The notes under the pieces are model-generated. The model had not been told where the DNA came from. It saw nothing but the letters and a program-made list of their open reading frames with translations, and did no database searches. A stretch of DNA of 64,000 bases from Thermotoga sp. KOL6 (lineage in GTDB: Bacteria; Thermotogota; Thermotogae; Thermotogales; Thermotogaceae). This document shows, piece after piece, positions 1-64,000 of the stretch (within the stretch, counting starts at the first letter, position 1; each line of letters starts with the position of its first letter). The stretch spans positions 310,001 to 374,000 of the forward strand of contig NZ_LNDE01000002.1 of the NCBI RefSeq assembly GCF_002866025.1, written 5' to 3'. A program made the translations under genes and the position numbers.

Positions 1-343
1 TGACTATCTCTTCGTGTGTGGGTCCTAGAGTGAAGTCTCGTCCATGTCTATCTTTGAGTTTCATCATCTCGGGACCATAATCGTCCCATCTTCCTGATTT
101 TTTCCAAAGTTCCGCGGGTTGAAGGATGGGCATCAAGATCTCTTGGGCGCCTATGCGGTTCATCTCTTCACGAACAATATTTTCTATTTTAAGAAGGACT
201 CTCCTTCCAAGGGGAAGGTAAGTGTAGATGCCTGCAGCCACTTTTCTAATAAATCCACCGCGAAGGAGATATTCATGACTCACCGTTTCAACATCCGATG
301 GCGTTTCTTTTAGAGTAGGAGCGTACAGCTGTTTCATTCGCAA
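1..343 (-). CDS. proS: Prolyl-tRNA synthetase, 5' part only (runs off the window)
   Basis: Charges tRNA-Pro in the cytoplasm. Only about the first 114 residues are in the window; the gene continues beyond base 1. The translated minus strand begins [15 protein letters not shown] and continues with [40 protein letters not shown] and GPTHEEIV, the N-terminus of the bacterial class II ProRS family, including motif 1. The start is placed at a TTG at 343-341 because an AGGAGGAG ribosome site lies 7 bases upstream; an in-frame ATG two codons later is possible. It is divergent from the radical SAM gene, with about 70 bases between them holding TACAAT on the minus strand as a possible -10. Identity is secure; only the exact start is open. 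Confidence 0.95.
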
Positions 344-412
344 GGTGCATCTCCTCCTTAAAAGCGAGTTTTCTTTGAATTATTGTATCATAGAACTGAG
401 GAGGGAAGAATT

Positions 413-1324
413 GTGCGTTACAGAAAATTGAGCGAATACTTGAAAGAAAAATACGGAGAAAGAGTTCAAAGAATAGTCATATTCGGTGGTTTTTCTTGTC
501 CAAACAGGGACGGGACGAAAGGAAAGGGCGGTTGTATTTACTGTGATGCCACGGGAAGCGGATTCACCACTCTTATGAAACTTCCAATACGAGAGCAAGT
601 GGTGAGATTAAAAGAAAAATATGAAAAACGTGGGATCAAAAAGTTTATAGCTTACTTTCAAGCGTTCAGCAATACTTACGCACCCGTTGAAGAATTGAGG
701 AAGAAATACGAGGAAGCTTTAATAGATGAAAGTATTGTTCAGCTTTCTGTTTCCACACGGCCAGATCTTGTGTCGGAATCTGTTCTAGATCTCCTAGAAG
801 AATTCAAGGAGAGAGTAGATGTTTCTATTGAATTGGGATTGCAAACGGCAAATTACAAAACACTCGAAAAAATAAATAGGGGCCACACTTTAGCAGAATT
901 CATTGACGCGGCCGTGAGAGTGAAACGTCGGAGAATAGAATTAATCGTTCATGTGATACTGAACCTTCCTTGGGATGATATGATCGATGTGATAGAAACT
1001 GCCAAGATCCTTTCCGCTCTCGATGTGGACGGTGTGAAAATACATTCACTATACGTTGTTGAAGGAACGAAGCTTGCAGAGATGTATAAAAGAGGAGAGA
1101 TAAAGATCTGTAGTTTGGAAGAATATGTGAACAGAGTCATAGTTTTTCTTGAGCATCTCTCGCCGAATGTCGTAATTCACAGGCTCGTTGCGGATCCTCC
1201 GAGAGAAGGGACGATTTTTGGCAATTGGGGAAAGAGTAAAATAGAGATTATAAACACGATAGAAAGAGAAATGGAAAGGAGGAACTCCTATCAAGGCAAA
1301 AAGTTTGTTTATCTTAACAGGTAG
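413..1324 (+). CDS. Radical SAM protein, YhcC / TIGR01212 type
   Basis: A 303-residue cytoplasmic radical SAM enzyme of the YhcC type, whose substrate is not established. The N-terminal Cys cluster (SCPNRDG followed by GGCIYC) is the family's [4Fe-4S] binding pattern, and the remainder resembles the Elp3-like radical SAM core (SIELGLQTA, HVILNLPWD). The reading frame is open from a TTG at 383, but GAGGAGGG sits 7 bases before a GTG at 413 and gives the typical start MRYRKLSEYLKEKYG, so I chose 413. The 3' end overlaps the next gene, suggesting a coupled operon with the C11 lipoprotein, the DUF4234-like protein and the DUF6485 protein. The exact reaction cannot be told from sequence. Confidence 0.85.
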   Translation: MRYRKLSEYLKEKYGERVQRIVIFGGFSCPNRDGTKGKGGCIYCDATGSGFTTLMKLPIREQVVRLKEKYEKRGIKKFIAYFQAFSNTYAPVEELRKKYEEALIDESIVQLSVSTRPDLVSESVLDLLEEFKERVDVSIELGLQTANYKTLEKINRGHTLAEFIDAAVRVKRRRIELIVHVILNLPWDDMIDVIETAKILSALDVDGVKIHSLYVVEGTKLAEMYKRGEIKICSLEEYVNRVIVFLEHLSPNVVIHRLVADPPREGTIFGNWGKSKIEIINTIEREMERRNSYQGKKFVYLNR

Positions 1325-2363
1325 CTTGTTCCTTTTACTCTTTGGATGCCTTTTCTCACCGAATTATTCCCTCTCTTTCCTCATCTGGATCGCCGCTGAT
1401 AACAATCTCGAAAGCCATGTGGAAAAAGATCTCGGGGAAGCTGAGGGTAACTTGTCGTGGATAAACGTTTTTGCAATGGTGGATTATGCTTCATCAACAG
1501 ATACGTTGTATCGAATTGAAGATATTGTTGTTCCTTTGAAAACCTTCAATGAGATAAACTCAGGTGATCCTGAAGCCCTGAAACAATTTTTGTTGGAATA
1601 TAGCCTACCGTACACTTTTCTTGTCATCTGGAATCATGGTTTCTGGTGGCGCGGTGAATCTGTATCGAAAACATCATCGAAAGGGATTGCGTACGATGAA
1701 ACCGATGGTGATTTTCTGACAATAAATGAGATAAAAGATGTTTTAAAATCTCATCCTGTGACAGTTTTGGGGTTCGATGCTTGCATTATGGGAACGTTTG
1801 AGATACTTTGGGAGTTGAAAAATGTAGCGAAGTACATCATTGCTTCTTCTGAAGAAATACCTGTTGATGGTTGGGATTATGCACCTTTGAGATATTCCTC
1901 TAGTGTGAGAGATTTGATGAGGAAGTTGGTAGAGGCCTACAAAGAAACTTATGGGACTAACGTGTCTTTGAGTGTCTGGGACACCTCCAAGCTCGAAGAT
2001 GTGATGTACTGGTTGAACAAGATAGCAGATTATATGATTGAGAATGATATTTCTCCTTGGAGTTTCGAGTTCAAAAGGAGATCTATCGGTGGAAAAGAGA
2101 TTGAACTGGTCGAACTCGACAGCTTCGCCGAGTCGTTCGTGAACTCAACCGACTCCACTCTATCTTCTTACGGTACGAATCTATACAATGCAATATTTTC
2201 CGCTAGGGTTTATGGTACACCGGAGGATTCCTTCGATTTACTCATATACTTTCCCCTCGATTCCAGCAATTTCGATTACTGGGAAGATTTTTCCGCTCTT
2301 TCTGATTTTATAAGAGATAGCGCCTGGGACGATCTTCTGGAACATTGGAGGGGAAGAAATTGA
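1290..2363 (+). CDS. C11 (clostripain-like) cysteine peptidase, predicted lipoprotein
   Basis: Predicted exported lipoprotein of the clostripain (C11) family, about 357 residues. The catalytic pair is visible: His in IWNHGFWW (about residue 115) and Cys in GFDACIMG (about residue 165). The N-terminus is hydrophobic and ends in LLLFGC, a lipobox-like site. The start is unusual. A strong AGGAGG lies 7 bases before an ATC at 1290, giving MKAKSLFILTG with the positive charges a signal peptide needs; the only standard start in frame before the signal is a TTG at 1305, which lacks both charge and a spaced ribosome site. Upstream the frame closes at TAG 1260-1262. It overlaps the radical SAM gene and the next gene. 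Family call firm, start uncertain, substrate unknown. Confidence 0.85.
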   Translation: MKAKSLFILTGSLFLLLFGCLFSPNYSLSFLIWIAADNNLESHVEKDLGEAEGNLSWINVFAMVDYASSTDTLYRIEDIVVPLKTFNEINSGDPEALKQFLLEYSLPYTFLVIWNHGFWWRGESVSKTSSKGIAYDETDGDFLTINEIKDVLKSHPVTVLGFDACIMGTFEILWELKNVAKYIIASSEEIPVDGWDYAPLRYSSSVRDLMRKLVEAYKETYGTNVSLSVWDTSKLEDVMYWLNKIADYMIENDISPWSFEFKRRSIGGKEIELVELDSFAESFVNSTDSTLSSYGTNLYNAIFSARVYGTPEDSFDLLIYFPLDSSNFDYWEDFSALSDFIRDSAWDDLLEHWRGRN

Positions 2364-2974
2364 AAAGAGTGAACGTAAATCTTGCTTGGATTGGAGTTGT
2401 CTTATCGGTTTTGAGTAGCATTTTGTTGGTAGAATATTATAGAGAGTTCTTAGTTGGAAATCCCAACCATGTAGTAGGATTGGCTATTCTCTTTCTTTCG
2501 ACGGTCTCAGTCTTCTCTCTTCTTATCGTATACAGACAATGGGCCTTTTTACTGAACGAAAATGCTTTAAAGACATTGGAGTTGGCTAGGAGATACTCGA
2601 TGGTGATTAACGAAAAACCACTGGTTCCAGGTTGGTCTTATTCCACTTTCGTTGTTTTTTGGTTTCTTGGATTTCTTTTCCCAGAAGTGTGGATTTTCTC
2701 GCTACTACAGATCGTCTTTTTCGTGGTTTTCTTGCATTTCCTGTTTGAAACAATCAAGAAGCTTCAAGATTTGAAAAGACGTCTTTATAGGACGATATTC
2801 GATGCAGAGTTCAAAAGTACTGTAAAGGATAGGAATGTTCTTTCAGTCTTTCTTCTGACGATTCTTACCTTGGGCGTTTACTGGTTTTACCTAGTTATCA
2901 AACTGTCACAGGAAATCAACAATTTTTTGGACACAGACGATCAGATGATGAGAAATTTGGAGGTGAAAATGTGA
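2360..2974 (+). CDS. Membrane protein, DUF4234-like
   Basis: A 204-residue integral membrane protein with about five hydrophobic segments. Two lie near the N-terminus ([32 protein letters not shown]), two are central around [15 protein letters not shown], and the last is [19 protein letters not shown]. That last segment matches the 'lTLGiYwiYw' pattern of DUF4234 membrane domains. The start is the TTG at 2360 because GGAGGGGA lies just upstream; the C11 gene's TGA (2361-2363) overlaps it in a TTGA junction. It also overlaps the following Cys-rich gene at GTGA. Tight coupling implies co-expression and perhaps a joint envelope role with the C11 lipoprotein, but the function is unknown. Confidence 0.75.
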
Positions 2975-3165
2975 AGACGTGTCCAAACAAGGAAAGAAAC
3001 CTGTCCTACTGTAACTGTTCTTATCCAGGTTGTCCAAGGAAAGGAATATGTTGTGAATGTATGCACTACCACAGACAACACGGCGAACTTCCCGCATGTT
3101 ACTTCCCAAACGATGCGGAGAAGACTTGGGACAGATCCATCGAACACTTCAAAAGAGTGGTGTGA
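2971..3165 (+). CDS. Small Cys-rich protein, DUF6485-like
   Basis: A 64-residue protein with seven cysteines arranged as C-P-N-K ... [23 protein letters not shown] ... ACYF (split here), resembling the DUF6485 family as I recall it. The pattern suggests a bound metal (zinc or Fe-S), which is inference. It starts at a GTG that overlaps the previous gene's TGA, with GGAGGTG upstream. Its last codons (Arg-Val-Val-stop) form the left arm of a perfect 11-bp hairpin that also holds the last codons of the convergent gene. Function is unknown. It is the last gene of the run starting at 413. Confidence 0.75.
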
Positions 3166-3182
3166 GGACGCCCTCACACCAC
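3157..3182. terminator. Bidirectional terminator hairpin between convergent genes
   Basis: GTGGTGTGAGG (3157-3167) and CCTCACACCAC (3172-3182) form a perfect 11-bp stem with a 4-base loop. It is followed by CTTTG on the plus strand and TCTTTTG on the minus strand. It covers the final Val-Val-stop codons of both convergent genes. The weak T tracts make termination strength uncertain, but the stem itself is unambiguous. Confidence 0.7.
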
Positions 3183-4103
3183 CTTTGACACGAGAGAACA
3201 AACGTTCTCAAGGAATTTCCTATCTTCTTCGGAGAACGGTGAATAGCTGTGGGAGTCTATATCCAACTCCCCTATTATTTCGCCATCTTTAAAGATAGGT
3301 ATCACGATTTCTGCCTTTGTTTTTGGACTACAAGAGAGATAGTTCGTTTCTTTACTGACATCCTGAACAATGAAAGTTTCTCTTCTTTCTGCTGCCTGGC
3401 CACATATGCCGATCCCAAAGGGAATTTCGACGTGTTCCGTGGGTTCGCCGACAAACGGACCGAGCTTCAATTTTCCATCTTCTACGAAATAAAATCCTAC
3501 CCAATCGTAATAAGGTACATGGTTTCTTAGGAATTTGCACAACTCTTTCAAAGGTTCTTTGCTCTCAGTCAGAATCTTTTCCACGTCTTTCATGAGTACT
3601 TCGAAGTATCTTTCTTTTCCTTCGTAATTTCCTTTATCTTCTCCCCTTCGAAGACCGATAACAGCTTGAAGAGTTACCAAGGAAAGATCTTTGAGGAAAC
3701 CTTTTCTCCAGAGAGAGAACACGTCCACTACTACAATCTTTTCTTTCTCACCATCGACGACAACCCAATCACAAATCCCTAGGAGAGACATCAAGAAAAC
3801 AGAGAAGTCTTCTCGTTTCAATTCTAAAAATTCTTCTCTTTCAGAGAGAGCTTCAGCACACTCCACTTTTTTGTTTCGGGAAACGTCGAGCCATTCCCAT
3901 TTGAATCTGTCCAACTCTCTCCTTTCGATTTCCCACAGGATGTTCTTGATGTCTTCTTCACCAAGCTCCAGCTTTTTTTCATAGTTTGGGACGATGGGAC
4001 CAAATTTTTTTCTCAAAATACCCCAGAATTCAGGCCATTTCGTTTTGTCCCATTTCAAGATTTCAAGACACTCTTCCACCTTGTTTTGAACAATGCTTCT
4101 CAT
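3174..4103 (-). CDS. GAF-domain protein, free methionine-(R)-sulfoxide reductase-like, with an extra N-terminal domain
   Basis: A 309-residue cytoplasmic protein. Residues from about 190 to the end resemble the GAF fold of free methionine-(R)-sulfoxide reductases (YebR/MsrC): WVGFYFVEDG, KLGPFVGEPTEHVEIPFG, GICGQAAE, YLSCSPKTKAEIVIPI and GELDIDSHSYSPFSEED. The two cysteines equivalent to the resolving and catalytic residues (GICG and LSCS) are present. The third cysteine of E. coli YebR is replaced in the PTEHVEI stretch. The first ~180 residues are a Trp-rich domain I do not recognise, not present in single-domain fRMsr proteins. ATG start with AAGGAGGG; its ATGA start overlaps the mnmA stop, so the two are probably co-transcribed. 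It could repair free Met sulfoxide or be a sensor. Confidence 0.75.
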   Translation of the reverse strand: MRSIVQNKVEECLEILKWDKTKWPEFWGILRKKFGPIVPNYEKKLELGEEDIKNILWEIERRELDRFKWEWLDVSRNKKVECAEALSEREEFLELKREDFSVFLMSLLGICDWVVVDGEKEKIVVVDVFSLWRKGFLKDLSLVTLQAVIGLRRGEDKGNYEGKERYFEVLMKDVEKILTESKEPLKELCKFLRNHVPYYDWVGFYFVEDGKLKLGPFVGEPTEHVEIPFGIGICGQAAERRETFIVQDVSKETNYLSCSPKTKAEIVIPIFKDGEIIGELDIDSHSYSPFSEEDRKFLENVCSLVSKVV

Positions 4104-5179
4104 GGTATTCCCTCCTTTATGATCGCTCCTCCCAATAGAATATCTCCATTGTAGAAAGCAGCTATTTGTCCGGGAGTCACAGCGAAAACTTTCTTCTCAA
4201 AAATAACCTCTATCATGTTGGCCTTGAGTCTTACGGTTGCAGGAGCCTCTTCGGATTTTTTTCTCACCCTACACACGCATTTGAATTCTTTTGGTACGTC
4301 AACATGCCACACGGGATTCTCTGCTATCAATCCGGAAAAGAAAACCTCTTCGAGATCGGAAACAACCACCAAATTTTTCTCAGGAACCTTGTTGCGTACA
4401 TAAAATCTTCTTCCAAATTTCGATATTTTCATACCTTTTCTCTGACCGATGGTGTACAGAGGATATCCAAAATGAGTTCCTACTCTCTCCCCTTTCGTTG
4501 TAACTACCTCTCCTTCTTTAAGATTTACTCCTTCGTCCTTCAAGAAACTCTCCAGGCTTCCATCGGGTATGAAACAAACATCCTGACTTTCTTGTTTTTT
4601 TGCGACGTGTATTCCTGCCTCTTCTGCAATTCGCCTTATCTCTTCTTTCGTGTAGACACCGTTTGGAAACAGAAGTTTTTCAATTCTCCATGGTTCTATT
4701 CTTGCAAGAAAGTATGATTGATCTTTCTTGCGATCTATTCCTTTTTTGACAACGTTTTTTCCATACTTATCGCTGTATTCAATTCTTGCATAGTGTCCAC
4801 TCGCGAAAAGATCGAATCCTTTCGAGAGAACATAATCCATGAAATAACCGAATTTTACGTATCGGTTGCAATGAACACATGGATTCGGTGTGAGACCTCT
4901 AAGAAGATCTCTTTTGAAAGGTTCTATGACTTTTTCTCTGAAGATATCTCTAACGTCAACGATCTCCATTTCCACACCCAAAGATCTAGCTATCTTAACA
5001 GCATCTGCTGTATCGGATGGGCTACAGCACACCTTTTTCTTCACTTCTTTTTTGATGAAGAACTCATCTTCTTTCGTTTTCATGTGGAATGCTTTGACTT
5101 TGTATCCCTTTCTCAAAAGCAGATACAAAGCCACTGCGCTGTCTACTCCTCCACTCAATGCCACTCCTACCTTTCTCAA
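4100..5179 (-). CDS. mnmA: tRNA-specific 2-thiouridylase MnmA
   Basis: Uses ATP and a persulfide sulfur donor to make 2-thiouridine at wobble position 34 of tRNA Lys/Glu/Gln. The sequence carries the PP-loop ATP site SGGVDSAVA near the N-terminus and the two catalytic cysteines in the family motifs TPNPCVHCNRYVKFG (about residue 100) and ESQDVCFIPDG (about residue 200). SGHYARIEY and YTIGQRKG are further conserved blocks. At 359 residues the length is normal. It starts at a TTG (5179) with AAGGAGGTG upstream. It is divergent from hslV and overlaps the following GAF/fRMsr-like gene by four bases. Confidence 0.97.
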   Translation of the reverse strand: MRKVGVALSGGVDSAVALYLLLRKGYKVKAFHMKTKEDEFFIKKEVKKKVCCSPSDTADAVKIARSLGVEMEIVDVRDIFREKVIEPFKRDLLRGLTPNPCVHCNRYVKFGYFMDYVLSKGFDLFASGHYARIEYSDKYGKNVVKKGIDRKKDQSYFLARIEPWRIEKLLFPNGVYTKEEIRRIAEEAGIHVAKKQESQDVCFIPDGSLESFLKDEGVNLKEGEVVTTKGERVGTHFGYPLYTIGQRKGMKISKFGRRFYVRNKVPEKNLVVVSDLEEVFFSGLIAENPVWHVDVPKEFKCVCRVRKKSEEAPATVRLKANMIEVIFEKKVFAVTPGQIAAFYNGDILLGGAIIKEGIP

Positions 5180-5197
5180 TTTCGCACCTCCTTATTT

Positions 5198-5213
5198 GAA
5201 ATGATATCATTTC
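5198..5213. promoter_or_regulatory. Perfect 16-bp palindrome in the mnmA/hslV divergent region
   Basis: GAAATGATATCATTTC is its own reverse complement. It lies 19 bases before the mnmA start and about 50 bases before hslV, with an AT-rich stretch (TTAAAATAAT at 5233-5242) on the hslV side as a possible -10. It could be an operator for one or both genes; no binding protein is known from the sequence. Confidence 0.4.
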
Positions 5214-5260
5214 CTTTAATCACGAAGTTGAGTTAAAATAATCTGAGGAGGTGTTAAATC

Positions 5261-5791
5261 ATGAAATTCCATGGAACAACTATCCTTGTTGTAAGAAGAA
5301 ATGGGAAAACTGTGATGGGCGGCGATGGACAGGTTACTTTTGGCACCACGGTTCTTAAGGGAAACGCAAGAAAAGTGAGAAAGCTCGGTGAGGGGAGGGT
5401 ACTCGCCGGTTTTGCGGGATCTGTGGCGGATGCCATGACGCTTTTCGATAGATTCGAAGCAAAACTAAGGGAATGGGGAGGAAATCTCACAAAGGCTGCG
5501 GTAGAACTTGCCAAAGACTGGAGAACCGACAGAGTTCTGAGGAGACTGGAAGCTTTATTGTTGGTGGCTGACAAGGAAAACATATTCATTATTTCTGGAA
5601 ATGGTGAGGTGATACAGCCCGACGATGATGCGGCTGCTATAGGTTCTGGAGGACCTTACGCACTCGCTGCCGCGAAGGCCTTGCTCAGAAACACCGATCT
5701 TTCGGCAAGAGAAATAGTGGAAGAAGCTATGAAGATAGCAGGGGAAATTTGCATTTACACGAACCAAAACGTGGTGATCGAAGAAGTTTAG
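5261..5791 (+). CDS. hslV: ATP-dependent protease proteolytic subunit HslV (ClpQ)
   Basis: Forms the double-hexamer peptidase core of the HslVU protease in the cytoplasm. The N-terminal threonine nucleophile is Thr6 in [11 protein letters not shown], so a five-residue propeptide must be removed, unlike E. coli HslV, where only Met is cleaved. [27 protein letters not shown] and [16 protein letters not shown] are conserved family blocks. Length 176 is normal. ATG start with GAGGAGGTG. It is followed after 14 bases by hslU, the usual pairing, and heads a long plus-strand run that reaches at least the HMA-like gene at 12.2 kb. Confidence 0.98.
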
Positions 5792-5805
5792 GAGGTGTGT
5801 TGTTC

Positions 5806-7197
5806 ATGAAGAGTTTTGATGAAATGACACCGAGAGAAATTGTACAAGAGCTCGATAAATACATTATTGGCCAACAAGAGGCGAAAAAAGCCGTTGCGAT
5901 AGCTGTTCGAAACAGAATCAGAAGGCAGAAACTTCCAGAGGAGTGGAGAAAGGAAGTTTTGCCCAAGAACATACTTATGATTGGACCAACAGGTGTTGGA
6001 AAAACGGAAATAGCAAGGAGACTCGCACAGCTCTCTGGTTCGCCTTTTCTAAAAGTAGAAGCCACGAGATTCACAGAGGTTGGATACGTTGGAAAGAATG
6101 TTGACTCCATGATAAGAGATCTGGTTGAGATCAGTGTTAACATGGTGAAACAGGAGAAAATAAAGGAAGTGGAAGAGAGGGCACAAGAACTCGTTGAAGA
6201 GAGAATATTGGATGCGCTCGTACCGGAATCGAGAGTGGTACCCACCGTTACCAATCCTTTTATCAATCTGATAACGGGAGGCCAGCAGCAACAGTTAACA
6301 CCCGAAGACAGACGCAGGTTCAGAGCGAAAAGAGAGGAGATGAGAGAAAGACTTAGAAAAGGAGAATTGGAAGACGAAGAAATAGAAATCGAGATCGAAG
6401 AAGCAGCCCCTCCCCTTATAGGAATGTTTGGGCCGGGAATGGAGGATTTAGGAATAGAGATTTCGAACATGTTTAGTGGGCTCTTACCGAAGAAGAAAAA
6501 GAAAAGAAGGATGAAAGTTTCAGAAGCAAGAAAAATGTTGCTTCCAATGGAAGCGGAAAAGTTGATCGATATGGACAAAGTGATCCAAGAGGCATTGGAT
6601 AGGGCACAAAACAGAGGAATCATATTCATAGACGAAATCGATAAGATAACGGGAAAAGAAAGTACTTCCGGTCCAGATGTTTCCAGGCAAGGAGTACAAC
6701 GTGACTTGCTTCCAATAGTGGAAGGAACCACGATCATGACGAAATACGGCCCCGTAAGGACGGATTACATCCTTTTCATAGCAGCCGGGGCTTTTCACGT
6801 ATCTAGGCCTTCTGACTTGATACCAGAACTGCAGGGAAGGTTTCCTATACGTGTGGAGCTCTCGCCACTCACTGAAGAAGATTTTGTGAGAATATTGAAG
6901 GAACCAGAGAACGCCATAATAAAACAGTACCAGGCACTTCTTTCGACTGAAGGGGTAGAGCTTGTTTTCACAGAGAACGGAATAAAGGAAATGGCTAGGA
7001 TAGCGTACCAGCTGAATCAAAGACTCGAGAACATAGGAGCAAGAAGACTTTACACAGTTGCGGAAAAGGTACTGGAAGAAATATCCTTCGAAGCACCGGA
7101 TCTTCCGGAGAAAAAGGTGATCATAGACGCTGAGTACGTAAGAAAGAGATTAGAGAAGATCGTTCAAGACGAGGATTTGAGCTCCTATATCTTGTGA
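5806..7197 (+). CDS. hslU: HslU ATPase subunit of the HslUV protease (ClpY)
   Basis: AAA+ unfoldase that feeds substrates to HslV. Walker A is GPTGVGKTE (about residues 64-72), Walker B is [10 protein letters not shown] with the sensor region further on, and the C-terminal tail ends in SSYIL, which docks into HslV. The charged I-domain insertion is present between the two Walker motifs (repeated E/R/K-rich stretch, then [15 protein letters not shown]). The 463-residue length is normal. I chose the ATG at 5806 because GGAGGTG precedes it; the frame is open further upstream but without a site. It is coupled closely to hslV before and to a lipoprotein gene after. Confidence 0.98.
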
Positions 7198-7208
7198 GGT
7201 GTTCGTGG

Positions 7209-7835
7209 GTGAGAACTCTTTTTTTCATTATTTTGGCATTTTTGTTCGTCTCGGGATGTGGATTTCTAGGTCCCACCAAGGCAGATCTTTATGTGTACAT
7301 CTTTCACATCGGAACAACCGAGGATGTGGATAGTGAGCATAGCGAGTTTGAATTGGACAATAAGAAATACCGCCTAGGAGAGGTTCTTTTCGGTGAGGGG
7401 AGTTATTTCACAACCGTGGACACTCCGTTCAATTTGTTTGAGATGAACTTGATGGTCAATGCAACGATAACGACAGCATCCACTGATATCATTCTCTCGT
7501 TTTCAGCGACTCCGGTGGTCCTCTATCATGACGTTTCCAATTTTGCTACAGATTCGTTGGTCAATGAAACAGCTTACCTTCTTTTGGATTTGAAAGAAAA
7601 GAGAGTATTTGTTTTAGAAAATCCTGTTCTGGTCCGGGGTGAACTCACGCAGGAAGGCAGTGTTGTAACATTGAAGTTCGAGGATCACGAAATGAGTGTA
7701 CCTGTTTATGGAAAGAGCTTTCTGTTCTATTTACCAAGACCAAAAGGAGAATACGAAGTGAACGTGTTTTTCGATGAAGAAAGCACTTCCCTTATCGTAA
7801 AGGAGGGGAGGGATAACTACGAGATCGCGTTTTAA
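7209..7835 (+). CDS. Predicted lipoprotein of unknown function
   Basis: About 208 residues starting at a GTG that has GAGGTG seven bases upstream. The N-terminus (MRTLFFIILAFLFVSGCGFLG) reads as a lipoprotein signal, with the lipobox FVSGC placing the lipidated Cys at about residue 17. An alternative GTG at 7194 overlaps the hslU stop. The mature part is rich in beta-type patterns (alternating hydrophobic residues) without recognisable catalytic motifs. I do not recognise a family. Its position directly after hslVU and before a FtsL/DivIC-like gene suggests an envelope role, but that is inference. Confidence 0.7.
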   Translation: MRTLFFIILAFLFVSGCGFLGPTKADLYVYIFHIGTTEDVDSEHSEFELDNKKYRLGEVLFGEGSYFTTVDTPFNLFEMNLMVNATITTASTDIILSFSATPVVLYHDVSNFATDSLVNETAYLLLDLKEKRVFVLENPVLVRGELTQEGSVVTLKFEDHEMSVPVYGKSFLFYLPRPKGEYEVNVFFDEESTSLIVKEGRDNYEIAF

Positions 7836-7836
7836 G

Positions 7837-8118
7837 TTGAAACCTAAAAGAAGACGGTCTTTGAAGATTAATCTCGGCCTTTTGACGCTTCTTTTCTTCA
7901 TGGTTTTTGTTTTCATTGTAAGCTATCACAACTATCGATTAGTTGAAACAGAACATCGACAACTTTTGGAGAAATACGAAGATTTAAAAGAAAAAATCGA
8001 GCATCAGAAGCTCCTCAACCAGAAGCTTTTAGAGGTGATAGAGAATGAAAAACTTCGTAGTAACGACTTCTCACAAACCAGACAAGGAGCAGATAATGAA
8101 GGCCCAGGAACTCGCTGA
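7837..8118 (+). CDS. FtsL/DivIC-like small membrane coiled-coil protein
   Basis: A 93-residue protein with a basic start (KPKRRRSLK), one membrane helix (about residues 12-30, INLGLLTLLFFMVFVFIVSY) and a following coiled coil (about 38-75, rich in E/L/K). This is the architecture of septum initiators FtsL, FtsB and DivIC, though no sequence signature proves it. It begins at a TTG one base after the lipoprotein stop, without a clear ribosome site of its own, so translational coupling is likely. Its 3' end overlaps the methyltransferase gene by 74 bases in another frame. Confidence 0.6.
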   Translation: MKPKRRRSLKINLGLLTLLFFMVFVFIVSYHNYRLVETEHRQLLEKYEDLKEKIEHQKLLNQKLLEVIENEKLRSNDFSQTRQGADNEGPGTR

Positions 8119-8809
8119 GAGTCTAGGAACCATCTATGTTCCCCGAAAAAGATTGAAAGAAACGAATGTGGATTTTTACTATGTTGTAGAGAGGAACAGG
8201 CTTTCTATAAAATGGCCGGGAGGGGAGTTTTTTTTTCATCCGTCTTCCGCAGTTCTCCGGATGAGAAACATAAAAAGTGGCCAAAAGGATTATTTGATAG
8301 AGGTTCTTCAACCGAAAGGCAACGAGATAGTTTTGGATACAACATTTGGACTTGGTGGTGAAGCGATTTTGATGGCAGCCTTTCTTCCAGAGGGGAAGGT
8401 TGTTGGACTCGAAGGGTCGATTCATATATACACCGTCGTGAAGTACGGAATAGAGCATTTCGAAACAGACGTGAAGTGGTTGAAAGAAGCTTTGAAAAGG
8501 ATAGAACTGTATTATGCTAATTTCAAAGATTACATAAGAAAACAGCCGGCTGAATCTTTTGATGTCGTATACTGCGATCCTATGTTCGAGAATCCTGTTT
8601 ATGAATCTTCTGCAATGAATCCTTTGAGACCTTTCGCTGTGTACGACACGGTGGACGAGGAAGATGTGAGAGAAATGCTCAGAATCGCTAGAAAAAAAGT
8701 CATCTTGAAAAGTCACGTAAAAGACTCTTTGTTCAAAAGAATAAAAGTGGATGAATTGAAGGGTTCGAAAAAGAGCGGAGTGGTCTACGGGGTGATCTAC
8801 AAACGATGA
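8045..8809 (+). CDS. Class I SAM-dependent methyltransferase, YpiP/RsmJ-like
   Basis: A 254-residue predicted methyltransferase. The N-terminal half (VVTTSHKPDKEQIMKAQELA, FFFHPSSAVLRM) matches Bacillus YpiP and the family that includes RsmJ. The SAM-binding motif I is LDTTFGLGGEAILMA, followed by VVGLEGS (motif II acidic residue), and YCDPMFE is the motif IV catalytic-type loop. The RNA or other substrate is unknown; RsmJ methylates 16S rRNA G1516, but YpiP relatives are not characterised to my knowledge. GAGGTGATAGAG precedes the ATG at 8045. The gene begins inside the FtsL-like gene and overlaps miaA by four bases (ATGA). A run of nine T (8228-8236) lies in the coding sequence. Confidence 0.8.
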   Translation: MKNFVVTTSHKPDKEQIMKAQELAESLGTIYVPRKRLKETNVDFYYVVERNRLSIKWPGGEFFFHPSSAVLRMRNIKSGQKDYLIEVLQPKGNEIVLDTTFGLGGEAILMAAFLPEGKVVGLEGSIHIYTVVKYGIEHFETDVKWLKEALKRIELYYANFKDYIRKQPAESFDVVYCDPMFENPVYESSAMNPLRPFAVYDTVDEEDVREMLRIARKKVILKSHVKDSLFKRIKVDELKGSKKSGVVYGVIYKR

Positions 8810-9723
8810 AAATAGCCATAGTTGGTGGTCCAACGGCTGTGGGGAAAACAGATATTATGGTCGAGGTGTGCGAAGAATTAGGAGCTGAAATCATATCGAT
8901 GGATTCCAGGCAGATCTATCGTTACATGGATATAGGAACCGCTAAACCAACTCCTGAACAAAGAAGAAAAGTTCCCCATTATATGATAGACATCCTAGAT
9001 CCAGATGAGTACTACAACGCTTTTCTGTACAGGAAAGATTCTCTCAAAGTGATGGAAGATATTCTTAGAAAAGGGAAAATACCTGTTTATGTTGGTGGTA
9101 CGGGACTTTATGCGGATGCGTTGGTGAGGGGTATATTCGAAGGTGTTCCTGCTGATGAGAATGTGAGAAGGGAACTCAGAGAACTTGAAAGGAAAGAGCC
9201 CGGGATTCTCAGGAAGATGTTAGAAGAGTTCGATCCGGAGGCTGCTACTCGTATTCATCCGAACGATTTGAAAAGAACCATCAGGGCTCTGGAAGTTTAT
9301 ATGAAAACAGGAAGAAGAATTTCCGAACTTCAAAAGAAAACGAAGGGTGACGATAGGTTTTTTATAGTGGTCTTGACAAGGGAAAGATACGATCTTTACA
9401 ACAGAATAAACAAAAGAGTGGACAAAATGATTGAGATGGGTCTTGTTGACGAAGTGAAAAGACTTCTAAACATGGGATACTCCAAGGATCTCAACTCTAT
9501 GAAGACCATTGGATACAAAGAAGTGATCGATTATTTAGAAGGAAAATACGATTTTGACAGGATGGTTCATTTGATTAAGCGGAACACGAGACATTTCGCA
9601 CGCAGACAAATCATCTGGTTCAAAAGGTACGAGGATGCAGTGTGGTACAACCTTACTCTCATGGACAAAAAAGACGTGAAAAAAGAACTCAAAAACCTGA
9701 TAGTCAGGAATTTTTCGGTATAA
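8806..9723 (+). CDS. miaA: tRNA dimethylallyltransferase MiaA
   Basis: Adds a dimethylallyl group to N6 of A37 in tRNAs reading U-starting codons. The P-loop GGPTAVGKT sits at residues 7-15; SMDSRQIYRYMDIGTAKPT and GGTGLYADALVRGI are the diagnostic MiaA blocks, and TIGYKEV plus RNTRHFARRQIIWFKR close the protein. Length 305 is normal. The ATG overlaps the methyltransferase stop. The next genes are hfq and hflX, the miaA-hfq-hflX order known from many bacteria including E. coli. Confidence 0.98.
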   Translation: MKIAIVGGPTAVGKTDIMVEVCEELGAEIISMDSRQIYRYMDIGTAKPTPEQRRKVPHYMIDILDPDEYYNAFLYRKDSLKVMEDILRKGKIPVYVGGTGLYADALVRGIFEGVPADENVRRELRELERKEPGILRKMLEEFDPEAATRIHPNDLKRTIRALEVYMKTGRRISELQKKTKGDDRFFIVVLTRERYDLYNRINKRVDKMIEMGLVDEVKRLLNMGYSKDLNSMKTIGYKEVIDYLEGKYDFDRMVHLIKRNTRHFARRQIIWFKRYEDAVWYNLTLMDKKDVKKELKNLIVRNFSV

Positions 9724-9724
9724 T
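9719..9724 (+). promoter_or_regulatory. Possible hfq promoter (-10 TATAAT)
   Basis: TATAAT overlaps the miaA stop codon, 36 bases before the hfq start. CCTGA-TAG-TCAGG (9696-9708), a small hairpin followed by AATTTTT, lies just upstream within miaA, in the -35 area (CTGATA with a 16-base spacer is weak). It could give hfq an internal promoter separate from the long operon. Confidence 0.35.
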
Positions 9725-9759
9725 CTATATTTGAACATGTGTTGAGGGGGGAGTTTATC

Positions 9760-10032
9760 TTGGCCGAAAAGTTCAACCTTCAGGACAGATTTCTGAATCA
9801 CCTTAGAGTCAACAAAATCGAAGTGAAGGTATACCTGGTTAACGGTTTTCAGACCAAAGGGTTTATCAGATCTTTTGACAGTTACACGGTTCTTCTAGAG
9901 AGCGGGAATCAACAGAGTCTAATTTACAAACATGCGATCAGTACTATCATTCCATCCTCTTATGTTCTGTTGATGCCGAAAAAGCAGGAAGCTGAACAGG
10001 AGGCTGGGACCACTGAAGATCAGGGATCTTGA
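9760..10032 (+). CDS. hfq: RNA chaperone Hfq
   Basis: Hexameric Sm-like protein that binds small RNAs and A/U-rich mRNA. The 90-residue product has the Sm1 motif (QDRFLNHLRVNKIEVKVYLVNG) and the Sm2 motif with YKHAISTIIP (family consensus YKHAIST). LQDRFLN carries the proximal-face Gln. The C-terminal tail is short and acidic ([15 protein letters not shown]). I start at the TTG at 9760 because GAGGGGGGAG lies 6 bases upstream; a GTG at 9739 is in frame but has no site. Its last 20 bases overlap the proposed start of hflX. Confidence 0.97.
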   Translation: MAEKFNLQDRFLNHLRVNKIEVKVYLVNGFQTKGFIRSFDSYTVLLESGNQQSLIYKHAISTIIPSSYVLLMPKKQEAEQEAGTTEDQGS

Positions 10033-11266
10033 GGGAAAAAAAGCTATCATAGTAGCTGTGGGAAGGGACGAAGAAAAGATAAGAGAATCCCTCGAAGAAA
10101 TGAAAGGGTTGTGTGAAACGTTGAGGGTCGATGTTGTTGAATGGCTTTGGCAAAAGAGGACCAAGCCAGATCCTACAACGTATCTGGGGAAAGGAAAACT
10201 GGAAAAGTTGAAAGAAATGATAGAATTCTGCGAAGCGGATCTTGTGGTAGTAGATGATGAAATATCACCTGTTCAATCGAAAAATATGAGAGAATTTCTT
10301 GATGTGGAAGTTCTCGATAGGACACAGGTGATTCTAGAAATATTCGCTCGTCATGCCACCAGTGAGGAAGGTAAACTTCAAGTGGAAATGGCTAGTCTAC
10401 TTTACGAACTACCCAGGTTGGTAGGCAAGGGGGAAGAGCTCTCGAGACTCGGAGGTGGAATAGGTACCAGAGGACCTGGTGAACCGTTGCTCGAAGTCCT
10501 GAGAAGACACATAAAGAATCGCATTTCTCAATTGAAAAGAAAATTGAAAGAAATCGAACATGAAAGAGCTGTTCAGAGAAAACAAAGACTCGAAAAGAAA
10601 ATTCCACACGTATCTATAGTGGGATACACTAATGCTGGGAAATCAACGCTTCTTAAAGCCCTTACGGAAAGTGATGTTTATATCGCTGATAAGCTTTTTG
10701 CCACACTCGAACCGGTGACAAGACGTTTGAAATTGAGAAACGGAAGGGTCATTTTGGTAAGTGATACAGTTGGTTTCATAAGAAAGCTTCCTCACACCAT
10801 TGTAAGTGCTTTCAAAGCTACCCTCGAAGAAATAAAGTTTTCGGATGTTATTGTACATCTTTTGGATGCATCTGATCCCTATGTTGAAGAGAAAAAGACT
10901 GCTTCTGAAAAGGTGTTGGAGGAAATTGGAGCTGATAGAATCCCTAGAATTCTTGTGTTCAACAAGATTGATCTCTGTCCGGAAGAGAGATTGAGAGTTT
11001 TAAATCAAAAATACCCAGATGCCCTTTTTGTTTCAGCTTTAAAGAGAGAAGGATTGGAGACTCTCTTGGAGAAGATAGAAAAAGTTTTGGCTCGGAAAGA
11101 AATTCAAGAGACTTTGAAAGTTCCCGTAGAAAAAATTGGTCAAATCTATGCTTTACGGGATAAGTTGGAGATACTAAGTGAAGATTACAAAGATGATTAC
11201 GTATTGATCACTGTCAAAGCAGACAGAAAAACCTTAGAAATGGTGAAGGGGAAGGTGACAGATTGA
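10013..11266 (+). CDS. hflX: GTPase HflX (ribosome-associated)
   Basis: Ribosome-binding GTPase that splits or rescues stalled 70S ribosomes in characterised bacteria. It has the HflX N-terminal domain ([47 protein letters not shown]) followed by the G domain with G1 [10 protein letters not shown]3 DTVGF and G4 NKID, and a short C-terminal domain. The start is unusual. The first standard codon in frame is a GTG at 10058, which cuts off the beta strand KAIIVAV normal for the family; AGGAGG at 9998-10003 instead points to CTG at 10013, giving [19 protein letters not shown] and 417 residues. The gene would then overlap hfq by 20 bases. Identity certain, start uncertain. Confidence 0.93.
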
Positions 11267-12204
11267 AAGTAGTCTTCGTTGGTACACCGGAATTCGCTGG
11301 CGAAATTCTAGAGCACATGGTGAGAAACGGTATCAACATTGTAGGAGTAGTGACACAGCCTGATAAACCACGGGGAAGAGGTAGAAAGATGTTACCAACT
11401 CCCGTTAAAATTGTGGCAGAGGAATACAAGATTCCTTGCATACAACCGGAATCTATTAACAAAAAGGAGGCTCTCGATTTTCTTCAAGTTGTGGTTCCAG
11501 ATGTAATCTTGGTTGTCTCTTATGGAAAGATCTTGGGTAAGAAGGTTCTTTCTCTTCCGAAGTACGGTTGCTACAATGTTCATCCTTCTCTTTTGCCGAA
11601 GTACAGAGGAGCTTCTCCCATACAAAGGGCACTTGAGAACGGCGAGAAGAAAACCGGTGTCACGATATACAGAATGGTTAAAGAGTTGGATGCAGGTCCC
11701 ATAGCGTTACAAGAAGAAGTTGATATAGATCCTTTCGAAACGTTCGATCACTTGGAGAGAAAGTTGATCGAACTTTCAAAAAAGATGGTACTCGAATTTT
11801 TTGAGAAGTTGAAAAAAGGGAAAATAGAATTGAGAGAACAGGATCATTCACAAGCTACCTACGCACCGATCATAAAAAAGGAAGATCTTTTTGTCGACTT
11901 TTCGAAAGATGCGGAAACGGTCAAAAACAAAATAAGAGCTTATGATTCTAAACCCGGTGCCCGAGTTTTTTTGGGAAATGATGAGGTAAAATTATTTGGT
12001 GTGATATCGTTAGATAGTTCGGATGATGAACCTGGTTTGATACACTATATTGATAGGGAAGGTGCATGGATAGGAACTGCAAAGGGGAAGGTGAAGGTCA
12101 GATACATTCAGTTTCCTGGAAAGAAGAAGATCACTTTTTGGGAAGCTAAAAATGGGAGATTAATAGAGGAGAAGATGCGCTTAGAAGGGAGGTATGGGAG
12201 TTGA
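11263..12204 (+). CDS. fmt: Methionyl-tRNA formyltransferase
   Basis: Formylates initiator Met-tRNA using 10-formyl-tetrahydrofolate. The N-terminal hydrolase domain shows [15 protein letters not shown], the cofactor-site block [20 protein letters not shown] and the ELDAGPI motif; the C-terminal OB-like tRNA-binding domain begins at about residue 205. The 313-residue length is normal. The TTG start (GGGGAAGGTGA upstream) overlaps the hflX TGA as TTGA. No def (peptide deformylase) gene lies in the window. Confidence 0.97.
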
Positions 12205-12413
12205 AAAGGTTGAATTACTTCATGCTGAAAGATGCCAAAACGGAGGAAGATTACAAAAAGGTAAAATCCACAGTTGAAAAACTCGATGGAGTTTATAAAG
12301 TGGATTATGAAATGGATGCAGAAGTTATTGGAGTTGAGTATGACGATGAAAAGGTGTCAAAAGAACAGATAAAAGCTGTTGTAGATAAATTGGGATACAC
12401 ACTCATTGTATGA
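12201..12413 (+). CDS. Small HMA-fold-like protein lacking the CxxC metal motif
   Basis: A 70-residue protein with the beta-alpha-beta-beta-alpha-beta pattern of heavy-metal-associated domains: a central [42 protein letters not shown] (described here in pieces: [14 protein letters not shown], then [13 protein letters not shown], then [12 protein letters not shown]) matches the spacing of CopZ-type proteins, where 'l..v.gV..v.v....vtV.yd...s.e.i..ai...Gy' is typical. The metal-binding CxxC is absent, replaced by a KTEED stretch. So it is probably not a copper chaperone. TTG start, overlapping the fmt stop (TTGA). Function unknown. Confidence 0.65.
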
Positions 12414-12429
12414 AAAGGAGTTGTTTACG

Positions 12430-13599
12430 ATGAAAACACTGGAAGTTCTGAGTTTGAAGAAATATTTTCCTATCAGAAAAGGATTCCTCGTAAAAAAAAT
12501 CGTTGGCTATGTAAAAGCGGTCGACGACATATCTTTCTCAGTGGAGAAGGGGAAAACCTTCGCTCTAGTTGGTGAATCTGGTTGTGGAAAGACTACAACC
12601 GCGAAAACGGTACTTCGCCTCACAAATCCTACCGCTGGTCGTATTGTTGTGGACGGTGACGATACCACGTACTACTTTATGAAAGAAAAGCACGCTGTTT
12701 CTTATTTAAAGCTGACCTATGTTGATATATTCAACGAGATGAAAAAGAATCTCTCATCTGACCAAATTTTGAATACTTTGGACGGTGTTGACAAAAAATA
12801 CGCGGAAATTTTCTTTAAAAAAGCTGACGGGGATGAAAATAAATTCTACCGTCTGATCCTTTCAGATATTGAGAAAAAGAGAATGAACTTCAGAAGAAAA
12901 ATACAGATAGTTTTCCAGGATCCAATGAGTTCTTTGAATCCGAGAATGACAGTTGGAGACATTTTGACAGAGCCTATTCTGTTTCACGGGTTAGCAAAAA
13001 CCTCTCAAGAGGCGATGGATATTGCAAAAAACCTTCTTCTCAGTGTGGGCCTTAAAGAGTATCATTTGGAAAGATATCCGCACCAATTCAGCGGTGGGCA
13101 AAGGCAGAGAATCGCCATAGCCAGGGCAATTTCCATAAATCCTGAGATCGTGATACTCGACGAACCGACAGCTTCTCTAGATGTGTCCGTTCAAGCGCAG
13201 GTTATCAACCTGTTTTTGAAACTTCAAGAAGAGATGGGTTTTACTTACTTGTTCATATCTCATGATCTAGGACTTGTAAGGTTCATAAGTCATGAGGTAG
13301 GAATAATGTATCTTGGAAGAATTGTGGAAATGGGTAATACAGATGAAATATTTGACAACCCACTTCATCCGTACACACAAGCCTTGTTATCGGCTGTCCC
13401 CATTCCCGATCCCAAAGTTGAGCGTGCAAGGGAACGCATCATATTGAAAGGTGGTGTTCCAAGTCCTATAAACAGACCTGTGGGATGTTTCTTCCATCCG
13501 CGGTGTCCGTATAAGATGCCAATATGTGAAAGGGAGTATCCTGTTATGAAGGAAGTTTCACCGAATCATTGGGTGGCATGTCATCTACATTCATCATAA
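12430..13599 (+). CDS. ABC transporter ATP-binding protein, OppF/DppF family
   Basis: Cytoplasmic ATPase for the peptide/oligosaccharide-class importer encoded by the next three genes. Walker A is GESGCGKTTT (about residue 48), Q-loop VFQDPMSSLNPRMTV (about 160), signature SGGQRQR, Walker B VILDEPTASLD, His switch SHD. The C-terminal oligopeptide extension is present (GCFFHPRCPYKMPICE with three Cys). Unusual: between Walker A and the Q-loop there are about 110 residues instead of roughly 50; the extra ~60 residues (from about DDTTYYFMKEKH to DIEKKRMNF) are charged and helical-looking. I use the ATG at 12430 with AAAAGGAG upstream. No OppD-type partner ATPase is adjacent, so either a homodimer or a partner elsewhere is implied. 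Confidence 0.9.
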   Translation: MKTLEVLSLKKYFPIRKGFLVKKIVGYVKAVDDISFSVEKGKTFALVGESGCGKTTTAKTVLRLTNPTAGRIVVDGDDTTYYFMKEKHAVSYLKLTYVDIFNEMKKNLSSDQILNTLDGVDKKYAEIFFKKADGDENKFYRLILSDIEKKRMNFRRKIQIVFQDPMSSLNPRMTVGDILTEPILFHGLAKTSQEAMDIAKNLLLSVGLKEYHLERYPHQFSGGQRQRIAIARAISINPEIVILDEPTASLDVSVQAQVINLFLKLQEEMGFTYLFISHDLGLVRFISHEVGIMYLGRIVEMGNTDEIFDNPLHPYTQALLSAVPIPDPKVERARERIILKGGVPSPINRPVGCFFHPRCPYKMPICEREYPVMKEVSPNHWVACHLHSS

Positions 13600-13617
13600 A
13601 GAAGGAGGTGTGTTGTT

Positions 13618-15357
13618 ATGCGTAAACTTTTAGTGGCCCTTTCTTTGGTTCTTGCTTTAGCCCTGTTTGCCGAACTTTCGCCGTTTGCCCAGTTTGAAAC
13701 GTACATCGGGGCGGATGCTACAGGACAGTACGGGGGAACGTTAGTGGTACCAACACTTTCCGGACCGAGAACTTGTAACGATGTTGTTGCCCAAGAAACG
13801 AGCTCAACTGATGTGATAGGAAGGTTCATGGCTTCAATGATAGAACTCGACAATCACGCAAGAATCCATCCTGCTCTCGCTGAAAGATGGGAGATCAAAC
13901 AGAACGAGGATGGAAGCATGGAAATCGTTTGGTACCTGAGAAAAGGTATCAAATGGAGCGATGGAACACCGTTCACAGCGGACGACGTTGTGTTCACTAT
14001 CAACGACGTGTACTTCAATCCTGACATTCCGAACGACATGCAAGATCTTTTTGCTGACAACTGGCCTGTTGCTGAAAAGATCGATGATTACACGTTGAAG
14101 ACAACACTGAAGAAAACTTACAGGCTTGCGATAAGATACATTGGAGGTATTCCTATATTCCCGAAGCACCTCGCAGAATCTTACGTGAAAGAAGGAAAGT
14201 TCAAAGAATTCTGGACGGTTGATGCAATTAACAACGGTGAGATCGTAGGTCTTGGACCGTTTATTCCCGTTGAATACGTACCTGATCAATATGTAAGATT
14301 TGTCCGCAATCCATACTACTGGAAACATGACAAAGACGGGAAGCAGCTTCCATACCTCGATGGAATAATCTTCAAGATCATTCCCACTCAGGACGCTCAG
14401 AGACTTGCCTTTGAGAACGGAGAAGTTGATGTCTATGGTCCTCGCGGTACAGAGTATGCAGAAATCAAAGCGATGGCCGAAGAAAAAGGTTGGGTCGTTG
14501 GAGTTGGCGGACCGAACTTCGGTACAACTTTCGTCACTTTCAATTGGAATACTCCCGATCCTGTGAAGAGAAAATGGTTCAGGAATGAATTCTTCAGAAA
14601 AGCAGTAGCATACGCTATTGATAAACAGTCCATGATAGACACGTTGTACAACGGTCTTGCTGTGGAACAATGGGGTCCGATCAGTCAAGCCGCAACTGTT
14701 TACTACGATGAATCTGTCCTCAGAAAGTACCCGTACAATCTCGATCTTGCGAGAACAATGCTCAAACTTGGTGGCTTCAAGTGGGACGAGAACGGTCAAC
14801 TCCTCGACGGTGAAGGAAATCCTGTGAAGTTCATTCTCTTGACGAACGCTGGTAACCAGGTCCGAGAAGGTATGGGGAATATCATAACGGAAGCTCTCAA
14901 GAAACTTGGAATGGATGTCACGTTTGCACCGATAGACTTCAATACGTTGGTACAGAAACTCGTAGTAAACGGTGATTGGGAAGCGGTTATCATAGGACTC
15001 ACGGGATCTGATGAACCGCAAGGTGGAGCAAACGTGTGGAGAATAAAGGGTGCATTGCACTTCTGGAACTATCATCCAGAAGTTAAGGACTTCGTCGATC
15101 CAAACGATTATTACTCACCTGACTGGGAAAAAGAAATCGACAGGATATTCGAAGAAAACGTGAAGATACTCGATCAAGAAAAAGTTGTTGACATGTTCAG
15201 AGAATTCCAGAGACTCGTCTCCGAACACCTGCCACTCATTTACACGACGCAACAACTCTATCTGTACGCCTACAGCAATAAACTGCACAACCTCGATCCT
15301 ACTGCTTTCGGTGGTATGTGGGGTTGGAATCAAGAGTGTATTTGGAAAGAGCAATAA
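13618..15357 (+). CDS. ABC transporter substrate-binding protein, family 5 (peptide/oligosaccharide type)
   Basis: Extracytoplasmic binding protein of 579 residues. The N-terminus MRKLLVALSLVLALALFAEL is a signal peptide without a lipobox Cys, so the mature protein is probably not lipid-anchored. The family 5 pattern is clear: LAERWEIKQNEDG, WYLRKGIKWSDGTPFTADDVVFT, VRFVRNPYYW, FRKAVAYAIDKQSM. AAGGAGGTG precedes the ATG. In Thermotogales such proteins bind either peptides or sugars, and the ligand cannot be read from sequence. A GC-rich hairpin follows the gene and may favour higher levels of this product than of the permeases. Confidence 0.92.
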   Translation: MRKLLVALSLVLALALFAELSPFAQFETYIGADATGQYGGTLVVPTLSGPRTCNDVVAQETSSTDVIGRFMASMIELDNHARIHPALAERWEIKQNEDGSMEIVWYLRKGIKWSDGTPFTADDVVFTINDVYFNPDIPNDMQDLFADNWPVAEKIDDYTLKTTLKKTYRLAIRYIGGIPIFPKHLAESYVKEGKFKEFWTVDAINNGEIVGLGPFIPVEYVPDQYVRFVRNPYYWKHDKDGKQLPYLDGIIFKIIPTQDAQRLAFENGEVDVYGPRGTEYAEIKAMAEEKGWVVGVGGPNFGTTFVTFNWNTPDPVKRKWFRNEFFRKAVAYAIDKQSMIDTLYNGLAVEQWGPISQAATVYYDESVLRKYPYNLDLARTMLKLGGFKWDENGQLLDGEGNPVKFILLTNAGNQVREGMGNIITEALKKLGMDVTFAPIDFNTLVQKLVVNGDWEAVIIGLTGSDEPQGGANVWRIKGALHFWNYHPEVKDFVDPNDYYSPDWEKEIDRIFEENVKILDQEKVVDMFREFQRLVSEHLPLIYTTQQLYLYAYSNKLHNLDPTAFGGMWGWNQECIWKEQ

Positions 15358-15362
15358 TTCTT

Positions 15363-15384
15363 GGGAGGGGGGATCCCCCTTCCC
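15363..15384 (+). promoter_or_regulatory. GC-rich hairpin between binding protein and permease genes
   Basis: A 9-bp stem (GGGAGGGGG at 15363-15371 against the C-rich arm 15376-15384, one G-T wobble) with a GATC loop, followed by TTCAAACTTTC rather than a clean T run. It probably stabilises the upstream message or partly terminates it. Such structures are common after binding-protein genes. Confidence 0.5.
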
Positions 15385-15416
15385 TTTCAAACTTTCAGTC
15401 AAAGAGGTGATATCAC

Positions 15417-16382
15417 TTGCTCAAGTACATCGCACGCAGACTGATCATCATGATTCCTGAACTCCTCATCATTTCTTTTATTGTTTTCGTAATCATGCAG
15501 GCAGCACCCGGTGATTTTCTGGATATGTACAGATTAGACCCATCTGTTTCTCAACAATTTCTGCAGAAGATGGAGAAAGAACTTGGTTTGGATAAACCTT
15601 GGATTGTTCAGTACGGAATATGGTTGAAGAACGTTCTAAAGGGGGATTTTGGATACTCGTTTTACTACAGGAGACCCGTTTCTACACTCATTTGGGAAAG
15701 GGTTTTCGCCACGGTTATATTATCCGTTTCTTCTTTAGCGTTCCAATGGATTCTGGGAATAATAGTGGGTGTGTTCTCCGCTTTGAAAAAGTACAGTATC
15801 TGGGACAAGATTCTTACTGTTGTTGCTTTCAGTGGAATCGCTCTTCCAGGATTCTTTCTCGCCATTCTCTTGCTTTTCATTGCTGCGAAAACCGGTTGGT
15901 TTCCGATTGCTGGAATGGTGTCTGTCAACCATTCCCAGATGAGCACTTGGGAAAGGTTTAAAGATATAGCATCTCATCTTGTTCTTCCAACCATAGCACT
16001 CGGGTTTGGAGGATTTGCATCCTTAATGAGATACATGAGAGGAAGCCTTCTGGATGTTCTCAATGAAGACTACGTGGAATTTGCTCGTGCGAAAGGAATG
16101 CCGGAACGTGTGGTGATATACAAGCATGCCTTGAGGAATGCGATAAATCCGATGATTACCTTCCTTGGTTTCAGCATATCGAGTGTGTTGGGGGGAGCGG
16201 TGATCATAGAGAATATTTTCGCTTGGCCTGGCATGGGGAGACTCATTTATCAAGCACTCTTGCAACAAGATATCTACATAGTCATGGCTTCTGCTGTTAT
16301 CAGTGCAGTGATGCTAGTTATTGGTAATCTTGTTGCCGATATTCTACTTGCCGCTGTGGATCCGAGAGTGAGATTTGAATGA
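15417..16382 (+). CDS. ABC transporter permease, DppB/OppB family
   Basis: Inner-membrane permease of 321 residues with about six membrane helices. The N-terminus LKYIARRLIIMIPELLIISFIVFVI and APGDF are typical of DppB, and EFARAKGMPERVVIYKHALRNA is the EAA loop contacting the ATPase. DPRVRFE ends the protein in the usual way. It starts at a TTG with AAAGAGGTGATATCAC before it. Together with the following DppC-type permease it forms the membrane channel for the binding protein encoded upstream. Confidence 0.94.
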   Translation: MLKYIARRLIIMIPELLIISFIVFVIMQAAPGDFLDMYRLDPSVSQQFLQKMEKELGLDKPWIVQYGIWLKNVLKGDFGYSFYYRRPVSTLIWERVFATVILSVSSLAFQWILGIIVGVFSALKKYSIWDKILTVVAFSGIALPGFFLAILLLFIAAKTGWFPIAGMVSVNHSQMSTWERFKDIASHLVLPTIALGFGGFASLMRYMRGSLLDVLNEDYVEFARAKGMPERVVIYKHALRNAINPMITFLGFSISSVLGGAVIIENIFAWPGMGRLIYQALLQQDIYIVMASAVISAVMLVIGNLVADILLAAVDPRVRFE

Positions 16383-16395
16383 AGGAGGAGTCATC

Positions 16396-17949
16396 ATGGC
16401 TGAGGAAAAGGCGATAAGAATCGAAAATGGAGAAATAGAATTCAAAGAAAAGGTATTGTCCAGACGTGAACTCATATGGAGAGCTTTCAAGAGAAACAAG
16501 CTTGGAATGTTTGGAGTATACGTTTTGATAGTCCTCTATCTCATGGCTCTTTTTGCCGATTTCCTCTCACCATATCATCCTTATGAACAATCTTTGAAAC
16601 ATTCTTTTGCTCCTCCAACGAAAATACACAGAGAGTACAAAGGTGAACGAGTCGGTGCCTATGTTCTTCCCACGATAAGTTACGTAGACAAAACCACCTT
16701 CGAGCGCAAATTTTACGAAATGGTATTCCCAAGGAGAATAGTTTTGGATGTTTACGGAACCCAGGCTGTTTACGAAATAGGTAAGGAAGGGGTTACCGGT
16801 TTTTCGTTTATGGTGGATGAGGAGTACTATCTTATTTTGAAAGATGGTTCTAAGAAGTATGCTGGTTCCAACACAAAAGTGGTGGATTACTTCCTTTTCG
16901 GATACGATGAAGAAGTCTTGAGCAAAGGTGAAGCTGAGATAGAAACAACGTCCAATGTAGCAAAGGATACGTACTTTGGGAAGTATGGTTTCAGGTTTGG
17001 ATTGAATTCCCCAGATGATATTGAAAAAGTCGTTTTGAAAGAGAAACTAAACATGGTTCTTGTCAAAAAAGGTGAAGATATAGAGATGGTACCTGGAAAG
17101 GTTGTTGATTACGATTATAAAATTTATCCAATAAGATGGTTCATCAAATCCTGGGGAGCTGATCAAAAGAACAGAATAGGGTATCTCTTCTGGCTCGTTC
17201 CCTTCCAATATCATCTCTTTGGAGTAGAAAACTACGATAACAATGAATATGTAAGGTTTTACATCATGGGGGCAGATCAATACGGAAGAGACATTTGGAG
17301 TAGGATAGTTTTCGCTTCCAGAATATCTCTCTCCATAGGTTTCATAGGAATGTTCATCACATTCGTTTTGTCGCTAGTATTCGGCGGAATATCTGGATAC
17401 TACGGTGGGATAGTGGATGAGTTCATGATGAGATTTTCTGAAATCATCATGTCACTTCCTGGGTTCTATTTGTTGATTCTGTTGAGATCTCTATTGCCAC
17501 TCGACATTCCTTCTACTCAGGTATACATATTGCTCGTTTTCATCCTTTCCTTCATTGGATGGGCTGGAAGAGCTAGGGTGATAAGGGGAATGGTGCTTTC
17601 AATAAAACAGAGAGAATTTGTTGAGGCCGCCAAGGCCCTTGGATTTCCAGATACGAGAATACTGTTTCGACATGTGCTACCAAATACGGCAAGCTATTTG
17701 ATAGTAGCTGCCACACTTGCCATTCCCGGGTACATTCTGGGAGAAGCAGGCTTGAGTTTCCTAGGGCTTGGCATAAGAGAACCGAGTGCGAGTTGGGGAT
17801 TGATGCTTGCCCAAGCACAGAACGTTACTTACATGACTAGGTATCCGTGGCTCCTCATACCAGGGTTGTTTATCTTCATTACAGTTTTGTCCTTCAATTT
17901 TGTTGGAGACGCGTTGAGAGACGCTCTGGATCCGAGGTCTCTCGGATAA
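16396..17949 (+). CDS. ABC transporter permease, DppC/OppC family with a large extracytoplasmic insertion
   Basis: Second permease of the transporter, 517 residues where DppC proteins usually have about 300. The N-terminal helix (GMFGVYVLIVLYLMALFADF) and the following SPYHP are standard, as is the block GADQYGRDIWSRIVFASRIS (about residue 290) that normally follows within a few dozen residues. Between them lie about 220 extra residues, mostly polar, which by topology would sit outside the membrane. The C-terminal permease domain is complete, with the EAA loop EFVEAAKALGFPDTRILFRHVLPN and DPRSLG at the end. ATG at 16396 is preferred (GAAGGAGGAG upstream) over 16375. One base separates it from the sigma factor gene. 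Confidence 0.93.
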   Translation: MAEEKAIRIENGEIEFKEKVLSRRELIWRAFKRNKLGMFGVYVLIVLYLMALFADFLSPYHPYEQSLKHSFAPPTKIHREYKGERVGAYVLPTISYVDKTTFERKFYEMVFPRRIVLDVYGTQAVYEIGKEGVTGFSFMVDEEYYLILKDGSKKYAGSNTKVVDYFLFGYDEEVLSKGEAEIETTSNVAKDTYFGKYGFRFGLNSPDDIEKVVLKEKLNMVLVKKGEDIEMVPGKVVDYDYKIYPIRWFIKSWGADQKNRIGYLFWLVPFQYHLFGVENYDNNEYVRFYIMGADQYGRDIWSRIVFASRISLSIGFIGMFITFVLSLVFGGISGYYGGIVDEFMMRFSEIIMSLPGFYLLILLRSLLPLDIPSTQVYILLVFILSFIGWAGRARVIRGMVLSIKQREFVEAAKALGFPDTRILFRHVLPNTASYLIVAATLAIPGYILGEAGLSFLGLGIREPSASWGLMLAQAQNVTYMTRYPWLLIPGLFIFITVLSFNFVGDALRDALDPRSLG

Positions 17950-17950
17950 A

Positions 17951-18532
17951 ATGTTGAAATACCGATTGAGAGGGAAGAGAGTAGAGGATTTGGTGAGGTA
18001 CGCACAAGCGGGTTTCAAAGAAGCAATGGATCTTATAATAGAGAAGTACTATCCAATGGTGATAAAGATATCAACGCAATATTTCGCCAGTTGGGCAGAG
18101 CAAGATGATATTATACAAAATGGCTTGGTAGGTTTGATAAAGGCGATCTTCTATTATGACAGTTCGAAAAGTTCCTTCACTTCCTTTGCTTGGCGAAGTA
18201 TAGATTCTGAGATAAAATCTTTTCTCACTTACATGAACAGAAAGAAGAATAAGATGCTTTCTGAGGCAGTAAAAGTTGATGGGATGGAAAAGGAAGAGGA
18301 CGATTCACCTTTCGAAATACCCGACAACAGGTGTGATGTCGAAAAAAATGCCCTCTCTGATATAATTTTAGAAACAGTGTTGAAAAATCTGAAAGAGACC
18401 GAAAGAGAGATTTTTACCAAGTGGTTAGATGGTTACTCTTACAAAGAAATATCCAGAGAATGTGACGTCTCGACGAAAAAAGTAGACAACGTTGTACAAA
18501 AGGTGAAACGTATAATATCGAAGTTAGGGTGA
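17951..18532 (+). CDS. SigH/RpoE-like sigma factor of the sigma-70 family
   Basis: A 193-residue alternative sigma factor. Region 2 is clear: AMDLIIEKYYPMVIKIS, then DDIIQNGLVGLIKAIFYYD and the -10 recognition part SSFTSFAWRSIDSEIKSFL. Region 4 follows after an acidic linker: LKETEREIFTKWLDGYSYKEISRECDVSTKKVDNVVQKVKR, the helix-turn-helix for -35 contacts (given in pieces: ETEREIFTKWLDGYSYKEIS, then ECDVSTKKVDNVVQKVKR). It resembles Bacillus SigH more than typical ECF factors. The ATG starts one base after the permease stop with only a weak GAGGT 12 bases upstream. The next gene encodes a membrane coiled-coil protein that might control it; the regulon is unknown. Confidence 0.85.
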   Translation: MLKYRLRGKRVEDLVRYAQAGFKEAMDLIIEKYYPMVIKISTQYFASWAEQDDIIQNGLVGLIKAIFYYDSSKSSFTSFAWRSIDSEIKSFLTYMNRKKNKMLSEAVKVDGMEKEEDDSPFEIPDNRCDVEKNALSDIILETVLKNLKETEREIFTKWLDGYSYKEISRECDVSTKKVDNVVQKVKRIISKLG

Positions 18533-18539
18533 TAGGATC

Positions 18540-19157
18540 GTGAAGAGAGAAACTATTGCAACCTTTTTTGCTTCCCTTATCGTAGTTGCCATTCTACTCT
18601 TTTTCGTTCTTTCAGTTTTCAATCTTCTATTCTTTAGAAAGTTGGAAACAAAAATCTCGAAGTTGGAGGAACAAATACAATCGAAATTCGAAAATTATGA
18701 AGAGCGATTAAAATTGATGGAGTCACTTTTAAAACCGAACTCCATCATTAGTCGCTACATAACTGCCTATGAATATTTCGAAAAAGCTAATGTGGATTTT
18801 GAGAGGATATTTTCTGAGATAGAAGACGATCCGACGACTGGTTATATAAGAGTTTTTGTTATAGGCAACGATCCAGTTTGGATTACTGTCAAAGATGGTG
18901 AGGAAATTCTCTTTTCCCGCGACGTAAAGCCGGGTCTTTCCCCCTATAGGTTCTTCTATTATAAAAAACCAAAAATTTCAACGGAATACGATATAGCGGT
19001 ACCGAGAAACGCGACATTAGTGGTAGGCATTCCGGATAGGGTGTTTCTTCTTGTCTTCGGTGTAGGAACTTCTCATCACCCCACTAAGATAGTGCAAGTG
19101 AAACAAAGCAGAATAAACAACATAGAGAAAGATTTAAGCCTCTATATACCGCGATAG
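18540..19157 (+). CDS. Membrane-anchored coiled-coil protein downstream of a sigma factor
   Basis: A 205-residue protein with one N-terminal membrane helix (about residues 9-33), a coiled coil (about 36-62, KLETKISKLEEQIQSKFENY) and a C-terminal domain rich in beta-type segments (YIRVFVIGNDPVWITVKDGE). The short basic N-terminus suggests that the C-terminal bulk lies outside the cytoplasm, which is not the layout of classical anti-sigma factors. I do not recognise the C-terminal domain. It starts at a GTG seven bases after the sigma gene and has a terminator-like hairpin nine bases after its stop, so it shares the transcript with the sigma factor. Confidence 0.65.
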   Translation: MKRETIATFFASLIVVAILLFFVLSVFNLLFFRKLETKISKLEEQIQSKFENYEERLKLMESLLKPNSIISRYITAYEYFEKANVDFERIFSEIEDDPTTGYIRVFVIGNDPVWITVKDGEEILFSRDVKPGLSPYRFFYYKKPKISTEYDIAVPRNATLVVGIPDRVFLLVFGVGTSHHPTKIVQVKQSRINNIEKDLSLYIPR

Positions 19158-19165
19158 AAAACAAA

Positions 19166-19185
19166 GGAGGGACTTTCGTCCCTCC
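19166..19185 (+). terminator. Intrinsic terminator-like hairpin after the sigma-factor unit
   Basis: GGAGGGAC-TTTC-GTCCCTCC, a perfect 8-bp stem with a four-base loop, nine bases after the stop of the coiled-coil gene. The following sequence (CATACTTCATCTCTTTAC) is pyrimidine-rich but has no long T run. Confidence 0.6.
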
Positions 19186-19338
19186 CATACTTCATCTCTT
19201 TACTTAATCGGGTCTAGGGGGGATCGGGGGGATGAGGGACACGCAATTCAGAATTTAACTGATCGCTGTAACATCCGCTTGAAACAACAAAAAAGAACTC
19301 CTTAAATCTTCTTAAAAAACCTTTGAAGGAGGAAGACG
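19186..19338 (+). promoter_or_regulatory. Intergenic region with four-tract G-quadruplex motif and possible promoter
   Basis: Plus-strand G tracts lie at 19210-19212, 19217-19222, 19226-19231 and 19236-19238, with loops of 4, 3 and 4 bases, fitting the G3+N1-7 quadruplex rule. Downstream, TTGAAA (near 19282) and TAAATC with an 18-base spacer could be a promoter for the gene at 19339. No protein-coding frame is evident, and no known RNA family is recognised. Confidence 0.55.
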
Positions 19339-19935
19339 ATGGAATACGTTTTGCTGAAGGATTTGCGTTTTTTTGATTATCCTGGAGGGACGGTTCTTTT
19401 TAGGGAAACTCTGGACAGAATAAAACTGGAAATGATGAACTACATTTTCAGAGCTTTCAAGAATAGGAAGTTTGTGTTTATTAACCTGTTCAGCGACGAA
19501 GTAAACCCTTTCTCGGCAGAAAGGTTCATAATGGAGTTCATTCCGACTGGTTCCGTTATTCTTGATGAGATTGTTGAATATTTGGGTCTTCCCGTAGAAC
19601 GGGAATTTGATGTGTCTTTTCCTGATTTCACCACATCCCCCTTGGCTGACCCTTGTGAATGCCTCCTCTATGATGAAGGGAAAGGCTTCGAGAGGGTAGA
19701 CCTTTCCCAATACAAAGTGAATCTTTTTGAGAAGGAAATATACGATGAACTGAATTTGGCGGATATCCCGGAAAACTCTCTTGTTCTTTTGAAAGGGATT
19801 CTATGGGATAGTGAGTACAAAAGATTTCAAGATAGGCAGAATTTTCAATTTGTTGGAAAAGTATTGAAAAAGAAGAATTGGCCAAAGTTGGATACCTTTC
19901 TTTTAGAGGAAATTCAAGTGGGTGAGGAACTATGA
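19339..19935 (+). CDS. Unknown protein paired with a YhaN/Rad50-like ATPase
   Basis: A 198-residue soluble protein I do not recognise. It begins at an ATG with AAGGAGGAAG upstream and overlaps the ATPase gene by four bases (ATGA), so the two are almost certainly expressed together. No metallophosphoesterase motifs (D-x-H, GDxxD, GNHD) are present, so it is not the Mre11/YhaO/SbcD-type nuclease that normally accompanies such ATPases. The first half is Phe- and Arg-rich (FFDYPGGTVLFRETLDRI), and the second half is acidic (ADIPENSLVLLKGILWDSEY). No signal peptide or membrane helix is visible. Physical interaction with the ATPase is inference from gene overlap. Confidence 0.7.
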   Translation: MEYVLLKDLRFFDYPGGTVLFRETLDRIKLEMMNYIFRAFKNRKFVFINLFSDEVNPFSAERFIMEFIPTGSVILDEIVEYLGLPVEREFDVSFPDFTTSPLADPCECLLYDEGKGFERVDLSQYKVNLFEKEIYDELNLADIPENSLVLLKGILWDSEYKRFQDRQNFQFVGKVLKKKNWPKLDTFLLEEIQVGEEL

Positions 19936-22202
19936 AGGTAGAGCATGTGCACGTTGAAGGATTCGGAAAATTCGAGAACTTTTCGTTTTCGCTCAAGGAT
20001 GGGTTGAACATTATCTACGGAGGAAATGCAGCGGGAAAAACGACGCTCGCGAATTTCATAAGATATTGCCTGACTGGGGATCTACCCGAGGTAGAGAACT
20101 ACAAACCTTGGTACGCTAACAAGTTTGGTGGGCATTTGGAAACAGACGAAGGAACGATAGCGTTCGGTTATGGGGTGATAGATCCGGAAGTTTTCATTTT
20201 CACCTCTTTTCTTCCAGAGAATGTCGATCAAAGCCTTGATGGTTCGAAGAATATATCTTCTATGGTTGTAGAGAGTTACAAGAATCTTCCGGAAGCTAAG
20301 AAAATGGAAAAGGTTTTAAACGAAAACTTTGCAGGCTTGTTGGAGAAAGAGAAGAGTCTGGAAAGTGAGATTTTACATTTAAAAGAAATTCTGAAAGGTT
20401 GGAGAAAAAGACGGGAGGAAACACTCTCATGGTTCATCAAGAAGAAGGAACTACAAGATGAATTTTCAGAGAAGAAGAAGAAATTAGATGAAGCGAGAAA
20501 CAAATTCAATGAAGAGAAAAGTGAGAAGTTGAAGGCGATCAATTCTGAAATAGAAAGAACAGAAGAGGAGATTTCGCGTGTTAGAAAAGAACTAGAAAAG
20601 ATTGGACAACTTCCGCCTGGTGAGAAACTGAGAGAAGTTCACGATTTCTTTCAAAAGGTGGAGTATCTGAAAAAGAGAATTTCACAGCTTGAGAAAGAAG
20701 TGGAAGAACTTGAGAAGAAATCGCTCGAAACAAAAGGGGAATTGCAATCCATTCTGGAAGACTTTTCTGCAAACAGTCTTGAGGAACTCAAGTTGAAAGT
20801 GGAGAATCTGAGACTCCAAATAAGTGTCTTTGAGAGTGAGCATAAATCAAAAGTGAATGAAATCGTAAAGCGATTGAGAGAACCTCTTGAAAAGGTAGAG
20901 AGTCGGTTGAACAATATAACCGAGGAAATGGAAAAAGTAGGAGACGGAATGAAAAGGATCGATCGATTGTCTTCCGTTGTCAAAATCTTTGTCAGTGCTC
21001 TTCTATCTTTTTCAGCAATTTCGGTTGTCTTTTCATTTTTGATCTCTAATATTCTGTTCGTGTATTTATCAATAGCGAGTGCCATCGGTGCAGCTATTTC
21101 TCTGTGGGGTTATTTCAAGGTGAAGAGTAAACTTTCCGATCTTGAAACCAAATTTGTTTCTCTCTCTTCACAGAAAAGAGAGTTAGTAAAGGAGAAGAAC
21201 CAGATGTTGAATCGTATGAGAGACTCAATAGGTGTTGAGAGTTTATCGGAACTCGAAATCGTTTTGAAGGATCGAGTGGCTTCGAATGTTTTTAAAATGG
21301 CTCCTTTCCTTAAAAAATACGGATCTGATCCTACAAAAGCACTTGAGAATGTGGAAATTCAAATCAGGGAACTCCTTATACTAAAGGATTCCGTGGAATC
21401 TTCTCTATTGGAAAAAAGAAAAAGTTTAGAAGAGTTGAGGGAGTATCTAAAAAATCAAGAGAGTGAACTCAGTGAACGTTTGGATAATTTAGGAGTGAAA
21501 ACATCCAAAGAACTGCTGGAAAATCTAGAAAAATTGGAGCAAAAATTGAAACTCGAGAAACTGGAGGAGAACTTGCAAAAAAACTTGAATAGACTCCTGA
21601 CTCAGAAAAAAGAGATTGAATCGATGAAATCCAATGTTGAAATAGAAGAGTTAGAAAAGGAACTGAAAAGAATAGAAGAGGAGTTGGAAAGTCTAACGAT
21701 TCCCTCTCTTGAAGATCCGTTCGATTTTATAGAGAGCCTTTACAGAAAAGAAGCAGAACTTGAATTGATGGAAAGAGCGATTGCAAATATTCCTTTGTTC
21801 AAAGAGAAGGTGAGAAAGAAATACGAAGATTTTCTAAATAGTTACGCAAATGAGTTGGCAATAGAGTTGGGGAGTGTGTACAAAAAATTCTTCGGTGAGC
21901 CTATCATGTTCAAAGTATCACCTTTTCTTGAGATTTCCGTGAGTGTTCCAAACGAAAAGCCCGCAAAGAAAATTTTGAATACATCTGCCTTGAAGATTTT
22001 GAGCTTTTACGTGAAGAACTTTCTGGCAAGGGTTTTGATGGTGGAAATCCCCCTCGTTATAGACAACACCTTTGTTGACTTGGATGATGAGAAGGTGGAT
22101 CTCCTCCTGGAAGAATTGGAAAATTTGGCTTCGAGTAGGCAGATCATTTTCTTTACAAGCGACAAAAGATTTTTGAAAGAAGAACCCTTGTTGAGACTCT
22201 AA
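19932..22202 (+). CDS. YhaN/Rad50-like coiled-coil ATPase with two central membrane helices
   Basis: A 756-residue ABC-type (SMC/Rad50-like) ATPase. The N-terminal lobe (VEHVHVEGFGKFENFSFSL) carries Walker A YGGNAAGKTTLANF (about residues 31-40). Two long coiled-coil blocks (about 130-340 and 400-650) flank two membrane helices at about residues 346-395 (FVSALLSFSAISVVFSFLIS and FVYLSIASAIGAAISLWGYF). This is the layout of Bacillus YhaN. The C-terminal lobe has a Walker B-like PLVIDNTFVDLDDEK, where the usual second acidic residue is Asn, and a weak signature (LNTSALKILSFYV). Family members act with nucleases on DNA ends, but here the partner gene is not a nuclease. It converges with the CDF gene, sharing stop-codon bases. 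Confidence 0.8.
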   Translation: MKVEHVHVEGFGKFENFSFSLKDGLNIIYGGNAAGKTTLANFIRYCLTGDLPEVENYKPWYANKFGGHLETDEGTIAFGYGVIDPEVFIFTSFLPENVDQSLDGSKNISSMVVESYKNLPEAKKMEKVLNENFAGLLEKEKSLESEILHLKEILKGWRKRREETLSWFIKKKELQDEFSEKKKKLDEARNKFNEEKSEKLKAINSEIERTEEEISRVRKELEKIGQLPPGEKLREVHDFFQKVEYLKKRISQLEKEVEELEKKSLETKGELQSILEDFSANSLEELKLKVENLRLQISVFESEHKSKVNEIVKRLREPLEKVESRLNNITEEMEKVGDGMKRIDRLSSVVKIFVSALLSFSAISVVFSFLISNILFVYLSIASAIGAAISLWGYFKVKSKLSDLETKFVSLSSQKRELVKEKNQMLNRMRDSIGVESLSELEIVLKDRVASNVFKMAPFLKKYGSDPTKALENVEIQIRELLILKDSVESSLLEKRKSLEELREYLKNQESELSERLDNLGVKTSKELLENLEKLEQKLKLEKLEENLQKNLNRLLTQKKEIESMKSNVEIEELEKELKRIEEELESLTIPSLEDPFDFIESLYRKEAELELMERAIANIPLFKEKVRKKYEDFLNSYANELAIELGSVYKKFFGEPIMFKVSPFLEISVSVPNEKPAKKILNTSALKILSFYVKNFLARVLMVEIPLVIDNTFVDLDDEKVDLLLEELENLASSRQIIFFTSDKRFLKEEPLLRL

Positions 22203-23053
22203 TCACATATCATTTTTCCATCACATCTTCCACATTCCAGTTGAACAGTCACGTGTGTAACATTGTACTTTTTCATGAGATTTTCAATATCGTCTATGAT
22301 CCTTTGAGCGTCTTTTAATTCCATGTTGTTCACTTCTACATGGCACTCAAAATGCAACTCCTTTTCTCCAACTCTCCAAGCATGAAAATGATGAGCGTTC
22401 TTGACTCCTTCAATCTTTTCTATCTCTTCCTTTATCTTTTTAAAATCGAGATTCGGAGAAGCTTCCATCAAAATTTCAACCGTTTCCTTTAGTATCTCGT
22501 ACGCTTCCTTCGACATGTAAATAGCTATTCCAAGAGCGAGAATAGGATCCAACCAATATATTCTCCAAGTTTTCATGAGAACCGCTCCGAGAACCACGAG
22601 CACGGAAGACAGTGTGTCAGCTATGAGATGAAGATATGCGGAACGAACGTTTAGACTTTCCTTGCTGTGGGTGTGGAGTAACAAAACCGAGAGGAGATTG
22701 GCGGCCAGTCCTACAGTTGAAACGTACAAGAGAACCGTTGTGTTCACTACATTACCCTGAACGATTCTTTTCGCAGACTCTACAAAGATCAAAATTGATA
22801 TCACAACTACAGAAATGGCATTCAAAAACGCCACGATGATTTCTGTCCTCTTGTAACCGAAGGTGTATTTCTCATTCTTGGACTTCTCTCCAACTTTCAT
22901 TGCTATGAAACTGGCAAGGAGACTCATAGTGTCAGAAAAATTGTGAAGGGAGTCGCCCAAAAGGGCGAGACTCCCAGAAATAAGGCCGCCTATTACTTCT
23001 GCAATCGTGATGAGAAGATTCAAATATATTGAGAAAACTAACCTTTTCTCCAA
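22199..23053 (-). CDS. Cation diffusion facilitator (CDF) metal exporter
   Basis: A 284-residue inner-membrane protein with six predicted helices that exports divalent metal, probably Zn, in exchange for protons. Metal-site motifs are DSLHNFSD in helix 2 (Asp34, His37, Asp41 from the chosen start) and HLIADTLSS in helix 5. The C-terminal cytoplasmic domain shows VKNAHHFHAWRVGEKELHFECHV and ends in a Cys-rich tail (ECGRCDGKMICD), which could add a metal site. I use the TTG at 23053 because AGGAGG lies upstream; the frame is open for 17 more codons into trpB. Its TAG stop overlaps the TAA of the convergent ATPase gene. It follows trpB2 with a 13-base gap. Confidence 0.92.
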   Translation of the reverse strand: MEKRLVFSIYLNLLITIAEVIGGLISGSLALLGDSLHNFSDTMSLLASFIAMKVGEKSKNEKYTFGYKRTEIIVAFLNAISVVVISILIFVESAKRIVQGNVVNTTVLLYVSTVGLAANLLSVLLLHTHSKESLNVRSAYLHLIADTLSSVLVVLGAVLMKTWRIYWLDPILALGIAIYMSKEAYEILKETVEILMEASPNLDFKKIKEEIEKIEGVKNAHHFHAWRVGEKELHFECHVEVNNMELKDAQRIIDDIENLMKKYNVTHVTVQLECGRCDGKMICD

Positions 23054-23066
23054 GAATTTTCCTCCT

Positions 23067-24335
23067 TTATGCGTACGCTGTGAGGTCCAACAATCCATGC
23101 CCACTCAATGTAAATACTATCACACGATTTTTCCTTTCTTCTTTTGCCTTTTTTGCTTCTCTTATTGCCCCTGCTATGGCATGAGCGGACTCTGGAGCGG
23201 GTATGATACCTTCCAATTTGGCGAAAAGCTTGGCTGCTTGGAAAGTTTCTTCTTGATCGAATGCTTGAGCTTCCACTATTCCTTCCTTTACGAGTCTGGC
23301 TATGATGGGAGCAGAGCCGTGGTATCGCAACCCACCAGCATGTATTTTTGGGGGAATGAAATCTTTTCCAAGAGTGTACATTTTAAGAAGTGGCGTGAGA
23401 CCTGCTGTGTCTCCAAAATCGTATTCATAATTGCCCTTTGTTAGAGAAGGACATGCGTCGGGTTCGCACGCAACGAATCTGATGTTCTTACCTGAGAGTT
23501 TTTCAGGAACAAAGGGGAGAATAGTTCCTCCGAAATTAGAACCTCCTCCGTGACATCCTAAAATAACATCGGGTTCTTCTCCGAGAACTTCGAGTTGCTT
23601 TTTCAACTCCAACCCGATCACTGTTTGATGGAGTAGTACATGGTTCAAGACGCTTCCAAGGGAATATTTGGTTCCCGGATCCGACACGGCTACTTCCAAC
23701 GCTTCACTGATAGCAATTCCCAAGCTTCCAGGATTGTCTGGATCTTTTTCCAGTAGAGTTCTGCCGAAATTTGTCTCTTCACTAGGGCTCGGTGTAACTT
23801 TTGCTCCGAAGAGATTCATCATGTACTTCCTCATAGGTTTCTGTTGATAGCTTATTTTGACCATAAAGACCTTCACTTCCAGCCCGAATTTGTTACCAGC
23901 ATAAGAGAGAGCACTTCCCCATTGACCAGCTCCTGTTTCCGTTACCAACCTTTTTACACCCTCTATCTTGTTATAGTAGGCTTGTGGAAGAGCTGTGTTA
24001 GGTTTGTGGCTTCCCGTTGGGCTCATGCCTTCATGTTTGTAATAAATTCGCGCAGGGGTTTGGAGATACTCTTCTAGAAAAGTGGCCCTGATAAGAGGCG
24101 TGGGACGATAGACTGCGTACTCTTTTAAAACTGGCTCAGGAATCTCGATAAAGCGTTTTTCAGAGACTTCTTGTTCTATCAAGCTCGTTGGAAAGATGAT
24201 AGAAAGTTTCTCTGGAGAAACGGGTTGCTTGGTTTCTGGATCGAGTGGCGGATCCAATTTGAATGGAAGATCTGCCAACACGTTGTACCAATGTTTTGGA
24301 ATTTCCTCTGGTTTCAAGTTCACAACAATCCTCAT
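23067..24335 (-). CDS. trpB2: Tryptophan synthase beta-like enzyme, TrpB2 type
   Basis: A PLP enzyme of 422 residues that makes Trp from indole and serine or, as proposed for this orphan branch, scavenges indole without the alpha subunit. It carries the TrpB2-type N-terminal extension ([20 protein letters not shown]), the PLP-lysine block [34 protein letters not shown] and the C-terminal LSGHGLLD. The ATG start has GGAGGG close upstream. No trpA or other trp genes are nearby; it is followed by a metal exporter and divergent from fumarase genes. Overall fold and family secure; physiological role is inference. Confidence 0.95.
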
Positions 24336-24352
24336 ATTCTCCCTCCTTACAA

Positions 24353-24361
24353 TGGTATAAT
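24353..24361 (+). promoter_or_regulatory. Extended -10 promoter for the fumarase operon
   Basis: TGGTATAAT is a consensus extended -10 element, 19 bases before the fumA start and compatible with a short leader. No good -35 is visible, which extended -10 promoters often lack. The reverse complement of the same segment (TATACC) could serve trpB2. Confidence 0.55.
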
Positions 24362-24379
24362 TTCATTGCGAGGTGAAGA

Positions 24380-25201
24380 ATGTTGATTCACGAACATGTT
24401 ATCCTCAAAAAAGTAAAAGAAGCTCTCGTTGACGCCAACACTAAAATAAATCGCGAAGTAGAAACATTCCTCGAGAGATACGAAGGTCCTTTTTCTGATA
24501 TAATAAAGGAAAACTTTCGTATTTCCAAAGAAGAAAAATTACCTCTTTGCCAAGATACAGGTTTGGTGGAGTTTTTCGTTTTTGCAGGTCACAAGTTGGC
24601 ATTTGAAAAGCCTATTGAAGATATTCTGAACAAGGCTGTTGAAGAAGTCTACACTGAGTTTCCATTTAGGTACTCTGTGGTTTCAGATCCTCTTTTTGAT
24701 CGGATCAACACCAACACCAATACTCCTGCCGTTGTGCATCTTTTCCATGTGCCGGGGAAAAAACTTGAAATAAGATTCCTTGTCAAAGGAGGAGGCAGTG
24801 AAAATTTAGCGTTGCTTCGTATGTTGAATCCTTCTTCGAGTGTGATCGAAGTAAAGGAGTTGATAATAGAACACATCAGAAATAACGGGGCAAAGGCATG
24901 CCCACCTTTACACGTTGGTATCGGTATAGGAGGATCAGCAGAAAAAGCGGTTTTACTTTCAAAACTCGCACTTACTAAAGATTTTAAGGAAAGAAACAAA
25001 GATCCTAGATATGCGAAATTGGAAGAGGAACTCGAGAGGGAACTTAATCTCCTCGGTATAGGATTTCAAGGTTTGGGGAAAGGACCCACCGTTTATTCCG
25101 TTCATGTGGAGTGTTTTCCAACTCATATAGCCACTTTGCCTGTTGCCATTTCTGTGGATTGCTATCTCTGTAGAAAGGGGAAAGTGATAATTGAGAGTTG
25201 A
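24380..25201 (+). CDS. Class I (Fe-S) fumarase, alpha subunit / N-terminal part
   Basis: Catalyses fumarate/malate interconversion with a [4Fe-4S] cluster, as half of a two-subunit class I fumarase. The three presumed cluster cysteines lie in LPLCQDTG, KACPPLHVGIGIGG and HVECFPTHIATLPVAI. DRINTNTNTPAVVH is another family block. The 273-residue length fits alpha subunits. It starts at an ATG with GCGAGGTGAAG upstream and overlaps the beta-subunit gene by 11 bases. Close tartrate dehydratase relatives have similar motifs, but the malic-type enzyme downstream supports fumarase. Confidence 0.9.
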   Translation: MLIHEHVILKKVKEALVDANTKINREVETFLERYEGPFSDIIKENFRISKEEKLPLCQDTGLVEFFVFAGHKLAFEKPIEDILNKAVEEVYTEFPFRYSVVSDPLFDRINTNTNTPAVVHLFHVPGKKLEIRFLVKGGGSENLALLRMLNPSSSVIEVKELIIEHIRNNGAKACPPLHVGIGIGGSAEKAVLLSKLALTKDFKERNKDPRYAKLEEELERELNLLGIGFQGLGKGPTVYSVHVECFPTHIATLPVAISVDCYLCRKGKVIIES

Positions 25202-25685
25202 AAAGTTGAAAGCCGGCCAAGAGATTCGTTATTCTGGCAAGCTTATCGTCATGAGGGATCAAGCTCAGAAAAGGTTGAAGGTGTTTCTGGAAAAAGGAGA
25301 AACACTCCCAGTGGATCTCACGGGTGAAATAGTCTTCTATGCGGGTCCTGCCAAACCCTCTTGTGGTAGGGGTGTTGGAGCCATCGGTCCTACCACAAGT
25401 GCCAGAATGGACGATTTCCTCGAAATGCTTTTTCAACTTGGAGTCTTAGCCACAGTGGGAAAAGGAAAGAGATCTCAAAAAGCGGTGGAAGTCTGTAAAA
25501 AATGGAAGAGGGTTTATTTCATCGCTCCCAGTGGAACAGCAGCGGCACTTTCGAAAAGAGTAAAAAATTCAGAGGTTCTAGCTTTTGAAGATCTCGGCCC
25601 GGAGGCTATATACGAGATAGAAGTTGAAGATTTTCCTCTCATTGTAGCTATCGACAGTGAAGGAGAAACGATTTTCAAGGAGTGA
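25191..25685 (+). CDS. Class I (Fe-S) fumarase, beta subunit / C-terminal part
   Basis: Partner of the alpha subunit, 164 residues. SGKLIVMRDQAQKRL, VFYAGPAKPSCGRGVGAIGPTTSARMD (in two pieces: VFYAGPAKP and GAIGPTTSARMD), and FIAPSGTAAALSK are the characteristic blocks of the FumA C-terminal domain/TtdB family. It begins at a TTG inside the end of the alpha gene, with an alternative in-frame TTG at 25206. It precedes the malic-type gene by four bases, forming a three-gene operon that links fumarate, malate and pyruvate. Confidence 0.9.
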   Translation: MRVEKLKAGQEIRYSGKLIVMRDQAQKRLKVFLEKGETLPVDLTGEIVFYAGPAKPSCGRGVGAIGPTTSARMDDFLEMLFQLGVLATVGKGKRSQKAVEVCKKWKRVYFIAPSGTAAALSKRVKNSEVLAFEDLGPEAIYEIEVEDFPLIVAIDSEGETIFKE

Positions 25686-25689
25686 GAAG

Positions 25690-26820
25690 ATGGACGCATT
25701 GGAGATTCACAGACTGCTCAGAGGAAAAGTGCACGTTTCTATTCCTTTTAAAAAAGCGGACCGCGAAATTCTTTCTCTGATTTACACTCCGGGAGTTGCC
25801 GATGTTGCCAAAATCTGTGCCAAGGAACCGGAGAAAACGTATCAATACACATCGAGATGGAACACCATTGCTGTCGTTTCAGATGGAAGTGCAGTTTTGG
25901 GACTTGGGAACATAGGACCGTATGGAGCACTTCCTGTGATGGAAGGAAAAGCGTTTTTGTTCAAAGCTTTTGCGAACCTTGATGCTTTTCCCATTTGTCT
26001 TTCTGAGAGTGACGAAGAAAAAATTATTGAGATCGTAAGAAGCTTAGAACCCAGCTTTGGAGGAATAAATCTGGAGGACATAGCATCTCCCAAATGTTTT
26101 AAAGTGCTTCGGGAACTCTCCCAGAAGATGAATATACCCGTATTCCACGACGATCAGCAAGGTACCGCAGTTGTGGTTGCTGCAGCGTTTCTCAATTCCT
26201 TGAAGCTTGTAGGGAAAAGGATAAACGAAGTCAAAGTAGTGGTGAATGGAATAGGTGCTGCGGGGTACAACATCGTGATGTTTCTCCTTGATCTCGGAGT
26301 TAAAAACATTGTGGCGGTCGACAAAAACGGAATTTTGAATGAAAAGGACTCGGCAACTTGTTTAAATGAATACCACTTGGAAATCGCTCGTGTTACCAAC
26401 CCAGAAAAAATCTCTGGAGATTTAGAGAAAGCTTTAGAAGGAGCGGATTTCTTCATAGGAGTTTCCAGAGGAAATATTTTAAAACCTGAATGGATAAAAA
26501 GAATGAACAAGAAACCTGTCATTTTTGCTTTGGCCAATCCTGTTCCTGAAATAGAACCAAAACTTGCAAGAGAAGCTGGAGCATTCATTGTTGCAACAGG
26601 AAGGTCGGATTATCCAAATCAAGTGAACAATTTGCTCGCTTTTCCTGGAATAATGAAAGGTGCTGTCGAAAGAAGGACAAGGATTACGAAAGAAATGCTC
26701 TTTTCTGCAATTGAAGCGATTGCAAAATCTTGCGACCCGGAACCGTATCGTATCATCCCGGAAGCCTTCGATGAAAGAGTACATATGAACGTGTACTATG
26801 CGGTCAAGAATTCAGTGTAG
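25690..26820 (+). CDS. Malate oxidoreductase (malic enzyme family)
   Basis: Oxidatively decarboxylates malate to pyruvate with NAD(P). The 376-residue product is the short prokaryotic form. SLIYTPGVADVAKICAKEP contains the catalytic Tyr region, VVSDGSAVLGLGNIGP and NLEDIASPKCFKV the divalent-metal acids, IPVFHDDQQGTAVV another signature, and NGIGAAGYNI is the Rossmann dinucleotide site. The ATG at 25690 has AAGGAGTGA in front. It is last in the fumarase operon. The 3' end overlaps by nine bases the end of the convergent ABC permease gene. Confidence 0.93.
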   Translation: MDALEIHRLLRGKVHVSIPFKKADREILSLIYTPGVADVAKICAKEPEKTYQYTSRWNTIAVVSDGSAVLGLGNIGPYGALPVMEGKAFLFKAFANLDAFPICLSESDEEKIIEIVRSLEPSFGGINLEDIASPKCFKVLRELSQKMNIPVFHDDQQGTAVVVAAAFLNSLKLVGKRINEVKVVVNGIGAAGYNIVMFLLDLGVKNIVAVDKNGILNEKDSATCLNEYHLEIARVTNPEKISGDLEKALEGADFFIGVSRGNILKPEWIKRMNKKPVIFALANPVPEIEPKLAREAGAFIVATGRSDYPNQVNNLLAFPGIMKGAVERRTRITKEMLFSAIEAIAKSCDPEPYRIIPEAFDERVHMNVYYAVKNSV

Positions 26821-28050
26821 AAAAAGTCTTCTTTTTTCTGATCTTTGCCATCCCAAGATCACGTAATCCGATCCGAAAAGCTTGAAAGCGAAACTCGTGA
26901 TGATCGTTGAAAACACAGCGAGGTAGATAATTCCCCAAACAAGAAGATCATAGTCTCCATAAAGAGTTAATTTCGGAGCCATTATCGGGTGCGAAAAAGG
27001 GATGGCAAAGATTACCACCTTCAAAGCATTGGGAAGGTTGTGAAAATCTCTTATCATGTTTGCCATCATTGGAATCAACGCAAGAATCGATATTGGGAAA
27101 GTGAGAAGCTGCGCACTCTTGGTATCTTTCGCCATGATTCCAAGGAGTATACACAACGAAAGCCCGACGAATATCGCTAGAAAGAGGCTCGTTCCAATCA
27201 GGACGAGATCGAATACACCGAATCGTATTCCTACTCCTTCTATCCCTTGAGAGAAAGAATTTATATAGTTGTAAAATCCTATCATGTAGATTCCTGCGAG
27301 AATCAACCCCACGATTGTGCTTCCCACGATCTTGGCGAGGACAATGTATTCTCTTTTTATAGGCATCGTGAGAAGTGTTTCCAGTGTTTTGTTTTCTTTC
27401 TCCAAGGCAAGTGAAGATATGAGAGAAGATCCTGACATGATGATGAGCATCATGATGAGAAGTGGTATCATGATGCTCTGCGAGTAGAACATGTTCATTA
27501 TCGAAACTGGAGAAGTGTTCTGGAAGAAGAGGTTTTTCAAATACGTATGTTGAACCACAACAAATGGTGCGAACAGGAAATTGACTTTTCTTTTGTCTCC
27601 AAGAAAAATCTCGGCAATCTTTGGTTTCAGAGTCTCAAGTAAGGAAGAAATTATTCCAGTGGAGACTGTATCGGAAATACCCGTGCCTTTCAAATACCAG
27701 AATACCTCAATTTGTGAATGCTTGAGATTTTCAAGATTTTCAGAGAATCCTTTCGGTAAGACCAAAACGGCCGAAACCTTTTTCTCTTTCAATATCTTCT
27801 CAACTTCATTTGAATTGCTTCCAATGTACACGACATCCGTCAACGATTCGAGTTCTTGTTTTACAATTTTTGCGAATTTCCCTCCATCTTCATCTACAAT
27901 GGCTATCTTCGGTTTTTTAGCAGTTTCTTTTATGGTGCTTTTGAATATGTTCCCCAGTGATCCGTACAAGATCGAGATGATGAGGACAGAAATCAAAGTT
28001 CCTACGCTAAGAAGTTCTTTTATTTCTTTTTTTAGGAGTTTTCCAAACAC
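26812..28050 (-). CDS. ABC-2 type exporter permease (NatB-like)
   Basis: A 412-residue membrane protein with one N-terminal helix, a roughly 150-residue extracytoplasmic domain (KKPKIAIVDEDGGKFAKIVK ... VSAVLVLPKGF) and five or six C-terminal helices beginning near FYSQSIMIPLLIMMLIIMSG. The layout matches NatB/YhfI-type ABC-2 permeases that export ions or small compounds. SSLALEKENKTLETLLTMPIKR is a typical ABC-2 cytoplasmic motif. It starts at a GTG overlapping the ATPase gene by 19 bases. The substrate is unknown. Confidence 0.88.
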   Translation of the reverse strand: MFGKLLKKEIKELLSVGTLISVLIISILYGSLGNIFKSTIKETAKKPKIAIVDEDGGKFAKIVKQELESLTDVVYIGSNSNEVEKILKEKKVSAVLVLPKGFSENLENLKHSQIEVFWYLKGTGISDTVSTGIISSLLETLKPKIAEIFLGDKRKVNFLFAPFVVVQHTYLKNLFFQNTSPVSIMNMFYSQSIMIPLLIMMLIIMSGSSLISSLALEKENKTLETLLTMPIKREYIVLAKIVGSTIVGLILAGIYMIGFYNYINSFSQGIEGVGIRFGVFDLVLIGTSLFLAIFVGLSLCILLGIMAKDTKSAQLLTFPISILALIPMMANMIRDFHNLPNALKVVIFAIPFSHPIMAPKLTLYGDYDLLVWGIIYLAVFSTIITSFAFKLFGSDYVILGWQRSEKRRLFLH

Positions 28051-28766
28051 TTTACCGCCTCCTCGAAAACCTCTTCTATGTTCTGTGCTCCGTATTTAGT
28101 TTTGAGTTCATCAATGCTCCCTAGTTCGATGATTCTTCCATCATATATCAAAGCTATTCGATCACAGAGATACTCTACTTCCAACATGTTGTGGGAAGAT
28201 AGGAGAATCGTAAGGCCATTTTTCACAGCTTCTTTTAATATTCTCCTCACTTCTCTTGCGTTCAACACGTCCAAACCAGAAGTGGGTTCATCGAGGAGAG
28301 CAAGTCGAGGATTCACCATGAGTGCACGTGCTATAAGTAGTTTTCTCACCATACCCTTGCTGTAGGTTGATATTTTATCCTTTATTCTTCCTCCAAGACT
28401 GGAGATTTCGATAGCTCGTTCTATCATTCTCTCCGTTTCCTCGGGAACATTTGCGTAAAAACTTGCAATGAACCTCAAGTATTCAATCCCTTTCATGTTT
28501 TTGTAAGCGCCCGCTTCTTCTGGGAGGTAACTGATGAGTTTTCTGATTTCATGTGGTTCTCTGGTTGGATCCTTTCCGAAGATCGAAACAGTTCCAGAGG
28601 AGGGTTTTATCAAAGTGGAAAGGATCCTCAATGTAGTCGTTTTCCCTGCACCATTCGGGCCTATGAGACCGAAGATTTCTCCTTCTTCAATCTCGAAAGA
28701 AACATCTTTTAAGACCACTTTACCTCCTATTTTTCTCGTCAAATTTTCAACTGTTACTGCTTTCAC
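28032..28766 (-). CDS. ABC exporter ATP-binding protein (NatA-like)
   Basis: Cytoplasmic ATPase of 244 residues partnering the ABC-2 permease. Walker A GPNGAGKTTTLRILS (about residue 37), Q-loop ISYLPEE, signature YSKGMVRKL in place of the usual LSGGQ, Walker B LALLDEPTSGLD and His switch SSHN are all visible. I prefer the GTG at 28766 because AAGGGTGA lies five bases upstream; a GTG at 28775 has no spaced site. It lies 16 bases after thrB on the same strand and may be read through from the thr operon. Confidence 0.9.
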   Translation of the reverse strand: MKAVTVENLTRKIGGKVVLKDVSFEIEEGEIFGLIGPNGAGKTTTLRILSTLIKPSSGTVSIFGKDPTREPHEIRKLISYLPEEAGAYKNMKGIEYLRFIASFYANVPEETERMIERAIEISSLGGRIKDKISTYSKGMVRKLLIARALMVNPRLALLDEPTSGLDVLNAREVRRILKEAVKNGLTILLSSHNMLEVEYLCDRIALIYDGRIIELGSIDELKTKYGAQNIEEVFEEAVKCLENS

Positions 28767-28782
28767 AAAGATCACCCTTGCT

Positions 28783-29625
28783 TTATTCTATCACCAATCC
28801 CTTGTTGTTAACCTTCAATCGTAAGACTTCTCTTAGATGAGGGATGTTAGAAAAATCTTTTATATCAGCGCACACTGAAGGCCCAGAGCCGCTGACAAAC
28901 CAATAGGAAGGATTCTTGGACACGATTGCTTCGACAAATTCTTTCATTTTCTTGTTTTGATTGATTCTGTAAGATTGATGGAGCCTATCTCCAACATATT
29001 TGAAGGCTTCGTGTATTCTTCCAGAAGCAATTTTTGCGAGGAATTGACAAGAATTTTTAATGTTGAAGATCGCGTCGTTGAAAGGTACCTTTTGAGGTAA
29101 AATTTTTCTCATATTGTTCGTACAGAGTGTGAAATTCGGAATGAGAAAAGTGAGTTCAACGTCAATTTCAAATTTTTCGTAATCAAAGGAATTCTCCTCT
29201 TGATAGCAGACAACCAGTCCTCCAACGAAAGCAGGAAGCACATTGTCGGGGTGTCCCTCTAACTTCATTGCCAAACTCATCAGATCCTCCTGAGAAAGTT
29301 TTTTTCCAATTCCTTCATTGGCGATATGCAAAGCAGATACAATAACGGCTGCGCTCGATCCTAACCCACTGGATACGGGAATATTGCAATTCTGTGTAAT
29401 ATCAACCGGGGGAATTTTGTAACCAGTTTGTTTTTCAAAAAAATCGAAGACCTCAAAAAAAAGTCTAGTGTCCTTTACATCCCTTGCATATTTTCCGGTG
29501 GTCTTTATCTTTGTCTCGTTTGTATTGAACGAGAAAATCAACTCGTTGTACAAATCGAGTGCGAGACCAAAAACATCGAATCCCGCTCCGAGATTGGTGG
29601 TTGTGGCAGGTACATGAATCTTCAT
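28783..29625 (-). CDS. thrB: Homoserine kinase
   Basis: GHMP-family kinase making O-phosphohomoserine, the substrate of threonine synthase. The N-terminus [19 protein letters not shown] and the ATP-binding loop [18 protein letters not shown] are classic, and [12 protein letters not shown] is the C-terminal GHMP motif. The 280-residue length is normal. The ATG overlaps the thrC stop. It is the third gene of the thrA-thrC-thrB operon. Confidence 0.96.
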
Positions 29626-30662
29626 AAACCCAATACCTCCAAAACTTCCTCTATCTTTCCCTCTATGGTTCTAGGTGGCTCAAGTTGAGAAATCACAACG
29701 TTAGGATCCTTTAACCCGTTTCCTGTGAGTGTGCAGACCACCGTTTCTCCGCCTTTGAAAATGCCTTGTTTATGCTTCTTCAGAAGTCCCGCGATCGAAG
29801 CTGCAGAAGCGGGTTCGCAGAATATCCCTTCTTTTTGAGCAAGGAGCTTTTGTGCTCCGAGAATCTCTTCATCGCTCACCATGTCTATGTCTCCTCCGGA
29901 TTCATCACGCGCTTGGACTGCCCTCTCCCAGTTTGCAGGGTTTCCTATTCTTATAGCTGTGGCAACAGTCTCGGGATTTTCTATTGGATGACCTCTAACG
30001 ATTGGAGCCGCTCCTTCCGCTTGGAAACCCATCATCTTGGGAAGTTTTTTCGAGAGGCCGCGGTGATAGTATTCCTTGTAACCCATCCAATACGCAGAAA
30101 TGTTTCCAGCGTTTCCTACAGGTATGAAATGATAATCAGGAGCATCCCCAAGTTCATCAACGATTTCAAAAGCTGCCGTTTTCTGCCCTTCGAGTCTGTA
30201 AGGATTGATACTGTTCACAAGGGTGATAGGATACTTCGAAGTAATTTCTTTAACTAATTCCAAACATTTGTCAAAATTACCTTTCACTTGAAGCACCATC
30301 GCGCCGTATATCATGGCTTGTGCGAGTTTCCCCAATGCGATCTTTCCTTCAGGTATCAAAACAATTGCCTTTATTCCCGCCCTGGCGGCGTAGGCAGCAG
30401 CGGAAGCCGATGTGTTTCCTGTAGAGGCACACATAATAGCTTTTGAACCCTCTTCAAGGGCTTTGGCCACCGCAACGACCATTCCTCTATCTTTGAAAGA
30501 ACCCGTGGGATTTGCCCCCTCATATTTCACGTAGACGTTTATGCCGAGTTCTTTGCTCATGTTCACAAGGGGAATGAGGGGCGTGTTACCCTCGTTCAAA
30601 GAAATCATAGGAGTTCTATCGGTGATCGGTAGAAACTCTTTGTACCTCCTGAGCAAACTCAA
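29622..30662 (-). CDS. thrC: Threonine synthase
   Basis: PLP enzyme converting O-phosphohomoserine to threonine, 346 residues, the short (thermophile/plant-type) form. [13 protein letters not shown], the PLP-lysine block [32 protein letters not shown] and the phosphate-cup region [12 protein letters not shown] are visible. TTG start six bases after thrA, with GGAGTGATGAGGA ahead of it. Fold type II; also related to threonine dehydratase, but the synteny settles the identity. Confidence 0.96.
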
Positions 30663-30668
30663 TCCTCA

Positions 30669-32831
30669 TCACTCCTTATCAAGCTCGAATTTGCTGTGTA
30701 TCGCTTTAACAGCATCCTCTACATACTTTCCATCTATGATCACAGAAATCCTGCTACTTGAGGCACTGATCATATCGATGTTGATTCCTTCGTTAGCAAG
30801 AGTTTCGAAAAGTGTGGCGGATATATCTGGAGAAGAAGTGAGATTCACCCCGACGATTGAAACCTTGGCTAGCCCTTTCTCGACGATCACATCCTTTGCT
30901 TCACTTCTCTTTCTCAAAAGATCGAAATCCAATTTCTCAAGTTGAGTTTCTGGAACGATGAAAGCCACGGTATTGTATTCTCCGTTTTTCATTCCCTGTA
31001 TGATCATGTCAATGTTCACGTCCATTTGAGAGAGAGTTCTCATGATTCTTGCAGCGACCCCGGGTTTATCCGGTACGTCCTTTAAAACCACCTTGGCCAT
31101 ACCATCTTCAAACGTAACGGCTCTCACAATAGGATTCTCCACTTTAGTCCCCTCCCATATGAGTGTTCCTCTCGTTTCTTTGTGTGCGTTCTTTATCAAA
31201 ACTTTGACTCCATATTTTCTGGCAAACTCTGCAGCTCTCGCTTGCAATACTTGAGCTCCATGCCTGGAAAGCTCTATCATCTCTTCCCATGATAGTTCTT
31301 TTATGACTCGTGCGTTCCTTACGATACGAGGATCCGCGGTGTAAACACCGTCAACATCCTTGTATAGTTCGCACAAATCAGCCCCAAGAGAGTAAGCAAG
31401 TGCAATCGCTGTGAGATCTGATCCTCCCCTTCCAAGGGTAGTTATGTCACCTGTTTCTGTCGTCCCTTGGAAACCAGCAACAACTGGTATAAAGTCTTGT
31501 TTTAGATACCTTGAAATGATATCTGTGTTGATGTCGATTATTCTTGCAGAACCGTATCTTTTATCTGTTATGATCTTAAGTTGATTTCCAGTAAAAGAAA
31601 TCGCCTTGTATCCTCTTTTTCTGAGGGCAATGCTCATGAGTGCCACACTCTGTATTTCTCCTGTGGAAAGTAAAAGATCCAGCTCTCTTGGATCAGGATT
31701 GTTATCGATTTTCCTCGCGAGCTCAACCAAATGATCCGTCGTATCGCCCATCGCTGAAAGTACAATGACGGGTTTCACACCACTCTTTTTTCGTTTGATT
31801 ATTCTTTCTGCCACCTTTTCCAACTTCTCAATATCAGATATTGCTGCTCCACCGAATTTCATCACCACGACGGAGAATCTTTCAGCACCACCCAACACTT
31901 TGTATTTGGCAACTCTGAACAAATCTGCTATAACAGCACTGGCTGTAGGATACCCCCCCGCTCCTCTTCCCTTTAACAAGAAATCACCAGCGAGATCTGT
32001 TGAAACTTCTATGGCGTTGTCCACACCATCCACGTTGAAAAAGGGATCACCTGGTCCTACTTCTTGAAGACGAACTTCGTATCTTTTTTGGGCGAAATCC
32101 ATTTCTCCTATCAATTTAAGTTTTTTTCCAGATTTTATGACGTTTCTCAGATACTCGGGATTTATTTTGGTTATTCCTTCAAATTTCACATTGTGGATAC
32201 CAGGAAATCTCCCGGTGACCACGCCCACTAAGACGGACACTTTATAAGCGACGTCGTATCCTTCAATGTCGTTGGTCGGATCAGCTTCAGCGTATCCCAA
32301 TTCTTGAGCTTCCTTGAGAACCTCTTCGAACGTTCTTCCCTTACTCATCTCTGTGAGAATGTAGTTGGTAGTACCGTTCATTATTCCTCGTATTTTGGTT
32401 ACCTTTTGAAATATGAGATAGTCCTGGAGAAGAGAGATGATCGGTATACCACCACCTACCGAGGCTTCAAAAAAAAGCTTCCTCTTCTTTATGTGATCCA
32501 TAAATTCGTTCCCGTATTCGGAAATGAGATTTTTGTTTGGTGTCACGACAATTCTTCCAAGCTCCAGTGCACGACGAACGAGCTCAACCGCGGCCTCCGT
32601 TCCGCCTATAGCCTCCACGACCACATCGCTGTTGAGTATAAGATCGTCGAAATCGAACGCTATTTCTTCCTTGGGTACATTGAAGAACTCGTATTTTTTT
32701 GGAGACCGGTTTATTACCTTTGAAACAATGAATCTTTCCCCAACTCTCTTCTCTATTTCATCTCCTCTTTCTTTGAGTATTCGGTATATGCTCCCCCCTA
32801 CCGTTCCGAGTCCCGCAATTCCTACTCGCAC
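30669..32831 (-). CDS. thrA: Bifunctional homoserine dehydrogenase-aspartokinase (HSD domain first)
   Basis: A 720-residue fusion catalysing the first and third steps of the aspartate pathway. Homoserine dehydrogenase occupies about residues 1-320 (GIAGLGTVGGSIYRIL Rossmann site, VVTPNKNLI, IRGIMNGTTNYIL, AEADPTNDIEGYD). Aspartokinase follows (VVVMKFGGAAISD, GFQGTTETGDITTLGRGGSD) with two ACT domains at the C-terminus (KVVLKDVPDKPGVAARIM and KVSIVGVNLTSSPDISATLF). This order is the reverse of E. coli ThrA/MetL. The GTG at 32831 is chosen because AAGGAG lies eight bases upstream; the GTG at 32840 overlaps that site. Probably feedback-inhibited through the ACT domains. Confidence 0.95.
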   Translation of the reverse strand: MRVGIAGLGTVGGSIYRILKERGDEIEKRVGERFIVSKVINRSPKKYEFFNVPKEEIAFDFDDLILNSDVVVEAIGGTEAAVELVRRALELGRIVVTPNKNLISEYGNEFMDHIKKRKLFFEASVGGGIPIISLLQDYLIFQKVTKIRGIMNGTTNYILTEMSKGRTFEEVLKEAQELGYAEADPTNDIEGYDVAYKVSVLVGVVTGRFPGIHNVKFEGITKINPEYLRNVIKSGKKLKLIGEMDFAQKRYEVRLQEVGPGDPFFNVDGVDNAIEVSTDLAGDFLLKGRGAGGYPTASAVIADLFRVAKYKVLGGAERFSVVVMKFGGAAISDIEKLEKVAERIIKRKKSGVKPVIVLSAMGDTTDHLVELARKIDNNPDPRELDLLLSTGEIQSVALMSIALRKRGYKAISFTGNQLKIITDKRYGSARIIDINTDIISRYLKQDFIPVVAGFQGTTETGDITTLGRGGSDLTAIALAYSLGADLCELYKDVDGVYTADPRIVRNARVIKELSWEEMIELSRHGAQVLQARAAEFARKYGVKVLIKNAHKETRGTLIWEGTKVENPIVRAVTFEDGMAKVVLKDVPDKPGVAARIMRTLSQMDVNIDMIIQGMKNGEYNTVAFIVPETQLEKLDFDLLRKRSEAKDVIVEKGLAKVSIVGVNLTSSPDISATLFETLANEGINIDMISASSSRISVIIDGKYVEDAVKAIHSKFELDKE

Positions 32832-32904
32832 TCTTCTCACTCCTTAAACGGGATTTTTGAACATTTTAAAGTATTGATGTGTTTTCCGCTTATCTTGAAT
32901 TTTA

Positions 32905-32923
32905 CATTTTCATGATGAAAATG
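32905..32923. promoter_or_regulatory. 19-bp perfect dyad, candidate operator for thr and ilv operons
   Basis: CATTTTCAT (32905-32913) and ATGAAAATG (32915-32923) are exact reverse complements separated by one base. The site lies between the divergent thrA and ilvB promoters, 31 bases before the TTGACA element, where an activator or repressor dimer could act on both. The regulator is not identifiable here. Confidence 0.5.
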
Positions 32924-32953
32924 ATACTAATACCAAAAAATCGACTTAACGAC

Positions 32954-32983
32954 TTGACAGTTTAGAGGTGGTGATGATACTAT
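32954..32983 (+). promoter_or_regulatory. Promoter for the ilv/leu operon (P1)
   Basis: TTGACA (32954-32959), 18-base spacer, TACTAT (32978-32983). The -35 is perfect. The expected transcript has a leader of about 70 bases before ilvB. A second -10 (TATAAT, 33025-33030) closer to the gene may be a separate start. Confidence 0.6.
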
Positions 32984-33058
32984 TCCTAAAAAACCTACCA
33001 TGATTTGTTATTCCAAATTTTCGGTATAATCATTCAATATCCGAGAGGAGTGGTCCAC

Positions 33059-34800
33059 GTGAAGATGAAAGGTTCAAAGATGTTGTTTGAGGCGTTTTTG
33101 AGAGAAGGTGTGGATACGATTTTTGGTATTCCAGGAGGGGCAATAATCAACGTCTACGATGAACTCTGTGATTATGAAGACAAGATAAACTTCTATCTTT
33201 TCAGGCACGAGCAAGGCGCAACGCACGCTGCTGACGGATACGCGAGGGTAACCGGGAAGCCAGGTGTTGTGATCGTCACTTCTGGCCCAGGAGCCACGAA
33301 CACAGTAACAGGGATCGCCACTGCTCATATGGATTCCATTCCCTTGGTCGTCATAACGGGCCAAGTTCCCACCTCGATGATAGGGACGGATGCTTTCCAG
33401 GAAGTTGACGTCACAGGTATCACTATGCCGATTACCAAGCACAACCATCTTGTCACCGGTATAGAAGAGCTTCCGTACGCTATAAAAGAAGCTTTCTACG
33501 TTGCAACTACAGGAAGACCCGGCCCCGTACTTCTTGATTTTCCTAAGGATATTCAAACTGCGGAAGGAGAATTCGATTATCCAGACGAAATAGAAATCCT
33601 TGGCTACAAACCCACCGTGAAAGGCCATCCAAAGCAGATAAAGAAAGCTATCGATCTTTTGAAGAACTCGAAACGTCCTCTGGTGATTGTCGGAGGAGGA
33701 GCGAATCTTTCTGGTTCCATGGATTTGGTGAACAAATTTATCGACAAATTCGGTGTACCAGCCGTGAGTACGTTGATGGGACGTGGTGTTCATCCTTCTG
33801 ATGAGAGACTTTATTACAATGGAATAGGAATGCACGGTGCGTACTACGGAAACTATGCGGTAGCCAATGCGGATTTGATCATAGCACTTGGTGTGAGATT
33901 CAGCGATAGGATTCTCGGGAATCCAAGAACTTTCGCCAAAAATGCCAGAATAATCCATGTTGATATTGATCCAGCAGAAATTGGGAAAAACGTGGGAGCA
34001 GATGTTCCCATCGTTGGTGATCTGAAAAGTGTCCTCGAAGAATTTTTGAAGTATGACATCGAAACAGATTTCTCTGATTGGATCGAAGAACTTCAAGAAG
34101 TGAAAAGGAAGTATCCTCTCACTTACAAGAAGGACGGTAAGCTTATAAAACCCCAGTACATCGTTGAAAAGGTAAATGAAGTTTTTCCAGATGATACGAT
34201 AGTTGTAGCTGACGTTGGGCAAAACCAGATGTGGGTCGCTCAATTCTATAGATTCAAGTATCAACGGTCGTTCCTCTGTTCCGGTGGTCTTGGAACTATG
34301 GGTTATGCTCTTCCAGCTGGAATCGGAGCGAAAATTGGAGCCCCCGACAGGGAGGTTGTGGTTTTCGCCGGTGACGGAGGCTTCCAAATGAACATCCAGG
34401 AGCTCATGACGATAAAAAGATACAACCTTCCCGTGAAGATCATAGTAATGGACAACAAGGCTTTAGGAATGGTGAGGCAATGGCAGCAACTCTTTTTCAA
34501 CTGCAGATACTCCGCCACGGTGTTGGAAGATAACCCCGATTTTGCGAAAATAGCTGAGTCTGTTGGAATAAAAGCGATAAGGATAGAGAAACCGGACCAA
34601 GTGGACAAAGCAATAGAAGACCTTGCAAAATCCAAAGATCCAATGCTCATACACGCTGTGATCGATCCCGCGGAAAATGTGCTTCCAATGGTTCCACCAG
34701 GAGAAGATGTAGGAACACCACTCGTTGAGGCTCCATACGATGAATCTTTCGTAGAGAGGGTACTACGAACTATCGAGGAAAGTCGGAGAGGTGATGAAAG

Positions 34801-34804
<4 letters not shown>
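33059..34804 (+). CDS. ilvB: Acetolactate synthase, large subunit
   Basis: ThDP- and FAD-dependent enzyme making acetolactate and acetohydroxybutyrate, the first common step to Val, Leu and Ile. The N-terminal ThDP domain shows FGIPGGAIINVYDEL and FRHEQGATHAADGYAR (catalytic Glu). The middle FAD domain spans about 190-340, and the C-terminal pyrophosphate-binding motif is GDGGFQMNIQELMTIKRYNL. The 581-residue length is normal. GTG at 33059 (GAGAGGAG upstream) is chosen; an ATG two codons later is possible. First gene of the nine-gene branched-chain operon; stop overlaps ilvN. Confidence 0.97.
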
Positions 34805-37977
<3,173 letters not shown>

Positions 37978-37989
37978 GGAGGTGGTCTT

Positions 37990-39606
37990 TTGAGTATAAA
38001 GATCTATGATACCACGTTGAGGGATGGGGCACAAGCTTTCGGAGTCTCTTTCTCTCTGGAAGATAAGATAAAGATAGCCGAGGCGCTTGATGATCTCGGG
38101 GTTCATTATTTAGAAGGCGGATGGCCAGGTTCGAATCCAAAAGATATAGCGTTTTTTGAGGTAGTTAAGAACATGAAGTTCAAAAATTTGAAAATTGCTG
38201 CTTTCAGTTCCACACGAAAAGCTAACATGAGAGTAGAGGAAGACAAGAACATACAAACCCTCATAAAAGCGGAGACACCGGTTTATACGATATTCGGAAA
38301 GAGTTGGGATTTACATGTTGAGAAAGCTCTCAGAACAACACCTGAAGAGAATCTAAAAATGATATACGACACGATTTCTTATTTGAAAAAATTTGCCGAC
38401 GAGGTAATATACGACGCTGAGCACTTCTTCGACGGATACAAAGCTAACAAGGAATATGCACTCAAAACTCTGAAGGTGGCAGAAGAAGCAGGAGCGGACT
38501 GTTTAGTTCTTGCTGATACGAACGGTGGAACGCTTCCTCACGAAATTGAGAAGATCGTCGAGGAAGTAAAAAAACACGTGAAGACATCAATAGGAATACA
38601 CGCACACAACGATTCGGATCTAGCAGTTGCCAACACACTTGCCGCAGTGAGAAAAGGAGTGGTTCATGTTCAGGGAACCATAAACGGTCTTGGAGAGAGA
38701 TGTGGAAATGCAAACCTTTGTTCTGTGATACCAAATCTTGTTTTGAAAATGGGATTCGACGTCATCCCAAAAGAAAACCTTAAGAAACTCTTCGATGTCG
38801 CACACCTCGTTGCAGAACTTTCGGGTAGACCTCATATTGAGAACATGCCCTACGTAGGTGATTACGCTTTCGCACATAAAGGAGGTGTCCATGTTTCTGC
38901 CATAAAAAGAGATCCGAGGACCTACGAACACATCGATCCCACTCTTGTTGGAAATAGAAGAATTATTTCCATCTCTGAATTATCGGGCAAGAGTAACGTT
39001 CTGGAGAAGATAAAAGAAATGGGACTTGAGATAGACAGTTCTTCTCCGAAAGTTCGAGAAATTCTGGAGAAAATCAAAGAACTCGAAGCTCAAGGGTATC
39101 ATTTCGAAGGAGCCGAAGCATCTTTTGAACTGTTGGTAAGGGATATGCTAGGGAAGAGAAAAAAATACTTTGAATTCCTTGGTTTTACGGTTATGACTAT
39201 CAAAAACAAGGATGAGAAAAGTTTTTCTGAAGCAACCGTGAAGGTGAAAGTACCAAACGAAGTGGCTAAACGGTTAGGCCATGAAGAACCCTTTGAACAC
39301 ACGGCGGCAGAAGGAGAAGGACCGGTTGAAGCGTTGGATAGGGCTGTGAGAAAAGCATTGGAAAAATTCTATCCATCTTTGAAAAACACGAGGCTCGCTG
39401 ACTACAAAGTGAGAATATTGAACGAACAAGCAGGTACCAGGGCAACAACGAGAGTTCTCATAGAATCCAGTGACGGTAAGAGAAGATGGGGAACTGTGGG
39501 TGTTTCTCCAAACATCATAGAGGCTTCTTGGATTGCCTTGTTGGAGTCTTTAGAGTACAAGCTTCATAAAGACGAAGAGGAGATGAGGGAAAATGAGGAG
39601 GATTAA
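37990..39606 (+). CDS. cimA: (R)-Citramalate synthase, CimA type
   Basis: Condenses acetyl-CoA with pyruvate to citramalate, starting isoleucine synthesis without threonine dehydratase. [20 protein letters not shown] is the DRE-TIM motif in the form characteristic of the long CimA/LeuA-like clade (AQ-F-G rather than EQ-PG), with [19 protein letters not shown] and [23 protein letters not shown]-terminal LeuA-type allosteric domain (about residues 395-520) is present. Starts at a TTG with GAGGAGGTGG. It sits between ilvD and leuA, and the next two activities (LeuCD, LeuB) are shared. Function by clade, not proved here; 538 residues. Confidence 0.9.
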
Positions 39607-41134
39607 GATATTCGATACCACTTTGAGGGATGGGGAGCAGTCTCCTGGGGCTTCTATGTCTGTAGAAGAAAAAGTGGAAGTGTCTCTCATGCTTGAGGAT
39701 CTAGGAGTAGATCTCATTGAAGCAGGTTTTCCCGTTTCTTCACCGGTTCAGTTCGAGGCAGTTAAAAGAGTAGCATCAGCAGTGCAAAAACCTATCGTGG
39801 TTGGTCTTGCGAGGTGTGTGGAAAAGGACATAGAAGCTGCATATGAAGCCCTTAAAGATCGTCCCAAAGAAAAACGAATGATACACGTTTTCATAGCAAC
39901 TTCTCCCATCCACCGAAAATACAAGTTAAGAATGGAGAAAGAAGAGATCCTTGAAAGAATAAAAAGGTACGTTGCTTACGCCAAACAGTTCTTCGATCTT
40001 GTTGAGTTCTCCGCAGAAGATGCTACTAGAACAGAGATTCCTTTCCTAATTGAAGCCTACAAAACGGCGATTGAATCTGGAGCGACAACCATTAACGTTC
40101 CCGATACTGTGGGATACGCTCTTCCAAGTGAATTTGGTGAACTCATAAAAACCTTGAAAGGGGGAGTCCCGGGAATAGAAAACGTGGATCTTTCAGTACA
40201 CTGTCACAATGACCTTGGACTTGCTGTAGCCAATTCACTCGCAGCTGTTCAGAACGGAGCAGACCAAGTGGAAGTGACGTTGAACGGAATAGGTGAAAGA
40301 GCGGGGAATTGTGCTTTGGAAGAGTTCGTGATGATATTGAAAGTGAGGAAAGACAAACTCCCCTTTGAAACGGGCATAAGGACTGAACTTATTTATCCTG
40401 CTTCGAGGCTTCTCACTCACATAACAGGATTGATACCTTCGAGAAATAAGCCGATCGTGGGTGAAAACGTCTTTCTCCACGAATCAGGAATTCATCAAGA
40501 TGGTGTACTGAAACACAGAGAAACCTATGAGATCATGAAACCGTCGGACATCGGACGATCATCAGAAACGCTTGTTCTTGGGAGGCATTCAGGGAAACAT
40601 GCACTTAGAAAGAAACTCGAGACCTATGGTATAAAACTCGATGACGAAACTTTCCAAAAAGTCTTCGAAAAATTCACAGAACTTGCCGACAGAAAGAAAG
40701 AAGTTTACGACGACGATCTCTTTTCCATCGTTTCCGAAGTTTTAAAGGAACCTTTAAACGGTTACAAACTTGTTCATTTCCACGTTCACACGGGGAACAG
40801 CCTACTCCCTACGGCTGCTGTTGTGCTTCAGGTTGGCAACGAAAAGAAAGAGGCAGCTGAGGCAGGAAATGGACCTGTTGACGCCATCTTCAAGGCCATA
40901 GACAAGGCTTTGGGGATTCAGCCGAAACTCGAAGAGTACATAATACAAGCGGTTGGAACTGGTAAGAACGCCCAGGGGGAGGTAAAATTGACGATCAACA
41001 TAAACGGAGAGTTGTACAGCGGAAGAGGAGTGTCAACCGACATTGTTGAAGCGTCCGCAATAGCTTACATAAACGCTATAAACAAGTATCTTATATCCAA
41101 AGGGCTTTTGAGGAAAAATGGAGGTGTTGAATGA
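39593..41134 (+). CDS. leuA: 2-Isopropylmalate synthase
   Basis: First committed step of leucine synthesis (acetyl-CoA plus 2-ketoisovalerate). [20 protein letters not shown] is the canonical DRE-TIM motif, [21 protein letters not shown] carries the metal-binding His pair (in pieces [13 protein letters not shown] and LAAVQNGA), and [13 protein letters not shown] begins the C-terminal half leading to the LeuA regulatory domain where leucine binds. The 513-residue length is normal. The ATG is inside the last codons of cimA. Confidence 0.97.
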
Positions 41135-42388
41135 ATGACTCTCGCTGAAAAAATTCTCTCCAGAAAGGCTGGAAGAAGTGTGGAGCCTGGAGAGTTTCTC
41201 CTCTTGGAACCAGACGTTGCCCTTGCCAACGATATAACAGCTCCTCTTGCAATAAAGAAATTCAGGGAATATGGTGGCAAAAGAGTAAAATATCCAGAAC
41301 GAACGGTGCTTGTCCCGGATCACTTCACTCCGAACAAAGATATAAAATCTGCTATGCAGGTGAAAGTGGTTAGGGAATTCGCTCGTGAGCAAGGTATAGA
41401 AATGTTCTTTGAAATAGGCAGAATGGGAATAGAACACGTTCTTCTTCCAGAGGAAGGAATAGTGAAATCCGGTGATTTTGTGGTGGGAGCAGACTCACAC
41501 ACGTGTACTTATGGCGCTTTGGGAGCTTTCGCAACGGGTGTTGGTTCTACGGACATAGCAGGTTTCTATCTCATAGGGAAGGTATGGATTCGTGTTCCAG
41601 AAAGCATAAAAGTATGGCTCAAGGGAAAGTTCAAGGAAATGGTAACAGCTAAAGATCTGGTTTTGAAGCTCATCTCCATTCTTGGAGTCGACGGAGCCAA
41701 CTACAAAGCGATAGAATTCAGTGGTCCTGGAGTGAAAGAAATATCCATGGATGGAAGATTCACTATATCGAACATGGCCATTGAAGCGGGAGGAAAAACG
41801 GGTCTCTTTCCAGTGGACGAGATCACGATTTCTTACGAAAAAGAAAGAGGAATAGAGGTCGAGGAGATGTATCCGGATGAAGATGCCAAATATGTGAAAG
41901 AGCTGGAATTGGATCTTTCCGAACTGGAACCCCAAGTTGCCTATCCTTTCCTTCCTTCTAACGCGAAAGATGTTTCTGTAGCAGAGAGAGAGAAGATAAA
42001 GATAGATCAAGTGGTGATAGGAAGCTGTACCAACGGTAGAATAGAAGATTTAAGGCTTGCAGCTCAAATATTGGAAGGAAGAACTGTTGCTCCGAATGTT
42101 CGTTGTATTGTGATTCCAGGTTCTCAAAGAGTGTACAAACAGGCTTTGAGAGAAGGATTCATAGATGTATTCATCGATGCGGGTTGTGTGGTTTCAACTC
42201 CAACTTGTGGGCCTTGTCTTGGGGGGCACATGGGTGTACTTGCAGAAGGAGAAATAGCGGTCTCCACGACCAACAGGAATTTTGTGGGGAGGATGGGGCA
42301 TCCGAACAGTAAGGTTTTTCTTGCCTCGCCCGCTGTTGCAGCGGCCAGTGCTGTAAAAGGATACATAGCGGATCCAAGAAAATTGTGA
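41135..42388 (+). CDS. leuC: 3-Isopropylmalate / citramalate dehydratase, large subunit
   Basis: Aconitase-like Fe-S isomerase subunit, 417 residues, the short archaeal/thermophile type. VVGADSHTCTYGALGAFATG, IGSCTNGRIEDL and TPTCGPCLGGHMGVL carry the three cluster cysteines. The ATG follows the leuA TGA directly, with TGGAGGTG upstream. It probably serves both the leucine and citramalate routes together with LeuD. Confidence 0.97.
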   Translation: MTLAEKILSRKAGRSVEPGEFLLLEPDVALANDITAPLAIKKFREYGGKRVKYPERTVLVPDHFTPNKDIKSAMQVKVVREFAREQGIEMFFEIGRMGIEHVLLPEEGIVKSGDFVVGADSHTCTYGALGAFATGVGSTDIAGFYLIGKVWIRVPESIKVWLKGKFKEMVTAKDLVLKLISILGVDGANYKAIEFSGPGVKEISMDGRFTISNMAIEAGGKTGLFPVDEITISYEKERGIEVEEMYPDEDAKYVKELELDLSELEPQVAYPFLPSNAKDVSVAEREKIKIDQVVIGSCTNGRIEDLRLAAQILEGRTVAPNVRCIVIPGSQRVYKQALREGFIDVFIDAGCVVSTPTCGPCLGGHMGVLAEGEIAVSTTNRNFVGRMGHPNSKVFLASPAVAAASAVKGYIADPRKL

Positions 42389-42398
42389 GGTGATGATA

Positions 42399-42890
42399 GT
42401 GAAGATAAAGGGAAAGGTTTTTGTTTTCGGAGACAATGTGAATACCGATGAAATCATTCCAGCGAGGTACTTGAACACCTCCGATCCACAGGAGCTCGCG
42501 AAATACTGCATGGAAGATGCAAGACCAGGTTTTGGAAGGAGGGATGACATAAAGGGAGGAATCATCGTTGCAGGTGAAAATTTCGGTTGTGGCTCATCCA
42601 GAGAACACGCACCCGTTGCGATAAAGGCCGCTGGGATTTCCTGTGTTGTTGCGAAATCTTTTGCAAGAATCTTTTTTAGAAACGCTATAAATATAGGTCT
42701 TCCCATAGTGGAATTGAAAGAAGGTGAATTTGAAGAAGGGGACATTGCGGAAGTAGATCTAGAAAATGGGATTGTGAAGAATCTCACCAAAGGAAAAGAG
42801 TACAAAGTGAGACCGTATCCAGAGTTTCTCATGAGGATTATGAACGCCGGTGGGTGGCTCGAGTACTGTTTGAAGGAATTGGGGGAATGA
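42399..42890 (+). CDS. leuD: 3-Isopropylmalate / citramalate dehydratase, small subunit
   Basis: Swivelling-domain subunit of 163 residues. FGDNVNTDEIIPARYLNT and GENFGCGSSREHAPVAIKAAG are the diagnostic blocks that complete the LeuC active site. I choose the GTG at 42399 because GAGGTG is six bases upstream; GTG 42390 and ATG 42393 overlap or abut that site. Three bases separate its stop from leuB. Confidence 0.96.
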   Translation: MKIKGKVFVFGDNVNTDEIIPARYLNTSDPQELAKYCMEDARPGFGRRDDIKGGIIVAGENFGCGSSREHAPVAIKAAGISCVVAKSFARIFFRNAINIGLPIVELKEGEFEEGDIAEVDLENGIVKNLTKGKEYKVRPYPEFLMRIMNAGGWLEYCLKELGE

Positions 42891-42893
42891 TCG

Positions 42894-43961
42894 ATGACGA
42901 AAATAGCGATTCTTCCAGGTGACGGTATAGGTCCAGAGGTTGTGAGAGAGGCTTTAAAAGTGTTGGAAATTGTGGAGAAAAAAATGGAAAAGAAGTTTGA
43001 AAAAGTCTTCGGTTATATTGGAGGGGACGCTATTGATAAATTTGGTGAGCCTCTCCCTGAGGAAACAAAAAAGATCTGCTTAGAGGCTGACGCCATCTTT
43101 CTTGGAAGTGTTGGAGGACCGAAATGGGACGATCTTCCTCCTCAAAAAAGGCCAGAAATAGGTGGACTTCTTGCACTGAGGAAAATGCTCAATCTCTACG
43201 CGAACATCAGACCGATAAGGGTTTACAAATCTCTCGTAACAATTTCACCGTTGAAAGAGGAGGTCATCAGAGACGGTGTTGATCTGGTTACTGTAAGAGA
43301 ACTCTCTTACGGTGTTTACTATGGAGAACCGAGGGGAATCGACGAAGAGAAAGGATTCGACACTATGATCTACGATAGGAAAACCGTTGAACGAATTGCA
43401 AGAACAGCTTTTAAAATTGCAAGAAGTCGAAGGAAAAAAGTAACCTCTGTCGACAAGGCGAACGTTCTTTACAGCTCTATGTTATGGAGAAAGGTGGTAA
43501 GTGAAGTGGCTGTAGAATATCCAGATGTTGAGCTCTCTCATATGTATGTTGACAATGCAGCTATGCAGCTCGTTTTGAAACCGTCCCAGTTCGATGTGAT
43601 TCTCACGACCAACATGTTCGGTGACATAATTTCGGATGAAAGCGCGGCTCTTCCAGGATCACTTGGTCTTTTACCGTCTGCATCTTTTGGAGACAAAAAT
43701 CTTTATGAACCTGCAGGAGGATCGGCTCCTGACATAGCCGGTAAAAACGTTGCCAATCCTATTGCTCAAATTCTCTCGCTTGCGATGATGTTGGAATACT
43801 CGTTCGGTATGGCTGAAGTAGCAAGAAAAATAGAGAGAGCAGTGGAGATGGTGATAGACGAAGGGTACAGAACGAAAGATATAGCAGACGATCCAGAAAA
43901 AGCAGTTTCTACTTCTCGGATGGGAGATCTCATATGCAGAAAACTCGAAGAGATATGGTAA
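42894..43961 (+). CDS. leuB: 3-Isopropylmalate dehydrogenase
   Basis: NAD-dependent decarboxylating dehydrogenase of 355 residues. [35 protein letters not shown] (leucine-type loop), [26 protein letters not shown] and [20 protein letters not shown] are the family motifs. It may also act on methylmalate from the citramalate route. Last gene of the operon and followed by a hairpin terminator. Confidence 0.97.
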
Positions 43962-43963
43962 AA

Positions 43964-43983
43964 GAAGGGCCAATGGGCCCTTC
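43964..43983. terminator. Bidirectional terminator between leuB and carB
   Basis: GAAGGGCC-AATG-GGCCCTTC, an 8-bp perfect stem with a four-base loop. On the plus strand ACGTTTTCC follows; on the minus strand TTTTACC follows the stem, which overlaps the carB stop codon (TGA at 43984-43982). Confidence 0.7.
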
Positions 43984-46900
43984 ACGTTTTCCATATGTCA
44001 GTGAGTCTCCTCACTTTTACAATGGAGCCTTTCTTCATTTTTCTGATTGCGGACACTGCTGCTCTGAGGGCTTCAATAGTGGTTAAGTACGGTATTTTCC
44101 TCTTCAAAGCTGTTGTTCTGATCATGTATCCCACAGTTCTTCTTCCTTCGAGTTTGAAAGGATCCCTTCCGTGTAATACTGCGACAAGCAACGGTTCATC
44201 GCTGGACTGTGTGTTCACGACCAATGATATCTTTCCCTGATCCAGGAGGTCTATGACATCGGGTCTCCCTTCGCCTACTTTTGGGACGATTTTGACATTA
44301 ACACTGTGTGATTGTAATGCTTTTGCCGTTCCTTTTGTTGCGTATATTTCAAATCCCATGTCTGCAAGATGTGTGAGTAATGGGATTGCTTCTCGTTTAT
44401 CTTTATCTGCGATCGTTGCAAGTATGGCTCCATGTGTTGGTAGTGGATTTCCAGCGGCAATCTGAGCCTTGGCAAAGGCTTCAGCAAAGTCTTCTCCTAT
44501 TCCCATAACCTCACCCGTGGAACGCATTTCTGGACCAAGCAGAATATCGGTTCCAGGGAATTTATGGAACGGAATCACAACTTCTTTTACTGAAAACATC
44601 TTTGGCCATGGAGTTGGAAGAATTTCAACTTCTTCCAATCTTTCGAAAACCCTTCCGGGTCTTGTGGGGTACGGAATGTGTTCCAGGAGAACCTCGAGCA
44701 GAGATTTTCCTATCATGACCTTGGCTGCTATTTTCGCGACAGGAATACCGATAGCTTTACTCACAAAAGGTACGGTTCTTGAAGCCCTTGGATTCGCTTC
44801 TATGATATAGATGTCTTCATCCTTCACCGCCATCTGTATGTTCGCTACTCCCACTATCTTCAGAGCTTTCACGAGCTTACAAACGGTTCGTTCTATTTCA
44901 TCCACAAGATTTTCAGATAAGCTCACCGGTGGGAGAACACATGCTGAATCTCCGGAGTGAACTCCCGCTTCTTCTATCTGCTCCATTAAGCCTGCTATCC
45001 AAACGTGTCTGCCGTCTGACACCACATCCACATCGATTTCTATCGCATCTTCAAGGAATTTGTCTATTAGGATTGGATACCCTGGAGACACCACAGCTGC
45101 TTCTCTGACGTATCTTTCCAATTCTTGAGGAGTATCAACGATTGCCATCGCCCTGCCACCAAGAACATAACTCGGCCTCACTAACACTGGGTATCCAAGA
45201 CGTTCAGCCGTTTCGAGAGCCTCTTCCACGGATGTTGCGGTTCCGAAAGGAGGACATCTCAGACCGATTTTTTTGAGAAGTCTTGCAAATTTTTCCCTAT
45301 CTTCGGCTATCTCTATTGATTCAAAACTCGTTCCAATGATGTTAACGCCGTCTTCCACAAGGTGTTTAGCGATCCTTAATGGTGTTTGCCCACCAAAAGC
45401 CACCACTACACCTTTTGGTTTTTCGTTTCGTACGATTTCGAGCACGTCTTCAGCTGTGAGTGGTTCGAAATACAACCTATCGGAAGTGTCGTAGTCAGTC
45501 GAGACAGTTTCGGGATTGGAGTTGACCATAATGGTTTCGTAACCTTCTTCTTGGAAGGCCCAAACACCGTGTACGTTTGTGTAATCGAATTCTATTCCTT
45601 GTCCTATCCTATTGGGTCCAGATCCCAAGATCATGATCTTTTCTCGATCCGTTGGGATCGCTTCATTTTCTACACCGTTATACGTGGAGTAGTAATAAGG
45701 AGTTTCTGCTTCGAATTCTGCGGCGCAGGTATCTACCATCTTGTAAACAGGGAAGATCTTATTCTTTTCTCTCATCTTTCTTACTTCTTTTTCCGAAGTT
45801 TCCCATATTTCTGCGATTTCTCTATCGGAATAGCCCCATTCCTTAGCTTTCCTGAGAATGTCAACATCGTACCTTCTCTGTTTCAATTCTTCTTCCAGAT
45901 CTATACAGGCTTTCATTTCTCTTAGGAACCATCTATCAATTTTCGTGAGTTCGTGGATATCATCCACATCCATTCCGTTTCTAAAAGCAGCGAAGATGTA
46001 AGATATTCTTTCGGGAGTGGGATTGGCGAGGTGTTCTCTTATGTGTTCTAAATCTAGTTCCGGTGCGGTATCAAGTTCAAGCGATCTCAAGGCTTTTCCT
46101 AAAGCTTCTTTGAAAGTTCTACCTATCGCCATTACTTCCCCCACAGATTTCATCTGGGTGTTGAGCCTCGGATCGGCATTTGGGAACTTTTCAAGTTGAA
46201 ACCTTGGCATTTTCACCACGACGTAGTCTATAGAAGGTTCAAACGCGGCCATGGTCTTTCCTGTGATGTAGTTTGGTATTTCATCGAGAGTGAAGCCAAC
46301 GGCAAGAAGAGCCGCGATCTTTGCAATTGGATATCCTGTTGCTTTCGAAGCTAAGGCAGACGATCTAGAAACCCTAGGATTCATTTCTATTACGACCATC
46401 CTACCGGTTTTCGGATCAACAGCAAATTGTATGTTGGATCCACCTGTTTCTATTCCGATAGCGTCTATGACTTTATATGCTGCATCTCTCATTCTTTGGT
46501 ATTCAGCGTCCGTGAGCGTTTGGGATGGAGCAACTGTGATGGAATCTCCGGTGTGGATTCCCATGGGGTCTAGATTTTCTATTGAACAAACTACGATGAA
46601 ATTTCCTGCACTATCTCTCACAACCTCTAACTCATACTCTTTCCATCCGAGGACGGATTCTTCTATCAAAACAGTGTTGACGGGGCTTTCGATGAGCCCT
46701 TTTGTTACTATGTCCTGAAGTTCTTCCTCGTTGAAAGCAATCCCTCCACCTGTACCTCCCAAAGTGAAACTTGGCCTTATTATAACAGGATAACCAAATT
46801 CTCTTGCCGTTTCAATGGCATCTCCGAGACTGTTCACGAGTCTACTTCTCAATACCTCGAGGCCCGCCTTCTCCATCGTCTTTTTGAACAATTCTCTGTC

Positions 46901-47281
46901 TTCTGCCTTTTTTATTGACTCGAGTTTTGCACCTATCAACTGAACACCGTATTTGTCCAGAATACCTTTTTCAGCGAGCTCTACCGCAAGATTCAAGGCA
47001 GTTTGTCCCCCGAGGGTGGGAAGTAAGGCATCAGGTCTTTCTTTCTTTATAATCTCTTCGAGAAATTCCACAGTCAGTGGTTCTATGTAAACTGCGTCAG
47101 AAAATTCTGGATCTGTCATTATGGTTGCAGAATTGGAATTGACGATCACCACCTCGTATCCCGCACTTTTCAAAGCTTTGAGAGCCTGCGTTCCAGAGTA
47201 ATCGAATTCGGCAGCCTGTCCGATTGTGATCGGCCCGGATCCTATGACGAGGATCCTCTTTATATCCTCTCTTCTAGGCAT
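43982..47281 (-). CDS. carB: Carbamoyl-phosphate synthase, large subunit
   Basis: Synthesises carbamoyl phosphate for pyrimidines and arginine. The 1099-residue chain shows the expected internal duplication: the carboxyphosphate half ([56 protein letters not shown]) and the carbamoyl half ([52 protein letters not shown]), followed by the allosteric MGS-like domain at about 945-1080. The ATG overlaps the carA stop by one base (TAATG). Confidence 0.99.
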
Positions 47282-48456
47282 TACTTTACCTCCTTTATGA
47301 GGCGTTTGAACTCTTCAAAGAAATATTTCGCATCGTGTGGCCCCGGGGAAGCTTCGGGGTGGTATTGAACAGAAAAGGCTGGATAATCAACCAGCCTCAT
47401 TCCTTCCAGCGTTCCATCGTTCAAAGAAATATGGGTAACTTCAATCTTTATTCCTTGAGGACTCTTTCCTTCGAGAACGGATATTTTTTGAAGATTCTTG
47501 GTGAGCACATTCGCATCTTGATCTTCGCTTCCCAATTCTGGTAGACCAAAACTTTTGGGATCCACTGCGAATCCATGATTGTGAGTTGTGATCAAAACTC
47601 GTCCAGTTCTCAAATCTTTAACAGGATGATTTATGCCCCTGTGACCGAATTTCATTTTGTACGTTCGCCCGCCAACGGCAAGACCGAGAAGCTGGTGCCC
47701 AAGACAGATTCCTGCGAGAGGGATTTCCTCTTTCAAGAGCTCTTTTATGAGATTCACTGTCTTATGAAGTGCGGCTGGATCGCCCGGACCGTTTGATATC
47801 AAAATTCCATCTGGATTGAGTTTCTTGATATCCTCTATCTCAACACCGTACGGAACTCTTACGACACGTGCTCCCACTCTTTTTAAATCCCTAAGAATGC
47901 CCCACTTCACACCTGAATCTAAAACCACTACAGAGAAATCTCCATCTTTGTTCTCCTTCACGATATTTTTCGGTGTTACGAGACCTGCGAGATCTCTTCC
48001 AACTATGCTTGGGCTTTCTTTTACTCGTTTTACCAGAGATTCCGGGTTCAAATCATAAGTGGATATCGCTCCTTTCATCGCACCTTTCACACGAATTTTC
48101 CTTGTAAGTGCTCTTGTGTCTACTCCTTCGATTGCAACAATATTGTTCTCTTTCAAATATTCGGGGAAAGATTTGGTAGCTCTCCAATTGGAAGGAACAT
48201 TCACGCTTCTGTAGACAACGAATCCAGCAACTTTTATCCCATCCGATTCTACATCTTCTTCGTTTACTCCGTAGATACCGATCTCTGGATAGGTCATGAC
48301 AACGATTTGGCCTGTGTAGGAGGGATCTGTGAGGACTTCCTGGTAACCGGTCATACCCGTGTTGAAAACCAACTCGCCGAACGTTTCACCTTCTGCACCC
48401 AAACTTCGGCCAAAAAAAAACGATCCATCTTCCAAGGCGAGAAGAGCCTTTGACAT
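47281..48456 (-). CDS. carA: Carbamoyl-phosphate synthase, small (glutaminase) subunit
   Basis: Hydrolyses glutamine and channels ammonia to CarB. The 391-residue product has the CarA N-terminal domain ([20 protein letters not shown]) and a class I amidotransferase domain with nucleophile Cys in [15 protein letters not shown] and catalytic His/Glu in [16 protein letters not shown] at 48456 is supported by AAGGAGGTG; the frame extends eight codons further without a site. A run of nine T encodes Phe near the N-terminus (48412-48420 on the plus strand as A9). Confidence 0.98.
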
Positions 48457-48482
48457 GTTGCACCTCCTTCCCTTTCCCAAAG

Positions 48483-48488
48483 ATTATA
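48483..48488 (-). promoter_or_regulatory. carAB promoter -10 element
   Basis: TATAAT on the minus strand, 27 bases before the carA start. The matching -35 is poor (GGAAGT at a 17-base spacer). The intergenic stretch 48489-48611 toward the DedA gene is AT-rich; I see no PyrR-type or ArgR-type site in it. Confidence 0.45.
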
Positions 48489-48611
48489 ACTTCTCAGGGG
48501 TTTCAACTTCCTTTTCTTTACTTTGAGTTAAAAGAGATTCACAGGACTTTAATTTGGAATAAACATGTATTATTATGGAATTCGGATGCATAAAATAACT
48601 GATCGGGCGTT

Positions 48612-49151
48612 TTAGCCATTTTCTTTGTTGATGATTTTTTTAACCCTATTTCTCCAGAGGATGTATAAGATCATAGTCATTACAAAAAGGAGAACACCGA
48701 GTACCTTTGAATATTTTAAAAACACCTTCCCAACGGTCAGGGAAGAAAAAAGGAAAGCACTTTCGTAAAGGAGATCTCCGGCCCATATCACAAGAAGTGT
48801 TTCAATTCCCCTTCCTGTGTAACCTGCCAGGAAAGGTGTGAATTTCCCTATCCACGGAATGAATTTGCACAGAAGTACCAGAATATTTTCCGATGAGATG
48901 TAAACACCTGAAAATTCTTTTAGAATCCTTTGAATGAACTTCCGTTTGATTTTTGAAAGTATCGGTTTCAGTTCTTTTCCTAAAAGAAAGGTGAGTAAAT
49001 CCCATCCCAAGAGTCCTAAATAAATAGATAGAAATGCAGGGAAAGTATCCATTTTCCCCGCGATTATCAAGGCGGACGCTGCTAAAATAGGAAGAGGAGT
49101 ACCTGAGTTGTCGAAAAGCAATGTTGCCAGAAAGAGTAACAAGTATTTCAA
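48612..49151 (-). CDS. DedA/VTT-domain membrane protein
   Basis: A 179-residue inner-membrane protein with about four or five helices. The pattern DNSGTPLPILAASALIIAG and the later FIPWIGKFTPFLAGYTG (conserved Arg usually in F.R..P.......AG is replaced by Lys-Phe here) identify the DedA/SNARE-associated family, which includes undecaprenyl-phosphate and lipid flippases. TTG start with GAGGGAG. It is upstream of carA on the same strand but 155 bases away, with a promoter between. Specific substrate unknown. Confidence 0.85.
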   Translation of the reverse strand: MKYLLLFLATLLFDNSGTPLPILAASALIIAGKMDTFPAFLSIYLGLLGWDLLTFLLGKELKPILSKIKRKFIQRILKEFSGVYISSENILVLLCKFIPWIGKFTPFLAGYTGRGIETLLVIWAGDLLYESAFLFSSLTVGKVFLKYSKVLGVLLFVMTMILYILWRNRVKKIINKENG

Positions 49152-49173
49152 ATTTTCAACTCCCTCTATGCAA

Positions 49174-49179
49174 TATAAT
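49174..49179 (+). promoter_or_regulatory. TATAAT promoter element giving a very short leader
   Basis: A perfect -10 lies only nine bases before the first ATG (49188) of the following gene. Transcription would begin near 49186, making the transcript almost leaderless or moving the true start downstream. No convincing -35 is seen. Confidence 0.45.
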
Positions 49180-49187
49180 ACATCTGC

Positions 49188-49802
49188 ATGCTTTCTATGG
49201 GGGTGATAAAAATTACCTATAGAAATGCGGTAGAGCCCGTTGAAGGTGTTTTAAACAGGATGCTTGTGTTCTTTTTGGGAGTTCCAGCCATACTTTCTCT
49301 AATCAGATTTAAGATCATCGAAGCAGTGGGTTATTTCATCTTTTGGTTGGGAGGATTTTCTCCTCATATCTACGAAAAAGTCACCCAACAAGAGATTCCA
49401 GAGAAAACGAAGTTGATGCTCTCTTCATCGATCTTTCTCCATTCCATTTTGGGCCAGTTTCTGAATTTCTATGAGAGAATCGCCTTTTGGGACAAGTATC
49501 TTCATTTTTACGGTTCCTTTGTGATCACTTATTTCTTCTATCAAATATTAACGAGAAGATCCAAATACTGGCGTCAAGTCAACCCTTCAGTGTTTATGGC
49601 GTTTCTTCTTGGAGCATTTTCCGGTTTGCTTTGGGAAATAGCAGAGTTCATCACTGACAAAGTGGTACCAGGATATCATACCCAAAAAGGACTCGACGAT
49701 ACGATGTTGGACCTTGTATTCGATCTTCTCGGTTGTTATGTGATGGCGAAGGTTCTTTATAAGAAAAAAACAGGACATCTATTTTGGCATCCTAGCCGAT
49801 GA
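49188..49802 (+). CDS. Membrane protein, DUF2238-like
   Basis: A 204-residue protein with four or five predicted helices. The motifs AFWDKYLHFYGSFVITYFFY, GLLWEIAEFITDKVVPG and DTMLDLVFDLLG match the DUF2238 (YjdF-like) pattern of conserved Asp/His/Glu residues within helices. The start is uncertain: ATG 49188 is nearly leaderless relative to the TATAAT at 49174, while GGGGGTGA points to an in-frame ATT at 49212. It overlaps the MFS gene by four bases. Function is unknown. Confidence 0.75.
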   Translation: MLSMGVIKITYRNAVEPVEGVLNRMLVFFLGVPAILSLIRFKIIEAVGYFIFWLGGFSPHIYEKVTQQEIPEKTKLMLSSSIFLHSILGQFLNFYERIAFWDKYLHFYGSFVITYFFYQILTRRSKYWRQVNPSVFMAFLLGAFSGLLWEIAEFITDKVVPGYHTQKGLDDTMLDLVFDLLGCYVMAKVLYKKKTGHLFWHPSR

Positions 49803-51169
49803 AGAAGATCTATCTTTTCTTCACGTTGGAAGGTATTTTCTCTCTATTCTACATGCTTCTCACTCAAGGGCCGATCTTTACAGGCCTTGCGATGTCTTTT
49901 AATTTGAACGAATTCCTTTTGAGTGTTGCCGCTGCGATTCCTCCCATGATGCAGTTTTTCCAGTTATTCTCTTCTTTCTTCGTTCGAAGGTTTAAAAGTA
50001 GAAGAATGCTTGTCAATGTGTTCAATGGGCTCAGTCGTTATTCTTTTTCTGCGCTCGTTATCTTCATGTTGCTTGGAAAGAGAGAACCGAGAATTTTTCT
50101 AACCGCCTTGACGGTATCACAGATATTTGCCGCTCTCTCTGGTAGTACCTGGGCTTCGTGGATGAGAGATCTCATCCCACCTGAGGAAAGGGGAAAAGCC
50201 TTCGGAACAAGGAATGTGTTCCTTTCGATTGGGAATGCTTTTATAATCTACTTGTACTCACTCATTGTAGAAAAAACGAAAAACGGATTCGAGCTTGTAC
50301 TTTTGATAGCAGCTGTGGGTACCACTTTATCCATAATCTCCATGAGAGAATTACCGGACGTTCCTATGAAGAGCGCTGAAAATGGAATTCCATTACGTTT
50401 GGCGTTGAAAGATACGAATTTCATGAGGTACGTGTTCTTCACTTTCTATTGGAACATGGCAGTCACATTTTCCTCTGCTTTCTACCATTATCATCTTTTG
50501 AAAAATCTTGGAATAAGCTACACGTACATTTCCTACATTTTGATCGTGAACAATTTCATCGCTGTGTTAGGATACATGGTATGGAGCAAAGTTTCAGACA
50601 AGATCGGTCATAAAACTATCGCAGAGTTTGGTATAGTTCTTGCATCTTTTGTTTCTATAATGTGGTTCTTCATGAACAGGGCTACGTACACTTATCTCAT
50701 GTTGATGGACGCTCTTTTCTCTGCTGTGGCTTGGTCTGCTATAAATCTCTCACTCACGGTTTTACCGATGGAAGTTGCCTCTACATCGGATCCCATCTTT
50801 TTTGGAGTGAACTCATCTTTTGCGAGTTTGGGAAGTCTTGTAGGCTCTTTGTTAGGAGGAATACTCGCCCACAATCTTTCGGAAATTTATATAAAGGTAC
50901 ATAATTTTGAAATATTTGGTCTTCAATTTCTCTTTCTTGGTGCAGGTTTCTTAAGATTCTCTGCTATCTTTTTCCTAGAAAAAGTCAAGGTCAAGCGTTA
51001 CATCAAGCTCCGGGAATTTTTGTTCAACACAGTGTTTGTTATTTTGAGGCGTCCTGTCTATAGAGTTTTCGATAAGGAATACGTAGTTTATCTCTTGAGG
51101 AGGTATGGTGAGCATGTTCGAAAAATTGTTAGAAGATCTAAAGGAAGGAAGAGTGATTCTGGCAAGTAG
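49799..51169 (+). CDS. Major facilitator superfamily transporter
   Basis: A 456-residue membrane protein with about 12 helices in two halves; the inter-half loop lies near SMRELPDVPMKSAENG. The loop DLIPPEERGKAFGTRNVFL resembles the 'P..~RG...g....' motif of MFS exporters. A basic tail (VRKIVRRSKGRKSDSGK) overlaps the start of the flavin reductase-like gene by about 55 bases in another frame. The substrate is unknown. It begins at an ATG overlapping the upstream stop (ATGA) without its own ribosome site. Confidence 0.85.
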   Translation: MKKIYLFFTLEGIFSLFYMLLTQGPIFTGLAMSFNLNEFLLSVAAAIPPMMQFFQLFSSFFVRRFKSRRMLVNVFNGLSRYSFSALVIFMLLGKREPRIFLTALTVSQIFAALSGSTWASWMRDLIPPEERGKAFGTRNVFLSIGNAFIIYLYSLIVEKTKNGFELVLLIAAVGTTLSIISMRELPDVPMKSAENGIPLRLALKDTNFMRYVFFTFYWNMAVTFSSAFYHYHLLKNLGISYTYISYILIVNNFIAVLGYMVWSKVSDKIGHKTIAEFGIVLASFVSIMWFFMNRATYTYLMLMDALFSAVAWSAINLSLTVLPMEVASTSDPIFFGVNSSFASLGSLVGSLLGGILAHNLSEIYIKVHNFEIFGLQFLFLGAGFLRFSAIFFLEKVKVKRYIKLREFLFNTVFVILRRPVYRVFDKEYVVYLLRRYGEHVRKIVRRSKGRKSDSGK

Positions 51170-51587
51170 ATCGGGTGATAGGGTTAATGGAATGACCATA
51201 GGATGGGGATTCTTCGGTATCATGTGGAACGAAGAATACTTCATTTCTGCTGTAAGACCTCAAAGATTCACTTGGCGTCTCGTAAAAGAGACCAAAAGAT
51301 TCACGTTGAATTTTTTAGACAATCGGTATCAAGAAGCACTTGACTATTTCGGGAGCGTGAGTGGATATCATGAAGACAAATTCAAAAAAGGCCTGCTTCA
51401 CTTGGATGAAATCGATGGGTTCACCGCTCCCATTAGAGAAGCTCACACCGTCATAGAGTGTTCTGTAACATTTGCAAACAACGTGGAACCGTTCGTTCTC
51501 CCACAAGAACTTATCGACAAGTTTTATGGAGATCATGGTTTCCATACTTTGTTCTTTGGGAAGGTAGAAAGGATCCATCGAAAGTGA
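51114..51587 (+). CDS. Flavin reductase-like (FMN-binding split barrel) protein
   Basis: About 157 residues with the flavin reductase-like fold: NGMTIGWGFFGIMWNEEYFI (the NxxT-type FMN loop), VRPQRFTWRLVKETKRFTLNF and the C-terminal FHTLFFGKVERIH. Such proteins bind FMN and reduce flavins or act as small NAD(P)H oxidoreductases. GAGGAGG is followed at once by ATG (51105), GTG (51108) and ATG (51114) in frame; spacing favours 51108 or 51114. It starts inside the MFS gene and its stop overlaps the sfsA GTG. Confidence 0.82.
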   Translation: MFEKLLEDLKEGRVILASRSGDRVNGMTIGWGFFGIMWNEEYFISAVRPQRFTWRLVKETKRFTLNFLDNRYQEALDYFGSVSGYHEDKFKKGLLHLDEIDGFTAPIREAHTVIECSVTFANNVEPFVLPQELIDKFYGDHGFHTLFFGKVERIHRK

Positions 51588-52252
51588 GATTGAAGATCCC
51601 GTTCGATTCAGTCGGAACGTTTCTCAAAAGGGAGAGTAGATTCACAGGAGTGGTTCTCGTCGATGATGTAGAAACTCGCGTTCACATTCACAACACGGGA
51701 CGCCTTCCTATACTCTCGGAAGGGAAGAGAGTTTTTTTGAAACGCAAAAAAGCACAGACTCGCCGAACAGGTTGGGATCTTCTTGCTGTTGAACATGAAG
51801 GAGAGTTGGTGTTTGTGCACTCTGGATATCATAGTATCACTGCTGAAGGTATTATCGAGGAACTTTTTCCGAACTTTGAAATAACAAGGGAAAAAAAGTT
51901 GGGAAATAGTAGGTTGGATTTTCTCGTTGATGAAAGAATCTGTATAGAAGTGAAGGGATGTACTTTCAGAAATGAGAACGTAGCAATGTTTCCAGATGCT
52001 CCTACACGAAGGGGAACGAAACACGTTCGGGAACTCATGCGCTGCGTAGAGAAAGGATTTAAAGCAATTCTTTTAATATTGGTTTTCTTGGAAAGCGATT
52101 GTTTCTCACCAAATGAAGAAATGGATCCTGATTTTGCAGAAACTTTTTGGATGGCCCGGAAAAAGGGTGTCAATGTTTTAATATTCAGGTTAAAATACGA
52201 TGGAGAGTACTTGTATTCGATAGGGCAATTACCGATCTGTGGGGAGGTGTAA
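51584..52252 (+). CDS. sfsA: SfsA family protein (PD-(D/E)XK nuclease-like)
   Basis: A 222-residue homologue of E. coli SfsA, first named for sugar-fermentation stimulation. The N-terminal OB-like part (GTFLKRESRFTGVVLVDD, AHIHNTGRL form VHIHNTGRL) precedes a core with SRLDFLVDERICIEVKGCTF, where Asp and Glu-x-Lys resemble the PD-(D/E)XK active site, and FPDAPTRRGTKHVRELM. GTG at 51584 overlaps the upstream TGA. The biochemical role is unsettled in the family; DNA binding or nuclease action is inferred from the fold. Confidence 0.9.
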   Translation: MRLKIPFDSVGTFLKRESRFTGVVLVDDVETRVHIHNTGRLPILSEGKRVFLKRKKAQTRRTGWDLLAVEHEGELVFVHSGYHSITAEGIIEELFPNFEITREKKLGNSRLDFLVDERICIEVKGCTFRNENVAMFPDAPTRRGTKHVRELMRCVEKGFKAILLILVFLESDCFSPNEEMDPDFAETFWMARKKGVNVLIFRLKYDGEYLYSIGQLPICGEV

Positions 52253-52255
52253 GTG

Positions 52256-52450
52256 ATGGAGAATCCTACTATCGAGCAGCTTGTGAGAAGGTACGTGGAG
52301 ATCAAAGATTTAATGAAAGAACTCAGAGCTGAAAAAAAAGAAATAGAGGAAGTCTTGAGAGAATACGCTAAAAGAACAGGAATCAAAGAGTTCGAGGTGG
52401 AGGGAAAGAAGGTTTTCTTCGAAGAGAAACTAAGTTTAAAGGTGAAATAA
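52256..52450 (+). CDS. Small charged coiled-coil protein
   Basis: A 64-residue protein, almost wholly helical and charged in the first half (RRYVEIKDLMKELRAEKKEI), ending with a short beta-like segment (IKEFEVEGKKVFFEEKLSLKV). The end resembles small phage or host proteins that precede helicase genes, but I do not recognise a family. ATG at 52256 with GGGGAGGTG upstream, three bases after sfsA. A strong hairpin begins at its stop codon. Confidence 0.65.
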   Translation: MENPTIEQLVRRYVEIKDLMKELRAEKKEIEEVLREYAKRTGIKEFEVEGKKVFFEEKLSLKVK

Positions 52451-52468
52451 GCCCGCTGTTGCGGGCTT
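52449..52468. terminator. Bidirectional terminator between convergent genes
   Basis: AAGCCCGC-TGTT-GCGGGCTT, an 8-bp perfect stem whose ends touch the stop codons of the small coiled-coil gene and of the Rrf2 gene. On the plus strand it is followed by CAAATTTGTTT and on the minus strand by ATTTC. Confidence 0.75.
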
Positions 52469-52884
52469 CAAATTTGTTTCAGTTTTTCTTTCTGTTCCTT
52501 CAGCAGATCTTCGAGAGTTACGCTGGTGAGCACCTTTTCAATTTCTTTTTCGACCCTCTTCCATAGGGATCTTATCACGCAGTCTAACTCATCTGGACAG
52601 CCCGGCATTTCTGAAAAAACTTTCGACTTTTTATCTAGCAAGAAAATCACATCGGACACTTTCACTTCCCTTGGAGGGCGTGCGAGCATGTACCCACCAC
52701 TCTTACCTCTCTTCGTTTTCACAATCCCAGCTTTTCTCAAGATGTAGAGAATTTTTTCTGCAAATTCTCTGGGAACAGATTGCTTTGCTCTTTCTAATAT
52801 CTCTGTCATTGAGAGGTACTTTCCGTACTCTCTTGACATGACGATCAGGAGTCTCAATGCATACTCACTTCTCATTGTGAACAC
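52468..52884 (-). CDS. Rrf2-family transcriptional regulator
   Basis: A 138-residue winged-helix regulator. MRSEYALRLLIVMSREYG and SVPREFAEKILYILRKAGIV form the helix-turn-helix, KRGKSGGYMLARPPREV the wing, followed by a dimerisation helix. Two cysteines only (Cys96 and Cys102) are present in GCPDELDCVIRSLW, where IscR-type Fe-S sensors have three; the position equivalent to IscR Cys92 and the nearby His are missing. GTG start with GGAGGG. It is the last gene downstream of ftsY, the DUF2225 gene and the lipoprotein gene. Whether it binds an Fe-S cluster is open. Confidence 0.88.
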   Translation of the reverse strand: MFTMRSEYALRLLIVMSREYGKYLSMTEILERAKQSVPREFAEKILYILRKAGIVKTKRGKSGGYMLARPPREVKVSDVIFLLDKKSKVFSEMPGCPDELDCVIRSLWKRVEKEIEKVLTSVTLEDLLKEQKEKLKQI

Positions 52885-52885
52885 G

Positions 52886-54553
52886 TCAATCCCTCCAAAC
52901 GAATACCTTAGATACGATCTTTCTGTTGTGAAGAGCTTCTCTTATACTATCCAAGTACACATCAATTTTTCTTCCTTTTATCACACCTCCTATATCCTCT
53001 ACAACGAAAACACCACCGCTGGGTGAATCTCTGAGAGCTGGGATGTAGACAATGGTTCCAAGAGGAAATATCGTTGTGTCGGCAGCGACCGTTCGCCACT
53101 CTTCTGGAATCTTACCAGATTTCGTGAGTCTGAACGCCGGATGTTCTGGAAGTTTCCCGTCCTCCCATTCAGTGTAGAAACTGATCTCGAATTCGCCCAT
53201 GTTTGAGAAAAACAGAAGCATAGGATCTTTCGGTTCTCCTTCCACGTAAAGTTCGAAGGTGACAGATTTACCACCGTACCCTATAACGTCCCCTGATTTC
53301 ACCCAGTCTCCAATGTTCACCGATATTACAGAAAGATTCTTGTAAACGGTCTCTACATCGTTTCCGTGGTATATAACAACCGTTCCTTCTTTAACACTTG
53401 TCACTCTTCCAGGGAGAGCTGCTTTTACTGTCTGACCAGCGCTTTCAACAACGATCCCAGAAGAGAACGAACCGTCGGTTTTCAAGCCAAATCCTGATAG
53501 TATCAACTTCGGATCGGGTTTTTCTCCAACTGGAAAGACTGTGGAAAGATTCGTTACAGGAACTTTTATGATACGACCCGCTATAAGTTTTCTAGGATCC
53601 TCTATTCCGTTGAGTTTCATGATTTTTTCTACACCTTCCGGGCCAAGATTAAAGGCCTCGCTGATCTTTGCAAGTGTGTCACCTCGTTCCACTCTTATGA
53701 ACACATATCCCTCTTCTATTCCAAGTATTCTTGCTATTTCGTAGCTTCTGACGAGTCTTCTGAACTCATCGAGGTATCTTTTCAGCTGCTGAACATAGGT
53801 TTCTGGGTTTACATTCACCATTTGAGGATACGTTTCTTCTTGCTTCATGTTCTGTACCAACTGTTCCAGGTTTCTCTGACCACTCTCAAGTGAAGAGAGT
53901 CTTTTTTCGATTTCATCTATTCTGTTTTCTAACTCATCAGTCGCGGTGAAAGTGACCGTCGATCTGGTTTCCTTTTGTGAAAGGACTCGTAAGGCTACTT
54001 TTGAAAGAAGCTTCTCTGAACTCTCAACTCTTTCCTCGAGTTGATCTATTCGTGAGGAGTTTCTTTCTAAAGATGACACCCGTTCTTCCAGTTCGAGAAG
54101 GATATGTTTCAAATCTTCGGAAACCTCTGGAGAATTTCCAAGCGAAGTGATGTTTACTTTCCTTTCAAGTTCTAAGATTTTCGATTTCATGTCTTCGATA
54201 TCGGAAAAAATGGTGGATACCTTCTCTATCGCAGGTATTTTCATGGAGATGGTATAGTACTCATTCTGTAATTCGTTCACTTTGAGATAGAATTCTTCTT
54301 GGAGTTTCGCGATATCCTCTTTCAAGTAGTCGACTTCTTCCTTCAAAGATTCGTACTCTCTCTGGACATCCTTTTGTGTTTCTGTTTCTTTTTCCAAATC
54401 TCCGATTTTTTTCTCCAAGAGGTCGATCTGTGTGTTCAATTGCCTGATCTGCTCCTCAATTCTGTTGATTTTTTCCTCTAGCTGTTTTGGAACACATGCG
54501 GCAAGGAGCGCGAGAATTAAAGTAAGAATCAAGATTTTCTCAATTCTAACCAT
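52886..54553 (-). CDS. Lipoprotein with coiled coil, LysM, degenerate LytM and 3D domains
   Basis: A 555-residue envelope protein. The signal MVRIEKILILTLILALLAAC ends in a lipobox with Cys20. Residues 25-260 are mostly coiled coil. A LysM repeat (VERGDTLAKISEAFNLGPEG) lies near 285-330, then a LytM/M23-like domain (about 345-445, GIVVESAGQTVKAALPGRVT ... VKSGDVIGYG) that lacks the HxxxD and HxH zinc residues. The C-terminus is a 3D domain (about 460-555, VAADTTIFPLGTIVYIPAL and VVEDIGGVIKGRKIDVYLDS), related to the MltA/RlpA double-psi barrel, with its conserved Asp residues. It probably binds peptidoglycan and might activate or cleave glycan strands. It overlaps the DUF2225 gene by 25 bases. 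Confidence 0.85.
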   Translation of the reverse strand: MVRIEKILILTLILALLAACVPKQLEEKINRIEEQIRQLNTQIDLLEKKIGDLEKETETQKDVQREYESLKEEVDYLKEDIAKLQEEFYLKVNELQNEYYTISMKIPAIEKVSTIFSDIEDMKSKILELERKVNITSLGNSPEVSEDLKHILLELEERVSSLERNSSRIDQLEERVESSEKLLSKVALRVLSQKETRSTVTFTATDELENRIDEIEKRLSSLESGQRNLEQLVQNMKQEETYPQMVNVNPETYVQQLKRYLDEFRRLVRSYEIARILGIEEGYVFIRVERGDTLAKISEAFNLGPEGVEKIMKLNGIEDPRKLIAGRIIKVPVTNLSTVFPVGEKPDPKLILSGFGLKTDGSFSSGIVVESAGQTVKAALPGRVTSVKEGTVVIYHGNDVETVYKNLSVISVNIGDWVKSGDVIGYGGKSVTFELYVEGEPKDPMLLFFSNMGEFEISFYTEWEDGKLPEHPAFRLTKSGKIPEEWRTVAADTTIFPLGTIVYIPALRDSPSGGVFVVEDIGGVIKGRKIDVYLDSIREALHNRKIVSKVFVWRD

Positions 54554-55185
54554 CGTTCCCGCCCCACTTTCGCATACATCGAAGCTCCATCGTACTTTCT
54601 TATCAGAATTTCATACCATTTAGCAGCTTCTTTTCTCTTTCCAAGGAGCTGATTCAAAACTCCGAGATAAAAAAGAATCATTGGTTCGTCTGATTCTTCA
54701 TAGTTATCGTATTTGTAGTGATTTTCGAATTCTCTCAACGCCCTCTCAAGATATCTTTTTTCATCTTCTGATCTTCCCATTTCCCTGAAAAGCCATGCGA
54801 TTTTCAAATAAGAAATAGCCGCTTTTTTCCTTTGGTTCAGAAGAGAATAGATCGTTCCGCTCAAGACATATCTCTTGATCGCTTCGATGTGTGTGCCTTC
54901 TTCTCCTAACTCAACTTTCTTCCTGGCGTTTTCAAGAAACTCGTTCAGTCTTTTCTCTGTCTCTTCACCTTTTATTTTGATCGATTCAAAGTCTTTGTCG
55001 AAGGCAGAGAAATAACACTTCGGACATGTGACTACCTCGTACAAATATGGGTTCACACCCTCAAAATTCGGTTTCAAATCGATATCTCTCGATTTGATTT
55101 TTATGGCATCGAAAAAAACCATTTTTTTCTTGAACTTGTTTCCACAAAAAGGACACGAAAATTCTTTTTCCCAAAGTTCTCTCAT
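54529..55185 (-). CDS. DUF2225 family protein (zinc-ribbon plus TPR-like helices)
   Basis: A 218-residue protein. Two CxxC pairs, FSCPFCGNKF near the N-terminus and VVTCPKCYFSAFDKDF at about residue 55, form the zinc-ribbon of DUF2225. The C-terminal two thirds are helical repeats resembling TPR units (AIKRYVLSGTIYSLLNQRKK, AISYLKIAWLFREMGRSEDE, FYLGVLNQLLGKRKEAAKWY). ATG overlaps the ftsY stop. Often found with membrane or chemotaxis loci, but the role is unknown. No signal peptide. Confidence 0.85.
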   Translation of the reverse strand: MRELWEKEFSCPFCGNKFKKKMVFFDAIKIKSRDIDLKPNFEGVNPYLYEVVTCPKCYFSAFDKDFESIKIKGEETEKRLNEFLENARKKVELGEEGTHIEAIKRYVLSGTIYSLLNQRKKAAISYLKIAWLFREMGRSEDEKRYLERALREFENHYKYDNYEESDEPMILFYLGVLNQLLGKRKEAAKWYEILIRKYDGASMYAKVGRERWLELRKS

Positions 55186-56066
55186 TTGGAAAGGAGCACC
55201 TCCACGAACGCATGGGGATCGAATGGTTTCAGATCGTCTACTTTTTCTCCAACTCCCACGAACTTTATAGGAATTCCTAACTCCTTTACTATCGCGAGAG
55301 TTATACCACCTTTTGCAGTACCATCGAGTTTTGTAAGGATGATTCCTGTTACATCTACTGCTTCTTTAAATGTCCTAGCTTGTATTAATCCGTTTTGACC
55401 GGTGGTTGCATCTATAACGAGAAGAGTTTCATGAGGAGCCTCAGGTACTTTCTTCTTTATCACCCGGTGTATCTTTCTCAACTCTTCCATCAGATTCTTT
55501 TTTGTGTGAAGTCTGCCAGCGGTATCCACTATCACCACATCCTTTCCCCTTGCAACAGCATGCGATACCGCGTCGAAAGCAACTGCTGCGGGATCGGAAC
55601 CCTCCGAGTGAGCTATCACTGTAGCACCCACGCGTTCACCCCAGATCTTGAGTTGTTCTATGGCTGCGGCCCTGAAAGTGTCCGATGCGGCAAGAACAAC
55701 CTCTTTTCCCTGGTCGATGAACATCTTAGCGAGTTTACCACAGGATGTTGTTTTCCCCGTTCCATTCACACCAACAACGGTTATCACGAACGGCGGTTCA
55801 ATTGGTTCTTTTAGAGAGGGGTCGAAGTCTAGAATCTCAAGAAGTGTTTCTTTCAAAGCTTCCAGTGCTTCACCATCCTTTTCTTCAAGCCTTTTCAAGA
55901 TATACTCCGTCGTTTCAACACCAACGTCTGCCTGAATGAGCAGTTCTTCCAGTTCCTCTCGGGTTTCATCGTCGAGTTTTTTTCCTTTGAGGAGATCTAT
56001 AACTCTCCCGAAAAAGGTGTCTTTCGTTTTTTGAAGACCTTTTTTCAAGAAATCGAAGAGTCCCAT
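55182..56066 (-). CDS. ftsY: Signal recognition particle receptor FtsY
   Basis: SRP GTPase that docks ribosome-SRP complexes at the membrane. The 294-residue product is the short form without the acidic A domain: an N-domain four-helix bundle (LDDETREELEELLIQADVGV) followed by the G domain with G1 GVNGTGKTTSCGKLA, DTFRAAAIEQLKIW, G3 DTAGRLHTKKNLM and G4 TKLDGTAKGG. The N-terminal helix MGLFDFLKKGLQKTKD is the lipid-binding amphipathic segment. ATG start with GGGAGGTAG upstream. TATACT (56093-56098, minus) is a good -10. Confidence 0.98.
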   Translation of the reverse strand: MGLFDFLKKGLQKTKDTFFGRVIDLLKGKKLDDETREELEELLIQADVGVETTEYILKRLEEKDGEALEALKETLLEILDFDPSLKEPIEPPFVITVVGVNGTGKTTSCGKLAKMFIDQGKEVVLAASDTFRAAAIEQLKIWGERVGATVIAHSEGSDPAAVAFDAVSHAVARGKDVVIVDTAGRLHTKKNLMEELRKIHRVIKKKVPEAPHETLLVIDATTGQNGLIQARTFKEAVDVTGIILTKLDGTAKGGITLAIVKELGIPIKFVGVGEKVDDLKPFDPHAFVEVLLSK

Positions 56067-56092
56067 CTTTTTCTACCTCCCATTTTTTCACT

Positions 56093-56119
56093 AGTATAAA
56101 GCATACCACACGTTTTGAA
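56093..56119 (-). promoter_or_regulatory. ftsY operon promoter
   Basis: On the minus strand TATACT (56098-56093) with TTCAAA (56119-56114) upstream at a 15-base spacer. It would drive ftsY, the DUF2225 gene, the lipoprotein gene and probably the Rrf2 gene. The remaining bases up to 56178 must hold the htrA promoter, for which TTGAAC and TGTCTA (17-base spacer) are a weak candidate. Confidence 0.45.
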
Positions 56120-56178
56120 CCCCTGGGTTAATCAGTGTGTCTAAGAAACCGGATACCTCACAGAAGGAGGGATAGACA

Positions 56179-57552
56179 ATGAAGAAACTTCTTGCTGTTC
56201 TTTCCGTAGTATTCCTCATTTCTAGTGTCTTTCCGTACGTCAATCCAGATTATGAAAGTCCCATCGTGAAAGTTGTGGAGGCATGCGCGCCAGCGGTTGT
56301 GAAGATAGATGTAACGAAAACGGTTAGATCCTCTTTCTTCGATCCCTACTTTGAGGAATTTTTCAAAAAATGGTTTGGGGAGCTTCCTCCAGGTTTTGAA
56401 AGACAGGTTTCTAGCCTTGGATCTGGTTTCATTTTTGATCCTGAGGGATATGTTCTCACGAACTACCATGTCGTTGGCGGAGCAGACAGCATTACTGTTA
56501 CTCTCCTCGACGGAAGCAAATACGATGCCGAGTACATAGGTGGAGATGAAGAATTAGACATCGCTGTTATAAAGATTAGAGCAGAGGGTAAAAAGTTTCC
56601 CTATTTAGAGTTCGGAGATTCTGACAAAGTAAAAATCGGAGAATGGGCAATTGCGATAGGAAATCCTCTTGGATTTCAACACACAGTAACATTGGGTGTG
56701 GTCAGTGCCACAAACAGAAAAATCCCAAAGCCTGATGGAAATGGGTACTACGTGGGTCTCATTCAAACAGATGCGGCCATCAATCCTGGAAACAGTGGAG
56801 GACCGCTTTTGAACATTCACGGCGAGGTGATAGGAATAAACACCGCGATTGTCAACCCACAAGAAGCCGTAAATTTGGGTTTTGCTATTCCGATAAACAC
56901 AGTGAAGAAGTTCTTGAACACCATTCTCACACAGAGAAAAGTCGAAAAGGCCTATCTCGGAGTTACTGTTATGACTCTCACTGAAGAAACGGCAAAGGCG
57001 CTTGGCCTTAAGTCAACGAGTGGAGCTCTAATAACGGCTGTTCAGAAGGACTCTCCGGCGGAGAAAGCTGGTTTGAAAGAAGGAGATGTGATTCTCAAAG
57101 TAGACGATCAAGATGTGAGAAGTCATGAAGAATTAATTTCGATCATTCATACTTACAAACCGGGCGATACCGCTGTTTTGACGGTGGAGAGAAAAGGAAA
57201 GATTTTGAAGATTCCGGTGACTTTTGGAGCTTCCGAGGAAGAGGAGAAAACAACGGGAGAGGAAACGATCGGCCTTCTCGGAGTCACGGTATCTGAAATC
57301 ACACCAGCCGATAGGGAGACTTATTCGATTCCGGAAGGGATAACGGGAGTTATTGTGAAGGAGAGTAGTGGCAAGTACGGTCTTCAAAAAGGTGATGTGA
57401 TCGTTGCAGTTTACGTGAACGGAAGAAGATATGATATAAATTCTGTGGAGGACCTGAAGAAAGTCGTTTCAAAAATGAAAAAAGGTGATTACATTGCTCT
57501 TTATATCTACAGAAATGGTGCAAGAGTGTTCGTGAGCTTCATATACAGATAG
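56179..57552 (+). CDS. htrA: Envelope serine protease HtrA/DegP
   Basis: Exported quality-control protease of 457 residues. A signal peptide (MKKLLAVLSVVFLISSVFPY) is followed by a trypsin-like domain with catalytic His in LTNYHVVGG (about 97), Asp in EELDIAVIKI (about 128) and Ser in INPGNSGGPLLN (about 207). Two PDZ domains follow, at about 255-345 (YLGVTVMTLTEETAKALGL) and 365-455 (LGVTVSEITPADRETYSIP). ATG with AGAAGGAGGG. A strong terminator lies 44 bases downstream. Confidence 0.97.
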   Translation: MKKLLAVLSVVFLISSVFPYVNPDYESPIVKVVEACAPAVVKIDVTKTVRSSFFDPYFEEFFKKWFGELPPGFERQVSSLGSGFIFDPEGYVLTNYHVVGGADSITVTLLDGSKYDAEYIGGDEELDIAVIKIRAEGKKFPYLEFGDSDKVKIGEWAIAIGNPLGFQHTVTLGVVSATNRKIPKPDGNGYYVGLIQTDAAINPGNSGGPLLNIHGEVIGINTAIVNPQEAVNLGFAIPINTVKKFLNTILTQRKVEKAYLGVTVMTLTEETAKALGLKSTSGALITAVQKDSPAEKAGLKEGDVILKVDDQDVRSHEELISIIHTYKPGDTAVLTVERKGKILKIPVTFGASEEEEKTTGEETIGLLGVTVSEITPADRETYSIPEGITGVIVKESSGKYGLQKGDVIVAVYVNGRRYDINSVEDLKKVVSKMKKGDYIALYIYRNGARVFVSFIYR

Positions 57553-57578
57553 AGAAACCTCCCCTCAATAGTTAATAC

Positions 57579-57621
57579 AGCCCCCTGTGGTGATCCCCCC
57601 TCCGTTGGAGGGGGCTTTTTT
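57579..57621 (+). terminator. Rho-independent terminator after htrA, with two possible left arms
   Basis: CCCCCTCC-GTT-GGAGGGGG (57596-57614) followed by CTTTTTT is a perfect 8-bp stem with a T run. A second arm, AGCCCCCT (57579-57586), is also exactly complementary to AGGGGGCT (57609-57616). The two pairings exclude each other, but either would terminate. Confidence 0.85.
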
Positions 57622-57647
57622 GGTATCATAGTTGAGAGGTGAGGAAA

Positions 57648-58799
57648 ATGGTGCCGTTGTCACGACCTGATATAACTGATAAGGACATCGAAAGAGTAGT
57701 GGAAGTTTTGAAGAGCGGTAGATTGAGCTTAGGGGATTACACTAGGCGTTTCGGTGAAGTGGTAGCCGATTATGTTGGGGCGAAGTATGGGTGGCCGGTC
57801 AGCAGTGGAACGGCCGCTTTGCATCTCATATTGGAGAGTTTAGACCTAGGAGAAAACGAACTCGTCCTCGTTCCTTCATTTACATTCATAGCTTCGGTGA
57901 ACGTCATCCTCATGAAGAAAGCGATTCCCGTTTTCGTTGATGTGGATGAAAGAACATTGAACGTTTCTCCAGAAACTTTGGAGGATGCTGTAAAAAAGTG
58001 TGAAAAGGGATTTTATCAGGGTAGAACGTTTGTAAAGGGTAGACCGAAGTTTTTCATAGCCGTCGATGTTTTTGGACATCCCCTCGATTGGGACAGGATT
58101 TTGGAGATTTGCCAAAAGTATAACATCACTGTTGTAGAAGATTCTTGCGAAGCCCTTGGTTCAGAGTACAAAGGAAGGAAAGTAGGTACTTTCGGTATTG
58201 CAGGGGCGTTTGCTTTCTATCCAAACAAGCAGATTACAACGGGAGAAGGTGGAATTGTCATCACAAACGATGAAAGGATATATTCCCTTGTCAAAAGTAT
58301 GAGCAATCAGGGACGAGGTGAAGATGAAGAGTGGCTGTATCACGTTCGTTTTGGATACAATTACAGGATCGATGAAATGTCCGCTGCACTGGGATGTTCA
58401 CAAATGGAAAGAATAGATGAGATTGTGGAAAAACGTTCTCAAGCGGCGAACAGGTACTCTCAAATTTTGCGAAACTTCTCGTGGGCTCAGGTTCCAATCG
58501 TTGAAGATTACGTAACAAGAATGAGTTGGTTTGTTTATGTGATTAAACTCACTGGTCCAGACAGAAAGCGTGTTGCGAAATACATGGAGGAAAAAGGAGT
58601 GCAAGTGAGAAATTACTTTCATCCTGTTCATCTCCAGCCCTTCTATGAGCGAATTTTTGGTGAAATGAAAGGACTTTTGCCAGTGACGGAGGAAGAAGCA
58701 AAGAAAACACTTGCACTTCCGTTTTTCACTAAGATTTCAGAGGAAGATCAAGAGTTCGTGGTGGAAGCTTTAAAAGAGGCGGTGGAGAAAGTTGGTTGA
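57648..58799 (+). CDS. DegT/DnrJ/EryC1-family PLP aminotransferase
   Basis: Predicted nucleotide-sugar aminotransferase of 383 residues, fold type I. VSSGTAALHLILESLDLG, VPSFTFIASVNVILM, VEDSCEALGSEYKG and the PLP-lysine site AFYPNKQITTGEGG are the family motifs, with FGYNYRIDEMSAALG further on. ATG at 57648 is chosen with GAGGTGAGG upstream. It overlaps the lnt start by eight bases. No sugar dehydratase, epimerase or glycosyltransferase genes are nearby, so its sugar substrate is not implied by context. Confidence 0.93.
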   Translation: MVPLSRPDITDKDIERVVEVLKSGRLSLGDYTRRFGEVVADYVGAKYGWPVSSGTAALHLILESLDLGENELVLVPSFTFIASVNVILMKKAIPVFVDVDERTLNVSPETLEDAVKKCEKGFYQGRTFVKGRPKFFIAVDVFGHPLDWDRILEICQKYNITVVEDSCEALGSEYKGRKVGTFGIAGAFAFYPNKQITTGEGGIVITNDERIYSLVKSMSNQGRGEDEEWLYHVRFGYNYRIDEMSAALGCSQMERIDEIVEKRSQAANRYSQILRNFSWAQVPIVEDYVTRMSWFVYVIKLTGPDRKRVAKYMEEKGVQVRNYFHPVHLQPFYERIFGEMKGLLPVTEEEAKKTLALPFFTKISEEDQEFVVEALKEAVEKVG

Positions 58800-60231
58800 T
58801 CTTTGTTTCAGTGTTTTGTCTGGAATTCTCACTGCCTTATCGATGCCAGGGTTTCTCTCGGGAAGTTTGATCTGGTTTTCTCTTGTTCCTCTTTTCTGGG
58901 TTATGGAAAAGACAGGGATTTGGAAACGAACTCTTTTGTCTTTCGTTTACTTCCTCACACACATATCAATAAGTTTTTTCTGGGTTCTTCCCACCTTAAC
59001 GGAGAACCTTCCGGTTGTTTTTGGAAGGTATCCAGGCTGGCTTGGAATCGTTGTGTTCCTTCTGATGGGGGGGATAGAGGCTCTTCCTTTTTTGGGATTT
59101 GGCTTCCTTTCGTATTTTTCTCCCCAGCGCGGTATTTTTCTCAAATCCATTTACCTTGCATCGATCTACACCGTTTTCGAATACATTCGAGGTCTTGGGG
59201 AGTTGGGTTTCACGGGGGGGAGGATTTCTGAAGCTCTTTTCAAACAGCTAGGGTTCGTTCAGATCGTTTCCGTAACAGGAACTCTTGGTTTAGTCTTCTT
59301 GATCGTTTTTGTAAACTCTCTCTTCTACGAACTCTTGAAGAAAAGGAAGCACTCATTCATCTTCGTCGTACTCACGATCATTTACATTTTCAATTCAACT
59401 GTGATGCACCTTCTACCCATCCCAGAACAGGGAGATTTCAAAATTTTGGCTCTTCAACCCAACGTTCCTTCGTCTTTGAAGTATTTTACATCCAGTAGGG
59501 ATATAGCGAAGCTCCTTGAAAAGATGGTGGAGGATGAACGAGGACAAATTTGTATCACACCCGAAGCTTTCTTTCTCGAGGATGTAAGATATTCTTCTGT
59601 TGCAAACAAGTTGAGAGAAATTTCCGAAAAAAATTCATTTGTTTTGGGTTTTCCAGCAAATAGGAGAAACAGTGTTTTTCTTTTAGAAAATGGTACCTTC
59701 AAAGAGCTCTATTCCAAGATAAAACTCTTCCCTTTCGTGGAGACACTTCCTTATCCAAAAATTTTCGGCGTTTTCAGTTTTTTGAAAGGTTTTGCTTACT
59801 ATGAACCTGGTGACGAATTTTCTGTCTTTAGCATAAGGGAAAGTCCCCCGTTTTCCATTCAAATATGTTTTGAGAGTTACTTTCCTCAAGTGTCTCGTGC
59901 TTTTGTGAAGAACGGAAGTGAATTCCTGGTAGTTGTGACGAACGACGGTTGGTTCCATTACAGAGTGGCTCTTCTCAATCACTTCGCTCAGGGGATCTTC
60001 AGAGCGGTTGAAACAAGAAGGCAGTTCCTTCAAGTTGCCAACACAGGTTTTACAGGTCTTGTGGACGAATACGGAAGAATTATCGCCGTACTATCACCAG
60101 GAGAAAGAAAAGTGGGAACCTTCTACATCACTCCAAGGAAAGGAAAAACCCTCTACGTTAGGTTCGGAGACTGGTTTTTCTATTTTGCAATCCTCCTTGC
60201 GGGTGTGAGCTTTTTGATGTCCAAAATGTGA
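58792..60231 (+). CDS. lnt: Apolipoprotein N-acyltransferase
   Basis: Inner-membrane enzyme adding the third acyl chain to lipoproteins. Several N-terminal helices (to about residue 195) precede a nitrilase-like domain with the catalytic triad: Glu in CITPEAFF (about 258), Lys in YSKIKLFPFVE (about 310) and Cys in IQICFESYFP (about 360). VVTNDGWFH and RAVETRRQFLQVANTGFTG are conserved. A last helix follows near the C-terminus. TTG start with GGTGGAG inside the end of the DegT gene. Its presence supports full lipoprotein maturation of the lipoproteins seen in this window. Confidence 0.93.
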   Translation: MVDLCFSVLSGILTALSMPGFLSGSLIWFSLVPLFWVMEKTGIWKRTLLSFVYFLTHISISFFWVLPTLTENLPVVFGRYPGWLGIVVFLLMGGIEALPFLGFGFLSYFSPQRGIFLKSIYLASIYTVFEYIRGLGELGFTGGRISEALFKQLGFVQIVSVTGTLGLVFLIVFVNSLFYELLKKRKHSFIFVVLTIIYIFNSTVMHLLPIPEQGDFKILALQPNVPSSLKYFTSSRDIAKLLEKMVEDERGQICITPEAFFLEDVRYSSVANKLREISEKNSFVLGFPANRRNSVFLLENGTFKELYSKIKLFPFVETLPYPKIFGVFSFLKGFAYYEPGDEFSVFSIRESPPFSIQICFESYFPQVSRAFVKNGSEFLVVVTNDGWFHYRVALLNHFAQGIFRAVETRRQFLQVANTGFTGLVDEYGRIIAVLSPGERKVGTFYITPRKGKTLYVRFGDWFFYFAILLAGVSFLMSKM

Positions 60232-60241
60232 GGTGGTGTTG

Positions 60242-61249
60242 GTGAAAGTATCGGAATTCGATTACGAACTCCCACCAGAACTCATTGCGCAGGAACCTGT
60301 TGAACCAAGAGATTCTTCTCGATTAATGGTGCTTCACAGGAGTACTAGAAGGATAGAACACAGAATATTTTGGGAGATAGTTGAATATCTGAATCCTGGA
60401 GATCTTTTAGTCTTGAACGTCTCCAAAGTGATCCCCGCTCGCCTCTTCGGGAAAAAGAAAACGGGGGCAAACATAGAGATTCTTCTTTTAGAGCGTGTTG
60501 AAAATGGTGTTTGGAAGTGTCTTGTGAGACCAGGACAAAAAGTGAAAAAAGGAGTGGAAATCATTATAAACGGTGATCTTTCCGCGGTATGCATTGAAAG
60601 GAGCGAGGATGGAACACGAATCATGGAATTTCATCCGAAGGACGATGAAATCATATTCGAGAAGGGAAGAACACCTCTTCCTCCCTACATAAAAAAAGAG
60701 GTCCCTTTGGAGAGGTATCAAACGGTTTATGCAAAAGAAGAAGGTTCTGTTGCTGCGCCTACAGCGGGTCTCCATTTCACAACAGAACTGATGGATAAGC
60801 TGAAAGAGAAAGGTGTGGAATTTGCTGAAGTGATTCTCCATGTAGGGATCGGAACTTTCAGACCTGTGAAGGCAGAAGAGGTGGAAAAACACAAGATGCA
60901 TGAAGAATTCTATCGTGTCCCAAGAGAAACTGTGAAAAAAATTGAAGAAACAAGGCGAAAGAGTAGAAGGATTGTTGCGGTTGGAACAACAACTGTGAGG
61001 ACTTTGGAAACGATAGCAAGGCTTCCTAAACGAGAAGAGTATGTGGGAAAAACAGATCTTTTTATATATCCTCCATTCGAATTCAAATTAGTTGACGCTC
61101 TCATCACCAATTTCCATCTTCCACGTTCCACTCTTCTCATGCTAGTGAGTGCCTTCGCAGGAAAGGATTTCGTTATGGAAGCATACAGGGAAGCAGTGAA
61201 AAGAAGGTACAGATTTTTCTCTTTTGGTGATGCCATGCTGATTTTGTAG
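60242..61249 (+). CDS. queA: S-adenosylmethionine:tRNA ribosyltransferase-isomerase QueA
   Basis: Builds the epoxyqueuosine cyclopentane ring on tRNA from SAM. EFDYELPPELIAQEPVEPRD (start), GDLLVLNVSKVIPARLFG, EEGSVAAPTAGLHFT, LHVGIGTFRPVK and the final RYRFFSFGDAMLIL are diagnostic. The 335-residue length is normal and close to the T. maritima enzyme of known structure. GTG at 60242 has GAGGTG six bases upstream; three other in-frame starts lie inside or too near that site. Confidence 0.98.
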   Translation: MKVSEFDYELPPELIAQEPVEPRDSSRLMVLHRSTRRIEHRIFWEIVEYLNPGDLLVLNVSKVIPARLFGKKKTGANIEILLLERVENGVWKCLVRPGQKVKKGVEIIINGDLSAVCIERSEDGTRIMEFHPKDDEIIFEKGRTPLPPYIKKEVPLERYQTVYAKEEGSVAAPTAGLHFTTELMDKLKEKGVEFAEVILHVGIGTFRPVKAEEVEKHKMHEEFYRVPRETVKKIEETRRKSRRIVAVGTTTVRTLETIARLPKREEYVGKTDLFIYPPFEFKLVDALITNFHLPRSTLLMLVSAFAGKDFVMEAYREAVKRRYRFFSFGDAMLIL

Positions 61250-61266
61250 CTGTTTGGAAAAATCAC

Positions 61267-61317
61267 CCTTCTTTTAAACAGAAGGTATAGGAACCGAAAA
61301 TATATTAACAGTATAAT
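61267..61317 (+). promoter_or_regulatory. queA-ruvC gap with small hairpin and TATAAT
   Basis: CCTTCT (61267-61272) and AGAAGG (61280-61285) form a 6-bp hairpin without a T run. TATAAT at 61312-61317 is so close to the ribosome site (GGAGGT, 61319-61324) that transcripts from it would lose that site, so it may be chance. The AT-rich stretch around 61296-61308 may hold the real promoter. Confidence 0.3.
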
Positions 61318-61330
61318 GGAGGTTGGTCTG

Positions 61331-61828
61331 TTGAGGATACTAGGTGTCGATCCTGGATATGGTCTCGTGGGAATAGGGGTCATAGAGACCTTTGGAAATA
61401 GGATATCTCATGTTTTTCATGGAGTGATAGAAACTCCCAAAAATGCTCCTCGAGGAAAGAGATTGAAGCAGATATACGAAGAGTTCTCTAACATTCTCGA
61501 TGAATTTTCCCCTAGCGAGTGTGCCATGGAGAAGTTATTCTTTGTTAAGAATGTCACCACGGCCATAGGTGTTGGAGAAGCTCGTGGAGTTATTCTTCTC
61601 GCCTTAGAAGAAAGGGAGATACCCGTCTTCGAGTATGCTCCAAACGAGGTGAAGATTTCTCTGACAGGTTATGGGAGAGCCAGTAAAAAGCAGATACAGG
61701 AAAATATAAAACGTTTCCTGAACCTTGAAAATCTTCCACAACCGGACGATGCCGCGGATGCGTTAGCCATCGCTTGGTGTCATGCTCTTCAGAGCAGAAT
61801 GAGGAGGGTAACACATGAAAAAGATTGA
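61331..61828 (+). CDS. ruvC: Holliday junction resolvase RuvC
   Basis: Dimeric endonuclease of 165 residues that resolves Holliday junctions. Acidic active-site residues: Asp7 in ILGVDPGYGLVG, Glu67 in ECAMEKLFF, and the C-terminal DDAADALAIAWCHA pair. NPKNAPRGKRL-type family loop appears as TPKNAPRGKRLKQI. TTG start (GGAGGT seven bases upstream) gives MRILGVDPG; an ATG at 61316 contains the ribosome site. The last 14 bases overlap polC. No ruvA or ruvB is adjacent. Confidence 0.96.
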   Translation: MRILGVDPGYGLVGIGVIETFGNRISHVFHGVIETPKNAPRGKRLKQIYEEFSNILDEFSPSECAMEKLFFVKNVTTAIGVGEARGVILLALEEREIPVFEYAPNEVKISLTGYGRASKKQIQENIKRFLNLENLPQPDDAADALAIAWCHALQSRMRRVTHEKD

Positions 61829-64000
61829 AGACTTGAAATGGAAAAACATTGTACTGAAAAACTTAGAAATAGATCCAGAAAAAGGAGTCATAACTGTGTC
61901 AGCCGAGAACTATTCCGATGAGATGATGGATTTTTTACGCGTTTTGGAAAGAGAAACGAAGTTTCGAGTCATTGTAAACGGGCATTTTGGTGAAGATAAG
62001 GATTTGAAAAAAAAGATTCTCGAGCTCTTGAACGGAAATGTGCCGTATGTAAAGGATCTTGTATTCGAAGGAAACAGATTAGTTTTGAAAGTACTGGGAG
62101 ATTTTGCACGAGAGAGAATTATTACCAAGTTGAAAAGTGTGAAACCTCACCTCGATAAAATGCTGCCAGTTGGCACAGAACTCATGCTGGAGGTTATTGA
62201 TCCCTCGAAAGAACTTCTGAACAACACCTCCCCTCGTTTGGGTCCATCTAAAAATGGGAGAGCTTCTGAAGGTGAAGAAGTTAAGGTCAAAGACGAAAAT
62301 CATATTTTTGGCCAAAAACCTAGAAAAATCGTTTTCACACCTTCCAAGATCATGGAGTACAACAAGCGAGCTTCTATAAAGGGAAAAGTGTTCAAAATGG
62401 AGAAAATCAATGGAAAGAAGGAAGTTCTTCTGATCTACATAACGGATGGTGAAGATTCTCTTCTGTGTAAGGCATTCAACGGGATTGAGGAGATAGAACG
62501 AGGAATAGAGATAGGAGACATCGTGGTCGTCACGGGAGATCTCTCCTTGGAAATGGAAGAACCAGTTCTCTATGTGAAAGGGATTACAAAGCTTCCGGAG
62601 GAGAAAAGAATCGATAACTCGCCTATGAAGAGAGTGGAGCTCCATGCACACACTAAGTTCAGCGATCAAGATGCAATAATGGATGTGAAAGAATACGTGA
62701 AAAGAGCAAAAGATTGGGGATTCTCTGCTGTTGCTCTAACGGACCATGGAAACGTTCAAGCCATTCCTTATTTCTACGATGCTGCAAAAGAAGTGGGAAT
62801 AAAACCTATTTTTGGGATAGAAGCTTATCTTGTGAGTGATGTGGAACCGGTTTTGAAAAATTTCTCGGGGGATGCTTCATTCAAGGATACCGTTTTTGTC
62901 GTTTTGGATTTCGAGACAACGGGATTGGATCCTTTGGTAGATGAAATTATAGAAATAGGAGCAGTGAAGATTGAAAATAGAAAAATTGTAGATGAATATC
63001 ACACTCTCATAAAACCATCCAAAGAGATTTCCAAAAAAAGTTCAGAGATCACTGGAATTACTCAGGAGATGCTTGAAGGACAACGGAACATTGAAGAAGT
63101 TTTGCCAGAATTCTTAGAATTTCTTGAAGGATCTGTGATCGTTGCACACAATGCGAATTTCGATTATCGTTTCTTGAGGCTTTGGATCAAGAAAGTGTTA
63201 GGAAAGGATTGGGAGAAACCTTATATAGACACACTCGCTTTGTCGAAATCGCTTTTGAAGTTGAAGAGCTATTCTCTAGATTCTGTCGTGAAAAAATTGG
63301 GACTCGGTCCTTTTCAACATCACAGGGCTTTGGACGATGCGAGAGTCACGGCAAAGGTTTTTCTCAGGTTTATGGAAATGATGGAAAAAATGGGTATCAA
63401 CAAGTTAATGGACATGGAAAAACTGAAGGATTCCGTTGACCACACAGCTCAAAAACCTTATCACTGTACCATTCTCGTCCAAAACAGAGTAGGGCTCAAA
63501 AACCTTTACAAGCTAGTTTCTGATTCTTATACGAAGTATTTCTACGGTGTTCCAAGGATCTTGAAAAGTGAACTCATAGAAAAACGAGAGGGATTGATTG
63601 TGGGAAGCGCCTGTATCTCTGGAGAGCTTGCAAGAGCTGCTCTCGAAGGAGCGAGTGATTCTGAACTTGAAGAAATAGCAAAGTTCTACGATTACATCGA
63701 GATTATGCCTCTTGACGTCATCGGAGATAACGAGGAGGAAGTTGATAGAGAAAGGTTGAAAGAAGTCTATAGAAAACTCTATAAGATTGCAAAAAAATTG
63801 AACAAGCCTGTTGTAATGACAGGTGATGTTCATTTTTTGGATCCTGAAGACGCCAAAGGACGTTCCGCTCTTCTTGCACCCCAAGGGAACAGGAATTTTG
63901 AAAATCAACCAGCATTGTATCTCAGAACGACAGAAGAGATGTTAGAAAAAGCTTTAGAGATCTTCGAAGACGAAGAGATAGCAAAAGAAGTGGTGATAGA
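61815..64000 (+). CDS. polC: DNA polymerase III alpha subunit, PolC type, N-terminal half (runs off the window)
   Basis: Replicative polymerase with built-in proofreading. About 728 residues are visible and the frame is still open at the edge; the family is about 1370-1440 residues. Order seen: an N-terminal PolC domain, an OB-fold (about 190-270, VFKMEKINGKKEVLLIYITD), the first part of the PHP domain (ELHAHTKFSDQDAIMDV, LTDHGNVQAIPYF, about 277-350), an inserted DnaQ-type exonuclease (VVLDFETTGLDP, HNANFDYRFL, HHRALDDARVT, about 360-530), then the PHP domain resuming (CISGELARAALEGA, VVMTGDVHFLDPEDA). ATG with GGAGGG upstream, overlapping ruvC by 14 bases. The polymerase palm is outside the window. 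Confidence 0.97.
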   Translation, partial: MKKIEDLKWKNIVLKNLEIDPEKGVITVSAENYSDEMMDFLRVLERETKFRVIVNGHFGEDKDLKKKILELLNGNVPYVKDLVFEGNRLVLKVLGDFARERIITKLKSVKPHLDKMLPVGTELMLEVIDPSKELLNNTSPRLGPSKNGRASEGEEVKVKDENHIFGQKPRKIVFTPSKIMEYNKRASIKGKVFKMEKINGKKEVLLIYITDGEDSLLCKAFNGIEEIERGIEIGDIVVVTGDLSLEMEEPVLYVKGITKLPEEKRIDNSPMKRVELHAHTKFSDQDAIMDVKEYVKRAKDWGFSAVALTDHGNVQAIPYFYDAAKEVGIKPIFGIEAYLVSDVEPVLKNFSGDASFKDTVFVVLDFETTGLDPLVDEIIEIGAVKIENRKIVDEYHTLIKPSKEISKKSSEITGITQEMLEGQRNIEEVLPEFLEFLEGSVIVAHNANFDYRFLRLWIKKVLGKDWEKPYIDTLALSKSLLKLKSYSLDSVVKKLGLGPFQHHRALDDARVTAKVFLRFMEMMEKMGINKLMDMEKLKDSVDHTAQKPYHCTILVQNRVGLKNLYKLVSDSYTKYFYGVPRILKSELIEKREGLIVGSACISGELARAALEGASDSELEEIAKFYDYIEIMPLDVIGDNEEEVDRERLKEVYRKLYKIAKKLNKPVVMTGDVHFLDPEDAKGRSALLAPQGNRNFENQPALYLRTTEEMLEKALEIFEDEEIAKEVVI

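Follow-up and report, generated by a model that had tools for sequence, protein, structure and literature searches.

In a stretch of 64,000 nucleotides from the 1.7 Mb genome of Thermotoga sp. KOL6 (the window) we analysed two overlapping genes, which lie on the + strand, as do all of their features given below, and share 4 bp. The first open reading frame (19339..19935) codes for a protein of 198 amino acids, here called the partner. The second (19932..22202) codes for a protein of 756 amino acids, which its domain matches and its model assign to the membrane-anchored, Rad50-like ATPases of the YhaN type. Coordinates, lengths and overlap are as described in an earlier note on this DNA. Upstream of the pair are genes for a sigma factor and for a 205-aa protein; a CDF transporter gene follows it in convergent orientation. 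Neither a nuclease gene nor another effector gene adjoins the pair among these neighbours, and no third gene was seen to recur beside it in the neighbourhoods read. A promoter scan gave no more matches than were obtained with shuffled sequences.

The 205-aa protein (18540-19157) combines a hydrophobic segment at its N-terminus with a charged helix-like region behind it and is without family match; it is kept 5' of the pair in the window's genus and in the genome G096 only. Between this gene and the partner gene the region 19155-19260 is conserved far above both genes of the pair. On its - strand a perfect terminator-like hairpin and a T-run come after an invariant C-rich stretch (TCCCTCATCCCCCCGATCCCCCCT). 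These features make the region a candidate small RNA as judged from its sequence. Each of the 7 genomes of the genus carries it once, as does, in a slightly diverged form, the sister genus g4. The candidate was not found elsewhere in the phylum, and Rfam gave no match at the gathering score.

The ATPase domain was recognized in the profile search by AAA_23 (6e-19) and by AAA_27/YhaN (25.1 bits, cut-off 22), and Rad50 is the best structural match of the ATPase model (Z 21.0). Both the Walker A motif GGNAAGKTT (residues 30-38, 20019..20045) and the D-loop region have remained intact. The hydropathy profile, with maxima at residues 352-370 and 374-392, confirms the two membrane helices that had been noticed halfway along the coiled coil. 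According to the model this two-helix hairpin (residues 352-392, 20985..21107) occupies the mid-coil place of the zinc hook of Rad50; a CxxC zinc hook is absent from the window ATPase. The membrane helices are not special to this ATPase. As the same mid-coil hairpin is found in clostridial YhaN and in YhaN of family f10, including YhaN proteins with an intact, active YhaO, it is a feature of the YhaN family.

Canonical YhaN proteins have two acidic residues in Walker B (DD in 9/9 read) and a histidine in the H-loop (TCH or THH wherever printed in full); three clostridial YhaN proteins show Asp-Asp with His. The window ATPase fails this pattern, reading VIDN and TSD. Its Walker B motif PLVIDNTF carries D711-N712 (22062..22067), that is, Asn in place of the second acid as previously stated, and TSD is found at the H-loop position (residues 742-744, 22155..22163). 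The signature motif LNTSALK (residues 682-688, 21975..21995) is indeed diverged; it is the form of the window's genus, whereas relatives have LS(R/G)(A/S)T. Walker B Asn was present in all 35 ATPases with a readable motif that accompany either a short partner like that of the window (mini partner) or the partner of family f11 (34 from the Thermotogales and one, G100, from f11). An H-loop Asp was found in 34/34 such ATPases scored by script; G077, outside the script scoring, reads TND. In the 34 ATPases scored for both residues, Asn and Asp always occur together and never singly. Other combinations were seen in G010, where DD stands with Arg at the H-loop position, and in G052, where Asp-Asp stands with Asn.

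We searched for relatives of the partner at the level of sequence and of structure. The profile search of this protein, which the earlier note had proposed, gave no family match for the window copy in the libraries searched. A Pfam scan of 24 partner sequences returned isolated weak matches only, searches of PDB sequences with partner profiles gave no match up to E 10, and PADLOC did not match the partner. When mini partners were compared with YhaO by hhalign the probability stayed below 2%, so that no link shows at the profile level. Taken alone, this profile-profile result would have read as "unrelated"; the fold search altered that reading.

An AlphaFold2 model of the partner was built on 24 family members and reached a pLDDT of 92.1 and a pTM of 0.83. 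With this model as query, Mre11 structures ranked first in Foldseek (best 5dny_A, E 8.6e-3, prob 0.96). In VIA-align 167-168 of the 198 residues were aligned with Mre11 at Z 10.3, the best background Z being usually 7-8 according to the tool. The alignment places residues 1-175/188 of the model on residues 1-332/333 of the Mre11 chain and runs through the Mre11 capping region. All of the 50 best listed VIA-align entries have a metallophosphoesterase fold; entries found for the partner are Mre11/SbcD, LpxH, polymerase B subunits, YfcE, and an archaeal phosphodiesterase. In the model (19339..19935) an N-terminal phosphoesterase half-core is followed by a beta-hairpin, a capping half-domain, and a C-terminal helix, the order of the elements being strand, long helix, strand, helix, hairpin and capping elements, C-terminal helix. 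As judged from this order, the partner fits an Mre11 chain that lacks the middle of the catalytic core. The predicted model contains both a metallophosphoesterase-type fold and an Mre11-type capping domain.

The metal-binding residues of this fold are missing. A motif scan showed that GNH and GHxH are absent from every mini partner, and the partner of the window does not contain a single histidine. Strand 1 (residues 2-7, 19342..19359) reads KDLR (two species of the genus have KGLR) where Mre11 and YhaO have the DxH metal motif; the DxH pattern that occurs in a few relatives is not located at strand 1. As far as the sequence can tell, the partner is no nuclease by any known mechanism of the phosphoesterase fold. 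The best conserved motif of the family is TSP (19633..19641; SSP or SNP in relatives), which we propose as the counterpart of the GSP of YhaO and Mre11. The C-terminal helix (residues 183-197, 19885..19929, from DSSP of the model) is proposed as a putative ATPase-binding helix; its motif resembles the C-termini of YhaO weakly, the PSSM placing it at the top rank in 6 of 34 cases and within the top five in most. On the predicted fold the 198-aa protein is a miniaturised, catalytically dead YhaO/Mre11 of about half the original length. Because profile-profile comparison detects no homology to YhaO, the homology that appears to exist is based on the predicted fold, the gene order, and intermediates. 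Of the description as an unknown, non-nuclease protein, the second part stands, catalytic phosphoesterase motifs being absent, whereas the first has to give way to a predicted Mre11/SbcD fold.

Canonical YhaO is encoded directly 5' of YhaN and carries DxH, GNH, and GHxH in 9/9 examples with a readable partner. The mini partner holds the same position, directly 5' of the ATPase gene and usually overlapping it. In family f10 YhaO is intact in G044 and has lost GNH in G052. Family f6 (G009 and G010) contains full-length relatives of YhaO of about 352 aa, which hhalign connects with clostridial YhaO at a probability of 95%; in them DLH is changed to DLL or NLL, GD to GN, and GNH to GKK. These proteins are an apparent intermediate: like the mini partner they stand 5' of a YhaN-type ATPase and have lost the catalytic residues, but they have kept their length, and the ATPase of G010 retains Walker B DD. 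In the ATPase tree G100 and the Thermotogales form a clade with support 100/97, which G010 joins with support 94/67, the placement of this long branch being moderately supported. The series from intact YhaO through dead full-length to dead mini proteins is consistent with this tree. The ancestral YhaO would first have lost its catalytic residues, a state that would still be found in f6, and then about half its chain; the ATPase would meanwhile have exchanged the Walker B Asp for Asn and the H-loop His for Asp.

Two further loci were noted. Outside the order, the f11 genome G100 encodes a 246-aa protein (L090:3031-3768) 5' of an ATPase with Walker B DN; its link to the f2 partners is weak (hhalign 24%), and it may be an early mini partner. 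In Oribacterium (L065:4919-5995) DVN, GN, GEN, and GYLH replace the DxH, GD, GNH, and GHxH of YhaO, and the YhaN of this locus keeps DD and His. Judged by these replacements this clostridial YhaO appears to be losing its metal site as well, so inactivation of YhaO may have occurred more than once.

The pair is intact and syntenic in 7/7 genomes of the window's genus. Across the genus identity to the window is 56-61% for the partner and 51-54% for the ATPase, compared with 74-96% for the neighbouring genes, and dN/dS of the pair is about 0.1-0.3 at informative distances. From these values, the pair evolves fast, yet under purifying selection. Of the 45 genomes that represent the order Thermotogales, 38 (families f1, f2, and f3) contain both partner and ATPase, as a search with the partner profile showed; this bears out conservation beyond one species, and every partner-positive genome also has the ATPase (38/38). 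The full pair is present in none of the four genomes of genus g13, and the other three genomes of the order without a pair are draft assemblies. In one genome the partner gene matches as two separate pieces next to an intact ATPase gene (G078:C1:28562-29004, L176), which is either an assembly frameshift or a decaying partner. Outside the order nothing convincing was found among 390 genomes from 299 genera; G024, G053, and G193 (E 0.003-0.009) were rejected as members, their matches covering fragments only. The pair occupies at least four gene neighbourhoods. In the window's genus the sigma-factor gene is close by; in f3 the pair lies between PhoH-like and pyrH-like genes (neighbour names read from the sequence), and f2 and genus g5 of f1 have it at sites different from these. 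Since the neighbourhoods differ, the pair travels as a unit.

The closest known system is YhaO-YhaN, combining an ATPase of Pfam AAA_27 (COG4717 type) with a metallophosphoesterase; we take it to be the SbcEF of B. subtilis. It shares with the pair the gene order and overlap, the Rad50-like head, and the mid-coil hairpin. The Thermotogales partner differs in having about half the size and no metal motifs, and the ATPase in having Walker B DN instead of DD and TSD instead of TCH or THH. Bacillus SbcEF has been implicated in double-strand break repair, its role being poorly characterised (PMC6452273), and cells did not require it to stay viable under nick-rescue conditions (PMC12748557). SbcD-SbcC and Mre11-Rad50 resemble the pair in the predicted fold of the partner and in the fold of the ATPase head; the pair has neither nuclease motifs nor a zinc hook and carries the membrane hairpin instead. 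A search for a stand-alone sbcD, also suggested earlier, was successful: canonical SbcD and SbcC are encoded separately in the same genome. This SbcC has a CxxC at residue 436, and the SbcD aligns end to end with the solved Mre11 structure 3qg5_C and with 2q8u, titled Thermotoga maritima. In the open literature searched we found no description of a dead, miniaturised Mre11 partner or of the Thermotoga loci.

We consider it rather probable that the pair is a degenerate YhaO-YhaN complex that acts beside the SbcCD of the genome as a nuclease-free, membrane-tethered clamp of the Rad50 type and tethers or organises DNA. When the second Walker B acid of an ABC/SMC ATPase is exchanged for its amide, the usual effect is slower hydrolysis and a more stable closed ATP dimer, and for this reason a long-lived, membrane-anchored clamp is favoured. 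ATP binding would close the two ATPase heads around DNA, while the mini-Mre11 would be a scaffold whose C-terminal helix attaches it to the coiled-coil base. Hydrolysis would be slow or altered, and the clamp would hence be long-lived. With coiled-coil arms ending in the cytoplasmic membrane, the pair could tether or organise DNA there and leave the cutting of DNA ends to the separate SbcCD; that the clamp tethers DNA at the membrane is something that we only infer. The earlier note had taken a phosphoesterase fold in the 198-residue protein as an argument against its own proposal, and just such a fold is predicted. The proposal itself, of a machine with a task other than DNA-end processing, emerges strengthened: a nuclease subunit has seemingly been kept after the loss of its active site, and end processing has a predicted SbcCD of its own.

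The B subunits of the DNA polymerases epsilon, delta, and zeta are non-catalytic scaffolds with a phosphoesterase fold. They are among the structural matches of the partner (Z 6.1-7.7) and likewise have a structural role, but they bind polymerases and not SMC-type ATPases. As a tentative extension, the pair could be an order-wide, nuclease-less complex of the Mre11-Rad50 type, its ATPase rewired through Walker B Asn and H-loop Asp, which would act as a long-lived tether between membrane and chromosome and be a bacterial counterpart of these dead polymerase scaffolds.

We considered alternatives to the clamp. Given the H-loop Asp that accompanies the Walker B Asn, an ATPase site that is rewired and still active has to be taken seriously as a rival: the Asp would replace the lost Walker B acid near the gamma-phosphate, and the complex would be an active DNA-moving or clamp-loading motor without nuclease. 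The strict coupling of both residues in 34/34 ATPases scored, the combination of DD with Arg in G010, and the intact Walker A and D-loop regions are in line with this; the same pattern would arise, however, if a single ancestor had fixed two neutral losses, and in the window's genus the signature motif has diverged too, so that we regard such a motor as possible but doubtful. Somewhat further off, the complex might still serve in the repair of DNA ends, with a mini-Mre11 that recruits a nuclease of separate origin or feeds SbcCD. The implication of B. subtilis SbcEF in double-strand break repair (PMC6452273) would agree with such a role, which the lack of an adjoining nuclease gene in the window and of a recurring third gene in the neighbourhoods read makes unlikely. 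An unrelated partner, a small alpha/beta protein whose Mre11-like model reflects chance or model-driven resemblance, is quite improbable. Profile-level similarity to YhaO is indeed absent and the Foldseek E of 8.6e-3 is modest, but the phosphoesterase fold in 50/50 listed VIA-align entries, the Z of 10.3 above a background of 7-8, the alignment over the capping region, and the yhaO position 5' of yhaN all argue against coincidence. Finally, a role in defence against phages like that of the Lamassu, Gabija, or Septu systems, suggested by matches of the ATPase to LmuB profiles (1.5e-16) and other defence ATPases and by type II Lamassu LmuACB among its structural matches, was rejected as very improbable on distribution and neighbours, since these matches reflect generic SMC/AAA_15 similarity, no nuclease or effector gene adjoins the pair in the way that the LmuA effector nuclease gene stands beside LmuB, and the pair is near-universal in the order with an ATPase tree that broadly follows the genome families.

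With a degenerate YhaO-YhaN clamp as the preferred reading, the partner family, which is without a model in the libraries searched, would gain an identity. It is usually through the nuclease that Mre11-Rad50 complexes are accounted for; in this order-wide lineage, where the subunit without its active site stays under purifying selection and the ATPase site has changed to match, the structural role of Mre11 would be separated from its catalytic role. The pair would thus be a natural system for testing what a Rad50-type clamp does alone, and it may help to find out what purpose the membrane hairpin serves in YhaN-type ATPases.
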